Assembly (NCBI GenBank): GCA_002737445.1
Contig: NSIR01000001.1
Location: 95,288-159,287 of the forward strand
Direction: 5' to 3'
From: Nitrosarchaeum sp.
Lineage (GTDB): Archaea > Thermoproteota > Nitrososphaeria > Nitrososphaerales > Nitrosopumilaceae
Length of the DNA: 64,000 nt
Shown here: one piece after another, positions 1 through 64,000 of the stretch
Numbering within the stretch: the stretch's first letter is position 1
Layout of the letters: each line of letters starts with the position of its first letter
Program-made: the position numbers and the translations under genes
Notes under the pieces: model-generated
What the model saw: the letters and a program-made list of their open reading frames with translations, nothing else
What the model was told of the DNA's origin: nothing
The model's database searches: none

Positions 1-992
1 ACTGTTGTGAATCCTTTAGTTGCTGAATCAAAAACCTCATGCTTTGATACCAAATGACCTTCCTCGTCTTTAGTCAATCCCAAAATTAGGCGCATTTTAC
101 GCTGAATTACACCCATTGTAGCTGCAGCTATTCTGTCTTCCGCAGCTTCTGGAGAGGTAAGCATTAGAGTTGTAATCCAGGTATCTCGCTGTTTCCAATA
201 ATAACTACGAATTGCCTGAAATTGCGCATCTGAAAAATCTACAATTCCCTCAAAGTGTTCAGGTTTTATTGATTGCAAATTAATTGTCAATCTGTTTGCA
301 CCAGCTGGCGGATTTGATGGCGTATAGTAAACTAGATTTTCTCTAGCTCGCGGATGATCTTTTAATCCAACCCCCTGTCGTCCAAAATACTCATCATGTG
401 CATCAAGAACTAGTGCACCAACTTTGTTTGAATCCAAAACGTGCCACAAAATTGTTTTTACTAGATTTGATTTTCCTCTACCTGTTGTTGCTGGAATTAA
501 TACGTGGTGTGAAAATACATCCTCTGAGGGAAGCCAAACTTCTGCCTCTTTGATTACCTTGCTTCCAGTTCGAATGTATCCAACAAAAATTGAATCTTTT
601 TCTTTACGCAAAAATTTCAAATCCTCTTTGGTAATTAATCGTAATTTATTAAAAAATGACGGCAATGATTTTGGAATTTTCACCTCGCCTTTTTCATTAT
701 ACACTCTAGCAAGTGGTTTTATTCGAGCTAGTACATAATTTACAAATTCTGGTTCAAAAAATTGTGCATCTGCAACACCTTGCTCCAAATTTACACCTGA
801 CATCATTTGTTGCATTTTATCTTGAATTTGAGAACCATACTCTAAGGCAAAAACTTGTAAAATTAAATTTGAACCGTTTTCCTCTGATATCATTAAATCT
901 CCAATTTCTAAATTACTGCCAGATTTTTGGCGAATTAATATATCTCCAAACTTTCCGCCAACTACTTGACCTGCAACTAAAAGTTCGTCCAT
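1..992 (-). CDS. herA: HerA-type DNA translocase/helicase ATPase (C-terminus outside window)
   Basis: This is the N-terminal 330 residues of a HerA/FtsK-superfamily hexameric ATPase; the gene runs off the left edge. The sequence shows a Walker A loop (TTGRGKSN, near residue 170) and a likely Walker B strand (VLDAHDE) about 35 residues later, after an N-terminal HAS-barrel-like region. HerA is known to drive DNA through the NurA nuclease during end resection with Mre11-Rad50. The nurA stop codon overlaps the ATG by one base (TAATG), so the two are translationally coupled. The cytoplasmic DNA-repair role is inferred from family and linkage. The start is fixed by this overlap. Confidence 0.9.
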   Translation of the reverse strand, partial: MDELLVAGQVVGGKFGDILIRQKSGSNLEIGDLMISEENGSNLILQVFALEYGSQIQDKMQQMMSGVNLEQGVADAQFFEPEFVNYVLARIKPLARVYNEKGEVKIPKSLPSFFNKLRLITKEDLKFLRKEKDSIFVGYIRTGSKVIKEAEVWLPSEDVFSHHVLIPATTGRGKSNLVKTILWHVLDSNKVGALVLDAHDEYFGRQGVGLKDHPRARENLVYYTPSNPPAGANRLTINLQSIKPEHFEGIVDFSDAQFQAIRSYYWKQRDTWITTLMLTSPEAAEDRIAAATMGVIQRKMRLILGLTKDEEGHLVSKHEVFDSATKGFTT

Positions 993-2089
993 TAACTAGT
1001 CACTCCATTTAAAACATCATGAGCCATCAAACTTGCCGAATATTTTTGCAACTTTTTCCATTCTGGAATGCCAAGCATTGCAGCTAAAATGAATCCCTTG
1101 TACATTCCCAATTCGTCCATTCGAACTTGCGCAAATCTATCTGCATCTATTGCTCCATACGGATATCCAATCATTGCAACATCCTGAGAGTTTTCAGCCA
1201 GACTTTCAAGCACGGAATTTAGTTCCTCTGGGCTCATTTTATTGAATTGCTCACGTAATATCTCAAATCTAAATACAAATCGTGATTTTGCATGAAACTT
1301 TGCAACCATCATAAATCCTCTATCATCAGCTGATACTTCCTCTGCAATTTTGACCACCCATTTACCAAAACTTACCTCCTCGGCAATCTCTGAAACTCTT
1401 GCAAGTAACGGGTCACCTGATTCTGTAATTAATCGACTCGTCTTTGCCAAACCGCAAACAATGACTCCCTTTCTTTGTGCCAACTCGTACAATCTACTTG
1501 CATATCTCATTTCATTTTTGAAACTTGTTTGCAAGGAACCGTCCATTACGATCATATCCCCCGAATCTAATTCGTTTTCAACTACATGAATTGCTAATTG
1601 CCATTCTGCAAATCGTCGTCCAAGTGAATTTAATTTTGAGCCTTGCAAAATTGAAGTACTTTCAGTTTTTGAGGAAAGATCTATTTCTAAAGGAAGATAT
1701 TTTTTATCTTCTTGCTTGTATGGAAATAATCGTGTATCGTAACTAACTTTCTTTTTTCCCTCTTCTGTGTAAATTTTTGAAACTACATACGAGTAAAATT
1801 GAACACGCGGATTTACTTTGGGCTTTACTCTTTTTTTACCTTGAAATAATGAATAGTAAACTCGATTAATGGTGATCAAAAAGTTTGGTGATTCCTCAAT
1901 TGGTGCATCACCACCATCAATAAACGCAATTTTTCTATGTGCAATTATTGGAGTTATTTCTTTGAATTCTGAAGGTGTAATCAAAAACTGTTTTCCAGTT
2001 CCATTGTTTAGTACGACATCTTTGTGCTCTTTTTGAGATAAATGCTCTCCAAGCTCTTCAATTAAATTTTTTATTGGATCGTAACTCAT
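992..2089 (-). CDS. nurA: NurA 5'-3' nuclease
   Basis: 365-residue NurA-family nuclease, the partner of HerA in DNA double-strand break end resection. An RNase H-like core is suggested by an acidic strand IAFIDGG (Asp58) and a second one IVMDGS (Asp183), both expected to bind Mn2+. A third conserved stretch (IGYPYGAIDADR) lies near the C-terminus. Length is typical for the family. It begins with ATG and is the first gene of a nurA-herA pair; its stop overlaps the herA start by one base. Function is family knowledge supported by linkage. Confidence 0.9.
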   Translation of the reverse strand: MSYDPIKNLIEELGEHLSQKEHKDVVLNNGTGKQFLITPSEFKEITPIIAHRKIAFIDGGDAPIEESPNFLITINRVYYSLFQGKKRVKPKVNPRVQFYSYVVSKIYTEEGKKKVSYDTRLFPYKQEDKKYLPLEIDLSSKTESTSILQGSKLNSLGRRFAEWQLAIHVVENELDSGDMIVMDGSLQTSFKNEMRYASRLYELAQRKGVIVCGLAKTSRLITESGDPLLARVSEIAEEVSFGKWVVKIAEEVSADDRGFMMVAKFHAKSRFVFRFEILREQFNKMSPEELNSVLESLAENSQDVAMIGYPYGAIDADRFAQVRMDELGMYKGFILAAMLGIPEWKKLQKYSASLMAHDVLNGVTS

Positions 2090-2209
2090 GTTTCTCTTGA
2101 ACCTACAGTGCTATGAAACTTACCTAGCGTAATAATCTGACTACTAGTTACCATAAATTTAACTTGCATAATAAATAAAATTAATTTATTCTATTAAGAT
2201 ACTAGATTA

Positions 2210-2223
2210 TAGTATGCATACTA
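2210..2223. promoter_or_regulatory. 14-bp perfect palindrome TAGTATGCATACTA
   Basis: A perfect 14-bp palindrome sits in the 165-bp spacer between nurA (whose start is about 120 bp away) and the 3' end of the exported-protein gene at 2255. The rest of the spacer is AT-rich without a convincing gene. It could be a regulator-binding site, but it is not at the core promoter of any gene I can place. Confidence 0.3.
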
Positions 2224-2254
2224 ATCACACTATACGAGCCTGACAATTACTCTT

Positions 2255-3214
2255 TTAACCAATTTTGCCTTTAAAAATTATTTTTTGCTCTTCACTTGAT
2301 GGCGTTGAATTATCTAGATATCGTATTTCATACCAATCTCCAATGCCCACTAATTTTCCATTTAATGTACGTGGAATTTCAATAATCACCTCAAAGATAC
2401 CTGTATTTTTTCCAGTCTCTATTAGAAATCCGGAATTTGCACTAAAACTAGGATTTGCAAGTGTTGTTCTAATTCCGCCTTTTCCTTTATACTCTAATTG
2501 ATCAAGGGGTATCCTGTCTTTATTTTCTGAATCCAGATTTGCATCCGACTCGTACAGTCTAACTGTAAAATCATGACCTATTCTTGAGCCGCCATCTAGT
2601 GTTTGAACTTTGGCAAATGATCTAGTTAATGGAATTGATTTTGTAATTATTTTTGCATTTCCTGAATAATCTGTAGAATCAAAATATCTCATTAAAACAA
2701 TGTTATCTTGAGTTACTGCTTTACCATTAATTGAATCTGGTAATTCCAACTTGATAAAAAATTCTCCAGTATCTGGACCTGTCTCTACAATACTTGGCGG
2801 TCCTTCAATTATTACACCATTAATTGTAAACTCGAATAATCCTACAGTTGATACTGTCTCTACTGCATTATGTGCCAAATTCAAATCATTATCTGCAAGA
2901 TAGAAATTTACTGTACTTCCAATTGAAGCTGGAACCCTGATTTGTTCTGAATTTTTTGCAGGCATTTGGATTTTTTCAGATTTTACTTGAAATATTCCAG
3001 TTTTTTCTAATTTGTAAGCAGTTGTCTCTTTGAGACACATTGGAACTCCATTATTTCGTATGACCAGATATAGCCCCTTTTTACAAGTGATATCTTTAGC
3101 CTCTATTCCCATTTTACTTTGTTTTTTGGGTGATTCTACCTCGGCATTTGCCGTAATTACTGATAAAGACAAAACAAAAAATAAACAAATTCCAAAAAAG
3201 ACGGCATTTCTCAT
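2255..3214 (-). CDS. Exported protein with duplicated beta domain, function unknown
   Basis: 319 residues with a clear N-terminal signal peptide (hydrophobic residues about 5-22, cleavage likely after an ANA motif). The mature part holds two copies of a roughly 100-residue beta-rich module. Each has a segment of the type ETGxxTGxF followed by a strand, then P-x3-NGK and a Y/RYxD end (copy 1 around residues 140-185, copy 2 around 265-305). This looks like an Ig-like or surface-layer-associated fold, but I recognise no named family. It is probably outside the cell membrane. It stands alone, divergent from the pentapeptide-repeat gene at 3348. Confidence 0.75.
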   Translation of the reverse strand: MRNAVFFGICLFFVLSLSVITANAEVESPKKQSKMGIEAKDITCKKGLYLVIRNNGVPMCLKETTAYKLEKTGIFQVKSEKIQMPAKNSEQIRVPASIGSTVNFYLADNDLNLAHNAVETVSTVGLFEFTINGVIIEGPPSIVETGPDTGEFFIKLELPDSINGKAVTQDNIVLMRYFDSTDYSGNAKIITKSIPLTRSFAKVQTLDGGSRIGHDFTVRLYESDANLDSENKDRIPLDQLEYKGKGGIRTTLANPSFSANSGFLIETGKNTGIFEVIIEIPRTLNGKLVGIGDWYEIRYLDNSTPSSEEQKIIFKGKIG

Positions 3215-3347
3215 ATCTCATTTATTTAATTTTTATCATAAATAGATTGATGATAATTAATTTTGTAAAATTTATTTTAAATTATTCAAATTAATGTCAG
3301 TTTTTTTATGACTAAATCTTTAATTCCCTGATACATTTAGCAAATCT

Positions 3348-4250
3348 GTGCAATCTAAAATTATGATTGTTGCAGTTATGTGCATTTTTTTGGTTATTGG
3401 TGTAATCTTTACTTTGCAAAATAATCAAACTTTGAGGCAAACTGAATCAGAAACAATAGATTCTCAAATTAGTTCTCCAATTGTTACTCAAATGGATTTA
3501 GATATACAAACTGAGCAAAAACAACAAGAATTAGAAAGATATCAAGAGGAACCAGTACCGTCTTCTGAAATAATTCCAATAATTGATTGTACAAACTTGA
3601 CCCAAAATTCAATTTTGACTGGCTGTGACTTTTCTGGCAAGGACTTTCAAGATATCAATTTGAGTTTCTCTGATCTTAGCTTTGCAAACTTTACTGGTGC
3701 AAACCTTAGTCATGCAAAATTATTGGGTGTTGATTTGAATAATGCAATTTTATCTAATGCTGATTTTTCTTTTTCTGATTTGACTGACGCTGATATCAGT
3801 TATGCCAATCTTGATAAAGTAAATCTTGCTGGTGCAAATTTGATTGGAACTGATTTACGTTACACCCTTTTGAGTTTTGCAAATCTTGATCATACAAATA
3901 TCAGCTATTCTGATTTAAGTGGCGCTGATTTGACTGGAGCCAAAATGATTGGAACTGATCTTCGCGTTTCACTTTTAATTAATGCCGAACTTACCGGCGC
4001 TGATATGCATAATCCAGATATGACTGATTGGAAATCTAAAACCAATTTGGTAGGTGGAATTAGTGAAAATGCCCTATTCTATGGTGCTGATTTATCTGGA
4101 GCAATCCTCCAATACGCAAATCTTAGCTATGTGAATTTATCTGGAGCAAATTTGAGTTATGCTGACCTTACCAATGCAAATTTGGTTGGCACTGATTTAC
4201 GAGGCACTGATTTGACTGGCACTAATCTTGAAAACGCAATTTTATCTTGA
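3348..4250 (+). CDS. Membrane-anchored pentapeptide-repeat protein
   Basis: 300 residues. It has an N-terminal hydrophobic segment (about residues 4-23) that is a signal anchor, a Gln/Glu-rich linker to about residue 75, then pentapeptide repeats of the A(D/N)LxX type to the end (for example ANFTG, ADLTG, ANLVG). Such repeats form a right-handed quadrilateral beta helix used for protein binding. A break in the pattern near residues 223-240 separates two helical blocks. The start is GTG. Location outside the membrane is inferred; the binding partner is unknown. Confidence 0.85.
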   Translation: MQSKIMIVAVMCIFLVIGVIFTLQNNQTLRQTESETIDSQISSPIVTQMDLDIQTEQKQQELERYQEEPVPSSEIIPIIDCTNLTQNSILTGCDFSGKDFQDINLSFSDLSFANFTGANLSHAKLLGVDLNNAILSNADFSFSDLTDADISYANLDKVNLAGANLIGTDLRYTLLSFANLDHTNISYSDLSGADLTGAKMIGTDLRVSLLINAELTGADMHNPDMTDWKSKTNLVGGISENALFYGADLSGAILQYANLSYVNLSGANLSYADLTNANLVGTDLRGTDLTGTNLENAILS

Positions 4251-4309
4251 TTCTTTTTACACAAATTAAAACTAGAATTAATTAAGTGATTGTTTAAAGT
4301 ATTGATACA

Positions 4310-5128
4310 TTGAAAAAAATCGGACTATTGGGCTGTGGTGCAATTGGCACTCAAATCGCACTTGCAATTGATTCTGGAAAAATTCCAGGACTTTTAACTC
4401 ACATTTATGATTCCTCTAAAGAAGCATCATTGATTTTGGTAGAAAAATTAAAAAATAAACCTGAAATTGTTGAAAATTCACATCTCTTATCTTCATACCC
4501 TGTTGATATTATTGTTGAGGCTGCATCACAAGAAGCAGTTAGAAATGTAGCACACAGTGTTTTACAAAATAAAAGAGATTTAATGATAATGAGTGTCGGT
4601 GCTTTACTTGATGAATCTATTTATGATATTTTATCTGAAGCATGTGAGCATTTTAATAAAACAATCTTTTTGCCATCAGGTGCTATTGCCGGATTGGACG
4701 CAATCAAATCTGTTGCTGACCAATTAGATTCTGTAACACTAACTACTACCAAACATCCAAGATCCCTTAAAGGTGCTACATTTTTTGAGACATCAGATAT
4801 TGATTTAGATAAAATAGATAAATTGACAACTATTTTTGAAGGAAAAGCAAGAGAAGCAGTTTTACTATTTCCTGCAAATATCAATGTTGCAGCACTACTT
4901 AGTTTGGCTGGAATTGGAAGTGAAAAAACATTGGTGAAAATTATTGCAGATCCAAATACTACAAAAAATACTCATACCATAATTGCACACGGTAAATTTG
5001 GAACAATGAATTTTAATATTGAAAATGTCCCTGATGAGACAAATCCAAAAACTAGTAAATTAGCCATTTTATCTGCCATAGAGACTCTGCGTAAATACTG
5101 CTCTCATGGCATTTCTGTTGGCACGTAA
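4310..5128 (+). CDS. nadX: L-aspartate dehydrogenase
   Basis: 272 residues. NadX oxidises L-aspartate to iminoaspartate with NAD(P)+, the first step of de novo NAD synthesis, replacing the oxygen-dependent oxidase NadB. The N-terminus has the Rossmann motif GLLGCGAIG. Further family features include VEAAS, a Gly-rich PSGAIAGLDA stretch in mid-protein and the LFPANINVAA segment. The start is TTG, required to keep the glycine-rich loop. It is followed by nadA, with nadC at 7483, so the whole aspartate route to nicotinate mononucleotide is in 4 kb. Confidence 0.9.
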   Translation: MKKIGLLGCGAIGTQIALAIDSGKIPGLLTHIYDSSKEASLILVEKLKNKPEIVENSHLLSSYPVDIIVEAASQEAVRNVAHSVLQNKRDLMIMSVGALLDESIYDILSEACEHFNKTIFLPSGAIAGLDAIKSVADQLDSVTLTTTKHPRSLKGATFFETSDIDLDKIDKLTTIFEGKAREAVLLFPANINVAALLSLAGIGSEKTLVKIIADPNTTKNTHTIIAHGKFGTMNFNIENVPDETNPKTSKLAILSAIETLRKYCSHGISVGT

Positions 5129-5161
5129 TATGGCAATTCTTGCCATAATTGTCCATTTTTT
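5129..5161 (+). terminator. Hairpin plus T-run between nadX and nadA
   Basis: An 8-bp perfect inverted repeat (TATGGCAA / TTGCCATA) with a 3-nt loop starts at the last base of the nadX stop region and is followed by a seven-T run at 5155-5161. It looks like a terminator for nadX. As a dyad upstream of nadA it could instead be an operator. Confidence 0.45.
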
Positions 5162-5187
5162 TGAATTATTCTGACCAGACCTGTTTC

Positions 5188-5195
5188 TTTAAATC
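5188..5195 (+). promoter_or_regulatory. TATA-like box for nadA
   Basis: TTTAAATC, centred about 26 nt upstream of 5217. In mostly leaderless archaeal mRNAs this places the start at TTG 5216 or ATG 5222 rather than at the upstream in-frame TTGs at 5201 and 5207. Confidence 0.5.
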
Positions 5196-5221
5196 ACTAC
5201 TTGGAGTTGATCCATTTGGAA

Positions 5222-6175
5222 ATGCTGGTTCAACAATCTAGTTTGAAAAATGAAATTCTTCGTCTGAAAAAAGAAAAAGACGTAGTTATTCTTGCACATA
5301 ATTATCAAATTCCAGACGTTCAAGATGTGGCAGACTTTACTGGTGATTCTTTAGGATTATCAAGACAAGCCTCCAAAGTTTCTCAAAAAACAATTCTTTT
5401 TTGTGGTGTTCATTTTATGGCTGAAACTGCTGCAATTATTTGTCCTGAGAAAAAAGTTCTGATTCCTGATTTACAAGCCGGCTGCTCTTTATCTGATTCA
5501 ATTACTATAGATGAATTAAGAAATTGGAAGAGGCAACATCCAAAAGCTATCACAGTTGGATATGTAAATACAACTGCCGAAATAAAATCTGAACTTGATT
5601 ACTGTTGCACTTCGGCAAATGCTGTAAATATTGTAAATACAATTCCTGCTGATAAAGAGATTTTATTTTTACCTGACATGTTTTTGGGCTCTTATGTTGC
5701 CAAAGTTACTGGACGAAAAAACATGTTCATATGGGCAGGTGAATGTCACGTTCATGCAGGTATTAGACCTGAAGATATTACAAATAAGCTAGATTCTATG
5801 AAAGATGCTGAATTTCTCATACACCCTGAATGTAGCTGTACAACTCCAATCTTGTATGATCTTGAATCTGGAAGTTTTCCTAATAGAAAAGTCACAGTTC
5901 TTTCTACAGAGGGAATGCTGAACCATGTAAATAATTCAACATCAAAGAATTTTGTTGTTGCAACTGAAACTGGAATTTTATATAAAATGAAACAACAAAA
6001 TCCAGATAAGACATTCATTCCAGCTTCTGAAAAAGCTGAATGCCAATACATGAAAATGATTACACTTGAAAAAGTCTATGACGCTCTAGTTCAAGAAAAA
6101 TATCAAGTCATTGTCCCAAAAGAAATTGCAGACAAGGCTCGTTTGTCTATAGAACGAATGCTCTCAGTTGTTTAA
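5222..6175 (+). CDS. nadA: Quinolinate synthase
   Basis: NadA condenses iminoaspartate with dihydroxyacetone phosphate to quinolinate using a [4Fe-4S] cluster. The three cluster cysteines are visible in the motifs AGCSLSD, GECHVHAG and HPECSC. The N-terminal AHNYQ motif is also typical. In-frame alternative starts lie upstream (TTG 5201, 5207, 5216); the TATA position favours 5216-5222. It follows nadX and feeds nadC. Cytoplasmic; identification is firm, the start is not. Confidence 0.92.
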   Translation: MLVQQSSLKNEILRLKKEKDVVILAHNYQIPDVQDVADFTGDSLGLSRQASKVSQKTILFCGVHFMAETAAIICPEKKVLIPDLQAGCSLSDSITIDELRNWKRQHPKAITVGYVNTTAEIKSELDYCCTSANAVNIVNTIPADKEILFLPDMFLGSYVAKVTGRKNMFIWAGECHVHAGIRPEDITNKLDSMKDAEFLIHPECSCTTPILYDLESGSFPNRKVTVLSTEGMLNHVNNSTSKNFVVATETGILYKMKQQNPDKTFIPASEKAECQYMKMITLEKVYDALVQEKYQVIVPKEIADKARLSIERMLSVV

Positions 6176-6249
6176 ATTGAGCCTGTAATTCGATAAAATT
6201 TAAATTTATTTAAAAAAAAATATTTGAAAAATAATAAAATTTTCAATAA

Positions 6250-6435
6250 CTATGGGCTGTTTAAGCTGGATTCTTTTTCGTCAGATTCAAAATCCTCGTC
6301 CATAGTTCTCTCGTCAGTGTTTGATACTCCATCAAAAGGAGATGTTATGTTTTCATCACCAAGTATCAACATGGCACATATTATTCCAACTACAATAATG
6401 ATTACTGCAATTGCAATGACAATTAATGTTTTCAT
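6250..6435 (-). CDS. Small single-pass membrane protein
   Basis: 61 residues from ATG 6435 (KTLIVIAIAV onward). It has an N-terminal transmembrane helix (residues about 3-24) followed by a strongly acidic tail with many Asp, Glu and Ser. An upstream in-frame ATG at 6477 is possible, but an ATATAT box at about 6461-6467 is placed for a leaderless start at 6435. No family recognised. The tail is probably outside or at the membrane surface. Confidence 0.55.
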   Translation of the reverse strand: MKTLIVIAIAVIIIVVGIICAMLILGDENITSPFDGVSNTDERTMDEDFESDEKESSLNSP

Positions 6436-6483
6436 GCTATAATAATTATTTTTATTTACAGTATATATCCTATGCATTTTTAA

Positions 6484-6567
6484 AAATACAATTTCAAATA
6501 CAATTTCAAATACAATTTCAAATACAATTTCAAATACAATTTCAAATACAATTTCAAATATAATTTT
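6484..6567. repeat. 12-bp tandem repeat, six perfect units plus one degenerate
   Basis: The unit AAATACAATTTC repeats perfectly at 6484, 6496, 6508, 6520, 6532 and 6544; a seventh unit at 6556-6567 differs at two positions. It lies between the small membrane protein and the nickel transporter gene. No start codon leads into an open frame through it. There are no spacers, so it is not CRISPR. Confidence 0.95.
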
Positions 6568-6712
6568 AATATTCTGAATTTAATTAAATAATATCCATTC
6601 AAAAAAAATATCTATTTTAAATACATTTGTCGATTCACAATTTTTATAAACTTGAAATTAAACCTAATATCGGTACCTCATAGTTGAAGAAATTTTAAAC
6701 CAAATTGGATTT

Positions 6713-7435
6713 ATGACTCCTTTACTAGTCATGGGTCTTGGACTTGTTGCAGGTCTTCAGCATGCATTTGAACCTGACCATATAGCCGCACTGAGCACTC
6801 AAATATCTAAATCAAAATCTACAAAAAAATCCCCAAAACAAATACTACAAGAATCTATAACGAAATCCTCCATTCTTGGAGCAATGTGGGGTGCAGGTCA
6901 CACAACAACTCTTGCTCTAATGGGCTTACTTGTCTACACCCTTGCAATCACTATGCAAGATCAAATATTTTCAGGATTTGAGATTCTCGTTGGTGCCATG
7001 CTTGTATTTTTAGGAATTACTACAATTCAAAATAAAAAAATTAAATTAAAACACACACACCCTCACCAACATGCAGGTGGACCAATTCACTTTCATGAAC
7101 ACAATCATGTTGATTCAGAACACACTCATGGTCACAAATCCTATGTCATTGGATTAATTCATGGATTGGCTGGAAGTGGAAGTCTTGTTGTTTTAACTGC
7201 ATCCACAATGAATAGTTTTGAAATGGTTTTGAGTTTTGTTTTGATTTTTGGAATCGGCTCCATAATTGGTATGACACTTTTTGGTAGTTTGCTTGGAATT
7301 CCACTTGCATTTGGAAATAGAATTGAACTTGTCCAAAAATTATTCAAATATGTTGCTGGAACCCTTAGTTTGATAATTGGATTAAATATAATATATCAAA
7401 TAGGTATAATTGGTAATCTATTTGGATTATTTTGA
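6713..7435 (+). CDS. Nickel/cobalt transporter, NicO/UreH-like
   Basis: 240-residue polytopic membrane protein with about six transmembrane helices. Helix 1 carries the metal signature HxxxxDH (His17, Asp22, His23: HAFEPDH), and a second conserved site GAGHTT follows near residue 60. A cytoplasmic loop at about 114-141 contains 11 histidines, typical of nickel-handling permeases. It probably imports Ni2+ for the urease encoded at 30.7-33 kb, although the genes are 24 kb apart; cobalt for B12 is the alternative. A TATA-like TTTTTATAAAC at about 6642-6652 suggests a leader of about 40 nt. Confidence 0.85.
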   Translation: MTPLLVMGLGLVAGLQHAFEPDHIAALSTQISKSKSTKKSPKQILQESITKSSILGAMWGAGHTTTLALMGLLVYTLAITMQDQIFSGFEILVGAMLVFLGITTIQNKKIKLKHTHPHQHAGGPIHFHEHNHVDSEHTHGHKSYVIGLIHGLAGSGSLVVLTASTMNSFEMVLSFVLIFGIGSIIGMTLFGSLLGIPLAFGNRIELVQKLFKYVAGTLSLIIGLNIIYQIGIIGNLFGLF

Positions 7436-7482
7436 TATTTTTTAACTAGATATTTTCAAAATTTCCCACAATTCTTGATTTA

Positions 7483-8304
7483 TTAAATTTCTAAACTCAA
7501 ATCAATTCCTTTAACTGAATTTGTTATGCTTCCAACTGAGATAATATCTACTCCGGTATTTGCATATTTTACAATATTTTTTGAATTTATTCCCCCTGAT
7601 GCCTCAAGCATTACCCTACTTCGCAATTTCATATTTTTAAGAATTAAAATTGTTTTTCTAATTTGATCTGGAGAAAAATTATCCAGCATAATTATTGTTG
7701 CACCCTCATTTGCAGCCAAGATTGCATCTGGTGTATTTTCCACCTCAACTTCAAATTTCTTGTATTTTCTTTTTGCACTTTTTATCAAAGAAACAAGTGA
7801 ATCCCCCACTGCAATGTGATTATCTTTAATCATGACCATTTCATCTAATTTCAATCGGTGTTTTTTTCCGCCTCCAATCTCTACTGCCTCTTTATCAAAA
7901 TATCTTAAACCCGGTGCTGTTTTTCGTGTTGCATATAATTCGGCTTTACTTTTTGAAATTTTTCCAACTAGATCATTTGTCTGAGTTGCAATTCCACTCA
8001 TTCTTGTAAGTAAATTCAATGCAGTTCTCTCACACATTAAAATTTGGTCTGCATTTCCTGTGATAGTCATAATTGTCTCATTTGGTTTTATTTTACTACC
8101 GTCTTTTTTTACAATTTTTACATTACAGCCTTTTAATCCAAAAATCTCTTTTGCGTATTTTACTCCTGCCACAACTGCATTCTCCCTTGATATTATCCTG
8201 GCAGAAATTTTTCTTTTTGGTAATAATGCACTTGTGATATCCCCTTTACCAATATCTTCAGATAAAAAATTAGCTAACTGTTTTTTAATATTTAATGACA
8301 ACAA
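7483..8304 (-). CDS. nadC: Nicotinate-nucleotide pyrophosphorylase (quinolinate phosphoribosyltransferase)
   Basis: 273 residues. NadC converts quinolinate and PRPP to nicotinate mononucleotide, closing the route begun by NadX and NadA. Visible motifs: EDIGKGDIT at the N-terminus, CERTALNLL, ATRKTAPGLR (phosphoribosyl binding), KHRLKLDEMVMIKDNH, and EASGGI near the C-terminus. The start is TTG. It lies 37 bp downstream of spt4 on the same strand, so it may be read through from the rpo7-spt4 unit rather than with nadX-nadA. Confidence 0.93.
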   Translation of the reverse strand: MLSLNIKKQLANFLSEDIGKGDITSALLPKRKISARIISRENAVVAGVKYAKEIFGLKGCNVKIVKKDGSKIKPNETIMTITGNADQILMCERTALNLLTRMSGIATQTNDLVGKISKSKAELYATRKTAPGLRYFDKEAVEIGGGKKHRLKLDEMVMIKDNHIAVGDSLVSLIKSAKRKYKKFEVEVENTPDAILAANEGATIIMLDNFSPDQIRKTILILKNMKLRSRVMLEASGGINSKNIVKYANTGVDIISVGSITNSVKGIDLSLEI

Positions 8305-8341
8305 CGTGAATTTACCTTGTATGATTTTAAAGATTTAGAAT

Positions 8342-8530
8342 TTACGTTACTCTGATTGCGTATTTGCCTTTTTGTTTTATTCCCAATATTTTTGAAACTT
8401 GTGAATTTGTAGGATCTACAACTAGTACTACTCCTGCCCAATCTGGTGTTAAATCTGATGATTTACAAGCTGGACAAACTTTACCTATTGTTACGCACTT
8501 GCATTTTCTACAAGCCATTTCTCGTGCCAT
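8342..8530 (-). CDS. spt4: Transcription elongation factor Spt4 (RpoE'')
   Basis: 62-residue Spt4. It binds Spt5/NusG and the RNA polymerase clamp to aid elongation. The zinc ribbon cysteines are Cys7, Cys10, Cys19 and Cys22, followed by the conserved DWAGVVLVVDP segment that contacts Spt5. Its ATG directly abuts the rpo7 stop codon (no spacer), so the two are translationally coupled. Confidence 0.92.
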   Translation of the reverse strand: MAREMACRKCKCVTIGKVCPACKSSDLTPDWAGVVLVVDPTNSQVSKILGIKQKGKYAIRVT

Positions 8531-9121
8531 TTAACTTGCCTCTACTTTAGATTTTGAATCAGTTGTACCTGCTATGGATTTTTTTATCTCTTCTTGAATC
8601 CAATCATCTGCACCAAGGAATGGTTGTCTGCATGTAATGCCGATTTTTCCCATTGTAGATGCTTTACCTAATGATACTGCAGTAATTCTTGCACGTATAG
8701 TTGAACCAACTTTTAATGTTCTGCCACTTTGATTTGCTAAAATCATTCCGGACTTTACATCACTTTTTAGATAATCATCCATAACTTGTGACAAGTGTAA
8801 CAATGCATCTGTTGGACCAATTCTTACAAATGCACCAAAGTCTGTGATATCTACAATTTCACCTTGAACTATTTCTTGTAATTTTGGATAAAATGTTAAT
8901 GCTTCAAATGTAACTTTATGAAATGTTCCGCCATCCCCTGCAATCATTTTTCCCAATTCTTCTACTTTGGCATCTAAAATCATAATGATATATCCTAATT
9001 CTGCGTTAATCATACTCTCATACTTGTCCTTGAGAATGTTCATTGCGGCTTTTTTGATTGGTGTTGAAAATAATCCCGGTGGAATTCTTACAACATCAAG
9101 TAGGGTAGATATAGAAAACAA
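8531..9121 (-). CDS. rpo7: DNA-directed RNA polymerase subunit Rpo7 (E')
   Basis: 196 residues. The N-terminal RNP-like tip domain (about 1-80) attaches to the polymerase core, and the C-terminal S1/OB domain (from about residue 85, with GEIVDITDFGAFVRIGP) binds exiting RNA. It forms the polymerase stalk with Rpo4. It is the first gene of an rpo7-spt4(-nadC) unit. Its upstream region is shared with the divergent Mrp gene. Starts with ATG. Confidence 0.93.
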   Translation of the reverse strand: MFSISTLLDVVRIPPGLFSTPIKKAAMNILKDKYESMINAELGYIIMILDAKVEELGKMIAGDGGTFHKVTFEALTFYPKLQEIVQGEIVDITDFGAFVRIGPTDALLHLSQVMDDYLKSDVKSGMILANQSGRTLKVGSTIRARITAVSLGKASTMGKIGITCRQPFLGADDWIQEEIKKSIAGTTDSKSKVEAS

Positions 9122-9237
9122 CTAATTTAATTTTCCTGAATTTGAATTTATGAATCTTTGGGTAATTGGCGCGTAATTAGAGTAATTTTTTATGGAATTT
9201 CTAATTAATCTGCGATTTTTTAACTAACTAGCCTATG

Positions 9238-9248
9238 TTTAAATAAAC
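9238..9248 (+). promoter_or_regulatory. TATA box for the Mrp/Nbp35 gene
   Basis: TTTAAATAAAC centred about 26 nt before ATG 9269. This is a clear example of the leaderless promoter layout seen across the window. Confidence 0.65.
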
Positions 9249-9268
9249 TAGATCGACTTTTTTTATTA

Positions 9269-10372
9269 ATGGTCGGAATTGATCAAATTCTTGAAAAACT
9301 AAGTACCGTCATTGATCCTGATTTAAAAAAAGACATTGTTTCAATGGGAATGATTAAAGATCTTGAATTAACTGACGGAAATTTGAAATTTACTTTGGAA
9401 CTTACAACTCCGGCATGTCCATTTAATGTGGAAATTGAAGATGATGTACGAAAAGCAATTGCGGAAATTAAAGAATTAAAAAATTTCGATTTAAAAGTTA
9501 CTGCCAAAGTTATGGAAGGTCGTTCACTTGAGGCAGACACTTCAATGGCAACTGTCAAAAACATTATTGGTGTTGCAAGTGGTAAAGGTGGTGTAGGTAA
9601 ATCAACTGTCTCTTTAAATTTAGCTTTGGCATTGTCTCAAGCTGGCGCCAAAGTCGGATTGCTTGATGCTGATATCTATGGTCCTAGTATTCCGTTAATG
9701 CTTGGAATGAAAAGCGCTTACATGGATGTAGAAAACAACAAACTGCAACCTGCAGTATCAAACGGATTGCAAGTAGTATCATTTGGTTTTTTCGCTGAAC
9801 AATCTCACCAAGCCGCAATTTATCGTGGTCCAATTATTTCTGGAATTTTAAAACAATTTCTAGTTGACACGAATTGGTCTGACTTGGATTATCTAATTGT
9901 TGATTTACCTCCTGGAACTGGTGATATTCCATTAACTCTTGCACAAACAATTCCTATTACTGGAATTTTGGTAGTTACAACTCCTCAGGATGTAGCAAGC
10001 AATGTGGCTGTTAAAGCAATTGGAATGTTTACAAAATTAAATGTCCCAATACTTGGTGTTGTAGAAAATATGAGTTATTTTATTTGTCCTAGTTGCACTG
10101 AAAAACACTATATTTTTGGTCAAGGTGGAGCAAAAAAAATTAGTGAAGAATTTAAAATTCCATTTTTAGGTGAAATTCCATTAAACTCTGGAATCATGGC
10201 AGGCTCTGATTTAGGAAAACCAATCATAATTACAAGTCCTGAATCCCCAAGTGCTGTTGCATTTAGAACCAGTGCAAAAAATATCGCAGCTCAATGCAGT
10301 ATTATTGCGGCAAAATTAAAGTCTGATATGGAATCTGAAAATGTATCTTCCTCTACAGTGCCTACAAATTAA
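9269..10372 (+). CDS. Mrp/Nbp35/ApbC-type Fe-S cluster carrier ATPase
   Basis: 367 residues. An N-terminal MIP18/DUF59 domain (about 1-85, with TTPACPF) is fused to a deviant-Walker P-loop NTPase (SGKGGVGKST, signature lysines 106 and 111). A CxxC pair (FICPSC) near residue 270 is the expected bridging [4Fe-4S] site at the dimer interface. The family assembles and delivers Fe-S clusters to apo-proteins such as NadA. It starts at ATG directly after the TATA spacing. Confidence 0.92.
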   Translation: MVGIDQILEKLSTVIDPDLKKDIVSMGMIKDLELTDGNLKFTLELTTPACPFNVEIEDDVRKAIAEIKELKNFDLKVTAKVMEGRSLEADTSMATVKNIIGVASGKGGVGKSTVSLNLALALSQAGAKVGLLDADIYGPSIPLMLGMKSAYMDVENNKLQPAVSNGLQVVSFGFFAEQSHQAAIYRGPIISGILKQFLVDTNWSDLDYLIVDLPPGTGDIPLTLAQTIPITGILVVTTPQDVASNVAVKAIGMFTKLNVPILGVVENMSYFICPSCTEKHYIFGQGGAKKISEEFKIPFLGEIPLNSGIMAGSDLGKPIIITSPESPSAVAFRTSAKNIAAQCSIIAAKLKSDMESENVSSSTVPTN

Positions 10373-10383
10373 TCTGGATTTCT

Positions 10384-10881
10384 GTGAACCTTCCTGATTC
10401 TCTTAGAGCCCAACTGAAAATTCCTCTAGGTACTCTTGTTGTTGAAAGTCAAACAAGTAAAAAAAATATTCAAAATTATTTACCAAAAAATGCATATCTA
10501 ATTACTGTTGGAGATAGAACTACTGAAAAAATGATTGACTATGGTTTTATTCCCTCTTTACAAATAATTGACAATCAAGAAAAACGAATCACTAGAGAAT
10601 CACCAAAAAATGATCCGTCATACATACAACTTTCTTGCAATAACCCTGCAGCTCAAATCACTTTGGAAAGCATTGAACAAATCAAACATGCATTTACTTT
10701 GAAAACACCTGTACGACTTACCATTTTTGGAGAGGAAGACTTGCTTGTAATTCCTGCATGCATTTTTGCACCTGAAAACTCGATAGTTATGTACGGTCAA
10801 CCAAACCAAGGACTAGTTATCATTCAAGTCACTCCAGAAATTAGAAATAAAACCCAGAGTTTACTTGATTTAATGGAATAA
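10384..10881 (+). CDS. GTP-dependent dephospho-CoA kinase (DUF359)
   Basis: 165 residues. Archaeal DUF359 proteins phosphorylate dephospho-CoA with GTP, the last step of CoA synthesis. The sequence shows the family blocks VGDRTTEKM, IIDNQEKR, FGEEDLLVIPA and YGQPNQGLVIIQV. The start is GTG, 11 nt after the Mrp gene stop, so they probably share a transcript. CoA demand is high in an organism fixing carbon through acyl-CoA intermediates, but that link is inference. Confidence 0.88.
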   Translation: MNLPDSLRAQLKIPLGTLVVESQTSKKNIQNYLPKNAYLITVGDRTTEKMIDYGFIPSLQIIDNQEKRITRESPKNDPSYIQLSCNNPAAQITLESIEQIKHAFTLKTPVRLTIFGEEDLLVIPACIFAPENSIVMYGQPNQGLVIIQVTPEIRNKTQSLLDLME

Positions 10882-10882
10882 T

Positions 10883-10946
10883 CGGGGTATGATGAGACGG
10901 TGGCTGTATGATTTGGTGATTACACTACATAATATTCTGACCCCAT
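10883..10946 (+). ncRNA. Candidate box C/D sRNA
   Basis: Box C (ATGATGA, 10889-10895) and box D (CTGA, 10937-10940) are flanked by GGGG (10884-10887) and CCCC (10941-10944), which can form the terminal stem of a kink-turn. An internal C'-like GTGATTA lies at 10916-10922 and a weak D'-like CTGT at 10904-10907. The guide before box D would be about 14 nt (10923-10936). Length of about 64 nt suits archaeal C/D guides of rRNA 2'-O-methylation. It begins right after the DUF359 stop codon. Internal boxes are degenerate and no target was checked. Confidence 0.5.
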
Positions 10947-11057
10947 TAATTACCATGATCCAATTTTCTCTCTGAATTATTTTACAAAACATAATACACC
11001 AACTCTCATACAAGAATTGACATTTCAGGATAAACGTAGATTTTCCAAGAAATATTT

Positions 11058-11420
11058 GTGAAACTTGATGCTGAGCTTGAATTGCAAATATTGGAAAAAA
11101 TCGGCATATACTCTACTCGCTTTTCCATATCTGAACCTAAAATGCTTCTAACCACAAAGCAGGTATTAGATATGCCAAAGGAAATGACTGAAGGTAGACG
11201 AACATCTGCATACAAGTATTACGGAGTTTCATATTTGCAACACAATATGATTTTCATTAATGTCCGAAAAATTCCAGACGAAAAGAATTTAGAAAATACT
11301 TTGGTTCATGAATTAATTCATATGCGATTTCCATATCTTGCACATGGTAAGCGCTTTAACAAACTAGTTAGACAGGGTCTTAAAGGCAAAACATTTCTGC
11401 CATACCAAAAAAGAAAATAA
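11058..11420 (+). CDS. SprT-like zinc metalloprotease-fold protein
   Basis: 120 residues. A zinc-binding HExxH motif (HELIH, His84-Glu85-His88) and a third ligand in HGKRF (His96) match the compact SprT/WSS1-like fold used in DNA-protein crosslink proteolysis. It is shorter than bacterial SprT and lacks an evident zinc ribbon tail. Substrate is unknown. The start is GTG; it sits between the candidate C/D sRNA and hppA. Confidence 0.7.
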   Translation: MKLDAELELQILEKIGIYSTRFSISEPKMLLTTKQVLDMPKEMTEGRRTSAYKYYGVSYLQHNMIFINVRKIPDEKNLENTLVHELIHMRFPYLAHGKRFNKLVRQGLKGKTFLPYQKRK

Positions 11421-11468
11421 ATTCCTCATTGATTTATATTCACAATTCTCAGGCAACCCAATATCGTT

Positions 11469-13508
11469 ATGGATCTACAACAAATTCTGCCAATCGGGGC
11501 AGGTATTGCATCTTTCATTGTCGCTATAATCATAGTTTCTTGGATCATAAAGCAACCTTCTGGAACTAAAGAAATGATGGAAATCTCAAATGCTGTCAAA
11601 GTTGGAGCAGCCGCATTTCTGAAAAGAGAAATGAGAATTATCATTCCAATTGCCATCGCACTATCAATTATTATTGGTTATTTTATCGGATTTTCAAACG
11701 GTGTAGCATTTGCAGTTGGTGCAACACTATCTGCAGTAGCCGGATTAATTTCATTAAAAATTACTGTAAAGGCAGCAGTTAGAGCCGCTCACCTAAGTGG
11801 CAGTGGACTTGGTAAAACTTTTGTAATGGCATTTAGAGGTGGCGCAACTGTTGGACTTGCAGTACCGGCAATGGCACTATTGGCAATTACCGGTCTTTAC
11901 ATGGTGTATCCAAACCCAATCACCATTGCAGGTGTTGGTATCGGTGCTAGTCTTATTGCATTATTCATAAGAATTGGCGGTGGAATTTTTACAAAAGCTG
12001 CAGATATGGGTGCCGATTTAGTTGGCAAAGTCGAAGTAAATATTCCTGAAGATGATCCTAGAAATCCTGCAACAATTGCAGATAATGTAGGTGATAATGT
12101 CGGTGATGCAGCCGGAATGGGCTCTGATGTTTACGAATCATATATCGTTACAATATTGGCATCACTACTAATTGCAGCATTAATTGGCGCTCCTGAAATT
12201 TTCATGTACCCAATTCTAATTGGATCTTCTGGAATGATTGCATCAATTATTGGCATTGTAATTATTCGTTCTAAAAATATGACTGATGTTATGAAGCCGT
12301 TGAATTTGTCCTTTTACGTTTCTGCAGCAATTGCAATTATTTTGAATTTTATATTTACATTTTATTTTATTGGACAAACAATTACCGCTTATGCATTATT
12401 TGCCTCAACTGTAGTTGGTGTAATTCTTGTTCCAGTGATTCAAAAAATTACAGACAGATATACAAATTACAAATACAAACCAGTTCAAGATATCGTTGAA
12501 TCTGCAAAATGGGGATACGCCTCTTTAACTTTAATGGGAATTATCAAAGGACTGCAATCAACTGGACCCTTCATGATTGCACTAATTATTGCACTTATTG
12601 TTTCATTTAGTATTGCTTCAAGTGCAGCCCCTGAAGGAGCTGATCCTGTTTTGTATGGAATCTTTGGAACTTCGCTAACTGCAATGGCAATGCTAAGTCT
12701 TGCAGGAATTGTTCTTAGTATTGATGCATTTGGACCAATAGCAGATAATGCTGGAGGTATCGTTGAAATGACCGGAATGGGTGAAGAAAATAGAAAAGTT
12801 ACTGATGAAATTGATGCTGTAGGAAATACTACCAAAGCCGTAACCAAAGGATTTGCTATTGCAAGTGCCGGTTTGGCAGCCCTAGCCATGATACAGGCAT
12901 TTCAATTTGAAGCCTCACATATTTTTGCAGGAATTTTAGATTTGAATTATAGTTTAACAAACGTAACTGTCATTGTTGGTCTTTTAGTTGGAGGGCTAAT
13001 TCCATTTATTATCACTGGACAATTAATTGACGGTGTATCTCGTGCTGCCGGAAAAATGGTTGATGAGGTAAGACGTCAATTCAAAGCTGACTCTGGAATT
13101 CTTGCAGGAACTTCTAAACCTGATTATGCTAAATGTGTAGATATTGCAACTGCAGCATCAATTAAAGAACTTTGGAAACCGGCAATAATTGCAATCATTT
13201 CACCAATTCTCTTGGGAATTTTATTAGGACCAACAGCTGTCGCAGGTTTGTTAATGGGTGCAGTAGTAACTGGACTTCCATTGGCATATCACTTGGCAAA
13301 CACTGGTGGTGCATGGGATAATGCAAAGAAACTAGTTGAAATGCAAGGACACAAAGGAACTGAATTACACAAAGTCGCAGTTGTAGGTGATATCATTGGT
13401 GATCCTTACAAAGATACAGCAGGTCCTGCATTAAACACTGTAATTAAATTATTAAACACAATTGCAATCGTCTTTGTATCTGCATTTATTGCAATACTAG
13501 CAATTTAA
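11469..13508 (+). CDS. hppA: Membrane-bound proton-pumping pyrophosphatase, K+-independent type
   Basis: 679 residues, about 16 transmembrane helices. It couples PPi hydrolysis to H+ export. The catalytic signature DNVGDNVGDAAGMGSDVYES is present, as is a second acidic block near the C-terminus (GDIIGDPYKDTAGP). The segment GNTTKAVTKGF carries Lys and Thr where K+-dependent enzymes carry Ala and Gly, so this should be the K+-independent H+ pump. With the soluble pyrophosphatase at 49538 it provides two fates for PPi. Confidence 0.95.
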   Translation: MDLQQILPIGAGIASFIVAIIIVSWIIKQPSGTKEMMEISNAVKVGAAAFLKREMRIIIPIAIALSIIIGYFIGFSNGVAFAVGATLSAVAGLISLKITVKAAVRAAHLSGSGLGKTFVMAFRGGATVGLAVPAMALLAITGLYMVYPNPITIAGVGIGASLIALFIRIGGGIFTKAADMGADLVGKVEVNIPEDDPRNPATIADNVGDNVGDAAGMGSDVYESYIVTILASLLIAALIGAPEIFMYPILIGSSGMIASIIGIVIIRSKNMTDVMKPLNLSFYVSAAIAIILNFIFTFYFIGQTITAYALFASTVVGVILVPVIQKITDRYTNYKYKPVQDIVESAKWGYASLTLMGIIKGLQSTGPFMIALIIALIVSFSIASSAAPEGADPVLYGIFGTSLTAMAMLSLAGIVLSIDAFGPIADNAGGIVEMTGMGEENRKVTDEIDAVGNTTKAVTKGFAIASAGLAALAMIQAFQFEASHIFAGILDLNYSLTNVTVIVGLLVGGLIPFIITGQLIDGVSRAAGKMVDEVRRQFKADSGILAGTSKPDYAKCVDIATAASIKELWKPAIIAIISPILLGILLGPTAVAGLLMGAVVTGLPLAYHLANTGGAWDNAKKLVEMQGHKGTELHKVAVVGDIIGDPYKDTAGPALNTVIKLLNTIAIVFVSAFIAILAI

Positions 13509-13684
13509 TCTTCTACTATCAAAGTTAAATCTAATTCATCAATTTTCGTCTGAATCGCTTTTTGTAAAATATCTGAATGCTTTTCACAAAATTTAAAATA
13601 ATTATCTGCTGTTTGAAAGCAACCACAAATCCACTTTGTTTTTTTGTCGCCCTCTACTGTCCATTTTGAATATACTGCTTTCAT
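13505..13684 (-). CDS. Small CGC/CEKH protein, putative zinc-binding
   Basis: 59 residues starting MKAVYSKWTV. It carries a CGC pair and a downstream C-x2-H (FCEKH), a pattern that could bind one metal ion. It is otherwise charged and soluble, with an acidic C-terminus. It converges on hppA with a 4-nt overlap of the stop codons. No family recognised; coding is supported by the ATG, an open frame filling the gap and normal composition. Confidence 0.6.
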   Translation of the reverse strand: MKAVYSKWTVEGDKKTKWICGCFQTADNYFKFCEKHSDILQKAIQTKIDELDLTLIVED

Positions 13685-13744
13685 ACTTTGTGGAAATTAT
13701 CTTCCCTAAAAAATCTAATTGAAATAATAAAAAAGGAAAAATGA

Positions 13745-14002
13745 TTAAGGACAGCCTTCCATCTTTTGGATGAAATAGCCGTTTGCCTTAATTGCCTCTT
13801 CAACAGGGGCTGGTGCGCCTTGTGAGTGGCAGAATTGACATTCATTGCTGGTCATTGCTGCATTTTCCTCACCGACTGATTTTAACCACGCTTTACCGTA
13901 TGTAATGGCTTTATCGTGATTCTTTTCACCTGTAATTACATCAAAGTGCATGGTATGACCATCCCTTGCTTTGACATAAGTGTCGTATACATGAATTTCC
14001 AT
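13745..14002 (-). CDS. DUF2024 family protein
   Basis: 85 residues matching DUF2024: HVYDTYVKARDGHTMHFDV at the start, a helix with YGKAWLKSVGEE, then ECQFCHSQGAP and the terminal GYFIQKMEGCP. The conserved Cys and His residues suggest metal or redox chemistry, but the family has no assigned function. It is a stand-alone gene; the 86 nt upstream hold nothing else I can identify. Confidence 0.85.
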   Translation of the reverse strand: MEIHVYDTYVKARDGHTMHFDVITGEKNHDKAITYGKAWLKSVGEENAAMTSNECQFCHSQGAPAPVEEAIKANGYFIQKMEGCP

Positions 14003-14088
14003 AATTTTCTTAAAAAAAGGGGATATTTAATTCAAAGATAATTACTTGACTAAAATGTAACTTTATTCGTGCTTGTTTTACGTTTAAT

Positions 14089-14490
14089 CTATTCTTCAAT
14101 TAAAATTTCAATAATATCTGATTCAAGTGTGTAAGCTTTGAAATTTTTTGCTATTCCTGAATAAATAATCCACACAACTGGATTACTAAACATGAATTTT
14201 TTATCTGTGTTTGATGGATATGCATCAGAATTTGGATGCGAATGAAAAATACCTACAACTTGCATATTTTTTTCATCTGCAATTTTATAGACTTTAATTA
14301 ATTCCTCATTTGAAATTGTAAAATTTATTGGAGATTCATCTATATTTTTTGTAAGAAATATTTCTTTAACTAGTGTTTTTTGGGCCTCTATTTTACCAAA
14401 TAATATGGCACACGATTCATTTGGTTTTTCATTATCTGCATGATTTACTAGGATTTTTTTTTGAGATTCTGTTATACTTATTTTTTGCAA
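14089..14490 (-). CDS. JAB1/MPN (JAMM) domain metalloprotease
   Basis: 133 residues from TTG 14490. The JAMM zinc motif is visible as HSHPNSDAYPSNTD (HxH, Ser, Asp) with an upstream Glu in the ESCAILFG strand. Archaeal JAMM proteins remove ubiquitin-like SAMP/Urm1 tags or process sulfur carriers. The frame is open up to GTG 14538, but that start would overlap the cupredoxin gene by 46 nt; TTG 14490 begins just after its stop. Substrate unknown. Confidence 0.8.
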   Translation of the reverse strand: MQKISITESQKKILVNHADNEKPNESCAILFGKIEAQKTLVKEIFLTKNIDESPINFTISNEELIKVYKIADEKNMQVVGIFHSHPNSDAYPSNTDKKFMFSNPVVWIIYSGIAKNFKAYTLESDIIEILIEE

Positions 14491-14492
14491 AT

Positions 14493-15287
14493 CTATTCTA
14501 CTTGAATAGTGGCAATCATCCAAGGGTGTACCATACACATGTATTCGTATTCTCCACTTAATGCACTTGTATCTAGTGTAAATTTCTCCCCTGACTTTAT
14601 CATATTTGAATTAAATGTATCTCCAAAATCCACAGAACTAGTTACAGTGTGTACCATAGAATCTACATTTGTCCATTCAACTATATCCCCTTTTGTGATT
14701 TTTGCTACATCTGGTTCATAATCAGGATTTCCCTCTGTTACAGAATTTTCTAAAATTGTAATTGCAAATATTGGTGCTGTACTTGCCATCTCTTTTGCAG
14801 CCATATCGTTACTTTCAACTGGGGGTTCTGCAACTATGGCTGTATCTGGACTTGTCATTACAAATGAAACCCAAATAATAATTGCTACAATACTTGATAC
14901 TGAAATAATTATTCCAACAGGTTTTACTTTGGTTGGATTTTTTGCGGCAAGATATGTGATAATTATTGTCGGAAACGCAACTGCCATCAATACTCCAACT
15001 AGTGTGACTGTGTAACTTGATGAATTCATTGTTAATGCATATGCACCAAATGCTATTGCGATAGATAGGACGATTACTGTAGTTGCTTTGGCTTTATTGC
15101 TTGTAGAAACGCCTCCATCTAAAATTCCAGCTGAAAGAAATATCAATCCGATAAACATGGTTAGCCCTGTAAGTGCATGCATTCCATCTACAAATGTGTG
15201 AGCTATTCCAGAATAAGACAATATGACACCAGCTAATCCTATTCCCGTAAGTCCCATTCCTGGCATCATAAGATCCCAATTACTCAT
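14493..15287 (-). CDS. Membrane-anchored blue copper (cupredoxin) protein
   Basis: 264 residues. The N-terminal about 150 residues hold roughly five transmembrane helices, and the C-terminal about 95 residues form a plastocyanin-like domain outside the membrane. Type 1 copper ligands are visible: the His of MVHTVTS and the Cys, His and Met of CMVHPWM. Such proteins replace cytochrome c as electron carriers in ammonia-oxidizing archaea. It is divergent from ctaB by 92 bp, so a link to the terminal oxidase is likely but inferred. The JAMM gene follows 2 nt after its stop. Confidence 0.88.
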   Translation of the reverse strand: MSNWDLMMPGMGLTGIGLAGVILSYSGIAHTFVDGMHALTGLTMFIGLIFLSAGILDGGVSTSNKAKATTVIVLSIAIAFGAYALTMNSSSYTVTLVGVLMAVAFPTIIITYLAAKNPTKVKPVGIIISVSSIVAIIIWVSFVMTSPDTAIVAEPPVESNDMAAKEMASTAPIFAITILENSVTEGNPDYEPDVAKITKGDIVEWTNVDSMVHTVTSSVDFGDTFNSNMIKSGEKFTLDTSALSGEYEYMCMVHPWMIATIQVE

Positions 15288-15379
15288 ACAGTTGAGCTCA
15301 TTACCGTGAATACTTAATTCTTTTGAAATAACTAGAAATATCTAATGCGATTAAATTAAATGCCATCCAATTCAACACT

Positions 15380-16267
15380 ATGGGATTGTCATTAAAAGAA
15401 ATAATGGAAATATCCAAACCACGAATTGTTGTATTACTAGTAATTACTGCAGTTACATCCATGTATGCTGCAAATAAACTGGTACCAAATGCCCCACCTC
15501 TTGACTATCTAGCATACTTGCATATTGTTATCGCAGGTACATTAGCATCAGCTGGCTCTAGTGCTTTGAATCACTATTATGATAAAGACATTGATCCAAA
15601 AATGACTCGAACTAGTACAAGACCCATTCCTTCTGGTCGAATGGCAGCTTCTCATGTTTTAATTTACGGATTGCTTGTCAGCTGCATTTCTGTAATTTAT
15701 GGATATTTTGCACTAAATGCACTTTCAGCATTTTTTATCGCAGTTGGAATATTTTCATATGTCATAATTTACACAGTTTGGCTAAAGCGATTAAATTCAT
15801 CAAATATTGTAATTGGCGGTATTGCTGGTAGTGCAGCATCTTGGGCTGGCTGGTCTGCTGCAACTGGTAGTTTGGATTTATTGGGATTTCTTGTAGGATT
15901 TTTGGTATTCGTATGGACTCCATCACACTTTTGGTGTCTTGCAATGAAGCTCAAAGAAGAATACACCCAAGCCAACATTCCAATGCTTCCAGTTGTAATT
16001 GGAATGCAAAGAACTTCAAAATACATTTTGGGAAATACTTTGATTTTACTTCCATACTCTTTACTACTTTGTGCATTTGGTATGGGAATTGTATATGCGG
16101 TAATTGCTATAGTCTCTGGAGGATTAATGCTCACTTATCATTATAGGTTAACAAAGAATCCTACTTCTGAATTTGCATGGAAATCATACAAAGTAACTGC
16201 TCCATATCTTACAATAATTTTTGTTGCAATAGCCCTTGATGCAGTATTTCATTTTCCGCTATTCTAA
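15380..16267 (+). CDS. ctaB: Protoheme IX farnesyltransferase (heme O synthase)
   Basis: 295-residue UbiA-type prenyltransferase with about eight or nine transmembrane helices. The prenyl-diphosphate/Mg2+ motif NHYYDKDID and the following MTRTSTRPIPSGR are diagnostic of CtaB/CyoE. It makes heme O for the aa3/o-type terminal oxidase. It begins with ATG and overlaps the convergent winged-helix gene by 9 nt. Confidence 0.93.
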   Translation: MGLSLKEIMEISKPRIVVLLVITAVTSMYAANKLVPNAPPLDYLAYLHIVIAGTLASAGSSALNHYYDKDIDPKMTRTSTRPIPSGRMAASHVLIYGLLVSCISVIYGYFALNALSAFFIAVGIFSYVIIYTVWLKRLNSSNIVIGGIAGSAASWAGWSAATGSLDLLGFLVGFLVFVWTPSHFWCLAMKLKEEYTQANIPMLPVVIGMQRTSKYILGNTLILLPYSLLLCAFGMGIVYAVIAIVSGGLMLTYHYRLTKNPTSEFAWKSYKVTAPYLTIIFVAIALDAVFHFPLF

Positions 16268-16567
16268 TTCTTTATTTTCTAAACCTGGAAAACTTGCCTC
16301 ATAATCTTTTTCCATCATTTCCTGATTTTGTTCCTCAACTGCATCCATCTCTTCTTTAATTATCACTGTCTCTAATCTACGTGCATCTTTTGTTACCCAA
16401 GTCACTTTGATTAATCCTAAAATTTCTAAATCTAGTAATATTTTGTTGAATTTACCTTCAGTAATTATTATCTCATCTTTAGTTAATGATTTCATCAACT
16501 CTACATCTGTTAGGGCATTTACTTCCCTGATTTTTTCATTTATTATGTTTTTTAATAGTATTGCCAT
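16259..16567 (-). CDS. Putative winged-helix protein downstream of cdc48
   Basis: 102 residues. A helical N-terminus followed by a LEILGLIKVTW segment and a KDARRLETVII hairpin resembles a winged-helix domain (about residues 15-72); the acidic tail is Glu-rich. It starts 2 nt after the cdc48 stop, so it is co-translated with cdc48 and might be an adaptor or regulator. No specific family recognised. Confidence 0.65.
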   Translation of the reverse strand: MAILLKNIINEKIREVNALTDVELMKSLTKDEIIITEGKFNKILLDLEILGLIKVTWVTKDARRLETVIIKEEMDAVEEQNQEMMEKDYEASFPGLENKELE

Positions 16568-16569
16568 GT

Positions 16570-18738
16570 TTATCCGTAAAATGATTTATCTCCTGACTTG
16601 GGTACTACATTAGATATACTTTCTCTTATCGTGTTATACCACTGATCTACCTCTTTAGTAATTGATGGTCTTATTTGCTTCATGCCATTTGAAAAATCAC
16701 TACTAGTAATTTTTGCATTGTTGTTTCTCATTGCTTGAACTGCAGCTTCTCTACAAAGTGATGCCAAATCAGCACCTGTATAATTATTAGTTGCAACTGA
16801 CAACTCTTCCAATTTAACATCACTTGCCAATGGCATTTTTCTTGTTAGTATTTTGATTATCTCTAATCTACTTTTATCATCTGGCGGTGCAACATACAAA
16901 ACAAGATCCAATCTTCCAGTTCGTAGTAATGAATTATCTAGAATATCTGGTCTATTTGTAATTCCAATTACAACTACCCTTGATGATGCACCATCTTCAA
17001 TTTCAGTTAGTATTTGACTAAGAACTGTTTCCCCCACTCCACCATCTCCTGTTTTGTATTTTGCAAGTGAATCAAGTTCATCAAAAATTACAACACATGG
17101 TGATGATGTCTTTGCTTTACGGAAAATTTCTCTAATTGCTTTTTCTGATTCTCCAATCCACTTTGAAAGAATTTCTGGACCTTTAACCAAAATCATGTTG
17201 GCTCCAGTCTCTGTTGCAAGTGCTCTTGCAATCAATGTCTTACCACAACCTGGTGGACCGTAAATCAAAGCCCCCTTTGGTGGTTTTATTCCCATTTTGG
17301 TAAATTTTGCTGGCTCTTTCATTGCAACAATCAGATTATCTGATAATGATTTTTTTATGTCCTCCAATCCTCCAACATCTTCCCACCATACTTTTGGTCT
17401 TTCTACGTAAAACTCTCTCATTGTTGTAGGTATTACATCATGCATTGCATCGTAAAAGTCAATTAATTTTATTTCCATTGATTCTAACAATGACGCTGGA
17501 ATTTTTTCAGTTTCCAAATCTATTTCCGGAAGATATCTTCTAATTGCTTTTAGTGCAGCTTCTCTACAAAGTGATTTGATATCTGCACCAGTGTATCCGT
17601 GTAATTCTGATACCATGTCTTTGAGATCTACATCACTTGCTAGTGGCATTCCTCGTGTATGAATAATTAAAATCTCTAATCTACCTTCTTCATTTGGAAC
17701 TGATATCTCAAATTCTCTATCAAATCTTCCCGGTCTTCTAAGTGCCGGATCAATACTTTCAGGTCTATTTGTTGCTCCAAGAACTATGACGTTTCCTCTA
17801 TCATTTAGACCGTCCATTAAAGATAGTAATTGAGCGACCACTCTTTTTTCTACATCGCCATATGCCTCTTCTCTTTTTGGAGCAATGGCATCAATTTCAT
17901 CAATGAAAATTATGCTAGGTGAATTGTCTTTTGCCTCTTTGAATATTTCTCTTAATTTTGATTCTGTTTCTCCGTAATACTTGTTCATTATTTCTGGACC
18001 ACTAATTGAAAACATGTGTGCCTCTGATTCACTTGCAAGAACTTTGGCAATCAATGTCTTACCACAACCTGGTGGACCGTATAGCAAAATTCCACTATGT
18101 GGCTCTACTCCCAATCTTACAAATAATTCTGGGTGCTTTAATGGAAGTTCTACAATTTCTCGCATTGATTTTATTTCATTTCTAAGCCCTCCAACTTCTT
18201 CAAAAGTTACTCTAGTTTTTCTAATTCCTGTTGGTGTAGTTGAAATTACTAAATTTGTAGTTCTATCTATTTTAACTATATTTTTTGGACTGATCTTGCT
18301 TATTTTAAAATCCATAGAATTTCCTAAAATCATTACAGAGACTTCGTCTCCATGTGTAATTGGTAATCCCTTTAATCTATTTTTTACAAAATCTGTAAAT
18401 TCTTTATCAATTGTAATTGAATCATTTACTGGCACTAGTTCAACTGATTTTGCAATCTTTGATGTTGTTTTTCTGATTTTAATTATATCATTTAATGCAG
18501 CACCAATATTTTTTCTTGTTTGTCCATCTAGTCGTATTGTATCTGTATTTTTTTCATCCTCATCGGCTGGCCAAACAATTGCACAACTAGTTCTTGAACC
18601 CATAATTTCAATAATGTCCCCTGGCGCAATTTTCAGATTATCCATGGCGTCAGGTCCAATTCTTGCACGTTTCTTACCTACGTCTCTTTGTTTTGCTTCC
18701 CCGACTCTCATTTGCAAAGTATCGTCTTTGCGAACCAA
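16570..18738 (-). CDS. cdc48: Cdc48/p97-type AAA+ ATPase with C-terminal HbYX
   Basis: 722 residues: N-domain (double-psi barrel and CDC48_2, about 1-180), then two AAA+ modules D1 and D2, each with Walker A GPPGCGKT and Walker B ([16 protein letters not shown]). The protein ends in Phe-Tyr-Gly, which fits the HbYX motif that docks ATPases onto the 20S proteasome. It probably unfolds proteins for the proteasome. It lies in an apparent operon after aEF1-beta (7-nt gap) and before a winged-helix gene. The start is GTG or the nearby alternative codons; ATP-driven cytoplasmic role is family knowledge. Confidence 0.93.
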
Positions 18739-18745
18739 AAAACAC

Positions 18746-19027
18746 CTATTTCATGTCTACTGACATTCGGCTCATGTTAAGAACTTCAAATTCACTAACA
18801 CCCTCAATGCCTTTTACTGTATCTTCCAAAGAGTCCATTTGTCCCTCTTTATCTTCTAAAATAAATTCTGCTTTAAGAAATTCAATTCCAAATGCCAAAG
18901 GCTCCTTTGCATGTCTTTTCATTTGTATTCCTTCTTTTAATGCACCTTTGATTGATTCAGATAATTTATCAAGGTCTACCTCAATTCCAGTTGGAAGGAT
19001 TTTAGCAATTAATAGTAAATGAGCCAA
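18746..19027 (-). CDS. ef1b: Translation elongation factor aEF-1 beta
   Basis: 93 residues. The archaeal guanine-nucleotide exchange factor reloads aEF-1A with GTP. The compact alpha/beta fold is indicated by the [19 protein letters not shown] start and the [17 protein letters not shown] core. Length is typical. It starts with ATG 3 nt after the zinc-finger gene, a conserved archaeal pairing. Confidence 0.92.
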
Positions 19028-19030
19028 TGT

Positions 19031-19210
19031 CTATGGTCCATGAGACTTGCATGCAGTGCATGTGTATCCCTTTGCAGATTCTCTACAACTTTCACATCTC
19101 CAAATTAATTTTTCACCACAATTTGGGCAGTTGAATTTTACGCATTTATCATTAGGCATAATGTGTCTGTGACAACAAGTGCACACTGGTAATGAAATAG
19201 TTGATGACAT
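19031..19210 (-). CDS. HVO_2753-like zinc finger protein
   Basis: 59 residues with five CxxC-like pairs in the order CTCC, CPNC, CESC, CTAC plus a lone Cys, ending in GP, as in the archaeal two-zinc-finger family next to aEF1-beta. An upstream ATG at 19234 is in frame, but a TATAAAT box at 19233-19241 is spaced for a leaderless start at ATG 19210. It probably heads the aEF1-beta/cdc48 transcript. Role likely in translation, unproven. Confidence 0.85.
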   Translation of the reverse strand: MSSTISLPVCTCCHRHIMPNDKCVKFNCPNCGEKLIWRCESCRESAKGYTCTACKSHGP

Positions 19211-19232
19211 GCCACAATTTTCTATAATCTTC

Positions 19233-19241
19233 ATTTATACG
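19233..19241 (-). promoter_or_regulatory. TATA box for the zinc-finger/aEF1-beta/cdc48 unit
   Basis: CGTATAAAT on the minus strand, centred about 27 nt before ATG 19210. It overlaps the alternative upstream ATG 19234, which argues against that start. Confidence 0.55.
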
Positions 19242-19262
19242 TTACTTGCAATTTGTACGCTT

Positions 19263-20408
19263 TCAACCAAGTAATTTTTTAAATTCGCCACCAATAATGA
19301 TTTGAGCTGTTTTAAGCGAACCTTTGATTCCAAGTAATTTGACTATCGATCCAGTGTGAAAATCAAAATCATCTTTTTCTGAAATCTCTTTTGTTATCTC
19401 AGGTGTAATTGAATCAAATAATTTGTTGATCGTATCATTATCTAGTCTTTCTAAAATTTTTCTTGCAAATATCTGCTTTTCAAATTCTTTACCAAATTTT
19501 TCTGTCCATTTTTTTTGATATTCTTTTAAATCTGATTCATTTTTTGTTTCTAAAAATTTTGAAATTGCTTGACCTGCATACAATCCCCCCATTCCACTAG
19601 AGTAAATCCCACCAGCTGTGGTAGGTTTTGCTTGACCTGCAGCATCCCCCACAATGACCACATTTCCTTCTACAAAATTTTCAATTGGACCTTTGATCCA
19701 AATTGGAGCATAAATTTTCCTAATCGTTGAATAATTTCCCATTGTCTCAAGAAATCTCTCTATTGCATCTACAACATTGATTCCTTTTCCTGCAACCCCG
19801 ACTTTACCTTTACCTTGATCAGATGGTATTACCCATGCAAAAAATCCTGGATACTTTACTTGATCCAAAAACACTTGCACCTTTCCTTTTTTTATCCAAT
19901 CTGCATAAATTTCGTATTGTGCTGATGATAAAATTCCTGTTCTATCTTTATGAATTAGAGAGGAGACTCCCCGTGCATCCACAAAAATCTTACATTCAAT
20001 TTCCCCCTCACTTGTTCTTATTCCATTTTTTGTAATTTCCTGAAAACTAGTTCTTGCTTTGATTACTGCACCGTTTTTTTGAGCTTGAAATGCTATTTGT
20101 TTATCAAGCTCACGTCTGCTAATCTCTGCAACTTTTTGTTTTTTTGAATTTATTGAAAAATTATTTCCGTTTGGCGCATAAATTTCTGCAGACTCTATTA
20201 AATGATCAAAAGTTTTTCTAAATGGAATTATGCCAAGCTCTTCCAAGCCCACAATACTCACTAGCCCTCCACAGTGCTCCGGAGTTCCAATTTCATAATC
20301 TTCTTCTAAAACTATTACACTGTGATTTTTGCTGGCAATTTCTCTTGCACAAATTAATCCTGCAACACTTCCACCTGCAATTACTACATCTGAGTACATG
20401 GATTTCAT
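19263..20408 (-). CDS. Geranylgeranyl reductase family flavoprotein
   Basis: 381 residues. FAD-binding Rossmann motif GGSVAGLICA at the N-terminus, EHCGG shortly after, and the second FAD motif GNVVIVGDAAGQAKPTTAGGI in mid-protein. The family saturates the isoprenoid chains of archaeal membrane lipids (digeranylgeranylglycerophospholipid reductase) or related isoprenoids. A second in-frame ATG lies 9 nt inside the first. It is 28 nt upstream of the TATA-driven zinc-finger gene. Confidence 0.82.
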   Translation of the reverse strand: MKSMYSDVVIAGGSVAGLICAREIASKNHSVIVLEEDYEIGTPEHCGGLVSIVGLEELGIIPFRKTFDHLIESAEIYAPNGNNFSINSKKQKVAEISRRELDKQIAFQAQKNGAVIKARTSFQEITKNGIRTSEGEIECKIFVDARGVSSLIHKDRTGILSSAQYEIYADWIKKGKVQVFLDQVKYPGFFAWVIPSDQGKGKVGVAGKGINVVDAIERFLETMGNYSTIRKIYAPIWIKGPIENFVEGNVVIVGDAAGQAKPTTAGGIYSSGMGGLYAGQAISKFLETKNESDLKEYQKKWTEKFGKEFEKQIFARKILERLDNDTINKLFDSITPEITKEISEKDDFDFHTGSIVKLLGIKGSLKTAQIIIGGEFKKLLG

Positions 20409-20465
20409 TTCTTTGTCAATTATTTAACTCAAAAGTTTTTCATAGAGTATGATTTTGATATCTGT

Positions 20466-20819
20466 ATGGGCGATATTAAACAGGTAATTGTGATTCGAAC
20501 TGACCTTGAAATGGGAAAAGGAAAGATTGCAGCACAAGTAGGACATGCCTGTGTTTTAGGTGCTGAACATGTTCGAAAATCTCACCCCGAATGGTTTAGT
20601 GAATGGTGGGGTGGTCAGGAAAAAATTGTTCTCAAAGTATCTGGTATCAAAGAATTACAAGAAGTCAAAAGACATGCAATTGATTTGAATCTTCCTTGGT
20701 CTGAAGTTACAGATGCTGGTCATACTCAAATTGCCCCTGGAACTATAACTTGCATTTCAATTGGTCCTGCACCTGAAAATCTTATAGACAAAATAACTGC
20801 ACATTTGAAACTGCTTTAG
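20466..20819 (+). CDS. pth2: Peptidyl-tRNA hydrolase, archaeal/eukaryotic type
   Basis: 117-residue Pth2. It releases tRNA from prematurely dropped peptidyl-tRNA. Typical motifs: VIRTDLEMGKGKIAAQVGHA at the N-terminus, the TDAGHTQIAPGT active-site stretch and IGPAPENLID at the end. Family length is normal. It is divergent from the GGR-family gene by 57 bp. Confidence 0.95.
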   Translation: MGDIKQVIVIRTDLEMGKGKIAAQVGHACVLGAEHVRKSHPEWFSEWWGGQEKIVLKVSGIKELQEVKRHAIDLNLPWSEVTDAGHTQIAPGTITCISIGPAPENLIDKITAHLKLL

Positions 20820-20872
20820 ATTTTCATTAATTCTTGCAATGAGATATAACTTGGCTTGATATTTTTTAAAAC

Positions 20873-22453
20873 ATGAAGAAAAAAGCTGTTATTTTTTCTC
20901 TATTTTTTGGAATAATCATGCTTACCTCTTTGGCTGCAGGTGCATTACTTCAAAACAAGCCACTTGAATCTGAAAATTCTGAAACAACCATTACAAATAC
21001 TCCAGCTGATAATTTCCCTGACGAACAACGTGCACAATTTTGTGGTTCTGGAATTCCAAAATCTACGCCTTTTGTAAAAGAATATTCAATTCCAACTGCA
21101 TGTACAAATCCATTAGCAATAGTTGCTGACTATCAAGGTAACGTGTGGTTTGCACAAACTAATACTGGAAAATTAGCAAAATTTGATCCAATCAGTGAAT
21201 CCTTTACTGAATTTGATAATCCACTTTGGCCAAAAAATGGCCGCTCCATGATATGGGGAATGGATTATTCACCTGACGGTTCACTGTGGTTTACAGATGA
21301 ATCATATGATTCAATTTGGAAATTTTCCATAGAGGATAAAAAATATCAACGAATTGCATATCCTTCTGAAGGTAATGCATTGCCACAGAAAATTAAAGTT
21401 GAAGGCTCACAAATAATTATTAATGATTTTTCTGGAAATAAAATTACCTTTTTGGATCCTACTCAAACAGATAATGCTTTAAAATATCTAAATCTACCCT
21501 CACCTGTTCCAGGCTCTGTTACCAGTGCATTTGCAGTTGACACCCAAAATAATCTCTGGTATACAAATTGGATTTTAGAAAAAGGTGGTGTTTTAGTAAA
21601 ATTTGATCAAGACGGATATAGAAACAGTTTATCTAAAGCCAAAGGAAATTCCATTCCTGATACTGATTATATCAAAATCTTCCAACTACCTGCTGAATTA
21701 CTAACTCCAAACGGTTTGGCAATATACGATGATGGTATGATTTGGATAGCTGACACATCTAGTTCTACAATATTTAATTTTGATCCTACAAGTGAAACAT
21801 TTACTCCATACGTAACTTCAACTCCAAAATTATCTACATATGGTAATCTTACTGGAGTCATAAAATCCCCTATATCTAGACCTTATTGGATTGCAATTAA
21901 TCCTGATAATAATCTAGTTTTCAATGAACAAACTGCAAATAGTATTGGAATTATGAATCCAAAATCTGAATCACTAGTAGAATATCTAATTCCTTCAAAA
22001 AATCCATCATGGGGTGACTGTCTTGATACTTCTGATTGTGGTGTAGCGCAAATTTTTGATTTTACAATGCATGGTGATAAAATTTGGTTTACTGAATGGG
22101 TCGAAAACAATATCGGCGTTATTGATACTTCGATTCCAATCCCATTTGAAATACAATTAGATTCTAATTCTATCTCACTTGCAGCAGGGGAATCAAAACA
22201 AATCTTTTTTGTCATATCTCCAAAACAAAGCGTAACTGACGTGTCTCTTGTACTATCTGATTCTAGTAACTTTTTGAATCTCACTTCAAATGAATCAACA
22301 CCTTTTACACTAGATGCTGATTCCTCAAAGACTGTGAATGTGACAATTTCTGCATCATCTGAGATATTGCCTGGGACATACAAAGTCTTGGTAGGTGCTC
22401 AAATTGAAGATATTTCATCTAGTAAATTTGTTACAGTGACAATTTTACCGTGA
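20873..22453 (+). CDS. Exported beta-propeller protein (streptogramin lyase-like)
   Basis: 526 residues with a signal peptide/anchor (about 5-24). Residues about 60-420 hold repeated blades with the pattern NVWFAQ, SLWFTDE, NLWYTN, MIWIAD, KIWFTEW, as in Vgb-type virginiamycin B lyase propellers. The last about 90 residues look like an Ig-like domain. Blade homology does not show lyase activity; an extracytoplasmic binding or enzymatic role is inferred. Its stop overlaps the truD GTG start by 4 nt. Confidence 0.8.
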   Translation: MKKKAVIFSLFFGIIMLTSLAAGALLQNKPLESENSETTITNTPADNFPDEQRAQFCGSGIPKSTPFVKEYSIPTACTNPLAIVADYQGNVWFAQTNTGKLAKFDPISESFTEFDNPLWPKNGRSMIWGMDYSPDGSLWFTDESYDSIWKFSIEDKKYQRIAYPSEGNALPQKIKVEGSQIIINDFSGNKITFLDPTQTDNALKYLNLPSPVPGSVTSAFAVDTQNNLWYTNWILEKGGVLVKFDQDGYRNSLSKAKGNSIPDTDYIKIFQLPAELLTPNGLAIYDDGMIWIADTSSSTIFNFDPTSETFTPYVTSTPKLSTYGNLTGVIKSPISRPYWIAINPDNNLVFNEQTANSIGIMNPKSESLVEYLIPSKNPSWGDCLDTSDCGVAQIFDFTMHGDKIWFTEWVENNIGVIDTSIPIPFEIQLDSNSISLAAGESKQIFFVISPKQSVTDVSLVLSDSSNFLNLTSNESTPFTLDADSSKTVNVTISASSEILPGTYKVLVGAQIEDISSSKFVTVTILP

Positions 22454-23646
22454 TACCAAAAATTGATTCTCAAATAGGTATCTCTGTTTTTAGTACCAAC
22501 TTTCATGGAATTGGAGGACGTATTAGAGACGAGGCTGAAAATTTTGATGTATCTGAAGTTATTTCTCAGAAAATATTGGATTCTATCTCTTTGCAAGAAG
22601 GATATGCGGTGTACAAACTAAAAAAGAAAAAAATTGATACAAATCATGCACTATCTGATATTTTTAGAAAAAAAGGAATCCGATTAAAAGCACTTGGTCT
22701 TAAAGACGCATCTGCAGTAACCCTACAATATGTTTGCGCTGATTACAAAGGTAAAGCAATGGAAAATTTTACTTTTGAGAAATACTCTTTAGATCATATT
22801 GGTTATCTGAAAAAACCATTATCTAAAAAAGACATGATTGGTAATCATTTTCGTATAAAAATATCTGACTCTGTTGGAAATTTATCTGATTTTACAGAGC
22901 ATGAAAAAATTCTAAATTTTTATGGATACCAAAGATTTGGCTCTAAAAGAGCAGTTACACATCTTGTTGGTAAAGCACTTTTACAAAGAGATTTTGCTAA
23001 AGCCGTAGAATTAATTGTCTCTTTTACTTCAATTTATGATTCTAAAGAAAATACAGAAATTCGAGAAAAATTAAAAGACAAATTAAATTATAAAACATAT
23101 TTTGATCAAGTTCCCCCACAAATGGATACTGAAAGAATTGTTATTCAGGAAATGATTCAGCACAATGATCCACAAAAGGCAATTCATGCAATTCCTTTAC
23201 CATTGAGACGATTCTACATTCAAGCATACCAATCATATCTTTTTAATCTGACACTAAGTGCAGCATTTACTGACGGGGAAAATCTCTTTGAGGCACAACA
23301 GGGAGATATTTGCTATGATTTTCATGGAATTATTGGAAAATATGTTAAAGGTTTGGATCAATATCTTGCATTACCCTTTATTGGATATTCATATTACAAA
23401 AAAACTAGATTTGATTTTCAAATATCTAAAATTTTAGAAACAGAAGAAATTGCTCCCAAAGATTTCTTTATCAAAGAAATGCAAGAAATTAGTAGTGAAG
23501 GGGGATTTAGACAAACTGCAATTAACTGTAGCAATTACTCTACACGAGATACTAGTGTAGAATTTACTTTATCTCGGGGTTCATTTGCCACCATACTATT
23601 GCGTGAAATAATTAAACCTAAAGATCCGCTTCTTGCAGGATTTTAA
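22450..23646 (+). CDS. truD: tRNA pseudouridine(13) synthase TruD
   Basis: 398 residues. TruD isomerises U13 in tRNA. The catalytic region is ALGLKDASAVT (catalytic Asp), and a further conserved element is NFYGYQRFGSKRAVTH. The GTG start overlaps the stop of the secreted propeller gene (GTGA), suggesting translational coupling between functionally unrelated genes. Confidence 0.92.
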   Translation: MIPKIDSQIGISVFSTNFHGIGGRIRDEAENFDVSEVISQKILDSISLQEGYAVYKLKKKKIDTNHALSDIFRKKGIRLKALGLKDASAVTLQYVCADYKGKAMENFTFEKYSLDHIGYLKKPLSKKDMIGNHFRIKISDSVGNLSDFTEHEKILNFYGYQRFGSKRAVTHLVGKALLQRDFAKAVELIVSFTSIYDSKENTEIREKLKDKLNYKTYFDQVPPQMDTERIVIQEMIQHNDPQKAIHAIPLPLRRFYIQAYQSYLFNLTLSAAFTDGENLFEAQQGDICYDFHGIIGKYVKGLDQYLALPFIGYSYYKKTRFDFQISKILETEEIAPKDFFIKEMQEISSEGGFRQTAINCSNYSTRDTSVEFTLSRGSFATILLREIIKPKDPLLAGF

Positions 23647-23699
23647 ATTTATATTTTTCTAGCTGACTTTAAGTTATCCTTCAAAAAAATATAATTAAA

Positions 23700-23927
23700 T
23701 TGGAGCAAGTATACATGTTGATTAGTTCTGAAATAGGCGAAGAGTATTCTCTATATTTGCAATTAAAAGAAATTCCAGAAATTAGAGACTGTACTGTGAC
23801 TTTTGGAAATTATGATATTGTTGCTAAATTTGAAACAAATACCGTTCAAGAAATGAATGATCTTATTTCATACAAAGTTAGAAAATTAGAAAAAGTTCGT
23901 AGCACTATCACATTACGTATTATCTAG
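23700..23927 (+). CDS. Stand-alone Lrp/AsnC ligand-binding (RAM) domain
   Basis: 75 residues with only the C-terminal effector-binding domain of Lrp/AsnC regulators and no DNA-binding helix-turn-helix. The core pattern is CTVTFGNYDIVAKFE then a helix and RSTITLRII. Such proteins may oligomerise with full-length Lrp proteins or sense amino acids. The TTG start follows a 54-nt gap after truD. A second copy of the type is at 41743. Confidence 0.8.
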   Translation: MEQVYMLISSEIGEEYSLYLQLKEIPEIRDCTVTFGNYDIVAKFETNTVQEMNDLISYKVRKLEKVRSTITLRII

Positions 23928-24129
23928 TTTTTTTAATCATACTAAAAATTTGACCAATTCCAGCGATAATTACACCAACTAGTATAATTTCAATCCCATA
24001 TGTGACCCACTGTGGATTTGAATACATGAATGAGGATTTTGGTCCTAGTATGGCTTGACCTTGTAAATGGAAAATTATGCCTGCAGTAATTACAATTAGT
24101 CCAATAATCATTGATTTTTTACCCTTCAT
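23920..24129 (-). CDS. Small two-helix membrane protein
   Basis: 69 residues with two predicted transmembrane helices (about 5-25 and 42-62) and Lys-rich ends. It overlaps the convergent RAM-domain gene by 8 nt. No family recognised. Confidence 0.6.
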   Translation of the reverse strand: MKGKKSMIIGLIVITAGIIFHLQGQAILGPKSSFMYSNPQWVTYGIEIILVGVIIAGIGQIFSMIKKTR

Positions 24130-24234
24130 TGAATTTTTTAGCCAACTACTAGTAAAAAGAGTAAAGAGATTTGATCATTTGACCAAATGATTTTTCGACT
24201 TTAACTTTAATGATTTTCTTTAGATAAATAAAAA

Positions 24235-24924
24235 ATGTCCAAATGGGAATATGACGCCTCAGAGGAAGGTCAGCACAAGTATCTGAATTTGATATTGTTT
24301 GTAGTATCTGCATCAATGGCTGTATTGTTGTTTCTAGTTTTTTATCCTCAAATTGAGGAAATTAATCGACAATCTCCGATTTTAATTAATCTCATGTTTC
24401 TTCCAGCTGCTGCAATTGGATTTCTTTATGGTGTCCGAATCACTGAAAGGGCTGTAAGACCAAGTGAAATTCGTAGTCCAATTAAACGCTCCATTGTAAA
24501 AACTTTCTTGTTCTTTTTTGTAATTGGCGGTATGTTTAGCTCTGTAAATTTTGCATTAAATGGTGGTAGTATAATGCCTGGATTCAATATTTTGGACGAC
24601 GGTCTTTATCCTTGGCTAAATGAATATGTAATGTCAAACGGCGGTGCAACATTTCTCATACTAACTAGTATTGCTTTGATGGCAGGTGCAACAAAAAGAA
24701 TTGTTGGAATGGATTTAGGAATTGTAAATAGAATAGTTACATGTGTTGGAACTTTTGTTTTTTTCACTATGCTTATTCTAAGTTTTACTCAGTCTGATCC
24801 TACGTCTTCGGGTGTATTTTTGTATACATTTTATCAGGCAGGAATTGTAGGTGGTGCATTTTACGCAATGAATCGATTGACTAAAAATCTTAACACCATG
24901 GATGATTTTGCAAACGGTTACTAG
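24235..24924 (+). CDS. Polytopic membrane protein, function unknown
   Basis: 229 residues, about six transmembrane helices, preceded by a soluble N-terminal stretch (SKWEYDASEEGQ). Loop segments such as GVRITERAVRP and the NGGATFLILTS turn give no recognisable family. It stands next to other small membrane proteins on the opposite strand (24925). Confidence 0.75.
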   Translation: MSKWEYDASEEGQHKYLNLILFVVSASMAVLLFLVFYPQIEEINRQSPILINLMFLPAAAIGFLYGVRITERAVRPSEIRSPIKRSIVKTFLFFFVIGGMFSSVNFALNGGSIMPGFNILDDGLYPWLNEYVMSNGGATFLILTSIALMAGATKRIVGMDLGIVNRIVTCVGTFVFFTMLILSFTQSDPTSSGVFLYTFYQAGIVGGAFYAMNRLTKNLNTMDDFANGY

Positions 24925-25173
24925 TTATTTTTCTAAATCTACGTAAATTCCAGATACATCTGTATTGATTCTATCCCAGTATTTTTCACAATGTGCTGGT
25001 TTGAAATCTTGGGCTTTACAATCGTTGAAATTCGCTGTACTTTCCCTTGAAAGTGAATCTCCAAAAAGAACATCCGTGCCTATCAACAAAGCAACAATCC
25101 CAATTGCTGTAAGACTTGCTGCAACTACGATCATACCATAACCTGCATGTGCATAATTATGTGGTTCTTTCAT
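24925..25173 (-). CDS. Small membrane protein with extracytoplasmic Cys pair
   Basis: 82 residues: one transmembrane helix (about 12-33), then a tail with two cysteines (DCKAQDF and HCEKYW) that could form a disulfide outside. Convergent and adjacent to the 24235 gene. No family recognised. Confidence 0.65.
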   Translation of the reverse strand: MKEPHNYAHAGYGMIVVAASLTAIGIVALLIGTDVLFGDSLSRESTANFNDCKAQDFKPAHCEKYWDRINTDVSGIYVDLEK

Positions 25174-25289
25174 TTAATCAAAATAAAATCCACCTGAATT
25201 TATTCTTTTCAAAATTATATCTGATTAAATTTTGGCACTATTCTTTTTCATTAGAAAAAAACAAAAGTGAGTCATTTTACAAATCTTTA

Positions 25290-25793
25290 TTGAGTATTCA
25301 AATTCTTCAGTATGAATTTCTTGGTCCAATCAAACTTGATCAGTGGGGACAGCCAATGGAAAAAGTTGTCTATTTGATAATGTCTAGAAAAAAGGATTCC
25401 TTTGAAATAATTTATGCTGGAAACTGCCAGGAAACTGTAGACAATGAATTTTTTACCAAACATTCTAGCTTCAAATGTTGGGTTGAAAATTCAGGTTTTG
25501 ATAAATTACTATACCTTGCAATTTTGCCTCTCTTTGAATCTACAAATGAAGAGCGAGAAAAAATATTGAATCACATACTTGTACGTTATCACCCTATATG
25601 TAATGTGGAAATTAAACAAAAAGTAAAACCTGAATATAAAATTCGACAAAGATCTGATTTAGATAGTAATCCTATTACAAAAATACCATGTCCGTGCTGT
25701 GGCTCTGAAATGAAAGTTGAGAAAATTCTTCAAAATACCACTATCATAAAATGTGTTGAATGTGGTCTAAGTGATACTAGAATTGATACTTAG
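25290..25793 (+). CDS. Protein with GIY-YIG-reminiscent domain and C-terminal zinc ribbon
   Basis: 167 residues from TTG 25290. The frame stays open upstream to 25116, but that stretch is unlike protein and overlaps the 24925 gene. The middle part has a VVYLIMS strand, an EIIYAGNC strand, a conserved Trp, an Arg/Glu helix and a YHPICN end, loosely like a GIY-YIG nuclease fold. The C-terminus has a zinc ribbon (CPCCG then CVECG). Another start, ATG 25357 region, is possible. Function is not assigned. Confidence 0.6.
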   Translation: MSIQILQYEFLGPIKLDQWGQPMEKVVYLIMSRKKDSFEIIYAGNCQETVDNEFFTKHSSFKCWVENSGFDKLLYLAILPLFESTNEEREKILNHILVRYHPICNVEIKQKVKPEYKIRQRSDLDSNPITKIPCPCCGSEMKVEKILQNTTIIKCVECGLSDTRIDT

Positions 25794-25795
25794 AA

Positions 25796-26029
25796 CTATG
25801 TTCTAATTTTATTTTGTACATTGAATAATTCAAGTGTGAGTAAATCTAGTGCTTTTTTCATATGTTCAAATTCATTTATTGAATGCATTTGACCTTCTAC
25901 TAGTGCTCTCATAACTTTGACTGAACTTTTTTGAAATTCATCTTTTGCCACAATTTCCATTGCATTAAGTTTAGACAAAAGATTGTCCAAATCCCTCCGC
26001 ATTTCATCAGCTGGAGCATGTTTATTCAT
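25796..26029 (-). CDS. Small helical protein
   Basis: 77 residues, almost wholly helical with heptad-like hydrophobics, suggesting a coiled-coil dimer. It starts with ATG and ends 2 nt from the convergent zinc-ribbon gene. No family recognised. Confidence 0.6.
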   Translation of the reverse strand: MNKHAPADEMRRDLDNLLSKLNAMEIVAKDEFQKSSVKVMRALVEGQMHSINEFEHMKKALDLLTLELFNVQNKIRT

Positions 26030-26065
26030 AAATTATCTTGAAAGAATTTAGTATATGAATTTTAG

Positions 26066-26218
26066 TTACATCAATTCTTCGTCTATTTCTTGAATTGGAT
26101 CTAGATACTGCTGACAAGTACAGTTTGGGATTTTGCATTTACCCACACCCATTAGTGATTTTGTATCTTTTGTTGGAATATGTGCCTCATCCGTATGATG
26201 ACATCTTTTACAATTCAT
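26066..26218 (-). CDS. Very small zinc-knuckle-like protein
   Basis: 50 residues starting MNCKRCHHTDEAH. The pattern C-x2-C-x-H-x4-H then C-x4-C-x-C is a plausible metal site, and the acidic tail ends EEELM-like. The ligand pattern resembles the C-terminal part of the 79-aa protein at 62524. It lies between two other minus-strand small genes. Coding is supported by the dense ligand pattern and ATG start. Confidence 0.65.
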   Translation of the reverse strand: MNCKRCHHTDEAHIPTKDTKSLMGVGKCKIPNCTCQQYLDPIQEIDEELM

Positions 26219-26278
26219 ACAAAAATTTTAATTTATCCTTTATTTAATTTAGTAATTCATTCAATCTTTACAATAATT

Positions 26279-26479
26279 TTATTTTTTTAATTCTACTATA
26301 CTTTGAACACGACCAATTTTCCCGCTATCTAATTCAACTTTAATTCCATGCGGGTGAAAATTACTTGAAGTAAGAATTTTTTTTACCATTCCTAGAGTTA
26401 AATTTCCATTACGTTGATCTTGTTTTTGTATTACCTGAACTGTTGTTCCAATTTTGATTTTATCTCGTAAAGGTATCAT
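26279..26479 (-). CDS. ywbE: YwbE family protein (DUF2196)
   Basis: 66 residues matching YwbE: a KIGTTVQVIQKQDQRNG beta start, the diagnostic ILTSSNFHPHGIKVEL and GRVQSI. Fold is a small KOW/OB-like barrel; function is not established. The start lies 12 nt from a perfect palindrome that sits between a TATA-like box and the presumed start site. Confidence 0.85.
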   Translation of the reverse strand: MIPLRDKIKIGTTVQVIQKQDQRNGNLTLGMVKKILTSSNFHPHGIKVELDSGKIGRVQSIVELKK

Positions 26480-26490
26480 GATGATATTGA

Positions 26491-26502
26491 CACTGATCAG
26501 TG
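26491..26502. promoter_or_regulatory. ywbE: 12-bp palindrome in the ywbE promoter
   Basis: CACTGATCAGTG is a perfect palindrome 12-23 nt upstream of ATG 26479 (minus). A TATA-like GATTTAGAA occupies about 26503-26513, so the palindrome covers the space between TATA and transcription start, where a repressor would block initiation. Confidence 0.45.
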
Positions 26503-26561
26503 ATTCTAAATCTTTGTTTTAATAAAATAACGAAGTTTTGAGAGTTACTCAAAACAATCTA

Positions 26562-26975
26562 CTAATTTTGTCTGTGATTTTGGAAACATTCTCTGCAATA
26601 TACTGGTCTTTCGTCTCTTGGTTTGAATGGTATTTGACATTCATTTCCACAGTCACCACATGTTGCTGTAAACATTTCTCTTGGTCTATCATCTCTGCTA
26701 AACCTTGATCCTCTATCACTAGAACCTCTACCATAACTAGATCCTCTGTCGCTTGATCCTCTACCATAACTAGATCCTCTATCACTAGATCCTCTACCAT
26801 AGCTTGATCCGCCACCAAATCTAGATCCACCACTACGTGGTTCTGGCTTGTGTTTTTGGAAACATTCTCTGCAATATACTGGTCTGTCGTCTTTTGGTTT
26901 GAATGGTATTTGACATTCATTTCCACAGTCGCCACATGTTGCTTTGAACATTTCTCTTTCTCTATCGAACGGCAT
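26562..26975 (-). CDS. CxxC-x17-CxxC protein with duplicated zinc ribbon and Gly/Ser/Arg linker
   Basis: 137 residues. Two zinc ribbons of the CxxC-x17-CxxC type (Cys14/17/35/38 and Cys106/109/127/130) flank a low-complexity linker (about 45-95) with three 11-residue copies of GSSYGRGSSDR. The ribbons are nearly identical even in DNA. A single-ribbon relative is at 44395. Ribbon plus RGG-like linker suggests RNA or single-strand nucleic-acid binding, unproven. An overlapping frame (26549-26935) lacks this cysteine logic and is taken as a shadow. Confidence 0.85.
   Translation of the reverse strand: MPFDREREMFKATCGDCGNECQIPFKPKDDRPVYCRECFQKHKPEPRSGGSRFGGGSSYGRGSSDRGSSYGRGSSDRGSSYGRGSSDRGSRFSRDDRPREMFTATCGDCGNECQIPFKPRDERPVYCRECFQNHRQN
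26582..26682. repeat. Intragenic direct repeat, copy A (pair at 26858-26958)
   Basis: About 101 bp repeated at an offset of 276 bp with five mismatches by direct comparison (about 95% identity). The two copies encode the two zinc ribbons of the protein at 26562-26975. Between them are three 33-bp units encoding the Gly/Ser/Arg linker. Confidence 0.9.
26858..26958. repeat. Intragenic direct repeat, copy B
   Basis: Partner of copy A at 26582-26682; encodes the N-terminal zinc ribbon. Confidence 0.9.
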
Positions 26976-27119
26976 ATTTTACTAAATCCTGTTCAATTCG
27001 GCTGTTACTTAAACCGTTGTAAACTTGGTTTGAATCAAAGTTATGATTTAATTCCATTTTATCTACAATTTTCCTCCATTTGGCTATACACAAATAATTA
27101 TCATAAATCATGTTACACT

Positions 27120-27617
27120 GTGAAAGGATTACTAATGATTGGAGTATCTGGGTCAGGTAAAACTACCTGGGTTAATTTGAACAAGCAATACATTGCATGT
27201 TCTACTGATTCTATACTCGAAGAAAAAGCACAAAAAATGGGAATTTCTTATACTGAGGCATTTGATTATTTTCAGGATAAAAAAAAATTCGAATCAATTA
27301 CTGCAGCATTTTTTCAAAGTATACGTCAATGTATCAAAAATGATACAGATTTTGTTATAGATAGAACTCACTTGAAACGTCATATTCGCATGTCTTTGAT
27401 TAATGAATTAAAGACCATAGCTATGGAACATGGAAAACATTTAGAATTAAATGCAATTTGTTTTGAATTACCAAACAACATTATCTTTGAAAGATTAAAC
27501 ATTCGAGCAAAGGCAACTGGAAAAATTATCCCAAAAAATGTAATCCTTGATCAAATTAATTCATTTGATATACCTACAATTGATGAAGGATTTGATACAA
27601 TAGAGCGAATTACTTGA
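27120..27617 (+). CDS. P-loop kinase, polynucleotide-kinase-like (AAA_33)
   Basis: 165 residues from GTG 27120. Walker A GVSGSGKTTW at the very start, a STDS segment, the conserved DRTH after a VI strand (about residue 83), and an Arg-rich lid (RLNIRAKATGK). This is the arrangement of zeta-toxin/T4 PNK-like kinases that phosphorylate nucleic acid 5' ends or small molecules. The frame continues upstream to 26850 but would overlap the zinc-ribbon gene antisense and lacks protein character. Substrate unknown. Confidence 0.75.
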   Translation: MKGLLMIGVSGSGKTTWVNLNKQYIACSTDSILEEKAQKMGISYTEAFDYFQDKKKFESITAAFFQSIRQCIKNDTDFVIDRTHLKRHIRMSLINELKTIAMEHGKHLELNAICFELPNNIIFERLNIRAKATGKIIPKNVILDQINSFDIPTIDEGFDTIERIT

Positions 27618-27679
27618 TTTCAAGTTCAATACACTTGATTTAGGAATCATTAAGTATGCCTATTTTTTTAAAGTTGATC

Positions 27680-27769
27680 ATGGGATTAAAAGATATTCTT
27701 AGCAAATTCTGTATCATGAAAAGTGTCAGAAATAAAGCTAAATCTACAGAACCAGAAAAGAAAGATTAA
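27680..27769 (+). CDS. Possible 29-residue basic peptide
   Basis: MGLKDILSKF start, Lys-rich, ending EPEKKD. It has an ATG and sits alone in the 197-bp gap between the P-loop kinase and the convergent ureD. The TATA-like TTTTTTAAAG at 27664-27673 is too close for a classic leaderless start. May be real or chance. Confidence 0.25.
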   Translation: MGLKDILSKFCIMKSVRNKAKSTEPEKKD

Positions 27770-27814
27770 TTATAATTTTTATAACAATATAATTTAATTA
27801 ATAAATTTTTTTAT

Positions 27815-28732
27815 TCACGTTTTTCGTATTTCTTGAAAATCTGAATCCAATATTTGCTTTCTGACTATTTTTGTTACCTCATACACTAGTTTGAAAACGT
27901 CTCTTGTAGTATTTCCAATAATTCGTATAATGATTCCATTGTCTCTAGTCATTGTAGACCACCCGACTATTGTTTCTATATCGTTTTTTATTTTTTCTAA
28001 ATCCTGTATTATTTTTTCAACATGCGTATTTTTTGTAAGAATGTACATTGTCCCCAAAATTTGTTTTTTATCTAGTAATCCAAAATCCTGTAAATTCATT
28101 TTTTTGGGCTCAATTTTTGTATTATCTGTGAATCTTAATTCGCCTTGTTGATTTTTGGCTTGAGTCCTAAGATAGCATATATCATAATCAAAAATTTCAC
28201 CCATACCTATTCTTCCCGGACTTAGAATTTCTGAATAAACCAATGTGGCACTATCGTGAACTTTGAAATCAATTTCTTGATAAAATCTGGAATTTTTATA
28301 TGGAATTATTTGATCTGGAATAAATTCTAGATATGCACTATCCTCAAGTGAGACATGTATTTGCTGAATTGCATTACTTACATTCATGCCATACACTCTG
28401 GTTGCCCCCTGAGTAGTAATGTGTGCCAATGCATTTTTTTCCAAAATTATATCTATTGTATATGTATCCCCTTGCAAAATTCCCCCCGAACTTGAAACTA
28501 TATACACTTGAGTCATATTTGGTTGAAACTGATCATAGTGCATTTCTTTTTTAACCCCAAGTGGAAACATTGATTCTTTTTCTTTAATTCTTGTTTTCCC
28601 TGTAGATAATTCTACATCTAAAATTATTTTGAGTTTGCCATTTTTTCCAATTTTATCTACTCCCAACTGTTCTACATTTTCATTATGCTGAATTATTTCA
28701 TCTGAAAATTCATCTGTCTTTAATTTAGTCAA
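27815..28732 (-). CDS. ureD: Urease accessory protein UreD (UreH)
   Basis: 305 residues. UreD binds apo-urease and with UreF and UreG inserts the nickel centre. Family motifs seen: PLGVKKEMHYD, YIVSSSGGILQGD, HITTQGATRVYG and PYKNSRFYQE. It is the last gene of the minus-strand accessory run ureE-ureF-ureG-ureD, 1 nt after ureG. Confidence 0.92.
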   Translation of the reverse strand: MTKLKTDEFSDEIIQHNENVEQLGVDKIGKNGKLKIILDVELSTGKTRIKEKESMFPLGVKKEMHYDQFQPNMTQVYIVSSSGGILQGDTYTIDIILEKNALAHITTQGATRVYGMNVSNAIQQIHVSLEDSAYLEFIPDQIIPYKNSRFYQEIDFKVHDSATLVYSEILSPGRIGMGEIFDYDICYLRTQAKNQQGELRFTDNTKIEPKKMNLQDFGLLDKKQILGTMYILTKNTHVEKIIQDLEKIKNDIETIVGWSTMTRDNGIIIRIIGNTTRDVFKLVYEVTKIVRKQILDSDFQEIRKT

Positions 28733-28733
28733 T

Positions 28734-29402
28734 TTATGATTCCTTTGGATTTTTTATTTCATGTATTTTTGGAATGCTATCAAATAAAAGATCTCGAATT
28801 ATATGCTCTGATACATTATCTATTCCCGTATTGTCTTTACAATTTACAAATACGTGCGGTTTTTCTTTACGAATTTTTACCGCATCGTTTTGCATTACTT
28901 TTAGGTCTGCACCAACATTTGGTGCAAGATCAATTTTGTTTATCACTAGTAAATCACAACTTTCTATTCCCAACCCACCCTTTCTTGGATATTTGTCTCC
29001 TCCTGCAACATCAATTATGTAAATCGTGTAATCTGCAAGACTTGGACTAAATGTAGTTGTAATGTTATCTCCTCCACTTTCAATAATTATCATATCAATT
29101 TCCTGGTGTTTTTCTTCCATTTCTTCAATTACTGATATGTTAATTGACGGGTCTTCTCTAATTGCTGTGTGTGGGCAACCCCCCGTCGCAATGCCGATAA
29201 CTAGATTTTCTGGCATTAGTCCTCTTTCTGTTGCCAGATTTTTCCGCATTCTATCTGCGTCCTCTTTTGAAATAACGTCATTTGAAATTATACTAATACA
29301 ATAGCCCTTGGCTGCCAATACTGGAACTATTTTTTCAATTAACATGCTTTTACCTGAACCTACAGGACCTCCAATTCCTAATCGTGGTATTCTTTTAGTC
29401 AT
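28734..29402 (-). CDS. ureG: Urease accessory GTPase UreG
   Basis: 222 residues. SIMIBI-class GTPase that delivers nickel to urease. P-loop GGPVGSGKS at the N-terminus, the ISNDVISKEDADRM segment, the nickel CPH motif (GGCPHTA), the ESGGDN switch and the NKIDLAP base-recognition motif. It follows ureF by 16 nt. Confidence 0.95.
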   Translation of the reverse strand: MTKRIPRLGIGGPVGSGKSMLIEKIVPVLAAKGYCISIISNDVISKEDADRMRKNLATERGLMPENLVIGIATGGCPHTAIREDPSINISVIEEMEEKHQEIDMIIIESGGDNITTTFSPSLADYTIYIIDVAGGDKYPRKGGLGIESCDLLVINKIDLAPNVGADLKVMQNDAVKIRKEKPHVFVNCKDNTGIDNVSEHIIRDLLFDSIPKIHEIKNPKES

Positions 29403-29418
29403 TTACAAAAATTCCCAT

Positions 29419-30123
29419 TTAGGTAATAAACATCTTGGAATCAATTTTTTCATGGTGCATTTGTAAAATTTCAAAGTGAGGTGCAAATTGCCAAATATCT
29501 TTTGTAGATTTATCCAAATTCTCAGTTACCATTTGAGTGATTACTGGTTTTAATTTGTGAATTATTTTTTGAGATTGAATATGATCTATAATTCCCATTC
29601 TTGAGGCAGCCCCAACTATACTTGTAATAAATCCATAAAGAAACATCAAACTTGCCTTTTGAGAATTTAATTTCAAGGCACTTGCACAAAGCCCAAAGCT
29701 TACACAATAAGCTCCACTTATGATTCCTTTTTTACAAAATGCTATGTATTTTTCTAGTATTTCGTCATTTAGAAATTCATTTACACATTTTGCTAATTGA
29801 ATTCCACTTCTTCTTGATGCATCTCTTGTCTCTTTGATATTTTTCATTGAATTTATTTTTTCATCTATTTCTAGTATTTTTTCAAATTCTTTAAGATTTG
29901 CAAATTTTAATGCATTTATCATTACTATCAAATCTGCAGGACACACTTGCTGTTTTAATTGAGTTTGTATAATTTGTATAATTTCAATTTCGGTGATTTT
30001 TTTATTATTTTGAAAAATAATTTCAAGTCCATTTGAATTTGCATATAGTCCAGTTGGAAAAAATGAATCTGATAACTGCATCATTGCCAAATCATTATGC
30101 ATATCCTCAATGCTCATGGACAT
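29419..30123 (-). CDS. ureF: Urease accessory protein UreF
   Basis: 234 residues, all-helical. QLSDSFFPTGLYANSNGLE is the conserved N-terminal block of UreF, which regulates UreG in the maturation complex. The start ATG 30123 overlaps the 3' end of ureE by 17 nt; a second ATG is two codons later. Confidence 0.9.
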   Translation of the reverse strand: MSMSIEDMHNDLAMMQLSDSFFPTGLYANSNGLEIIFQNNKKITEIEIIQIIQTQLKQQVCPADLIVMINALKFANLKEFEKILEIDEKINSMKNIKETRDASRRSGIQLAKCVNEFLNDEILEKYIAFCKKGIISGAYCVSFGLCASALKLNSQKASLMFLYGFITSIVGAASRMGIIDHIQSQKIIHKLKPVITQMVTENLDKSTKDIWQFAPHFEILQMHHEKIDSKMFIT

Positions 30124-30589
30124 TCATTCTCTGGTCTGGTATGTAGATTTTTTCCTCTACTTGCAATTCTATTTTTTCAATTATTGGATGCAGTAATTTC
30201 TCAAAAACTTCCAATTCTGAATCTGCCTGAATTGGAAAGGTCATGGTTTTATTTTGAATTGAAATTGGTCTATGTCTATTTCCAATTATATGTCCTAGTA
30301 AGACCCAAATTTCAAATGAATCCTCATTAATTTTTACTGTAATGACTTTTTCCGGACTTTGATAAATGACTATGAATGTATTTTCATGTCTAAAAATATC
30401 TCCATGATTCAATTTGGAACCGCGTTCCAATATTATGGATACATCGGTTCCTTTGTCTGTTCTTCTGCGGATTCTATTTTTTTCTAAATCATTACGTGAA
30501 ATTTCTAATTTTTCAAATGGTTTCCCACTTAGACCCTCGGCACCATTTTGCGTAAACATATTTCCTATACTTGATACTAGTTCTAACAC
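30107..30589 (-). CDS. ureE: Urease accessory nickel chaperone UreE
   Basis: 160 residues. UreE hands nickel to UreG. Visible are the RRRTDKGTDVSI N-terminal block, the metal-site GHIIGNRHRPI and a short C-terminal tail with two His. The tail is much poorer in His than in Klebsiella UreE, so storage capacity is small. The start is GTG. It opens the accessory run, divergent from ureA by 82 bp. Confidence 0.9.
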   Translation of the reverse strand: MLELVSSIGNMFTQNGAEGLSGKPFEKLEISRNDLEKNRIRRRTDKGTDVSIILERGSKLNHGDIFRHENTFIVIYQSPEKVITVKINEDSFEIWVLLGHIIGNRHRPISIQNKTMTFPIQADSELEVFEKLLHPIIEKIELQVEEKIYIPDQRMNVHEH

Positions 30590-30640
30590 GGAAAATCTAT
30601 TGTGTTCTTCAAGTTATCTTTTCGTATTTTTTCATTCAAG

Positions 30641-30649
30641 TAATAAATA
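30641..30649 (+). promoter_or_regulatory. ureA: TATA-like box for ureABC
   Basis: TAATAAATA, centred about 27 nt before ATG 30672, in the 82-bp divergent ureE/ureA spacer. Leaderless spacing. No matching strong box was seen for ureE. Confidence 0.5.
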
Positions 30650-30671
30650 GAACAATTTTCTATCTAGTTTT

Positions 30672-30974
30672 ATGATGTTCACTCCTAAAGATCTTGATAA
30701 ATTATCTATTTTTACTGCCGCACAATTAGCACAAAGACGTAAGCAAAGGGGTTTGAAATTAAATCACCCAGAGGCGGTGGCAATAATTACTGATCACATT
30801 CTTGAAGGGGCAAGAGATGGAAAAACTGTCTCTGAACTTATGATCTCTGGAAATAAAGTACTGAAAAAAGATGAGGTTTTACCTGGTGTATCTGAATTAA
30901 TTCATACGATTCAAGTTGAAGCTACATTTAATGATGGTACAAAACTTGTAACTGTTCACAATCCTATTGTATGA
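30672..30974 (+). CDS. ureA: Urease gamma subunit
   Basis: 100 residues. The small helical UreA subunit packs in the (UreABC)3 urease trimer. Conserved features: [32 protein letters not shown] and the [17 protein letters not shown] end. It is separate from ureB here, as in many bacteria and unlike fused forms. It starts 3 nt before ureB. Confidence 0.97.
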
Positions 30975-30977
30975 GAT

Positions 30978-31337
30978 ATGATTCCTGGAGAATATTTTAT
31001 TTCAGATATACCAATTATCGCAAATGAAAATAGACAAACTGTAAAAATTCTTGTAACAAGTACTGGTGATAGACCAATTCAAGTTGGCTCTCACACCCAT
31101 TTTTTTGAGGTAAACAAAGCCCTCTCTTTTGTACGAAAAAATTCTTATGGATTTCATCTAAATATAGCATCTGGAACTTCAATTAGATTTGAACCAGGTG
31201 ATACTCGAGAAGTAGAACTGGTAGAATATGCTGGAAAAAAAATTGTCTTTGGATTTTCTGGACTAGTCAATGGTAAATTAAATGAAAAATATGATGAGGC
31301 ATTACGTAAAGCAAAGGAAATGGGTTTTAAATCATGA
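30978..31337 (+). CDS. ureB: Urease beta subunit
   Basis: 119 residues, beta-rich. IPGEYFISD start, the [11 protein letters not shown] block and the [17 protein letters not shown]-like segment are typical of UreB. Its 3' end overlaps ureC by 4 nt (ATGA), so the subunits are co-translated. Confidence 0.97.
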
Positions 31338-33046
31338 CTTTAAAAATACCTAGAAAAACATACGTTGATCTTTTTGGTCCAACTACCGGTGATAAGATTC
31401 GACTGGCTGACACTGATTTGATAATTGAAATTGAAAAAGATCTTTTGGTATATGGTGATGAAGTAGTTTTTGGCGGAGGAAAAAGTGCTAGAGACGGTTC
31501 AGGTCAAGCAAGTGGTGTAACTCGAGAAAATTCTCTTGATCTTGTAATTACGAATGCAATCATTATGGATCCGATTTTAGGCATAATTAAGGCCGATATT
31601 GGAATTAAAGATGGAATTATAGTTGGTATCGGTAATGCCGGAAATCCTGACATTATGGATAAAATTGATATGATTATTTCCTCAAACACTGAAATAATTT
31701 CCGGGGAACACACAATTTGCACTCCTGGTACAATTGATACACACATTCATTTTATTTCTCCACAACAAGCAACACATGCAATTTGTAGTGGCACAACTAC
31801 AATGATTGGTGGTGGGACTGGACCTGCTGATGGTACAAATGCCACAACATGTACTCCAGGTTCTTGGAATATTCAAAGAATGATAGAGGCAGTTGATGAA
31901 CTTCCACTAAATTTTGGTTTTTTGGCAAAAGGAAATGATTCTCAAGAAATTGCATTAATGGATCAAATCAAAGCTGGTGCATGTGGTTTAAAATTACATG
32001 AAGATTGGGGAACAACTCCTGCAACAATTGATGCTGCATTACGTGTTGCAGATAAAACTGATACGCAAGTTGCAATTCACACTGACACATTAAATGAATG
32101 TGGATATGTTGATGATACAATCAATGCGATAAATGGTAGAACAATTCACACATATCATACAGAAGGTGCAGGGGGAGGACATGCACCAGATATTATGAAA
32201 ATTGCTGGTGAGAAAAATGTTTTACCATCATCTACAAATCCTACAAGACCATTTACTGTAAACACTTTATCTGAACATTTGGATATGATGATTGTTTGCC
32301 ACCATCTAAATCCTGCAGTTCCTGAAGACATATCTTTTGCAGAATCCAGAATTCGCGGTGAGACAATTGCAGCTGAAGATGTCTTGCATGATATTGGGGC
32401 ACTTAGTATGATGTCCTCTGATAGCCAAGCAATGGGAAGAGTAGGTGAGGTTACAACAAGAAATTGGCAAACTGCAGATAAAATGAAAAAAATGAAAGGT
32501 AGATTGACTGAAGAATCTGGAGAAAATGATAATTTTAGAGTAAAACGATATCTTGCAAAAATAACTATAAACCCTGCAATAACTCATGGAATTTCTCATA
32601 TTGTAGGATCACTGGAGATTGGAAAAATGGCTGACATTGTAATTTGGACGCCACAATTTTTTGGCATTAAACCCAAATTAATTATCAAAGGTGGAATGAT
32701 TGCATATTCATTAATGGGTGATCCAAACGCCTCAATTCCACCAGCCGAGCCTGTATCTTATAGACCAATGTTTGGTTCAATGGGTGGTGCAAAATATTCT
32801 ACATCTGTCACGTTTACCTCACAATTAGCAATTGATCATGGATTGTCCTCAAAAATTAAAATTGGCAAGAAATTGGTTCCCGTAAAAAACTGTAGAAATA
32901 TTAGTAAAAAAGATATGATTTACAATAATTCTACGCCTAAAATTGAGATAAATCCGGAAACATATGAGGTACGAGTTGATGGAAAAATAATTACAGTCGA
33001 CCCAGCAGATACTGTATCTCTTGCAAGATTGTATAATTTATTTTAA
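31334..33046 (+). CDS. ureC: Urease alpha (catalytic) subunit
   Basis: 570 residues, full length. Hydrolyses urea to ammonia and carbamate at a binuclear nickel site. Nickel ligands are visible: His137 and His139 (THIHF), carbamylated Lys220 (GLKLHED), His249, His275 and Asp363. The catalytic flap VCHHL carries Cys322 and His323. No catalytic residue is missing, so the enzyme should be active. Ammonia would feed ammonia oxidation and assimilation, and CO2 would feed carbon fixation, given the inferred lifestyle. Confidence 0.98.
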
Positions 33047-33070
33047 TTTTATTTTTTAAAATTAAATTAT

Positions 33071-33110
33071 CTTTTTTTTTACATTTTTTTTTTTTTTATT
33101 ATTATTATTT
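33071..33110 (+). terminator. Poly-T termination region after ureC
   Basis: Two long T tracts (about 33072-33080 and 33084-33097) follow the ureC stop without a hairpin, as expected for archaeal intrinsic termination. It separates ureABC from the transporter promoter. Confidence 0.6.
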
Positions 33111-33171
33111 TGTGCCTAGATGCAAAAATAAAAAAACGCGATCTTGATTTTTATTTATATATGACTCAATG

Positions 33172-33178
33172 TTTATAT
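33172..33178 (+). promoter_or_regulatory. TATA box for the urea transporter gene
   Basis: TTTATAT centred about 26 nt before ATG 33201; the transporter has its own promoter. Confidence 0.6.
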
Positions 33179-33200
33179 GCAATCTGATTAACGAGTTTTA

Positions 33201-35156
33201 ATGAAAAAATCTTTTGCACTTTCCATTGCATTTCTTTCAGTAATTTCTATTATCGCGTTATCTTCAACTCAAATGATTTATGGTGATAGCGGTATTGCAC
33301 CAGTTTTAGATGAATCCGTAGGTTGGTTTATCGTAGTTGGATTGGGTGCAGTTTTTGCAATTGTAATTTCTGCTGAAATCAAAATCGAAGAAAAATATCT
33401 CGGTGTTAAAGAAACATCCGAATGGTTCAACACTGCAGGTAGAACAATCAAAACCGGTTTAACTGCAGCTGCAATTGTTTCTGCTTGGACATGGGCAGCC
33501 ACATTATTACAATCATCTACAGTCGCTTATCTATATGGAATCAGTGGACCATTTTGGTACGCTGCAGGCGCATCAATTCAAGTTCTATTATTTGGTATTT
33601 TGGCAATTGAATTAAAACGTAAAGCACCAAACGCACACACTTTCCTTGAAATTATTCGCGCAAGATTTGGAAATGGCACTCACAAAGTTTTCTTGATATT
33701 TGCATTAATGACAAACATGATTGTAACTGCAATGTTACTCCTTGGTGGTTCAGCAGTAGTCAATGGATTAACTGGTATGAATATTTCACTTGCAGCATTT
33801 ATGATTCCAATAGGTGTCATGATTTACACTGTAGTTGGAGGACTAAAGGCTACTTTTATTGCAGATTATCTACACACTATAGTAATATTTAGTGTAATCT
33901 TGATATTTGTAACAACTGTTTATGTTACAAGTGACATCACTGGTGGTGTTTCTGGAATGTATGATAAACTAGTTGCAGCAGCTGCATTACACCCAGTTGA
34001 AGGCAACGCTGCTGGCGCATTTCTTACTATGGCTTCCTTGGGAGGTTTGATGTTTGGTATCATTAACATTGTTGGTAACTTTGGAACTGTATTTGTAGAC
34101 CAAGCATATTGGCAACGAGCAATTGCAGCAAGACCATCCTCAACTGTTAAAGGCTTCTTACTAGGAGGCGCATGTTGGTTTGCAATTCCATTTACACTTG
34201 CAACAACTATGGGGCTGACGGCGGTCGCGTTAAACGTCGATTTAACTCCAGCAGCTGTACAAATGGGTCTAGTAGTTCCAACTGCCGCATCAGTATTAAT
34301 GGGTCCAGTTGGCGCAATTTTGGTATTATCAATGTTATTCATGGCTGTAACTTCTGCAGGATCTGCTGAACTTATCGCAGTATCTTCTTTAATTACTTAT
34401 GACGTTTATCGAACTTACAAGAATCCAAACGCAACTGGCAAACAACTTTTGAAAGTATCAAGGGCGACGATAGTTGTATTTGGTTTAGGTATGGGTGGAT
34501 TGGCAGTAATCTTGCTAGCAATGGGATTAAGTCTCGGCTTTGTCTATCTTGCAATGGGAATCTTGATTGGTTCTGCTGTAATTCCAATTGCACTAACAAT
34601 ACTATGGAAGAAAACAAATGGCATGGCTGCAACTGCAGGTGCTATAATTGGATTACTTGTTGCACTAGCCACATGGGTAGGTGTTGCAGTATCTCTACCA
34701 CAATACGGTGGTCAAGTTAATCTTGCAAGTCTTGGTGATAATTATTCAATGCTATTTGGAAACATTGCAGGAATTCTTGTTGGCGGCTTGGTTGTAATTG
34801 CTGGCAGTGTTGGTAAATCTACTAAATTCGAATGGGCTGATATTAAATCTAAATTAACTCTAGTTGAACAATCTGATTCTCAACTAGAAGCATCAGAACA
34901 CGATGAGGCAACTCTAAAGAAAGCATATTCATTTAGTGTAAAAGGCGGTGGACTTATGACCCTCGTACTAGTTGTATTCTGGCCTTTACCATTGTTCTTT
35001 TCAAACTATGTATTTGATTTGGGCGCATACAACTTGTGGGTAGGAATCTCTATGCTTTGGGTAGGTATAGCATCAGCATTCATCATATTCTTGCCAATAA
35101 TTGACGGAAGAAAATCAATCGCCCAAGTATTAAGTGGTAAAAAACAAACTTCGTGA
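33201..35156 (+). CDS. dur3: Sodium/solute symporter family urea transporter (DUR3-like)
   Basis: 651 residues with about 14-15 hydrophobic segments including an N-terminal signal-like helix. SSS-family features: SEWFNTAGRTIKTGLTAAAIVSAWTWAA-type helix 1 region, YGISGPFWYAAG, and a helix 8 region with VTSAGSAELIAVSS. The DUR3 type takes up urea with a cation. The position directly after ureC supports urea as the substrate. It has its own promoter and probably carries the next gene (7-nt gap). Confidence 0.88.
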   Translation: MKKSFALSIAFLSVISIIALSSTQMIYGDSGIAPVLDESVGWFIVVGLGAVFAIVISAEIKIEEKYLGVKETSEWFNTAGRTIKTGLTAAAIVSAWTWAATLLQSSTVAYLYGISGPFWYAAGASIQVLLFGILAIELKRKAPNAHTFLEIIRARFGNGTHKVFLIFALMTNMIVTAMLLLGGSAVVNGLTGMNISLAAFMIPIGVMIYTVVGGLKATFIADYLHTIVIFSVILIFVTTVYVTSDITGGVSGMYDKLVAAAALHPVEGNAAGAFLTMASLGGLMFGIINIVGNFGTVFVDQAYWQRAIAARPSSTVKGFLLGGACWFAIPFTLATTMGLTAVALNVDLTPAAVQMGLVVPTAASVLMGPVGAILVLSMLFMAVTSAGSAELIAVSSLITYDVYRTYKNPNATGKQLLKVSRATIVVFGLGMGGLAVILLAMGLSLGFVYLAMGILIGSAVIPIALTILWKKTNGMAATAGAIIGLLVALATWVGVAVSLPQYGGQVNLASLGDNYSMLFGNIAGILVGGLVVIAGSVGKSTKFEWADIKSKLTLVEQSDSQLEASEHDEATLKKAYSFSVKGGGLMTLVLVVFWPLPLFFSNYVFDLGAYNLWVGISMLWVGIASAFIIFLPIIDGRKSIAQVLSGKKQTS

Positions 35157-35163
35157 TAGTTAG

Positions 35164-35688
35164 ATGACCTCTTGTTCTGGGTGTGGTCAAGTATTAGGTT
35201 TTAAAAAATACAAATTTAATCGCATGTGGCGAATTGCAGGTTCCTATTGTAAATCTTGCATGTTGGAAGTTGGTAAAGATTTTGATAAACACGGTAGGCT
35301 AACTATTCCAAAACATGAATGCGCTTTATGTCATGGAGAATTTTTTTATCTCAAATCACTTTGGCAAGAAAAACAACAAAACAATTACTGTGATGTATGT
35401 CATCTTGCAGTATCTAGTGGTGCAATTCCAAGTATACATAAAGGAAACATTACTGCTCCAGTTACACAAAAAATTCCAGTAGTCATGGCAATATTTGCCG
35501 GATTGGGTGTTTTAATGATGGTATTGGGATTGGTTTTCACACTAATGATATCTCCTGGTAGTGATCAAAATATTGTAAACATTATGTTTGGTGCAGTCAC
35601 AACTGGATTGGGATTTGTTTTATTTAGAAAAACAATGAAATCACGCAGTTTGCTTGTAAACAAGATTTCATCTGAGGATTTAAGATAA
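35164..35688 (+). CDS. Zinc-motif and membrane protein linked to the urea transporter
   Basis: 174 residues: CSGCG at the start with CKSC about 25 residues later, then CALCHGE with CDVCH, two likely zinc ribbons facing the cytoplasm. Two transmembrane helices follow (about 107-129 and 137-155) and a basic tail. It begins 7 nt after the transporter stop, so it is probably co-transcribed. It may regulate or assemble the transporter, but no function is known. Confidence 0.7.
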   Translation: MTSCSGCGQVLGFKKYKFNRMWRIAGSYCKSCMLEVGKDFDKHGRLTIPKHECALCHGEFFYLKSLWQEKQQNNYCDVCHLAVSSGAIPSIHKGNITAPVTQKIPVVMAIFAGLGVLMMVLGLVFTLMISPGSDQNIVNIMFGAVTTGLGFVLFRKTMKSRSLLVNKISSEDLR

Positions 35689-35751
35689 ATCATTTATATA
35701 ATTTATTTTTAATATCCATTAATTTTTAAATCAGCGTTATTTCCTAGTTGT

Positions 35752-35844
35752 ATGAATTCAAATATGCAAAAACGTCAAAAATTCATGTTGGCTTTGATTG
35801 GTGTTTGTAGTGCAATAATTATTCTAGTAAATTTTGTACTTTAG
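35752..35844 (+). CDS. Small single-helix membrane peptide (30 aa)
   Basis: MNSNMQKRQKFM followed by one hydrophobic helix and the end VNFVL. A TTTTTAAAT box at 35723-35731 is centred about 25 nt before the ATG. It is one of two small genes in the 493-bp gap 35689-36181, with the minus-strand gene at 35950. Short AT-rich frames readily look hydrophobic, so the promoter is the main support. Confidence 0.45.
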   Translation: MNSNMQKRQKFMLALIGVCSAIIILVNFVL

Positions 35845-35949
35845 GTCAATTATCTACTTTGGTCCTTGAGATATTTGCTAGAGATATTAAATCTAACATG
35901 AGTAAATAGAAACATACAAAATATTTTTCAGTTTTTCTTTGACAGGCAG

Positions 35950-36039
35950 CTATTCACCATAATACTTGCCGTCATCATCATATTCCATATCTGCTTCAAT
36001 GAAATTATCAAAGCATTGTTGGGTTGAAATCTTTTTCAT
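35950..36039 (-). CDS. Small acidic peptide (29 aa)
   Basis: MKKISTQQCF start with an acidic second half (EYDDDGKYYGE). A TATA box (GATTATAC, 36063-36070 on minus) is centred about 27 nt before the ATG and a stop codon lies just upstream, fixing the start. The composition is unlike random AT-rich translation. The gap beyond it to 36181 has a 14-bp palindrome AATCTATATAGATT at 36110-36123 and nothing else I can name. Confidence 0.45.
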   Translation of the reverse strand: MKKISTQQCFDNFIEADMEYDDDGKYYGE

Positions 36040-36181
36040 GATTTACCATGGATGTTATTGACGTATAATCAAATCGTAATGTTTTCCCGTAATCCCTCGG
36101 TATATCCATAATCTATATAGATTTTCTAAATTCGTATTTTTTTAAGCATAAATATGATAATTTCTAACTGTAAAAATGATA

Positions 36182-37213
36182 CTATGGTATCAATACGGCT
36201 CTTGCTTGAATCTGTGAATCTTTTAATTTTTTGAGAACCTCATTTGCCTTATCTAGCGAATACGTTTCTGTGATTACCGTGAGATTTTCCTCACTACATA
36301 TCTTGATTACTTGTTCCATATCTTTAGTTGATCCGATAACTGTTCCACGAATTGTCTTTTCTTCAAATGCTAAAAATGTTGGATTTTTACCAACTGTTGC
36401 AATTACAATCAATCCTCCCTTTTTTACTGATTTAATTGCAATCTCTGTAACTATATCAGCTGGCGCAAAAACAATTGCACCATCTAACATCCCATGTGTT
36501 TTTTTTAACTCGTCTAGAAATTCTGGTTTTTCAGAAAAAGTCATAGTGTCATTTGCACCTAATTTTTTTGCAACATCTAGATGATTTTTACTACGTGAAA
36601 ATGCAATTACTTGACAATTTTCAAGTTTGGCAAACTGTATTGCCATATGTCCAACTCCACCAATTCCAAATATGCCAATTTTTTTATTTATTTTGGGCTC
36701 TACAGCTTTTACTGCTTTGTAAGCTGTAATACCTGCACAAAATAATGGCGCGGCATATTCTGATTTCATATTTTCCGGAATCTTTGTAGCAAAATTTTCT
36801 GAAACTGTAATGTATTCTGCATATCCCCCTTTTAGTGATTCACCTGTAATTATTGCTAATTCACAAAGTTGTTCTTTTCCTTCTTTACAATATTGACAAA
36901 CATTGCAAGCCTCAAGTAAAGGTGTAATTCCAACTCTATCTCCGATTTTAAATTTAGTAACACCTGAACCTATTTCTATAATTTTTCCTACTACCTCATG
37001 ACCTGGAACTAGTGGTAAATTAGCTGGAATTCCAATGTCTTTCCAATCCCCTTCAATTCCATGCAGTTGTGAATGACAAACTCCACAAGCTTCAATTTTT
37101 AATAAAATTTCATTTGGTTTTTCAATTTCATGTCTATCAATTTGGGTTAATTTTAGCGGATTTGTTTCAATTAGTGCGCAGTGGTGTAATACCATGGCAC
37201 GCATTTTATTCAT
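36182..37213 (-). CDS. Zinc-dependent alcohol dehydrogenase (MDR family)
   Basis: 343 residues. Catalytic zinc site GVCHSQLHG and PGHEVVGK, structural zinc cysteines CNVCQYCKEGKEQLC, and the NAD(P)-binding GIFGIGGVGHMA motif. It oxidises alcohols or reduces aldehydes; the substrate is not deducible. The start is ATG with a second ATG three codons on. Confidence 0.9.
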   Translation of the reverse strand: MNKMRAMVLHHCALIETNPLKLTQIDRHEIEKPNEILLKIEACGVCHSQLHGIEGDWKDIGIPANLPLVPGHEVVGKIIEIGSGVTKFKIGDRVGITPLLEACNVCQYCKEGKEQLCELAIITGESLKGGYAEYITVSENFATKIPENMKSEYAAPLFCAGITAYKAVKAVEPKINKKIGIFGIGGVGHMAIQFAKLENCQVIAFSRSKNHLDVAKKLGANDTMTFSEKPEFLDELKKTHGMLDGAIVFAPADIVTEIAIKSVKKGGLIVIATVGKNPTFLAFEEKTIRGTVIGSTKDMEQVIKICSEENLTVITETYSLDKANEVLKKLKDSQIQARAVLIP

Positions 37214-37286
37214 ATTTGTCTCATTTTTCCATTAAATTTTAAGATTCCTTCATTAGAAAAATAAAGCCCCTAATTCCATACTAGTC

Positions 37287-37523
37287 ATGTCTAAAGATAT
37301 CACTGCTGAGGATCGTGAACGAATAAAAATGCTCCAACTAATTACTAGCTCAAAACATGAATTCAAAAAACTTACACTAGAACAAATAAAGCGATTGGAA
37401 GAACTAATTGAGAAAAAAGACTACAGTCATGATAAAAAAGCTCATAAATCCAAAGTTAAACTATTGGCAAAAATCAATCTTCGAATTTATGAACTATCTG
37501 AAGGTAAAGGTCTTTTTTACTAG
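37287..37523 (+). CDS. Small charged helical protein
   Basis: 78 residues, rich in Lys, Glu and Ile, largely helical with no Cys or transmembrane segment. It lies 35 nt before the YyaL-type gene and may share its transcript. No family recognised. Confidence 0.65.
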   Translation: MSKDITAEDRERIKMLQLITSSKHEFKKLTLEQIKRLEELIEKKDYSHDKKAHKSKVKLLAKINLRIYELSEGKGLFY

Positions 37524-37558
37524 TAACTAATTATATGTAAATTAAATTAAATATGTGA

Positions 37559-39592
37559 TTGACATTGAATGAAAATAATTTAATAAATGAAACAAGTCCT
37601 TACTTGATTCAACATGCACATAATCCTGTTAATTGGTATGCTTGGAATGAACAGTCTTTAAAACTTGCAAAAGACGAAAACAAACCAATTTTTCTTAGTG
37701 TTGGATATAGTGCATGTCATTGGTGCCATGTTATGGCACACGAATCATTTGAAAATGACGAAGTTGCAAAATTTATGAATGAATATTTTATTAACATTAA
37801 AGTCGATAGAGAGGAACGACCTGATATTGATGATATTTATCAAAAAGTTTGTCAAATAGCAACTGGTCAAGGCGGTTGGCCATTGAGTATTTTTCTAACA
37901 CCTGATCAAAAGCCGTTTTATGCAGGAACTTATTTTCCTGTTTTAGATTCGTATGGACGTCCTGGATTTGGAAGTATTACAAGACAATTAGCACAAGCAT
38001 GGAAAGAAAAACCAAAAGATATTGAAAAATCCGCTGATAATTTTCTTGCAACTTTGCAAAAAACTGAAACAATTCAAATTCCTTCTACTCCTCAAAGAAG
38101 CACACTTGATGAGGCGGCTATGAATTTATTTCAACTAGGTGATCCAAATTATGGTGGATTTGGTTCTGCCCCGAAATTTCCAAATGCCGCAAATTTATCG
38201 TTTTTATTTCGTTATGCAAAATTAACTGGACTTTCAAAATTTAATGAATTTGCGCTTAAAACTCTAAATAAAATGGCTAAAGGTGGCATATTTGATCAAA
38301 TTGGAGGTGGATTTCATAGATATTCAACTGATACTAGATGGCTTGTTCCTCATTTTGAAAAAATGCTTTATGATAATGCATTGATTCCTGTAAATTATGC
38401 TGAAGCATATCAAATTACAAAAGATCCTTTCTATCTTGAAGTCTTGCAAAAAACTCTTGATTATGTAATTCGGGAAATGACTTTCAACGAAGGCGGATTT
38501 TATTCGGCATATGATGCTGATTCGGAAGGTGTGGAGGGAAAATTTTACGTCTGGAAAAAAAGTGAAATTAAAGAAATTCTTGGCAATGATGCTGAACTAT
38601 TTTGTTTATACTATGATGTAACTGACGGTGGAAATTGGGAGGGAAATAGTATTTTGTGCAATAACATTAACATTTCTGCAGTTGCATTTCATTTTGGAAT
38701 ATCTGAGGATAAAATTAGAGAAATTCTAACTAGTTGCTCTGAAAAGCTATTACATGTACGTTCCAAACGAATTATGCCTGGGCTTGATGATAAAATTCTC
38801 ACCTCTTGGAATTCATTAATGATAACAGCTTTTGCAAAAGGGTATCTTGTATCCAATAATGCAATTTATCTTGAAACTGCAAAAAAATGTATATCCTTTA
38901 TTGAAAATAATCTTTTTGTCAATGATAAATTATTACGAACATACAAAAATAATATTGCAAAAATAGATGGGTATCTGGAAGATTATTCTTATTTTGCAAA
39001 TGCATTACTAGACGTATTTGAGATTGAACCCGAGTCCAAATATCTTGATTTGGCATTAAAATTAGGATTTTACCTAGTTGATCATTTTTGGGATTCTACA
39101 AGTAGCAGCTTTTTTATGACCTCTGATAATCACGAAAAATTAATTATACGACCAAAAAGTAATTATGATTTATCATTACCTTCCGGTAATTCTGTTTCCT
39201 GTTTTGTAATGATTAGATTATATCATTTAACTCAAGAACCAAAATTCCTACAAATTGCAACCCAAATTATGGAATCTCAGGCTCAAATTGCAGCTGAAAA
39301 TCCATTTGGATTTGGATATTTATTAAATGCAATTTATATTTATTTACAAAAACCAACTGAAATCACAATTATAAATTCTGAAAATTCTGAAATTTGTAAA
39401 TTTCTTTCTAGCACATTTCTTCCTGAATCATTCATAATTCAAATACAAAATAAATTACAATTAGAAAATCTTGTTAAATTTCCGTTTTTTAAAGGTAAAA
39501 CTTTTAGTGAGAAAACAACTGTATTTGTTTGTAAAGATTTTACTTGCTCACTACCTTTGAGTACTAGATCTGAAATTGATTCTCTGCTTTAG
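37559..39592 (+). CDS. YyaL/SSP411-type thioredoxin-domain protein (DUF255)
   Basis: 677 residues. An N-terminal thioredoxin-like domain with SACHWCHVM (CxxC) and the family's [18 protein letters not shown] start precedes an (alpha/alpha)6-barrel like glycosyl-related isomerases (about 230-600). The family is widespread but its reaction is unknown; no signal peptide, so it is cytoplasmic. The start is TTG. It converges with the 39589 gene with a 4-nt overlap. Confidence 0.9.
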
Positions 39593-39909
39593 ATTTTTTT
39601 AAGATTTATTGCAATAATATTTCCAACTCTTGGTCTACCCATATTTTCATATCTTGAACTTGGCATTGCAATTGTAATTTGCGTTTGCTGATAGCTTTTA
39701 ATATTGACTGTTGGTTGTGCTTGTAAAATTGCTTCTAGTAACGGCATTACCTGTTCTTTGGTTTCAGCGTCCAATTTTTTTGAAACATTTTCAATAATCA
39801 TTTGCTTTTGTGATATTGGTTCTGTTGTTAAATTTTCAATTAATGTTAATTGAACCATTTGTCCATTATCTACTATCTGTGTAATTTTAAATTCATCCAT
39901 TTCTTGCAA
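39589..39909 (-). CDS. Hypothetical protein
   Basis: 106 residues, alpha/beta, no Cys, no membrane segment. The C-terminus ([16 protein letters not shown]) is basic-leaning. It converges on the YyaL gene with overlapping stops. No family recognised. Confidence 0.6.
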
Positions 39910-39937
39910 TATGTTTGATTAATCATAACTTGACTAA

Positions 39938-40030
39938 TCAACGTATTGCAAAATATAATGCAACTACTGCAGTTGTTACTGCTGAACTTGTACCTAAAAA
40001 AAAGATAATTTTACTACCTTCCAACTTCAT
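39938..40030 (-). CDS. Small single-helix membrane peptide (30 aa)
   Basis: MKLEGSKIIFFLGTSS start with one hydrophobic helix through most of its length, ending AIR. A TTTTAATTTG box lies about 26 nt upstream (around 40052-40061). It sits in a 184-bp gap between two hypothetical genes on the same strand. Confidence 0.4.
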   Translation of the reverse strand: MKLEGSKIIFFLGTSSAVTTAVVALYFAIR

Positions 40031-40093
40031 GTCTACCTTTATCACAAATTCAAATTAAAATTTAACTGTATTTTTTCCAAAATATGTTGTTAC

Positions 40094-40393
40094 TTAGATA
40101 CTTGTTTCACTTTTATTCGTGCCCAAAATGGCGCCCATGATTAATGGTGTTTTTTCTTTTAAAATCTGATTAAATTCATTGATATCTTCCAATCCTGGAG
40201 TTTGTTGCTGATTTTGATATGATTGTAAAAATCCTGAATATACACAGCCTACAATTATTCCAAATGCTGTATCTGGAATTGATTTTACATTATTTGTAAA
40301 ATTTTCTGCAATTTGCACATATGATTTTGATTCCTCAGTATAGTAATCAATCAAACTATCAATGAAATCTTTATTTTCTTTGGAAATTGTCAT
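40094..40393 (-). CDS. Hypothetical protein
   Basis: 99 residues, helical, with a central hydrophobic stretch (FGIIVGCVYSGFL) and a Gln-rich segment. ATG start. No family recognised. Confidence 0.6.
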   Translation of the reverse strand: MTISKENKDFIDSLIDYYTEESKSYVQIAENFTNNVKSIPDTAFGIIVGCVYSGFLQSYQNQQQTPGLEDINEFNQILKEKTPLIMGAILGTNKSETSI

Positions 40394-40470
40394 TGTTTTT
40401 TATCATTTTCCTGTTTATTTAACTGTCTTTGGTAAAACCATTTATTTAATTATCTAATCTTGCCTAATTA

Positions 40471-40926
40471 TTGTGGAAATTAGATTTCGATGAAGAGTAT
40501 TTTAAAATACTTGATTCCAAAAATCTTGTAACTGGATATTTTGATCCTGATTACGGTGATATTTTTTCTAAAGACAACTCGGCTGAAATTGTTTTACAAA
40601 TGATTAACAATCATGATAATATTTTAGGCGGTCTGGTAATGATTCCTCTTGTTAAATTTGGATTATTCACTCCGGATTTGGATATAGATATTGATACATT
40701 GGAATCTAATGTGGATCGTGTTAAATTACATTTACAAAAATGGAAAGATTTCATTTCTCAAACAAACAATACAATTCATTCTATTCATTTGTCTCACACT
40801 GATCAAGATATGCTAACTATTACATTTCCAATTAAATTTTCAAAGCCTACCCCATTAGATAAATCAGAAATTCTTAAAGAGCTAGCACCACTATTTGATT
40901 CTTTTACAAAATTGAATTTACTGTAA
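40471..40926 (+). CDS. Hypothetical protein
   Basis: 151 residues, acidic, with no Cys or membrane helix; predicted alpha/beta. The TTG start at 40471 is supported by a TTTAAT box near 40445-40450. It converges with the 40928 gene. No family recognised. Confidence 0.65.
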   Translation: MWKLDFDEEYFKILDSKNLVTGYFDPDYGDIFSKDNSAEIVLQMINNHDNILGGLVMIPLVKFGLFTPDLDIDIDTLESNVDRVKLHLQKWKDFISQTNNTIHSIHLSHTDQDMLTITFPIKFSKPTPLDKSEILKELAPLFDSFTKLNLL

Positions 40927-40927
40927 C

Positions 40928-41419
40928 TTATCTTAATCCTGCTTTTGCTGCATTAAATTCCTGCAAAGCCATCATTTCATACTCAAATGATTCCTGTAGC
41001 AATGAATCTGATCTTATGTCGTGTGATTTATCTCCTGTTTTTACCCATTCTACAAATTCCTTGTCACTTTCTAACTGGGCATTTGTTGAAAGTTTGAATA
41101 ATTCTACCGCGGGTGCAAATTGTTTTGGTGAAATTAAATTATTGTATTTTGATAATGTATTTTCTAGTTTTTCAACATGTATTCCCGCATACTCTGCTAG
41201 TTCCATTTCTGTCAAATCTTTTTCCTCCCATTGAGTAATTTTTGAATTAAATTCTATTTGACTTTGTTTTACTTCTTCTTGAATTTGCTGAATCTCATTA
41301 CCAAACTTGAATCCTTTTTGTTTAATTTGATCTGCAGAATAATTGTAACCTACTATTGATCCAACTAAAATTATTGCAATAGATAAAAATATTATATTTT
41401 GTTTCTTTCTTTTTTTCAA
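40928..41419 (-). CDS. Membrane-anchored helical protein
   Basis: 163 residues: a basic N-terminus (KKRKKQ), one anchor helix (about 9-25), then a helical extracytoplasmic domain rich in Glu and Gln, likely coiled coil. Only 2 nt separate it from the 41422 gene, so they are probably co-transcribed. No family recognised. Confidence 0.65.
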   Translation of the reverse strand: MKKRKKQNIIFLSIAIILVGSIVGYNYSADQIKQKGFKFGNEIQQIQEEVKQSQIEFNSKITQWEEKDLTEMELAEYAGIHVEKLENTLSKYNNLISPKQFAPAVELFKLSTNAQLESDKEFVEWVKTGDKSHDIRSDSLLQESFEYEMMALQEFNAAKAGLR

Positions 41420-41421
41420 AA

Positions 41422-41709
41422 TTAATCTGTATAGTTGCCTTCTGCATCCAATTTGAGCTCAATAGTCATAACAGTACCGCTGATAAACGATTCATTTCGT
41501 ATGGTTCTCACTCTTCCTACATCTAGGTGGTAAGGCCAAATCTCAACTACGATTGCACCCACTTTGACATTATCTGGCGCATCAGTTAATTGAATATCTT
41601 CTTTTTTTACTCCATGCAATTGCAATACATGTAGTGCATGTGATACAAGTTGTTCTGGATTATTGTGATTTATTGTCCAAACAATTCCTTCGTAATCTAT
41701 TTTTTCCAT
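41422..41709 (-). CDS. Hypothetical protein
   Basis: 95 residues, beta-rich, with VGAIVVEIWPYHLDVGRVR as its clearest block. Located between the RAM-domain gene and the membrane-anchored gene on the same strand. No family recognised. Confidence 0.6.
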   Translation of the reverse strand: MEKIDYEGIVWTINHNNPEQLVSHALHVLQLHGVKKEDIQLTDAPDNVKVGAIVVEIWPYHLDVGRVRTIRNESFISGTVMTIELKLDAEGNYTD

Positions 41710-41742
41710 TTTTAATTAATTCTAACTTATCTCATATAACAG

Positions 41743-41976
41743 TTATTCGGAGTTTATTACATTTAGTGTCATTGTGCTAATTACTCTAGATAGTTTTCTA
41801 ATATCTGCAACCACTTTATCAAATTTATGCTGATCCTCTGAAACAATTTCAGCTACAATATCATATTCGCCAAATGTCTGATAGGCGTTTTTTACATTTT
41901 TTATTTGTTTTAATTCTTCAACAACATATTCTTCTGCACCAAGATCACAATTTAGTAAAACAAACCCTTTACGCAT
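41743..41976 (-). CDS. Stand-alone Lrp/AsnC ligand-binding (RAM) domain
   Basis: 77 residues. Starts GFVLLNCDLGAEE and has AYQTFGEYDIVAEIV and RVISTMTLNVI, the effector-binding domain of Lrp/AsnC without a helix-turn-helix. Its layout matches the 23700 gene (TFGxYDIVA core). Possibly an amino-acid sensor that co-assembles with full-length regulators encoded elsewhere. Confidence 0.8.
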   Translation of the reverse strand: MRKGFVLLNCDLGAEEYVVEELKQIKNVKNAYQTFGEYDIVAEIVSEDQHKFDKVVADIRKLSRVISTMTLNVINSE

Positions 41977-42024
41977 TTTTCTTAAAATTATTCTTTGATT
42001 ACTTGTCTTTAAGTTTTACAATTA

Positions 42025-43377
42025 CTACCATCTGCTACGTCCACCATAGCTATTTCCGCCACGGTCTCCGTATTTTTTTCTACCGTCACTTCCACCGTCT
42101 CGTGAATCTCCCCTTGATGAACTTCTTCCACCGCCACCACTAGAGCGACCATATCCTCCGGAACGTCCGTATCCGCCTGAACGTGCATATCCGCCAGATC
42201 TTGATTGTGAACCTCCGTATCTTCTGGAAGTTGATTGTCGTTTAAGTGGATCTGGTATTGATATTTCAATTCCCATTTCTTTATTCAAATCAGTTAATGG
42301 AACTTTGATTTGACGTTTGACTAAATTCCAATCCCCTACTGAAGAATATGATACAAGTGTAATTGCTCTTCCCTTTGCACCGGCTCTTGCGGTTCTTCCA
42401 ATTCTATGGAAATAAACCATTTCTTGATTTGGAACATCATAATTGACTACTAGTTCTACTCTTGGAACATCAATTCCCCTTGATGCTACATCTGTTGCTA
42501 CAAGAATGTCTACTTTATTATTTCTGAATTTTGACATTGCTTGCTCTCTTCTACTTTGTGACATGTCACCTTCAATTGCTACAGCATCAAATTTTTCTTG
42601 ATGTAGATATTTTGCTACATCTCGAGTTCTATATTTTGTTGAACAGAAAACTATGATTTGACCTTTAATTGGTTTGATAAAATCAATTAGATATTTCATT
42701 TTATCTCTATCTTTAATTACAAGAAATGCTTGATCTATTCCTTCTCCACTAAGATCATCTGCATCAAGCAAAAATTGTTTAGGATTTTTCAAATAATCTT
42801 CAGATAGTCTGAGAATTGCAGTTGGCATTGTTGCTGAAAATAATGACATGATTCTATCTTCTGGAGTTAGATCTAAAATAAACTGAATATCGTCAATAAA
42901 TCCCATATCCAACATTGTATCTGCTTCATCTAGTACAACATGTGTAATGTCTCCTAGTTCTATTGAACCTCTTTTGAGATGGTCAATTAATCTTCCAGGT
43001 GTTGCAACTACAATTTCCACACCTCTATCTAATGCATCTAACTGTAATCCCATACCCTGGCCTCCGTAAACAGTAGCTACTCTAACTCCTGTATATTTTC
43101 CAAATTTCTTTACCTCTCCAGAAATTTGTATTGCAAGCTCTCTTGTTGGTGCCATAATTAATCCCTGAATTCCTTTTTTTGGTTTTATTTGTTGAAGCAT
43201 TGCTAAAGCAAATGCGGCTGTTTTACCAGAACCTGTATGTGCTTGTCCTACTACATCTCTGCCAGTAATTAGTACAGGTATCACTGCTTCCTGAATTGGG
43301 AATGCATCTACAAATCCCATTTCATGAATTGCTTTCGTTAGCTCTTCTTTTAATCCTAAATCTTGAAATTTTGTCAT
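42025..43377 (-). CDS. DEAD-box RNA helicase with Gly/Arg/Ser-rich tail
   Basis: 450 residues from ATG 43377. All core motifs are present: Q motif, HTGSGKT (I), PTRELA (Ia), DEAD (II), SAT (III), and HRIGRTARAG (VI). The last about 70 residues are low complexity (SGGYGRSGG repeats, RGD/RGG-like), typical of RNA-annealing tails. It unwinds structured RNA, often in the cold. A TTG at 43398 is also in frame, but the leader structure and TATA favour ATG 43377, giving a 5' leader of about 50 nt. Confidence 0.93.
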   Translation of the reverse strand: MTKFQDLGLKEELTKAIHEMGFVDAFPIQEAVIPVLITGRDVVGQAHTGSGKTAAFALAMLQQIKPKKGIQGLIMAPTRELAIQISGEVKKFGKYTGVRVATVYGGQGMGLQLDALDRGVEIVVATPGRLIDHLKRGSIELGDITHVVLDEADTMLDMGFIDDIQFILDLTPEDRIMSLFSATMPTAILRLSEDYLKNPKQFLLDADDLSGEGIDQAFLVIKDRDKMKYLIDFIKPIKGQIIVFCSTKYRTRDVAKYLHQEKFDAVAIEGDMSQSRREQAMSKFRNNKVDILVATDVASRGIDVPRVELVVNYDVPNQEMVYFHRIGRTARAGAKGRAITLVSYSSVGDWNLVKRQIKVPLTDLNKEMGIEISIPDPLKRQSTSRRYGGSQSRSGGYARSGGYGRSGGYGRSSGGGGRSSSRGDSRDGGSDGRKKYGDRGGNSYGGRSRW

Positions 43378-43394
43378 TTTGTTTTGTCTCTTAA

Positions 43395-43429
43395 GCAATG
43401 ACGAAAAAGCTCATTGCCCACTCGTCATT
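43395..43429 (-). promoter_or_regulatory. Leader of the DEAD-box helicase with two mutually exclusive hairpins
   Basis: On the minus strand, AATGACGA (43429-43422) can pair with TCGTCATT (43404-43397), 8 bp; or GCAATGA (43417-43411) can pair with TCATTGC (43401-43395), 7 bp with a 9-nt loop. Both use the same five bases TCATT, so only one can form. The start codon lies 17 nt downstream. Confidence 0.65.
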
Positions 43430-43446
43430 ATTCGGATATGCGATTT

Positions 43447-43456
43447 CTTTTTTAAG
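43447..43456 (-). promoter_or_regulatory. TATA-like box for the helicase
   Basis: CTTAAAAAAG on the minus strand; the usual 26-nt spacing puts the RNA start close to 43428, at the first arm of the leader hairpin. Confidence 0.5.
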
Positions 43457-43475
43457 GTCTAATAAACGCTTGTTC

Positions 43476-44297
43476 TTATTTTTCGGCATTTATTTGAGAA
43501 TCAATTGTATTTTTGAATGATTCAAAAGGTCGGGCTCCAGTTATTTTTACAAATCCTGTATTTTCATTCCCTATGAAAAATGTAGGCGTTCCGGTTATCC
43601 CATAATTTTTTCCGTCATTTAGATCCATCATGACTTCTTCGATATATTTACCAGAATTAAGACATGAATCAAATTGTTCTTGATTCAAATTTAATCTAGT
43701 TGCAAATTCCTTGAAATTTATTATCGCAGATGCAACTTCCACATTACTCCAAATTTGTTGTTTTTCAAATAATTCATTTTGATATTCCCAATACTTGTTT
43801 TGCTCATGTGCACATTCTGATGCCACGGCAGCTGGTATTGCATTAGGATGACTTTGCTGAATTGGAAAATCCCTATATGTAAATTTCACTTTTCCAGTAT
43901 CTACATACTGTTCTAGAATTAATGGGAATGTTTCTATTTGAAATCTAGCACAAAATGGACATTGAAAATCTGAAAACTCTACAATTGTAATTGACGCGTC
44001 ACTATTACCTATGATTGGGTCGTTGTCTAATGATACTATTACTGGTTCTGGCTGCATGATTTGCTGCTCTGATGGTTGATTTTCTGAAATCTTTGATTCA
44101 AGTTTTGTAATAATTTCCTTTAATTCTGATTTTGTCACTTGTTCTGATTTTAAAGTCATATAGGAATTTGCAAAAATTACTGCAACTAGACTAACTAGTA
44201 TGAGTAAAACTAGTAAAGATATCAGTAATGATTTTTTAATGGAAATTTTTCCTGCATTTACTTGAGTTTGCTTTGAATCTATTTCATCAGAATCCAT
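43476..44297 (-). CDS. Membrane-anchored DsbA-family thiol-disulfide oxidoreductase
   Basis: 273 residues: one anchor helix (about 25-45), a coiled stretch, then a thioredoxin-fold domain with the active site CPFC (DFQCPFCARFQ) and the cis-Pro loop TGTPTFFIG. It likely forms or shuffles disulfides in extracytoplasmic proteins, such as cupredoxins. ATG start. Confidence 0.9.
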   Translation of the reverse strand: MDSDEIDSKQTQVNAGKISIKKSLLISLLVLLILVSLVAVIFANSYMTLKSEQVTKSELKEIITKLESKISENQPSEQQIMQPEPVIVSLDNDPIIGNSDASITIVEFSDFQCPFCARFQIETFPLILEQYVDTGKVKFTYRDFPIQQSHPNAIPAAVASECAHEQNKYWEYQNELFEKQQIWSNVEVASAIINFKEFATRLNLNQEQFDSCLNSGKYIEEVMMDLNDGKNYGITGTPTFFIGNENTGFVKITGARPFESFKNTIDSQINAEK

Positions 44298-44363
44298 TTC
44301 CAGTTATTTGATTTCTAATCTAGTTAATTATATTGACATGTTTTGTATTTCTATTTCTCTTAG

Positions 44364-44372
44364 TTATTATAC
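44364..44372 (+). promoter_or_regulatory. TATA box for the 52-aa zinc-ribbon gene
   Basis: TTATTATAC centred about 27 nt before ATG 44395; it decides against the longer frame from 44308. Confidence 0.55.
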
Positions 44373-44394
44373 TACATACAAACTAGACAAAATA

Positions 44395-44553
44395 ATGTCA
44401 GTAGACGATCGTAAATTGTACCCATGTACATGTTCTGATTGCGGAAAAGAATCACAAGTACCTTTTCAACCAATAGAAGGTAGAGATGTTTTCTGCAAAG
44501 AATGTTTACCAAAACATAGAAAACCAAGAACTGAAAATAGAGGAAGATTTTAG
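44395..44553 (+). CDS. Single CxxC-x17-CxxC zinc-ribbon protein
   Basis: 52 residues. One ribbon with Cys13, Cys16, Cys34 and Cys37, a basic tail ending RGRF. It is a single-domain relative of the duplicated protein at 26562 (shared CxDCGxExQxPFxP core). The promoter supports ATG 44395. Possibly a nucleic-acid-binding protein; no proven role. Confidence 0.8.
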   Translation: MSVDDRKLYPCTCSDCGKESQVPFQPIEGRDVFCKECLPKHRKPRTENRGRF

Positions 44554-44613
44554 TCCTAATAGACTTATATCATTTTTTGTTACTCTTTCAAATTTATTTT
44601 TTAAAATTTTAAA

Positions 44614-44688
44614 AGCCAATAATGGGATCCGAACCCATGACCCTCAGATTACAAATCTGATGCTCTAACCAGGCTGAGCTATATTGGC
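44614..44688 (-). tRNA. tRNA-Thr (TGT)
   Basis: 75 nt cloverleaf: acceptor GCCAATA/TATTGGC perfectly paired, D arm GCTC/GAGC, anticodon stem TCAGA/TCTGA with loop TTTGTAA (anticodon TGT), T arm ATGGG/CCCAT. Discriminator T, no encoded CCA, no intron. An upstream TTTAAAG about 27-34 nt from its 5' end could be the TATA box. Confidence 0.95.
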
Positions 44689-44865
44689 ACGAAATTAAAT
44701 AAAAATTTTGTATCTTTAAAGTGTTACCTGACTACGTATCTCAAATGAATTCTGGCTGTTCTTGAATTGATTTTTTAATATGTTGTTTTAATTTTTAAAA
44801 ATGCTTATTGTGTTTTATGACCTGGCCAATCAGATTATAATGCTGTGAAATATACAAAATCTATC

Positions 44866-45093
44866 ATGAAATACGTGAAACCAATACGACTTAAAATAAT
44901 GATGGTTATGTTTTTTGCAACTGGTATTGTTGGGATTTTAGTAGGATTACTTGTTGCACCAAAAGATTCTCGAGTAATTTTTACATTTATGGGTGTAGTT
45001 AATTTTGCATTGGGTGCATTTTTTGCATGGCTCTTACTTACTCAAACACCTGACTTAAATGAAAAAAGAAAGAAAAAGCGCAATGACAACTAG
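44866..45093 (+). CDS. Small two-helix membrane protein
   Basis: 75 residues from ATG 44866: two transmembrane helices (about 12-32 and 42-62) and a very basic tail (EKRKKKRNDN). An in-frame GTG at 44845 exists, but the GATTATAA box at 44833-44840 would place the RNA start near 44862, favouring the ATG. Its 3' end overlaps the convergent CPBP gene by 39 nt. No family recognised. Confidence 0.6.
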   Translation: MKYVKPIRLKIMMVMFFATGIVGILVGLLVAPKDSRVIFTFMGVVNFALGAFFAWLLLTQTPDLNEKRKKKRNDN

Positions 45094-45603
45094 TATGTTT
45101 GTTCCAAAATGCATTGCATAAGAGTGATTGATTCCTTTTTTATCATAAATATATTTAAACAAAAATCCAATTGGAATTAACAATAATGCCATATGGACTT
45201 TGATTCCCATTGCGATATGGATTAATGCCCAAACTATTACCATTTTTTTTGATTTTCTAAAATACAATTCTTCCACATAATTAACGTGAATGAACATGTA
45301 TAGCAACAATGGAATAAATGGAATTATTCCCCAAAATCCTTGATTTGCAAATGGACCAAATGCAATGTTGTATCCAAGCCAACTCCAATTTAGAATTGGT
45401 ATTGTTTCCACAAAATCGTGCGCAAAAATAACATATACAAATAGAATGCCAAATGGTATTGGAGCATATTTAATTGATTTAATTCCAATTTTTAGATCCT
45501 TGATTCTTTTTTTGGTTTCTTTAATTAAAAGAAAAGACGTTCCAACTGTCAAAATATAATATGCTATGAGAAAAATATTTGATTGAAAAAAATCTTCTAG
45601 CAT
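45055..45603 (-). CDS. CPBP-family intramembrane protease-like protein
   Basis: 182 residues, about five transmembrane helices. CPBP/Rce1 motifs are visible: EELYFR (Glu111, Glu112, Arg116), a helix with His129 and a C-terminal NHSYAMHFGTN (His165, Asn169). These proteases cleave within the membrane, but prokaryotic substrates are mostly unknown. ATG start. Confidence 0.75.
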   Translation of the reverse strand: MLEDFFQSNIFLIAYYILTVGTSFLLIKETKKRIKDLKIGIKSIKYAPIPFGILFVYVIFAHDFVETIPILNWSWLGYNIAFGPFANQGFWGIIPFIPLLLYMFIHVNYVEELYFRKSKKMVIVWALIHIAMGIKVHMALLLIPIGFLFKYIYDKKGINHSYAMHFGTNILVVIALFLSFFI

Positions 45604-45774
45604 GTCCTTTTGAATTTTACATTATAAAAAAATCTAACTCATTAAAGGTTGATTTGACATTTTACTTGGTTTGATCTTTTACTGACTGTTCTCAAATCAA
45701 AATATCTGTGACTAGTTTTGAGTAAATACTACCAAAATTATTTTGAAAAGTCAAAAATAGGGTTTCAATCAAAG

Positions 45775-45782
45775 TATAAATA
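45775..45782 (+). promoter_or_regulatory. TATA box for the arginine decarboxylase gene
   Basis: TATAAATA about 29 nt (centre) before TTG 45808. Confidence 0.5.
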
Positions 45783-45807
45783 ATAAAACAATTTCATAAA
45801 AAAAGAA

Positions 45808-46359
45808 TTGCTAGATTTAGTTGCCAAAAAATTATTTCTCACAAATGGCAAAGGCGTTCATGAAGATAGATTGACAAGTTTTGAATATGCTTTAAGGGAT
45901 GCTGGAATTTCAGGAACTAATCTTGTTTTGATTTCTAGTATATTTCCTCCAAACGCAAAATTGATTTCAAGAAATGAAGGACTTAAACTAATTAAACCTG
46001 GACAGATTTTGTTTACAATTTATTCTAAAAATCAAACAAATGAAGCACATAGATTATGTTCTGCTTCAGTTGGAATTGCAAGACCAAAAGATACCACTCG
46101 ATATGGATATCTTTCGGAATACGAATCATATGGACAAAATGAACAGCAATCAGGTGATTATGCTGAAGATATAGCAGCTCAAATGTTGGCTTCATCTTTG
46201 GGAATTCCATTTGATGTAAACAAAAACTGGGATGAAAAAAGACAACAATGGAGTATCTCTGGTCAAATTTACAAAACACAAAATGTAACTCAATCAACTA
46301 AAGGTGATAAAGACGGTAGATGGACTACTGTGTTTGCAGCTGCAGTTTTACTTGTTTAG
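45808..46359 (+). CDS. pdaD: Pyruvoyl-dependent arginine decarboxylase
   Basis: 183 residues, a proenzyme that self-cleaves at Ser43-Ser44 (LISSIFPP) to form a pyruvoyl group. It makes agmatine, the precursor of putrescine/spermidine and of the agmatinylated tRNA-Ile base. Other blocks: SVGIARPKD and the C-terminal GRWTTVFAAAV. The start is TTG. It converges with and slightly overlaps the next gene. Confidence 0.9.
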   Translation: MLDLVAKKLFLTNGKGVHEDRLTSFEYALRDAGISGTNLVLISSIFPPNAKLISRNEGLKLIKPGQILFTIYSKNQTNEAHRLCSASVGIARPKDTTRYGYLSEYESYGQNEQQSGDYAEDIAAQMLASSLGIPFDVNKNWDEKRQQWSISGQIYKTQNVTQSTKGDKDGRWTTVFAAAVLLV

Positions 46360-47511
46360 TTTCTTGTATCCTTTTAGATAGTACACGGCTGCACTAATTG
46401 CTACAACTGAAATAATTATCACGATAACAATTGATTCATTAAAATCTGTCTCTATCTTTTTTGGTACTATTCCATTTCCTTCTAATGAAAAAATCAATTC
46501 ATTTTTGTTAATTGATTTTCTTTCACCAAAGATGTATTTTCCCTCAATTCGTTTGCCTTGATCTGGATCAAAAATCCATCCCTCTTTTGTAATTTCTTTA
46601 GGCATTTTTTCATTATCTATTATTTGTGTTTCAATTGTATTTCCTCTGATATTAGATACGTTGATTGATTCTGGGGATAACACTACAACTTGCAATATGG
46701 AATTTAATGGATAAAATTTACCTGAAAAATATTCTGATCTTTTTAATTCATTTGTTTTTAGTAATTCTAATGGGTTTACTTCTGTTATTGATAAAGCAGT
46801 ATTTGGATAATCCACTGATAATTTTAATTGTAATAATGATTTATTTCCTAAAGGTATGATTGAAAATGTCATCTTTGCTTTTTCATGTGTAGATAGATTT
46901 TTTGCCACATCATAAAACCCACCTGACTCTCTGATTTGACTTGGTAGTAATATGGCCGAGATTTTTTCATACATTGATCCTGTATCTTCCATTGGCATTG
47001 TATACACTGCTGATACTGTTCCTCTACCTGAAACTATTCCTGATGATTCTAGGGCTTTTCCCATTAGATCATTTCCCTGAATGAATGTCGAATGAAATTC
47101 TGCATTTGTATCAAATGCAGTGTTTAACTCATCAATAAATGCCTCTGAAATCTTTTTTGTAGAATTTTGAATTGTTAGAAAATCTGTATCTTCCATATCT
47201 CTTGCAACATTTATGATAATACATGATTCGTCCGCTACTCCCAAAATACATTGATTTTGATTTGTTAACACTATTGCTGTAATTCTACCATTTTCTCTAA
47301 TTTTTTGTTCAAGTTCTGGAGAAATTCTCATCTCTTGTATGCTTGAACTTTGTAGAGCAATTGAGGCTGTAACATTTTGTGATATGCTCTTGTCAATTAC
47401 TATTTGTGCTACTTCTTGAAATGTTGCAAGATGTATTTCTTGCGAATATGCATAATTTGTTGCAACAATCAACATACAGATCATGCCAAATAGTATTAGG
47501 ATCTTTTGCAT
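46348..47511 (-). CDS. Exported type I membrane protein, function unknown
   Basis: 387 residues: signal peptide (about 1-23), a long extracytoplasmic domain with two Cys (CILGVADESC), and one C-terminal anchor helix (about 360-380) with a basic tail. No recognised family. It overlaps pdaD by 12 nt at the 3' end. Confidence 0.75.
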   Translation of the reverse strand: MQKILILFGMICMLIVATNYAYSQEIHLATFQEVAQIVIDKSISQNVTASIALQSSSIQEMRISPELEQKIRENGRITAIVLTNQNQCILGVADESCIIINVARDMEDTDFLTIQNSTKKISEAFIDELNTAFDTNAEFHSTFIQGNDLMGKALESSGIVSGRGTVSAVYTMPMEDTGSMYEKISAILLPSQIRESGGFYDVAKNLSTHEKAKMTFSIIPLGNKSLLQLKLSVDYPNTALSITEVNPLELLKTNELKRSEYFSGKFYPLNSILQVVVLSPESINVSNIRGNTIETQIIDNEKMPKEITKEGWIFDPDQGKRIEGKYIFGERKSINKNELIFSLEGNGIVPKKIETDFNESIVIVIIISVVAISAAVYYLKGYKKLNK

Positions 47512-47644
47512 ATTTCAGATTTTACTAGCAATTTATTAAATTTACTTTACAATGTTTCAAAAACTTAAATTTTCAACTTGAAATATTTCAAACGTTTAAA
47601 TCAGATAATTTTAAGGTAATATTGACATCGAATTCAAACCGTTC

Positions 47645-47685
47645 GGGGAACAAGCTGGCAGTCCATGCGTTGGACTGCCAGCCCC
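47645..47685. other. GC-rich 12-bp perfect hairpin
   Basis: GCTGGCAGTCCA (47654-47665) and TGGACTGCCAGC (47671-47682) form a perfect 12-bp stem with a 5-nt loop; GGGG (47645-47648) and CCC (47683-47685) can extend it across a 5-nt bulge. It is far more GC-rich than its surroundings and lies in the 191-bp gap between two minus-strand genes. It may be a terminator for pepF, a structured RNA or a small mobile repeat. Confidence 0.8.
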
Positions 47686-47702
47686 ATATTATTACAAAAA
47701 TT

Positions 47703-49475
47703 CTAATTTAATGCTGAAAGGGCTTTTACTTGATTTTGAACATAATCAAATCCCTCTTGCCAAAACTTTTGAGATCCTATATCAAAACCGTATTCTGCCA
47801 ATAATTTTTCTGGCTTTTTAGCTCCGCCTGCTTCAAGAATACTCAGATACGAAGGAACAAAACTACTTCCTTCTTTTTTATATCTTTGAAATAGTGATAA
47901 CGCAAGTAAATTTCCAAATGAATATGCATAGCAGTAAAATGGTGTGTGATAGAAATGAGGTATACAACTCCATTCGATTGCAAAATCATCTGAAATAATA
48001 ACTGAATTCCCAAATTGCTCTTTCAAATTTTGAAGATATGTGTTTGAGATTTTCTCAATGGTAGTTCCTTGACCTATTTGCTCATGTGCCGCAACTTCAA
48101 AAATAGTGAAAAATGCTTGACGCATAATTGTTGCATAAAGATCATCTATTTTTTCTGAAAGCATAATCTTTTTCTCATTACTTGATATCTTGTCTGATAA
48201 ATTATCATACAATAATAATTCTGAAAAAGTAGAAGCTGTTTCGGCTAATGGCAATGGTGCATCTTGAACTAGAATTGATCTATCTTGTGCCGTTTGACTA
48301 TGTACTGCATGACCTAACTCATGGGCTAATGTAAAAACATCCCTTGTTTTTCCAGTAAAGTTGACTAGAACATATGGTGTTATTTTTGGAGTCAATGTAC
48401 TGCAAAATGCTCCGTCTCTTTTTCCAGGTCTAATGGAGGAATCTACATGTTTTTCATTGAATACTTTTTTAGCGTATTCCTCTAATTTTGGACTAAATCT
48501 TCGTAGTGATTCAAAAACAAGTCTTACTGATTTATCGTATTGATAATTTTTTTCTTTAATATTTGCGGCAGCTGGTGCATATAGATCATACCTGCGTAAT
48601 TTTTTCATTTTAAGCATTTTTGCTTTATGCAGAAAAAATTTTTGAAATATTGGGGAATTTTTTCTACATACCGTGAGTAATGACTCTATAGTTTTGTCAT
48701 CTACATCATTTCCAATATTTCTCATTGAAATTGGTGAATCATACCCTCGAATTTCAATTCCCTCATCTTTCCAATTCAAAACAATATTTTGATAAATTTC
48801 ACCTATCACACCTTTATTTTCTGTATATTTTGTTAGAATTGTTTTGTATGCTGTTTCTCTAATTTTTGGATTTGTACTTCTAATGAAATTTATTATCTCC
48901 TCCCGTGTCATCTTTTTTATTTTACCTCCTGTTTTCATTTTGTATTGATACGCACTAGTCATTTTATCATATAATTTCACTAGTGCAGAAATTCCTGTAA
49001 CATCTAACGTGTTGATTATTTTTTCTTCAGGTTCTGAAAGTGCATATTTTGCAAATAGTCTTTTGTGATTCAGATACTCTGAAAGTTCACCTGAATCTTT
49101 GATCAATCTTTTGGCATTTTTATCATCAATCTGTGTTTTCCACCATAAATCAAAAAATAGAATTTTATTTGAAATTTCTGAACCAAGTTTTGACATTTTT
49201 GTTATCAAAGATGTGGCTTCATCTGATTGTGTATCTGCAGAATATGATAAAGAGGCATATCCTCCAATCCGACTCATTTTTTCAGAAATTTCTTCTACAT
49301 TGTGTAAAATATCCATAAATTTCTTTGATGACATTTTGGGATCTAATTTTGTTTTTATTTTTTCGAATTTTTTTGCTAGGGCTTCAATTTCATGAATTTG
49401 TTTTTGAAATGCAGGACTTTTTGGATCTTTTGTTAATTCTGATAAATCCCATTTGTCAAGTTTGTACTCTGACAT
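47703..49475 (-). CDS. pepF: Oligoendopeptidase F (M3B family)
   Basis: 590 residues. Zinc metallopeptidase that degrades oligopeptides in the cytoplasm. The active site is HELGHAVHS (HExxH) with the downstream Glu in the LAETASTFSE helix. Full length for the family. ATG start. Confidence 0.93.
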   Translation of the reverse strand: MSEYKLDKWDLSELTKDPKSPAFQKQIHEIEALAKKFEKIKTKLDPKMSSKKFMDILHNVEEISEKMSRIGGYASLSYSADTQSDEATSLITKMSKLGSEISNKILFFDLWWKTQIDDKNAKRLIKDSGELSEYLNHKRLFAKYALSEPEEKIINTLDVTGISALVKLYDKMTSAYQYKMKTGGKIKKMTREEIINFIRSTNPKIRETAYKTILTKYTENKGVIGEIYQNIVLNWKDEGIEIRGYDSPISMRNIGNDVDDKTIESLLTVCRKNSPIFQKFFLHKAKMLKMKKLRRYDLYAPAAANIKEKNYQYDKSVRLVFESLRRFSPKLEEYAKKVFNEKHVDSSIRPGKRDGAFCSTLTPKITPYVLVNFTGKTRDVFTLAHELGHAVHSQTAQDRSILVQDAPLPLAETASTFSELLLYDNLSDKISSNEKKIMLSEKIDDLYATIMRQAFFTIFEVAAHEQIGQGTTIEKISNTYLQNLKEQFGNSVIISDDFAIEWSCIPHFYHTPFYCYAYSFGNLLALSLFQRYKKEGSSFVPSYLSILEAGGAKKPEKLLAEYGFDIGSQKFWQEGFDYVQNQVKALSALN

Positions 49476-49537
49476 GTGATTGTTCTACTTTGTAACTATT
49501 AAAAAATGCATGCAGTCGTGCTTCAAATTAATTAAAT

Positions 49538-50077
49538 CTAGTATTTTTTCAAAGTGTCTTTGTATCTTTTGATTGATTCTATTATGATTTTTTTTGCTTC
49601 TTTAGATCCACTCCATCCTATAATTTCCACTTTTTTCCCTTCCAAATCCTTGTAGACCTGGAAAAAATGTGCAATTTCTGAGCGATAATGATCTTGAATA
49701 TCTGTGATATCTATTGTGTGAAGATATCTTGGATCATTTGTTGATACACAAATAATTTTGTCATCTGATTTTCCATCATCTTTCATTTGTAATAATCCGA
49801 TGGGTCTTGCCTCAATTAGAATTCCAGGATATGTTGCATTTGTAACAAGTACTAGTGCATCAAGTGGGTCTCCATCATCTGAAAGTGTTTGGGGAATTAG
49901 TCCATAATCTCCAGGATAATGAAATGGTGAAAACAACACCCTGTCAAGTTTTATCATGTTGTGTTTTTTATCATATTCATATTTGTTCATGGATCCCTTT
50001 GGAATCTCTATTATGACATTAATTATTTCGGGAATATCTGAACCTGGTTCTATGTCGTGCCAAAAATTTTTACTCAT
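49538..50077 (-). CDS. ppa: Inorganic pyrophosphatase, class A
   Basis: 179 residues from ATG 50077 (SKNFWHDIEPG); a TTG at 50092 is also in frame. Metal-binding motif DDGDPLDALVL, plus HYPGDYG and the KDLEGKKVEI-like end. It hydrolyses PPi in the cytoplasm, complementing the membrane pump at 11469. Confidence 0.93.
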   Translation of the reverse strand: MSKNFWHDIEPGSDIPEIINVIIEIPKGSMNKYEYDKKHNMIKLDRVLFSPFHYPGDYGLIPQTLSDDGDPLDALVLVTNATYPGILIEARPIGLLQMKDDGKSDDKIICVSTNDPRYLHTIDITDIQDHYRSEIAHFFQVYKDLEGKKVEIIGWSGSKEAKKIIIESIKRYKDTLKKY

Positions 50078-50159
50078 CTTATAAAAATTCAAATAATGTA
50101 AACTGTATATGAATTCTTTCGCTTTTTTCTAAATTTTATTCTCATATTATCGCAAATTT

Positions 50160-50243
50160 TTGTTTGCTAGAAAAGAAACACTGAAAAATACTATAATTCT
50201 AATATTTGCCCTTTTCACCATGGCAACAATTTTGAAAAACTAA
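50160..50243 (+). CDS. Possible 27-residue membrane peptide
   Basis: TTG start, basic N-terminus (FARKETLK), one hydrophobic helix, end ILKN. A TTTTAT box about 26 nt upstream. It is followed 5 nt later by another small frame at 50249; both are in the 498-bp gap that also holds tRNA-Val. Chance hydrophobic frames are common at this AT content. Confidence 0.25.
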   Translation: MFARKETLKNTIILIFALFTMATILKN

Positions 50244-50248
50244 AAACA

Positions 50249-50350
50249 ATGTATTTTCTTTCTGCTATTTCTAAATTTGTTACATTACTTGCAATCCTCA
50301 AATTAGTCGAATTTCAAATATTGGGACATTTACCATTCATCCATTTTTAA
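50249..50350 (+). CDS. Possible 33-residue membrane peptide
   Basis: MYFLSAISKFVTLLAIL start, one hydrophobic helix, ending PFIHF. It begins 5 nt after the 50160 frame and stops 8 nt before the convergent tRNA-Val. Supported only by its ATG, length and neighbour. Confidence 0.25.
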   Translation: MYFLSAISKFVTLLAILKLVEFQILGHLPFIHF

Positions 50351-50357
50351 TGATATG

Positions 50358-50448
50358 TGGACCGGATGGGATTTGAACCCATGACCTTTGCGGGAATTTT
50401 TCCTTACGCAGTGTGAGTGCGTCATCCTAACCACTAGACAACCGGTCC
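50358..50448 (-). tRNA. tRNA-Val (CAC) with an intron in the variable loop
   Basis: 91 nt with an 18-nt insertion. Acceptor GGACCGG/CCGGTCC, D arm GTCT/GGAT, anticodon stem ACGCA/TGCGT with loop CTCACAC (anticodon CAC), T arm ATGGG/CCCAT, discriminator A, no CCA. Removing 50387-50404 leaves a normal 73-nt tRNA with a 5-nt variable loop AGGTC. The intron ends form a bulge-helix-bulge (helix TGCG/CGCA, bulges TAA and AAG). Confidence 0.92.
50387..50404 (-). other. 18-nt tRNA intron between positions 44 and 45
   Basis: The intron holds GGAA-AAA-TTCC as an inner hairpin and CGCA, which pairs with exon TGCG. Cutting each 3-nt bulge after its second base gives exactly 18 nt. The splice register is ambiguous by one base on sequence alone, with the same product. 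Confidence 0.8.
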
Positions 50449-50590
50449 AATAAAATTACAAAACATGTATCTTTTCTGTCTTTAGGTTTTGACTCTTTGC
50501 CCTTTGATATCATCATAACCTTGACCTTTTTAGTTAAAATTAAAAAAATCAAACATATCTTTACATGAATTTAATTCATTAATTGAACGA

Positions 50591-50803
50591 ATGCAGTTGG
50601 CTTTTGATTATGCTATAAATTTAGGTCAATTCATTGAAGCATCCAAAGTACTTTATCAAATGAACGATCAATTACCTGATGATTTACAATTGAATCTTGA
50701 GGAATTAGAAGACAAAAGTGTTGTAAGATTATTCATTTCAGAATATCAACCAAAGATAAGATCTGGAATTATTCAATACAGGCAAAGATTAATGAATTTT
50801 TAA
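50591..50803 (+). CDS. Hypothetical helical protein
   Basis: 70 residues, helical, no Cys or membrane segment, starting QLAFDYAINLG. It converges on L40e with 2 nt between stops. No family recognised. Confidence 0.55.
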   Translation: MQLAFDYAINLGQFIEASKVLYQMNDQLPDDLQLNLEELEDKSVVRLFISEYQPKIRSGIIQYRQRLMNF

Positions 50804-50805
50804 TT

Positions 50806-50973
50806 CTATTTTTTAACGCCGAGATTTCTATTTTTCAATCTCAAGTATGGGTTTCTACATTTTCTACATCTTGTAGCATTAATGTCATTTCTACATCCAC
50901 AATTAAAACAAATTCTCATAACTAGACGAGCAGTTTGTGCAATTCGTTTCTTTTCTGGGTCTGTAATTGGCAT
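50806..50973 (-). CDS. rpl40e: Large-subunit ribosomal protein L40e
   Basis: 55 residues. Zinc-ribbon ribosomal protein: CFNCG then CRKC with the conserved INATRCRKCRNP and KKRIAQTARLVMR start. The archaeal version lacks the ubiquitin fused in eukaryotes. ATG start at 50973, open frame with a clean stop. Stand-alone gene between a hypothetical gene and sucD. Confidence 0.92.
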   Translation of the reverse strand: MPITDPEKKRIAQTARLVMRICFNCGCRNDINATRCRKCRNPYLRLKNRNLGVKK

Positions 50974-51004
50974 TTAATTTTCTCCTTAATTCCTCTCTTT
51001 TATT

Positions 51005-51922
51005 CTAATCGGATTGTTGCATTTTTCCTGCTAGTAATACTGGTACTTGTGATGGTCTTTTTGCTACTGGTATGTTTGCTTTATTGAACATTGATACTTT
51101 GGATTCTGCAGAACCATATGTTCCCATAACTATGGCTCCAGCATGACCCATTCTTTTTTCTTTTGGTGCAGCTCTTCCAGCAATGTATGCTACAGTTGGT
51201 TTTTTGAATCCAATGTTTATGATGTGTTGAGCCAACATCTCTTCTGAATCTCCACCTATTTCTCCAACTACTACCAATCCTTCTAAATCTGAGATATCTT
51301 TGATCATGTTAAATGCATCAATCAATCGTGTTCCATTAACTGGATCTCCTCCAATTCCAATTGTTATTGATTGACCAAATCCTGCATTTGTCAATGCATC
51401 TGAAATTTCATAAAGTAGTGTTCCACTTTTTGATAACACTGCAATCTTTCCTGCAGTAAATGGCATTGGTGGCATAATTCCTATTTTAATTAAATCTGGA
51501 ATCATAATTCCTGGTGTGTTTGGTCCAATTACAACGGCATCCATTTTATTTGCTAAATCTAAAACTTGCATTGTATCTCTAATTGGAACATGTTCTGGTA
51601 TTGCTACTAGCAGCTTTATTCCAGCTTCTAGTGCCTCTTTTGCAGCTCCCAAAAAGAATTTGGCTGGTACAAAAACAATTGAAATATTTGCACCACTTGC
51701 ATTTACTGCTTCTTTAACTGTATTGTAAATTGGAACTTTATCTTCAAACTTTTGACCTCCTTTACCTGGAGTTACACCTGCAACAATATTTGTTCCATAT
51801 GTAATCATACTTTTTGCATGTAATGATCCGTATGCTCCGGTAATTCCTTGAACTATGACGCCTTTTTTCTTGTAATCTGAATCCCCTGGATTTCCTCTTA
51901 GTAGTTTGAAAATATCTGTCAT
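51005..51922 (-). CDS. sucD: Succinyl-CoA synthetase alpha subunit
   Basis: 305 residues. With SucC it interconverts succinyl-CoA and succinate with ATP/ADP. N-terminal CoA-binding Rossmann domain (GITGAYGSLH), SKSGTLLYE and the active-site His segment GHAGAIVMG. Its ATG overlaps the sucC stop by 4 nt. Besides the TCA cycle it may handle succinyl-CoA of the 3-hydroxypropionate/4-hydroxybutyrate cycle (inference). Confidence 0.93.
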   Translation of the reverse strand: MTDIFKLLRGNPGDSDYKKKGVIVQGITGAYGSLHAKSMITYGTNIVAGVTPGKGGQKFEDKVPIYNTVKEAVNASGANISIVFVPAKFFLGAAKEALEAGIKLLVAIPEHVPIRDTMQVLDLANKMDAVVIGPNTPGIMIPDLIKIGIMPPMPFTAGKIAVLSKSGTLLYEISDALTNAGFGQSITIGIGGDPVNGTRLIDAFNMIKDISDLEGLVVVGEIGGDSEEMLAQHIINIGFKKPTVAYIAGRAAPKEKRMGHAGAIVMGTYGSAESKVSMFNKANIPVAKRPSQVPVLLAGKMQQSD

Positions 51923-53025
51923 TTTTTAATCCCCATGACTGCGGCATTAATTGCATCTTCAATTGAATCAAAAATTTTGGTTCTTGATTCTTTTAACATT
52001 TCTTTAGCTTTTTCTGCTTCTGTGCCTTTTAATCTTGCAAACACTGGAAGATCAATTACATTGTCCTCATATGCTTTAAGAAATGCCTCTGCAACAACTG
52101 TTGTTTTTACAATTCCACCGTAAAGATTTACTAAAATTCCTCTTACTCTAGTCATTTTACTAATCAAAGTTAATGCTTCGTACACTGATTCTGTTGTTGC
52201 ACCGCCTCCAACATCTAAGAAACATGCTGGCTTTCCACCATTATCTGATAACATATCTAGTGTTGACATTACCAATCCTGCACCATTACCTACTACAGCT
52301 ATATCTCCGTCTAATTCTACAATTGAAAATCCACTTTTTTCTGCTCTTTCTTCAATTTCAGTTTTTTCTTGATATTTTTGTAATTCATCATGTCTAAAGT
52401 TACTGTTATCGTCTGTCACAAATTTTCCATCAAGTGCAATTAATGAACCATCTTGCATAATTGCAAGTGGATTTATTTCTGCAAGCTCGGCTTCTTTTTC
52501 AACTGTAAGTTTTGCTAATTTTTTCAAGATATCTACAAATTCGTCTGCCGTTTTACCTTCCAATTTCATTTCCTTTGCAACCTCTCTTGCAACTTGTTCT
52601 GAAACTTCACCCAATCCAACTTCTCTGATAATTTGATTTTTTACTGATTCAATTTCAACTCCGCCTTCAGGTGACGCGATAATAGTATAACACCTTTTTG
52701 AGCGATTTAAAAACAACGATAGATACAATTCTTTTTTTATATCTGCCATTTTTTCAAGTAAAATTGCACGCGCTTTTTCCCCCTTGATTACCAAATCTAA
52801 AACTTGAGGATATTTAAGTTCAAATTCATCATCATTTTGACATTTTTGAATTCCTCCGGCTTTTCCTCTGCCTCCAACTGGAACTTGAATTTTAATTACA
52901 AATGGATATCCTAACTCTTTTGCATGTTTTCTACCTTCTTCAATAGTAGTTGACGCAATACTTGGAAGAAGATTAATTCCATAAATTCTAAATAATTCTT
53001 TTGCTTGAAATTCAAGTAATTGCAT
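51919..53025 (-). CDS. sucC: Succinyl-CoA synthetase beta subunit
   Basis: 368 residues. ATP-grasp domain (KIQVPVGGRGKAGGI near residues 45-60, PEGGVEIE), then a CoA-ligase domain with FLDVGGGATTE. First gene of sucC-sucD; the 4-nt overlap ensures equal synthesis. ATG start. Confidence 0.93.
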   Translation of the reverse strand: MQLLEFQAKELFRIYGINLLPSIASTTIEEGRKHAKELGYPFVIKIQVPVGGRGKAGGIQKCQNDDEFELKYPQVLDLVIKGEKARAILLEKMADIKKELYLSLFLNRSKRCYTIIASPEGGVEIESVKNQIIREVGLGEVSEQVAREVAKEMKLEGKTADEFVDILKKLAKLTVEKEAELAEINPLAIMQDGSLIALDGKFVTDDNSNFRHDELQKYQEKTEIEERAEKSGFSIVELDGDIAVVGNGAGLVMSTLDMLSDNGGKPACFLDVGGGATTESVYEALTLISKMTRVRGILVNLYGGIVKTTVVAEAFLKAYEDNVIDLPVFARLKGTEAEKAKEMLKESRTKIFDSIEDAINAAVMGIKK

Positions 53026-53065
53026 GTAAAAAACACTATTTTTATGATCTTTATTAATTGTGACT

Positions 53066-53395
53066 CTAACTTAGTTGCTCTTCAAGAAAATCAATCACTT
53101 GAAAAAATCGATCACGACTTTTTCTAGATAATTCTTGTGGAAATTCTTCAAGTGTAAAAACAAATTGTTGGTGAAAACTTGGAACTATTCCTCCACCTGA
53201 AATAACTAATTGCTCGATGACATAATTTTTGATTAATGTGCATATAATTTCTTCATGAGAGTCCTCCTCCTCTTCTAAAGTTTGTCTATACAATACAATT
53301 GGTTTGTTTGTTTTTGTTACAATCTCTGAACCTTTTTTTAGTAATTCTAGTAGGTGCTGAATTTGCCATGCATCCAAACTAATTTGTTTTACCAT
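53066..53395 (-). CDS. Hypothetical protein
   Basis: 109 residues, acidic mid-section (EEEEDSHEE), otherwise helical with a SGGGIVPSFHQQ turn. Located between the sucCD pair and the Dps-like gene on the same strand. No family recognised. Confidence 0.6.
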   Translation of the reverse strand: MVKQISLDAWQIQHLLELLKKGSEIVTKTNKPIVLYRQTLEEEEDSHEEIICTLIKNYVIEQLVISGGGIVPSFHQQFVFTLEEFPQELSRKSRDRFFQVIDFLEEQLS

Positions 53396-53492
53396 GATTT
53401 TCTATACATTTTTTCTATTTATTATCCCTGATCATCTAAAAGCTAACTAGTTGGTTTATTTTTAATTAAAAGAAAAGAATGAGATTTGGCAA

Positions 53493-54080
53493 TTATGCCA
53501 TATCAAGTGATCTAGAATGTTTTCTTGTGTGTGGTCTTTCTCCAGCGTACTTTCTTCGCATGTGCCCTGACGGTCTTCCATAGATTAATTCTAGGAACCA
53601 AGATTCATGTTCTATCTCTTCAGCCAAAATATCTTTTGCAATATCGTATGTTGTAGGATCTTTTCCAAAAGTCATTTTACAGACTTTGTCCCAATTGACA
53701 ATTGCCCCTTGTTCGGCTTTAAGACATTTTTCTAATATCGCCTTGTGATCTGTTGGATTTGCTGGAAGCTGTAAAAACTCACATCCTGACATTTTTATGA
53801 ATTCTACTGCATTATTTGGAAGGATACCGCCTAATTGGTATATTCTCTCAAGGCATGATTCAAAGTGACTTAGATCTTCCATTCTGGCATCCTCGATAAT
53901 TCCTTTGAGACCTTCTCCTTCCAAACCTGTACAATGTGCTCTCAAATTGGTGAAATAGTAGTAGGCAGTAAATTCTACTGAAGCATTATGAATCAATAGT
54001 TTTTTTAATTCTTCTACGTCCAAGCCATTTTGTTTTAGAACATTGATTCCAACAACTGTTGGTGTCTTTGATTCTGACAT
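53493..54080 (-). CDS. Dps-like ferritin (DPSL type)
   Basis: 195 residues, four-helix ferritin fold. Diiron ligands are visible in NASVEFTAYYY, EDLSHFES and EEIEHESWF. Such proteins oxidise iron with H2O2 to protect DNA and store iron. The basic His/Arg-rich C-terminus (HMRRKYAGERPHTRKHSRS) could bind DNA. ATG start. Confidence 0.85.
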   Translation of the reverse strand: MSESKTPTVVGINVLKQNGLDVEELKKLLIHNASVEFTAYYYFTNLRAHCTGLEGEGLKGIIEDARMEDLSHFESCLERIYQLGGILPNNAVEFIKMSGCEFLQLPANPTDHKAILEKCLKAEQGAIVNWDKVCKMTFGKDPTTYDIAKDILAEEIEHESWFLELIYGRPSGHMRRKYAGERPHTRKHSRSLDMA

Positions 54081-54166
54081 TTCAAATTTTATAAAATCTG
54101 TTCTAATAAAAATATTGCATTTTATACAAACTCGTATGATTTTTGCACATATCTGATGTTTGTTTT

Positions 54167-57100
54167 TTATTCTACTGAAATTCTTATATTTTGACCGTCA
54201 ATATCGTCTTCTTTGTATTCTTTGCATGATTGTGTGAAATTCACTTGTTTGACTCTAACTAAAAACGCCAAATCTTCTGATTTTTCTTTTATCATTTCTA
54301 ATGATTCTTCATCTAAATCAAGTATTGAGGCAACATTGAGAATATCTGTTGGATTGTACCCTTTTTCTTTTCTTAATGTTTGCAATCGTCTTGCAATATC
54401 TTTAATCAATCCCCTTGCCATCATTTCTTTATTTCTTAAAGTAGATATGAATACAATGTAGTTGTCCCTTTTTGATACTGCAAATTCTTCACTAGCATCA
54501 AAATCTATTATGAAATCTTCTCTATCTAGAGAAATTTTTTCACCGTCAATTTCATAATTATATCTTCCTTGTTTTTCTAGCGATTCAATAATTTCCTCTT
54601 TATTACTTTCAGAAAATAGATTTACTAGTTTTACCATGTGCTGTTTTGCCTTTGGACCAATACGTTTTCTTTCCAATTCAATAACTGATTTTACGGGCAA
54701 GTTTATTTTTTTTAAATCTAATACTTGCTCTAATCCTGAATTTGGTTCCATTTCAAAAATTGTAAATTTTTCTACATTAAGCTGTGAAATTAGCAATGCT
54801 GAAAGTGATTCCAATTTTTGTTTCTGATCTTTACTTACACAAATTAATGCCTCACTTAATGGCCATCTGCGTTTTAGTTTCCCTTTCATTCTTGCAGCTG
54901 ATGAAATTGAAACGATATCTTTCATAATATCAAATGATTCTTCAATTTCTTTATTGACCAATGTTTCGTGATATTCTGGCCACTTGTCTAGCAAAATGCT
55001 CTGTTTTTCACTAAATACACTTTGATAGAGATATTCACTGGTAAATGGACAAAGTGGGTGAATCAAAATATCTAGTGTTTTGAGAACCTCTTTTAAAATT
55101 GCATAAATTGCCAGCCTTCTGTTCTTTTTTGATTCATCTTCATCCCACAATTCCCCTCTAGTAATTGGAATGTATATTTGACTAAGATTATTTATGATAA
55201 AATCATCTATTGCCTTTGCAGCCTCGTGGAATTTACATGATTCATTACGTTCTGTAATTTTCTTGATTAATTTTTGTAATTTTGATAGTAGCCAAATATC
55301 TGGAGAGGTTAGTAATTCATTTTGTTTTGCCCATGCAATTGTTTTTGTCTCATCAAAATTATCATACTCACTATTTTGTTTAAAATACAAATGCAAATTA
55401 AATAACGTGTTTAGCACTTGATAGGGTCTTGACATTAATTCCTCCGTACTAAAACTAAGTGGCTCTATTGGACTTGCTTTCCAAATAAAATAAAATCTAA
55501 TTAAATCGACAGGATACTTTTCAAGTAATTCTGCACCATCTATCACATTGCCTAAACTCTTGCTCATTTTACCTCCTTTTTCATCAAGTACATGACCTTG
55601 AAATAAAAATGACTTGAATGGTGAAACCGGTGCGTTGTTTAAAATTACATTTTCAATTAATAATGTATAAGCCCACCCTCTTGTCTGATCAATACCTTCT
55701 GTAAAAAATGGGGCTGGAATTCCTTTGGAATACTCTTCATTAGTTAATGATGAATATGGTGCTGAACCACTATTGTGCCACGTATCTAAAACATATTCTT
55801 CTCTTTTTGTATTTACACTGTTACATTCTTTGCATTTCATTGTAATGTTATCTATCCATGGACGGTGCAATTCAAAATTTGGACCATCTGGTAATTTAAA
55901 TGCAAAATCTAAAATTTCTTTTCTTGAAAAAAACCAATTTTGTTTTCCACAATCATTACATTTCCAAATTGGTAATGGACATCCCCAAATTCGTTCTCTT
56001 GATATGCACCAAGGGTGTCTTTCTTTAATAATTCCCAAAAATCTATTTTTTGGTTGATCAAAAAAGTATTCTACACTTTCTGCAGCATTAATTGCCATAT
56101 CTTTCAATCTATCTAGTTTGTAAAACCAACCTTTTCGTGCTAACCATACAATTGGATGATGTGATCTCCAACATAATGGATATTTGTGCTTGATTCTTCC
56201 GATTTTCACTAGAGCGTTGTTCTCTTTAAGATCTTCCACAATTATTCTATCTGCATCCCTGACAAACATCCCCTCATATTTTCCAGCTAAATTAGTAAAC
56301 TTTACCTGATCATTGATTGGACTGAATACTTTGACTTTTCTCTTGTTTGCAATTTTTATGTCTTCCTCACCATTTGCAGGTGACAAGTGAACAAGACCAC
56401 TACCTGTTGTGGCATCTACAAATTCTTCTGAAACTGCAATGTGGAAATTACTTTCTTTTGCACATTCATTTAATCCTGGAATTAAATTTAACAGTGGATG
56501 TGTGTATTTCTTCCCCTCAAATTCTAACCCTTTGACAGTCTTGATTATTTCATGCTCTGTTATGTTTACTTCTTTGAAAAATTCTTCTAATCTTGTTTTT
56601 CCAATTACCCAAACCTCGTTTTCCACTTTGGCATACACATAATCCTCATCTGGATTTAATCCCACCATTGCGTCTGTAACTAAAGTAAATGGCATTGTAG
56701 TCCACACCACAAGGTATGCATCCTCATCTCGAAGTTTGACTTTATAGTATAGTGACGGATCTTTGACTTCTTCATACCCTTGATTTACTTCTGCATGACT
56801 TAGTGATGTTTGGCAACTTGGACAATATGCGATTACCGTAAAGTCCTCTTCTAGTATTCCATTTTCATGTGCTTTTTTTAGAACTTGCCATTCTCTTTCA
56901 ATAAATTCATCTCGATAAGTCCAATATGCTTTATTATGATTAAATGACATTCCAAGTAAATCATCTACCTCCAACCATTTAGTATTGAATTTTTTTACAA
57001 TTCTTTTACACTCTTCAACTAATTTTTCAATTCCAATTTTTTCAATGACTTCTGATTTACCTCCTGTAACTCCTAATTCTTTTTCTGCTTGCAACTCTAC

Positions 57101-57364
57101 TGGAAGTCCTTGGGTATCCCACCCACCATTAAATACAATTTTTTTACCCTCTAGTGTGTTGAATCTATACCAAAGATCCTTGATTACTCGTCCTCTTAAA
57201 TGACCTGCATGTGGAACTCCATTCATAGTAGGAGGACCCTCGATAAATATTATTTTTTCACGTTTATCTGAATCAAAAATTAGTTTTTCAATATCTATTG
57301 AACTCATGTATTTTCTTATCTCTGACTCTATTCCCTTTGCATCAAATTTTGTTGCAAGTTCCAT
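54167..57364 (-). CDS. ileS: Isoleucyl-tRNA synthetase
   Basis: 1065 residues, class I synthetase. Signature HIGH-type motif in GVPHAGHLRG near the N-terminus, editing (CP1) domain about 180-400, zinc-binding Cys (CPLPIWKCNDCGKQN) and KMSKS in GGKMSKSLGN near residue 600. Charges tRNA-Ile. Length fits the archaeal/eukaryotic type. ATG start. Confidence 0.96.
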   Translation of the reverse strand: MELATKFDAKGIESEIRKYMSSIDIEKLIFDSDKREKIIFIEGPPTMNGVPHAGHLRGRVIKDLWYRFNTLEGKKIVFNGGWDTQGLPVELQAEKELGVTGGKSEVIEKIGIEKLVEECKRIVKKFNTKWLEVDDLLGMSFNHNKAYWTYRDEFIEREWQVLKKAHENGILEEDFTVIAYCPSCQTSLSHAEVNQGYEEVKDPSLYYKVKLRDEDAYLVVWTTMPFTLVTDAMVGLNPDEDYVYAKVENEVWVIGKTRLEEFFKEVNITEHEIIKTVKGLEFEGKKYTHPLLNLIPGLNECAKESNFHIAVSEEFVDATTGSGLVHLSPANGEEDIKIANKRKVKVFSPINDQVKFTNLAGKYEGMFVRDADRIIVEDLKENNALVKIGRIKHKYPLCWRSHHPIVWLARKGWFYKLDRLKDMAINAAESVEYFFDQPKNRFLGIIKERHPWCISRERIWGCPLPIWKCNDCGKQNWFFSRKEILDFAFKLPDGPNFELHRPWIDNITMKCKECNSVNTKREEYVLDTWHNSGSAPYSSLTNEEYSKGIPAPFFTEGIDQTRGWAYTLLIENVILNNAPVSPFKSFLFQGHVLDEKGGKMSKSLGNVIDGAELLEKYPVDLIRFYFIWKASPIEPLSFSTEELMSRPYQVLNTLFNLHLYFKQNSEYDNFDETKTIAWAKQNELLTSPDIWLLSKLQKLIKKITERNESCKFHEAAKAIDDFIINNLSQIYIPITRGELWDEDESKKNRRLAIYAILKEVLKTLDILIHPLCPFTSEYLYQSVFSEKQSILLDKWPEYHETLVNKEIEESFDIMKDIVSISSAARMKGKLKRRWPLSEALICVSKDQKQKLESLSALLISQLNVEKFTIFEMEPNSGLEQVLDLKKINLPVKSVIELERKRIGPKAKQHMVKLVNLFSESNKEEIIESLEKQGRYNYEIDGEKISLDREDFIIDFDASEEFAVSKRDNYIVFISTLRNKEMMARGLIKDIARRLQTLRKEKGYNPTDILNVASILDLDEESLEMIKEKSEDLAFLVRVKQVNFTQSCKEYKEDDIDGQNIRISVE

Positions 57365-57623
57365 CTTAGATTTTCATATGGCAGTGGCATTATAAAGCTA
57401 AATTGATAATTTGTTATTTGGAAATTTTATTACCCTAAAAAACTCGTAAAATTTCAGGTTTAACTTTGATAAAATCAAGAGGGAATGGTAAAATCATATG
57501 CACAAAATACCAAAAAATTCTATGAGCATTTAAAAAACCGTGATTATTGCTAGACAAAATTGGCAGAAATGTGGAAGCATACATTTGAATGAAACCTCTT
57601 TTTTTCTATTTTCATATCATAAA

Positions 57624-57631
57624 TTATATAA
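57624..57631 (+). promoter_or_regulatory. purD: TATA box for purD
   Basis: TTATATAA centred about 26 nt before TTG 57653. The rest of the 288-bp ileS-purD spacer shows only a weak 22-codon frame at 57485. Confidence 0.6.
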
Positions 57632-57652
57632 TTGAATAAATTATAATTTCTA

Positions 57653-58915
57653 TTGGTCAACGTATTAGTTGTAGGTTCTGGAGGACGTGAACATGCACTA
57701 TCTTGGAAATTATCTCAAAGTTCTAAAGTTGAAAAAGTTTTCACTGCACCTGGAAATGGTGGAACTGCAAATAATATTTCAATAGATATTGACGATATAT
57801 CTGGATTAGCTGAATTTGCACAAAAAAATAATTGCTTTACAGTAGTTGGCCCTGAAATCCCACTAGCTGCCGGAATCGTCGATAAATTTAATCAAATGAA
57901 TCTTAAAATTTTTGGACCGTCTCAAAAAGCTGCACAATTAGAATCTAGTAAAATTTGGGCGAAAAATTTCATGAAAAGAAATGGAATTCAAACTGCAAGA
58001 TTTGAAATCTTTGATGATGCAAAAAAAGCAGAAGAATATGTAAAATCACTTGATTATTCTGTAGTAGTCAAAGCAGACGGTCTAGCATCTGGAAAGGGTG
58101 TAATTGTTTGCAATGATACTAGTGAGGCAATTGAGGCAATTGACACAATTTTGGTAAAAAAGACATTTGGTGATGCTGGAAATCGTATTATTGTTGAGGA
58201 ACGAATTGACGGAATTGAGGCATCATACATTGCACTATGTGATGGACACACTGCAATTCCAATGCCTTCAAGTCAAGATCATAAAAGAATTTTTGATAAT
58301 GATAAAGGTCCAAACACTGGTGGAATGGGTGCATATTCTCCAACTCCAATTATAGATAACATTCTTGCTGAAAAAATTCAAAATCAAATAATCAATAAAA
58401 CACTACAATCCATGAAAAATGAAGGTATCCTTTTCAAAGGATTTCTTTATGCTGGCGTAATGATTCGAGACAATGAACCATATGTTTTAGAGTATAATGT
58501 GCGAATGGGTGATCCCGAGTGTCAACCAATCACAATGAAGATGGATTTTGATTTGTATGATTATCTTGCTGCTAGTGTAAATGAATCTTTGTCCCAAATG
58601 CCTAAAATTATTTGGAAAACCCAATCTGCAATATGTATTGTTTTAGCATCTGAGGGTTATCCTGAATCCTATCTGACAGAGGAGGAAATTACTGGATTTG
58701 ATTTAATTCCTAAAGATATCATGGTTTTTCATGCCGGAACAAAAAAACAAAATGGAAAAATATTTTCAAATGGTGGCAGAGTATTGGGAATTACAGCACT
58801 TGGTGATACTTTGGAATCTGCAATTTCAAATGCATACCTTGCAGCAGAAAAGATTTTTTGGACTCACAAATATTATAGAAAAGATATTGGCAAAAAAGGA
58901 TTAAATCGTTTTTGA
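57653..58915 (+). CDS. purD: Phosphoribosylamine-glycine ligase
   Basis: 420 residues, ATP-grasp. Second step of purine synthesis, making GAR. N-terminal VLVVGSGGREHALSWKL, KADGLASGKGV, PSSQDHKR and NVRMGDPECQ motifs. The TTG start fits leaderless spacing. It converges with the 5-formyl-THF cyclo-ligase gene with a 15-nt overlap; purN is at 60877. Confidence 0.96.
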   Translation: MVNVLVVGSGGREHALSWKLSQSSKVEKVFTAPGNGGTANNISIDIDDISGLAEFAQKNNCFTVVGPEIPLAAGIVDKFNQMNLKIFGPSQKAAQLESSKIWAKNFMKRNGIQTARFEIFDDAKKAEEYVKSLDYSVVVKADGLASGKGVIVCNDTSEAIEAIDTILVKKTFGDAGNRIIVEERIDGIEASYIALCDGHTAIPMPSSQDHKRIFDNDKGPNTGGMGAYSPTPIIDNILAEKIQNQIINKTLQSMKNEGILFKGFLYAGVMIRDNEPYVLEYNVRMGDPECQPITMKMDFDLYDYLAASVNESLSQMPKIIWKTQSAICIVLASEGYPESYLTEEEITGFDLIPKDIMVFHAGTKKQNGKIFSNGGRVLGITALGDTLESAISNAYLAAEKIFWTHKYYRKDIGKKGLNRF

Positions 58916-59470
58916 CGTATCTATGATTCTATCTTCTGTAACAATCCAATTTATGATTACGTCGTAATCTGAACTAGGAATATTTTTTATAATTTGTTTA
59001 TCAAATGTTAATGAAATAGTTTCAATTTTGTTTTTAGCTAAAAATCTATCATAAAATCCGTTACCATATCCAAGTCTCACGCCTTTTGGAGATATTCCTA
59101 CAGTTGGAACTAGTATTATGTCCAAATTATTATCTACAGGGCATTCATCACGTGGCTCCATTATGTCAAAGCTACCTTTTTCTAAATTACTAAAATTCTG
59201 AATTTTTCTAAATTCCAAATTTTCACCAATTACTTTTGGTAAAAATATCTCTTTTCCTTCACTTAGTGCCTCTTGCATAATGTCTTGTGTGAGTACTTCG
59301 GTACCTATTGGATAATACGTGCCTATTTTTTGTGCCATTCTAAATGATTCAATTTTTTTTAATTTTTTAAATATGGCTTTACTTGCAATTTTCATTAAAT
59401 CAAAAGAGGTCGCATCTCTTTTTTCAAGAAGCAATTTTCTTAACGATGTTTTTTGAGAATTATTTTGCAA
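58901..59470 (-). CDS. 5-formyltetrahydrofolate cyclo-ligase
   Basis: 189 residues. Converts 5-formyl-THF to methenyl-THF with ATP. Family motifs: LLLEKRDATSFD at the start, GTYYPIGTEV, LVPTVGISPKGVRLGYGNGFYDR near the end. It overlaps folD by 11 nt, so both are co-expressed to feed formyl-THF to PurN. Confidence 0.9.
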   Translation of the reverse strand: MQNNSQKTSLRKLLLEKRDATSFDLMKIASKAIFKKLKKIESFRMAQKIGTYYPIGTEVLTQDIMQEALSEGKEIFLPKVIGENLEFRKIQNFSNLEKGSFDIMEPRDECPVDNNLDIILVPTVGISPKGVRLGYGNGFYDRFLAKNKIETISLTFDKQIIKNIPSSDYDVIINWIVTEDRIIDTSKTI

Positions 59471-60323
59471 TTTGAATACTCAAGGATGCAGCTGTTATTG
59501 TATTTTTCAATAACATTGCAACTGTCATGGGGCCCACTCCACCTGGTACAGGCGTTACATGTGATGCTTTTTTAATTATTTCCTCAAAATCTGTATCTCC
59601 AACAAGTTTTTCATTGTATCTTGAGATTGCAACATCAATTACAATCGCGTCTTTTTTTATCATATCTGAGGTTAATGTGAATTTGTTTCTATCTCCAACA
59701 CCTGTAATTATTATATCTGCAATTTGGCATAATTCTTTGATATTTTTTGTTTTTGAGTGACATGTGATTACCGTTGCATTTTTTGCTAAAAGTAAATGAG
59801 ATAGAGGTTTTCCTACAAGATTACTTCGATTAATTACAACAATATTCTTTCCTTCTAATTTAATATCATGATAATCAAACATTTCCATTACCCCCAACGG
59901 GGTGCATGGAACAAGTGTAGCTTTTTTCATTCCTAATAATCCTGCATTGTGTGGTGTAAGTCCATCTACATCTTTTAGTGGAGATATTTTGGATATAGTT
60001 GTAAATTCGTCTAAATGATCAGGTAATGGTAATTGAATTAAAATACCATGAATTGATTCATCTTTATTTAATTCGTCAATTATTTTATTTAATTCCATCT
60101 GTGTAATTCCTGATGCTAACTTGAAATCTTTTGTAATGATTCCTACTTGACTACATGCAATGTGTTTATTTTTAACATAAGTGGCAGACGCTGGATTATC
60201 TCCAATCAGAACTGTTGCCAAGCATGGTGTAATTCCTAGAACTTTTAGTTTTTCTACATCTTTGATAGCACTATCTTTTACTTTTTGGGCAATTTTGATT
60301 CCATCTATCTTAATTCCAACCAT
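59460..60323 (-). CDS. folD: Methylene-THF dehydrogenase/cyclohydrolase
   Basis: 287 residues. Bifunctional FolD. YVKNKHIACSQVGI (catalytic Lys region), ILIQLPLPDHLD, KDVDGLTPHNAGLL, VVINRSNLVGKPLS (cofactor site) and PVPGGVGPMTVAML. It makes methenyl- and formyl-THF. Starts with ATG and heads the two-gene unit. Confidence 0.95.
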   Translation of the reverse strand: MVGIKIDGIKIAQKVKDSAIKDVEKLKVLGITPCLATVLIGDNPASATYVKNKHIACSQVGIITKDFKLASGITQMELNKIIDELNKDESIHGILIQLPLPDHLDEFTTISKISPLKDVDGLTPHNAGLLGMKKATLVPCTPLGVMEMFDYHDIKLEGKNIVVINRSNLVGKPLSHLLLAKNATVITCHSKTKNIKELCQIADIIITGVGDRNKFTLTSDMIKKDAIVIDVAISRYNEKLVGDTDFEEIIKKASHVTPVPGGVGPMTVAMLLKNTITAASLSIQIAK

Positions 60324-60547
60324 AAAGATTATTTCTGGACTTTAGATATTTAATCCTTGAAATGATTTGAGGTAAATTTTAAATCAGAATAAGTAAATTG
60401 TCTGGCTTGTCTGAGTGAAATTTTGATTCGAGTTAGGCACAATTTACACATTAAATCATATGTTTCATGTCTTTGATCCTCCCATCTTTATGGTTTCCAA
60501 TATATCTAAATTGAAATACTCGCTATACTAAAATTTCCCACCGTATT

Positions 60548-60880
60548 TTGAAAATCACCATGACTTTAGTTTTTAATGTAAATAAATCCATAGAAAAAAT
60601 AAAAAAAGGAAACAATTACTTTCATACTTTTATAAATAATCCAAATATTGCTGTAGGCGTACTTGTATTACAACCAGGTCAAAAAGATACACAGGAACCC
60701 CACGATAGTGATGAAGTATATTTTATTCTTGGCGGTAATGGGTTTTTAAAAATTAAAGATGTTGATTATCCTATTTCCAAAAACACGGTATATTTTGTTG
60801 GCAAAAAGATTGAACACTTTTTTCATGGAAATACTATGGAACTTACGGCATTGTATTTTTTTGGTGGACCTGATTCTTAG
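60548..60880 (+). CDS. Single-domain cupin
   Basis: 110 residues. Cupin motif 1 (EPHDSDEVYFILGGNGFLKI) with His and Glu ligands and a motif 2 ending in IEHFFHG. Substrate unknown. TTG at 60548 or ATG 60560 could be the start. The 224-bp stretch 60324-60547 upstream shows no gene. Confidence 0.8.
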   Translation: MKITMTLVFNVNKSIEKIKKGNNYFHTFINNPNIAVGVLVLQPGQKDTQEPHDSDEVYFILGGNGFLKIKDVDYPISKNTVYFVGKKIEHFFHGNTMELTALYFFGGPDS

Positions 60881-61494
60881 ATAATTATTGTTTTTCTACC
60901 TGAAATTTTTATTTTATTTTCTGTAAATAATTTTATGGCTTTAGAGTATGTCTCATGTTCTTTTTTTAATATTAATTTAGATAATGTTTTTTCTGTTTCA
61001 CCTTTTCTTATTTTGACTATTGATTGCAAAATGATTGCGCCCGTATCTACTCCTGAATCCACAAAATGTACCGTGCATCCTGAATATTTCGCCCCGTACT
61101 TTATTGCCTGTTTTTGTGCGTCAAGTCCTGGAAAAGCTGGGAGTAATGCAGGATGAATATTGATTATTCTATTTTTGTATTTTTTAACAAATTCTGGACT
61201 AATTATTCGCATAAATCCTGCTAAACATACAAGACCATTTTTTGGTGTAACTCCATATTTTTCCAACGTGGATATAATTTTTTTATCATAATCTGATCTA
61301 CTTCCTTTGAAATTTTTGCTTTGAATTATTTCTGTTTTGATGCCTAATTTTTGTGCAATTTTTATGCCTCTTACATCTGATTTGTTTGATATTACTATTG
61401 CTGGATTTATGTGAATTTTTTTAGATTTTATTGATTTTAAAATAGCTTCCATATTGCTTCCTTGACCTGAAATTAAAATTCCTAGATTTAGCAA
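60877..61494 (-). CDS. purN: Phosphoribosylglycinamide formyltransferase
   Basis: 205 residues. Transfers a formyl group from 10-formyl-THF to GAR, the product of PurD. ISGQGSNMEAIL, INIHPALLPAFPG (catalytic Asn/His) and HFVDSGVDTGAII motifs. The TTG start. Its neighbours (cyclo-ligase, FolD) supply the one-carbon unit. Confidence 0.95.
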   Translation of the reverse strand: MLNLGILISGQGSNMEAILKSIKSKKIHINPAIVISNKSDVRGIKIAQKLGIKTEIIQSKNFKGSRSDYDKKIISTLEKYGVTPKNGLVCLAGFMRIISPEFVKKYKNRIINIHPALLPAFPGLDAQKQAIKYGAKYSGCTVHFVDSGVDTGAIILQSIVKIRKGETEKTLSKLILKKEHETYSKAIKLFTENKIKISGRKTIII

Positions 61495-61552
61495 CTAGTC
61501 AACAGTTGATCAATCCGGCAATTTATATCAAATCTAATTATTTTCTCTAATA

Positions 61553-62536
61553 TTGACACCCGATATTAGAATGACAGCAAATGGTATTTTATGTCAAGTA
61601 AATGGAAACAAAGTATACCTAGATCCAAAAAATGCAGATTCAAGTGCAGTGAATTTTGTATCGCATGCACACTCTGATCATTTACCCACAAAAAACAGTG
61701 GCACAATACTTTCATCAGTTGAAACTTGCAAAATCGCTAATCTTAGAGGAGTCAAAATGAAAAATCATGTGTCTCACATTGATAATTTTTCATTAATTGA
61801 TAGTGGTCATATTTTGGGTTCTAGGGGTTTACTTTTTAATGATATTTTCTATACTGGTGATATTTGTACTCGAAATCGGGGATTTCTCAAAGCTGCAATT
61901 ATTCCAAAATGTAAAACACTGATCACTGAATGTACATTTGGTTTGCCTGAATTTATTTTTCCAAAATTAGAAAAAATAGAAAAACAAGTAAATGAATTAA
62001 TTTCTGAACTTTATGGAAAAGGGGTTCCTATCATATTATTGGGATATCAATTAGGTAAGGCGCAAACTATCACTCAACTTTTTGGACATTGGGGTCCTCT
62101 TTACTTTCATGATTCCATAAAAGAAATGAACACGCTACATCAAGAATTTGGTGTTTCTTTAAATCACGGAATTGGTCATACTGAGGCAGAAAAAAATGGA
62201 TTATTATCTAAAAAACCATGGGTCATGGTTGCACCTATTATGTCTGAAAAAAATCAATTTCTTAAGGATATGAAATTAAAGTACGGGGCAGTAACTGTTG
62301 GATTTAGTGGTTGGGCTCATTCTCCAAGATTTGCATTTGGACGACGTGCAGATTATTCAATTACTATGAGTGATCATTGTGATTTTAATGAATTAGTAGA
62401 AATGGTCAAACAGTCAGGTGCAGAACAAATTTACACGATTCATGGATTTGTTGATGAGTTTGCACAACATTTACGTCAAATGGGATTTAATGCACAACCC
62501 TTACGCAAAAATTTAGTAATTTCTCACCTAGTCTGA
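61553..62536 (+). CDS. Metallo-beta-lactamase-fold nuclease (SNM1/exonuclease-like)
   Basis: 327 residues. MBL motifs HAHSDH, DSGHILGS and YTGDI, and a later SDHCDF near residue 280. It resembles the DNA-ligase-associated or mRNA-processing beta-CASP-like exonucleases. DNA repair versus RNA processing is not decided by the sequence. The start is TTG 61553 (ATG 61571 alternative). Confidence 0.85.
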   Translation: MTPDIRMTANGILCQVNGNKVYLDPKNADSSAVNFVSHAHSDHLPTKNSGTILSSVETCKIANLRGVKMKNHVSHIDNFSLIDSGHILGSRGLLFNDIFYTGDICTRNRGFLKAAIIPKCKTLITECTFGLPEFIFPKLEKIEKQVNELISELYGKGVPIILLGYQLGKAQTITQLFGHWGPLYFHDSIKEMNTLHQEFGVSLNHGIGHTEAEKNGLLSKKPWVMVAPIMSEKNQFLKDMKLKYGAVTVGFSGWAHSPRFAFGRRADYSITMSDHCDFNELVEMVKQSGAEQIYTIHGFVDEFAQHLRQMGFNAQPLRKNLVISHLV

Positions 62537-62763
62537 AAAATTCCACATTGACAATTTGATACTAGACATATTTCTGAATTTCTGATATGATCATGTGAGA
62601 AATGTTTACAATTCTCATTTTTACATATTCTTCTTTGAGATTCTCTTTTAACTACTGATTGTGCAATAGAGTTTGCCTTGTCTTTTGAATATCCTTTTTT
62701 GTCAATATAGTAATGAACAACTCTATTGTATAGTAAATCCACGTCAAATTGTTTTTCTAGCAT
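62524..62763 (-). CDS. Small protein with C-terminal zinc-knuckle-like motif
   Basis: 79 residues: a helical N-terminus (about 1-45) then C-x4-C-x-H-x4-H followed by C-x4-C-x-C at the end. The ligand layout parallels the 50-aa protein at 26066. It overlaps the MBL nuclease gene by 13 nt at the 3' end. No family recognised. Confidence 0.65.
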   Translation of the reverse strand: MLEKQFDVDLLYNRVVHYYIDKKGYSKDKANSIAQSVVKRESQRRICKNENCKHFSHDHIRNSEICLVSNCQCGIFQTR

Positions 62764-62985
62764 TTACTTGTTATCTCCTTTTGTACAATTGAATTTATTG
62801 AATAATTTTTAAATTCATTCATAGGTATGTCGTTTTACATCGCTGCTAATCCTATTTCAAGTAAACCTATTTTCAATTGAAAATTTATTTATTTTATGAC
62901 TAAATTTCAAACAATCATAACTAATTTCTATTATATCATACAAATTTTAGTCATGATTTAAGTAGTTAAAAATTATATAATTATC

Positions 62986-63087
62986 ATGTGTGAAACACTA
63001 GATGAAATTCATGAAGCACAACTAGCTGCAATTATAGCTAGAATGAGAAAACAAAAATTAGAAAATAATCCTACTATCTGTAATTAA
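62986..63087 (+). CDS. Small helical peptide (33 aa)
   Basis: MCETLDEIHEAQ start, a helical charged centre (RMRKQKLE), end TICN. TTTAAG at 62957-62962 is centred about 27 nt upstream of the ATG. It fills most of the 328-bp gap between the 62524 gene and the glycerate kinase, and its amphipathic composition is not that of chance hydrophobic frames. Confidence 0.5.
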   Translation: MCETLDEIHEAQLAAIIARMRKQKLENNPTICN

Positions 63088-63091
63088 AAAT

Positions 63092-64000
63092 TTATTTTAA
63101 AATTACGCCTATATCCATTAAATTTGTATGTGTAAAATTGGTTTTAATATTACTTTTTTGTTTTTGAAAGAATTTTTCAGAATCACTATTTTTTAAAAAT
63201 TCTTTAATTATTGATTCGTCAATTTTGATATTTTCCATAATTGCACCTGCAAATAATGTATTTCCATCAATCCCATCTGTACCCATTGACGCAATAACTA
63301 TTTTTTTTAAATTTTGTGTATTTTTTAATAATCTTAAAACTAATTCTTGATTTCTTCCACCTGTTCCTTTACCAATTACTTCAACTGTAGTTTCACCACC
63401 AAAAATAAGACAAGTTTTTTGCTCATTTGGTATGTTTTCCATAATTGTTTTTGTCGCCTCTTTTATGTTCCCAAACACTTGTATTGTTTTTACCTGATAT
63501 CCTAATTCTTTGGCTTTAATTTCCATTGCATCAAGACAATCTTTGTTACTTGCAATTATGTAATTTTCCATATTTTTTTTTTTAGGTGTTTCTGGAATTT
63601 TTCCTTTAAATCCATCTTCTAAAATTTGTAAAACTTCTAATGAAATTTTATTTTGTAATTTGTATTTGTTGATTATATTTAATGCGTCTAGAAAAGTTGT
63701 ATTATCCATGTATGTCGTACCTGAGGCAATACTTGATAGATCATCTCCTTCAACATCTGACATCACAAGTCCAATTCCACGACATTTCATTTTTTCCACC
63801 AATTTACCGCCTTTAATTTTTGATAAATGCTTTCTAACACAATTAAATTCTTGAATGCTTGCACCTGATTTTAATAATAAATTAGTTACATAGATTTTAT
63901 CATCCAATGTTATGTTGTCTGGAATTGCAAGTAATGATGAACCTCCCCCTGAAACCAAAAAGATCACCAATTCATCTTCTCTTCTATTTTGAAGAAATTT
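63092..64000 (-). CDS. Glycerate 2-kinase, MOFRL family (N-terminus outside window)
   Basis: The frame is open to the right edge, so the N-terminus lies beyond it. Visible: a Gly-rich VSGGGSSLL loop close to the edge, GGKLVEKM, VMSDVEGDD, and the C-terminal GGETTVEVIGKGTGGRNQE and MGTDGIDGN blocks of the MOFRL domain. It phosphorylates glycerate to 2-phosphoglycerate, linking glycerate to central metabolism. Confidence 0.88.
   Translation of the reverse strand, partial: KFLQNRREDELVIFLVSGGGSSLLAIPDNITLDDKIYVTNLLLKSGASIQEFNCVRKHLSKIKGGKLVEKMKCRGIGLVMSDVEGDDLSSIASGTTYMDNTTFLDALNIINKYKLQNKISLEVLQILEDGFKGKIPETPKKKNMENYIIASNKDCLDAMEIKAKELGYQVKTIQVFGNIKEATKTIMENIPNEQKTCLIFGGETTVEVIGKGTGGRNQELVLRLLKNTQNLKKIVIASMGTDGIDGNTLFAGAIMENIKIDESIIKEFLKNSDSEKFFQKQKSNIKTNFTHTNLMDIGVILK

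Follow-up and report, generated by a model that had tools for sequence, protein, structure and literature searches.

The leader of a DEAD-box RNA helicase gene in the window (the whole 64 000-nucleotide stretch of Nitrosarchaeum sp. DNA analysed here) almost certainly carries a conserved RNA hairpin, judging from sequence comparison, which is built of an outer stem (AAUGACGAG/UUCGUCAUU) and an apical stem. We propose that this hairpin acts in cis to control, after transcription, the only DEAD-box helicase gene of the Nitrosopumilaceae, with feedback by the helicase as the likeliest mechanism, a combined reading to which we give an even chance. A family-wide leader hairpin on the only DEAD-box helicase would open post-transcriptional feedback to testing with a defined RNA and a defined candidate protein. 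The features of the locus, all on the minus strand, are as follows.

42025..43377 (-), DEAD-box RNA helicase gene, 450 amino acids, with a Gly/Arg/Ser-rich tail (Pfam PF00270, PF00271)
43378..43393 (-), A-rich spacer between the hairpin and the start codon, mostly unpaired in predicted folds (sequence and folding)
43394..43418 (-), second hairpin of the first-pass annotation, GGCAAUGA (43418-43411) with UCAUUGCU (43401-43394) (sequence; weak covariation)
43396..43405 (-), 3' arm of the outer stem, UUCGUCAUUG (predicted fold, covariation)
43407..43419 (-), apical stem-loop GGGC-AAUGA-GCUU within the outer stem, loop AAUGA at 43415-43411 (letters change across genera, pairing kept)
43421..43430 (-), 5' arm of the outer stem, UAAUGACGAG (predicted fold, covariation)
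43426..43428 (-), upstream AUG in the 5' arm, which would open a five-codon ORF, MTSGQ* (in 109 of 121 leaders)
43434..43439 (-), region where transcription is predicted to start, with A43437 as the preferred position (28-29 nt from the first T of the TATA box)
43456..43474 (-), conserved promoter segment AACAAGCGTTTATTAGACC, with the TATA box TTTATTA at 43466-43460 (almost the same sequence throughout the genus mates and in most genera)

The helicase gene, its promoter and its leader

The first-pass annotation of this DNA had read the gene as a DEAD-box helicase starting at 43377, with which the two Pfam domains agree. The closest NCBIfam models are CshA, DbpA and DeaD, with scores under the model cut-offs. 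In nearly every relative the helicase has exactly one match at E < 1e-80; identity drops to about 25% for the remaining helicase-like matches of a genome, and the product of 42025..43377 can thus be regarded as the sole close DEAD-box homologue per genome.

We compared 130 orthologous helicase leaders, with 17 genus mates. Unlike the promoter and the leader, the spacer after AACAAGCGTTTATTAGACC differs among relatives, as does the end of the upstream gene. The distance from TTTATTA to the hairpin arm is nearly fixed (35-40 nt in 111 of 112 scored leaders). The TATA box had previously been placed at 43456-43447, but that site is not conserved, and the conserved box is the one at 43466-43460. 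The near-invariance of AACAAGCGTTTATTAGACC over several genera exceeds what a plain TATA box needs. Around the predicted genes of the window, TTTA[AT][AT] peaks 28-29 nt upstream of the ATGs, a weak statistic that concerns just five of 58 genes; with so few genes it checks the earlier description of the window as mostly leaderless only weakly. Since the same spacing applied to the TATA box at 43466-43460 leads to a 5' end near 43437, we prefer this position to the 43429 suggested at first. Conserved sequence (TATCGG in relatives) begins at this predicted start region. The hairpin thus very probably belongs to a transcribed 5' leader, with a predicted length of about 60 nt, as deduced from the position of the promoter. 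Leaders close to TATCGGAATAATGACGAGTRGGCAATGAGCTTTTTCGTCATTGCTTAAGAGAAGAAAACAAAATG are found in every genus mate whose locus is intact, as well as at Nitrosopumilus, Nitrosomarinus and Nitrosotenuis loci, those of Nitrosotenuis being more diverged than those of the other two. The spacer in front of the start codon has the consensus UUAAGAGAAGAAAACAAA in relatives, and no Shine-Dalgarno sequence is evident in it (43378..43393).

Structure and covariation of the hairpin

In the window, the leader is predicted to fold as one long hairpin: UAAUGACGAG pairs with UUCGUCAUUG, a U-U mismatch follows, and GGGC (43419-43416) pairs with GCUU (43410-43407) around the loop AAUGA. The first pairing described by the first-pass annotation, AATGACGA (43429-43422) with TCGTCATT (43404-43397), is present; the apical pairing had been missed. 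Because its loop is itself paired, this fold is a single long hairpin, far stabler than the alternative discussed below. The 60-nt leader has a better predicted fold than expected by chance (z = -2.65, with two of 200 shuffles equally good), and the same long hairpin is predicted from 5 to 37 °C. It starts some 7-12 nt in from the predicted 5' end and stops at least 17 nt before the AUG, which the predicted fold leaves open (unpaired in the window folds at 25-37 °C).

Covariation was examined in an alignment of 92 distinct leaders (A1), counting changes per sequence and not per independent event on the tree. Counted in this way, 97.2% of the outer-stem cells are paired, two-sided changes occur at six of the seven pairs and none of 500 shuffles is as good, whereas controls in which the whole structure was slid along A1 reach at most 65% paired. 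RNAalifold independently found the same outer stem, with all six of its six pairs compensated. The replacements run in several directions: G-C to A-U (L118 and L119), U-A to C-G (L160, L179 and L198) and A-U to G-C (L166, L204 and L205). The apical stem is also re-lettered and yet paired, as AGG-UUCG-CUU in genus g13, AGGU/ACUU in g15, AGCC/GGCU in L161, AGGU/ACCU in L165 and GUGC/GUAC in L201, and it is kept through changes in g8. Compared with shuffled loops it has a mean z of -2.2, and 53 of 73 distinct loops rank among the best 10 of 200. The loop AAUGA occurs in most genera and the GC that follows the 3' arm is conserved. Loss of the pairing in close relatives had been named at the outset as grounds for dropping the idea; what we find is pairing kept both in close relatives and in 20 of 22 genera, with compensatory changes.

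One-sided changes bear on the nature of the molecule. In the core of the outer stem they leave G-U in 21 cases versus A-C in four, and in the next pair out in 23 versus one. This excess of G-U over A-C indicates that the hairpin acts as RNA of the mRNA sense strand. An inverted repeat in the DNA, serving as a transcription-factor operator just downstream of the promoter, would account for the proximity of the element to a promoter that is itself unusually conserved. A DNA palindrome should nevertheless show no preference between the two mismatches, and here G-U is tolerated on the mRNA strand whereas A-C mostly is not; moreover, the spacing of the arms differs by single bases between leaders and the inner stem covaries. 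We consequently disfavour the operator, which we consider highly improbable.

The upstream AUG belongs to the same 5' arm. In the 109 leaders that have it, the ORF often reads MTxxQ*; it stops ahead of the helicase start in 88, overlaps this start in 19 and continues in frame into the helicase in two. The frequency of the AUG, the recurrent peptide and the many ORFs that end before the helicase start would fit a short regulatory upstream ORF (MTSGQ* in the window) that acts on the gene and is read out by the hairpin. However, neither the stop nor the frame is conserved, so that a conserved upstream-ORF peptide was rejected as a candidate, and g15 does without the AUG; we hold this explanation to be quite improbable. 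In the two in-frame cases (L209 and L172), an N-terminally extended protein is possible.

The alternative hairpin

The first-pass annotation had put forward two mutually exclusive hairpins in balance, possibly shifted by temperature. Its second pairing, GCAATGA (43417-43411) with TCATTGC (43401-43395), does exist in the sequence; as it had stated, the arms of the two hairpins share TCATT and the second hairpin ends 17 nt before the ATG at 43377. The comparison does not support the balance itself. Across leaders at 37 °C, the predicted advantage of the first fold over the second averages 4.4 kcal/mol. In the window, the second and first folds have predicted energies of -10.6 versus -15.4 kcal/mol at 37 °C (a gap of 4.8), -14.0 versus -20.0 kcal/mol at 25 °C (6.0) and -20.1 versus -28.6 kcal/mol at 5 °C (8.5), and the predicted occupancy of the second hairpin at 25 °C is below 0.1% (probability below 0.0001). 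As the gap is large and cooling widens it further towards the first fold, these predictions give no support to a bistable switch or to a thermoswitch.

The comparative evidence is of the same kind. The second pairing is formed in 91% of cells, but only five cells have two-sided changes, a level equalled by 12 to 20 of 500 shuffles; even this pairing says little independently, because its 3' arm is already constrained by the outer stem. The second hairpin is absent from g13, g15, L014 and L016, lineages in which the first fold and its apical stem remain. A lone observation favours both pairings: in L118 all three arms have changed in step. In one clade of genus g14 (L177, L178 and L182), GGCGGUGA/UCAUUGCC is predicted to be as stable as the long hairpin or stabler, and these are the only leaders whose predicted energies prefer the second hairpin.

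A bistable switch, in which the 3' arm would move from the outer stem to GGCAAUGA under the action of temperature, the ribosome or the helicase, can draw on arms that are present in most genera, on L118 and on the preference seen in L177 and L182. It is at odds with a second hairpin whose predicted stability in the window at 25 °C falls short of that of the first fold by about 6 kcal/mol, which several genera lack and which shows little covariation of its own, and with a predicted fold that stays the same from 5 to 37 °C. The start codon is hidden by neither fold. The marks of an RNA thermometer or bistable switch, namely folds of similar stability, a fold that shifts within the physiological range and sequestration of the start site, are not seen in the predicted folds. 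We regard such a switch as very improbable and, from the modelled energies and the weak covariation, the second hairpin as no more than a minor alternative. A further pairing noticed by eye, between the 3' arm and AAUGAC of the start region, was also considered and rejected: it is lost when the 3' arm changes (for example in L198, L204 and L205), and we take the resemblance as a coincidence of Met-Thr coding.

Distribution of the hairpin

A covariance model (R1) was built from the hairpin and matches were counted at E up to 0.1. They occur in 201 of 250 Nitrosopumilaceae genomes and in 20 of 22 genera, including 118 of 131 good genomes, with essentially one strong match per genome. Wherever compared, the match lies upstream of the helicase gene and on the same strand, at distances from the start that range from a few nucleotides to about 25, and every strong match checked adjoins the helicase gene. 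The bins G009 and G149 hold two helicase copies and two hairpin elements each. Three weak second matches, considered as other target genes, were taken as chance, since none of them precedes a helicase. When R1 was run over 300 genomes of the class, all of the matches listed fell within Nitrosopumilaceae.

No family of Rfam 15 matches the leader at its gathering score, and the hairpin RNA appears to be undescribed so far in Rfam and the accessible literature. A C/D box sRNA was rejected: AUGACGA resembles a C box (RUGAUGA), but a conserved D box CUGA is absent, and the best leader matches to the Rfam C/D families are far under the cut-off. Elsewhere in the window, Rfam 5_ureB_sRNA matches 31483-31775 (-) with an E value of 4e-12, antisense to the urease alpha subunit gene (31334-33046, +); this match most likely reflects coding homology rather than an sRNA.

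Possible function

Taken together, the tie to the sole DEAD-box helicase, covariation of the RNA type and a position near the predicted 5' end suggest that the hairpin controls the helicase gene post-transcriptionally, which we consider probable from these comparative data. Acting from the 5' end, it would determine how the mRNA is used or degraded, while the start codon stays unpaired. By binding or opening the hairpin duplex, the helicase would exert feedback on its own production: under a shortage of the protein, as might arise in the cold, which makes the hairpin stabler, handling of the mRNA would change and helicase output would rise. The helicase is the most economical agent of such feedback, since duplexes of this sort are what it naturally acts on and since the Thermococcus leader and E. 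coli DeaD provide precedents. That the helicase itself acts through the hairpin is plausible and in keeping with the exclusive association of the two; it is nonetheless a tentative proposal, for which we put the chances slightly under even. The route from hairpin to translation is not obvious, since the hairpin ends well before the AUG and leaves it open in the predicted fold. In addition, DEAD-box proteins usually bind with no sequence preference, and the conserved loop AAUGA with the flank GCUUAAGAG therefore suggests a reader more specific than the helicase alone.

Such a reader could be another RNA-binding protein, or an RNA acting in trans, that controls the helicase gene by binding the hairpin. 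Sequence conservation beyond the pairing (AAUGA in most genera and the GC past the 3' arm) is what one would expect of a binding site. Yet the genomes searched contain no second target of the motif, and in g13 (UUCG), g15 and others the loop has been replaced while the hairpin is retained; we think this alternative unlikely. We give a similarly low rating to a plain stability element that would shield a long-lived mRNA from 5'-to-3' decay without any feedback. The hairpin's nearly fixed place close to the predicted 5' end and its predicted persistence from 5 to 37 °C are well suited to this role; a pure protector, however, could do without the conserved loop and flank and should turn up on other genes as well, whereas the element occurs essentially once per genome.

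A more elaborate version of helicase feedback would give the second hairpin a part. The helicase would open the long hairpin, the freed 3' arm would pair with the copy of AAUGA in the apical loop, and the second hairpin would be a transient state that sets the use or decay of the mRNA. If this improbable scheme were true, the helicase would gauge its own activity on its own leader, making the latter an energy-driven RNA switch and not an equilibrium switch.

Comparison with known systems and other lineages

Ammonia-oxidizing archaea dominate marine nitrification, and we know of no experimentally established regulatory 5' leader in them. Among archaeal helicase genes, deaD of Methanococcoides burtonii has a long leader; it belongs to a different lineage and, to our knowledge, has not been described as carrying a conserved hairpin family. 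Rho, which enters one of the comparisons below, is a bacterial factor.

A 2014 paper called the experimental support for regulatory 5' leaders in archaea very limited (PMC4247193). The DEAD-box gene TK0306 (deaD) of Thermococcus kodakarensis has a 159-nt leader containing a tRNA-Lys (PMC4247193), and its cold induction and the determinants thereof are reported, to go by the titles of the references. TK0306 and the gene studied here are alike as archaeal DEAD-box helicase genes with a long 5' leader; the Nitrosopumilaceae leader differs in being about 60 nt long with one hairpin, and we know of no sequence or structure common to the two. The M. burtonii gene is cited in PMC9800685 as an archaeal DEAD-box gene regulated by low temperature. 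The same paper cites a report of autoregulation of E. coli deaD (csdA) via mRNA stability and Rho-dependent termination. As presented there, E. coli deaD is a DEAD-box helicase that controls its own mRNA and could serve as a model of how the proposed feedback works, although, unlike in Nitrosopumilaceae, it does so in a bacterium and by those two routes. As a leader RNA that is attached to one gene and found by covariation, the hairpin also resembles the candidate structured RNAs and ribosomal-protein leaders from comparative genomics (PMC2864571, PMC7247131), the main texts of which mention no helicase and no Nitrosopumilus or thaumarchaeal leader. By analogy, the hairpin may work like a helicase-gene control leader, which would be a likeness of kind and not homology.

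In the sister family Nitrososphaeraceae, the helicase leaders carry a different conserved element, ACGGCGGAT..AAGT..ACTT..ATCTTCCGT, followed by GTGA before the start. In L252-L281 it can also be read as ACGGCGGAT...AAGT...ACTTTTCATATCTTCCGT..CTTTTGT, located roughly 30-110 nt upstream of the helicase start. From its sequence this leader looks like another irregular hairpin; RNAalifold gave no consensus on the Nitrososphaeraceae leaders, the alignment being too gapped. The existence of a distinct helicase leader in this family suggests that leaders on the helicase gene are general in these archaea. Finally, two Bathyarchaeota loci (L025 and L028) have a helicase leader in common, TGTCACA...TTTTTGTGA, which is a possible hairpin.
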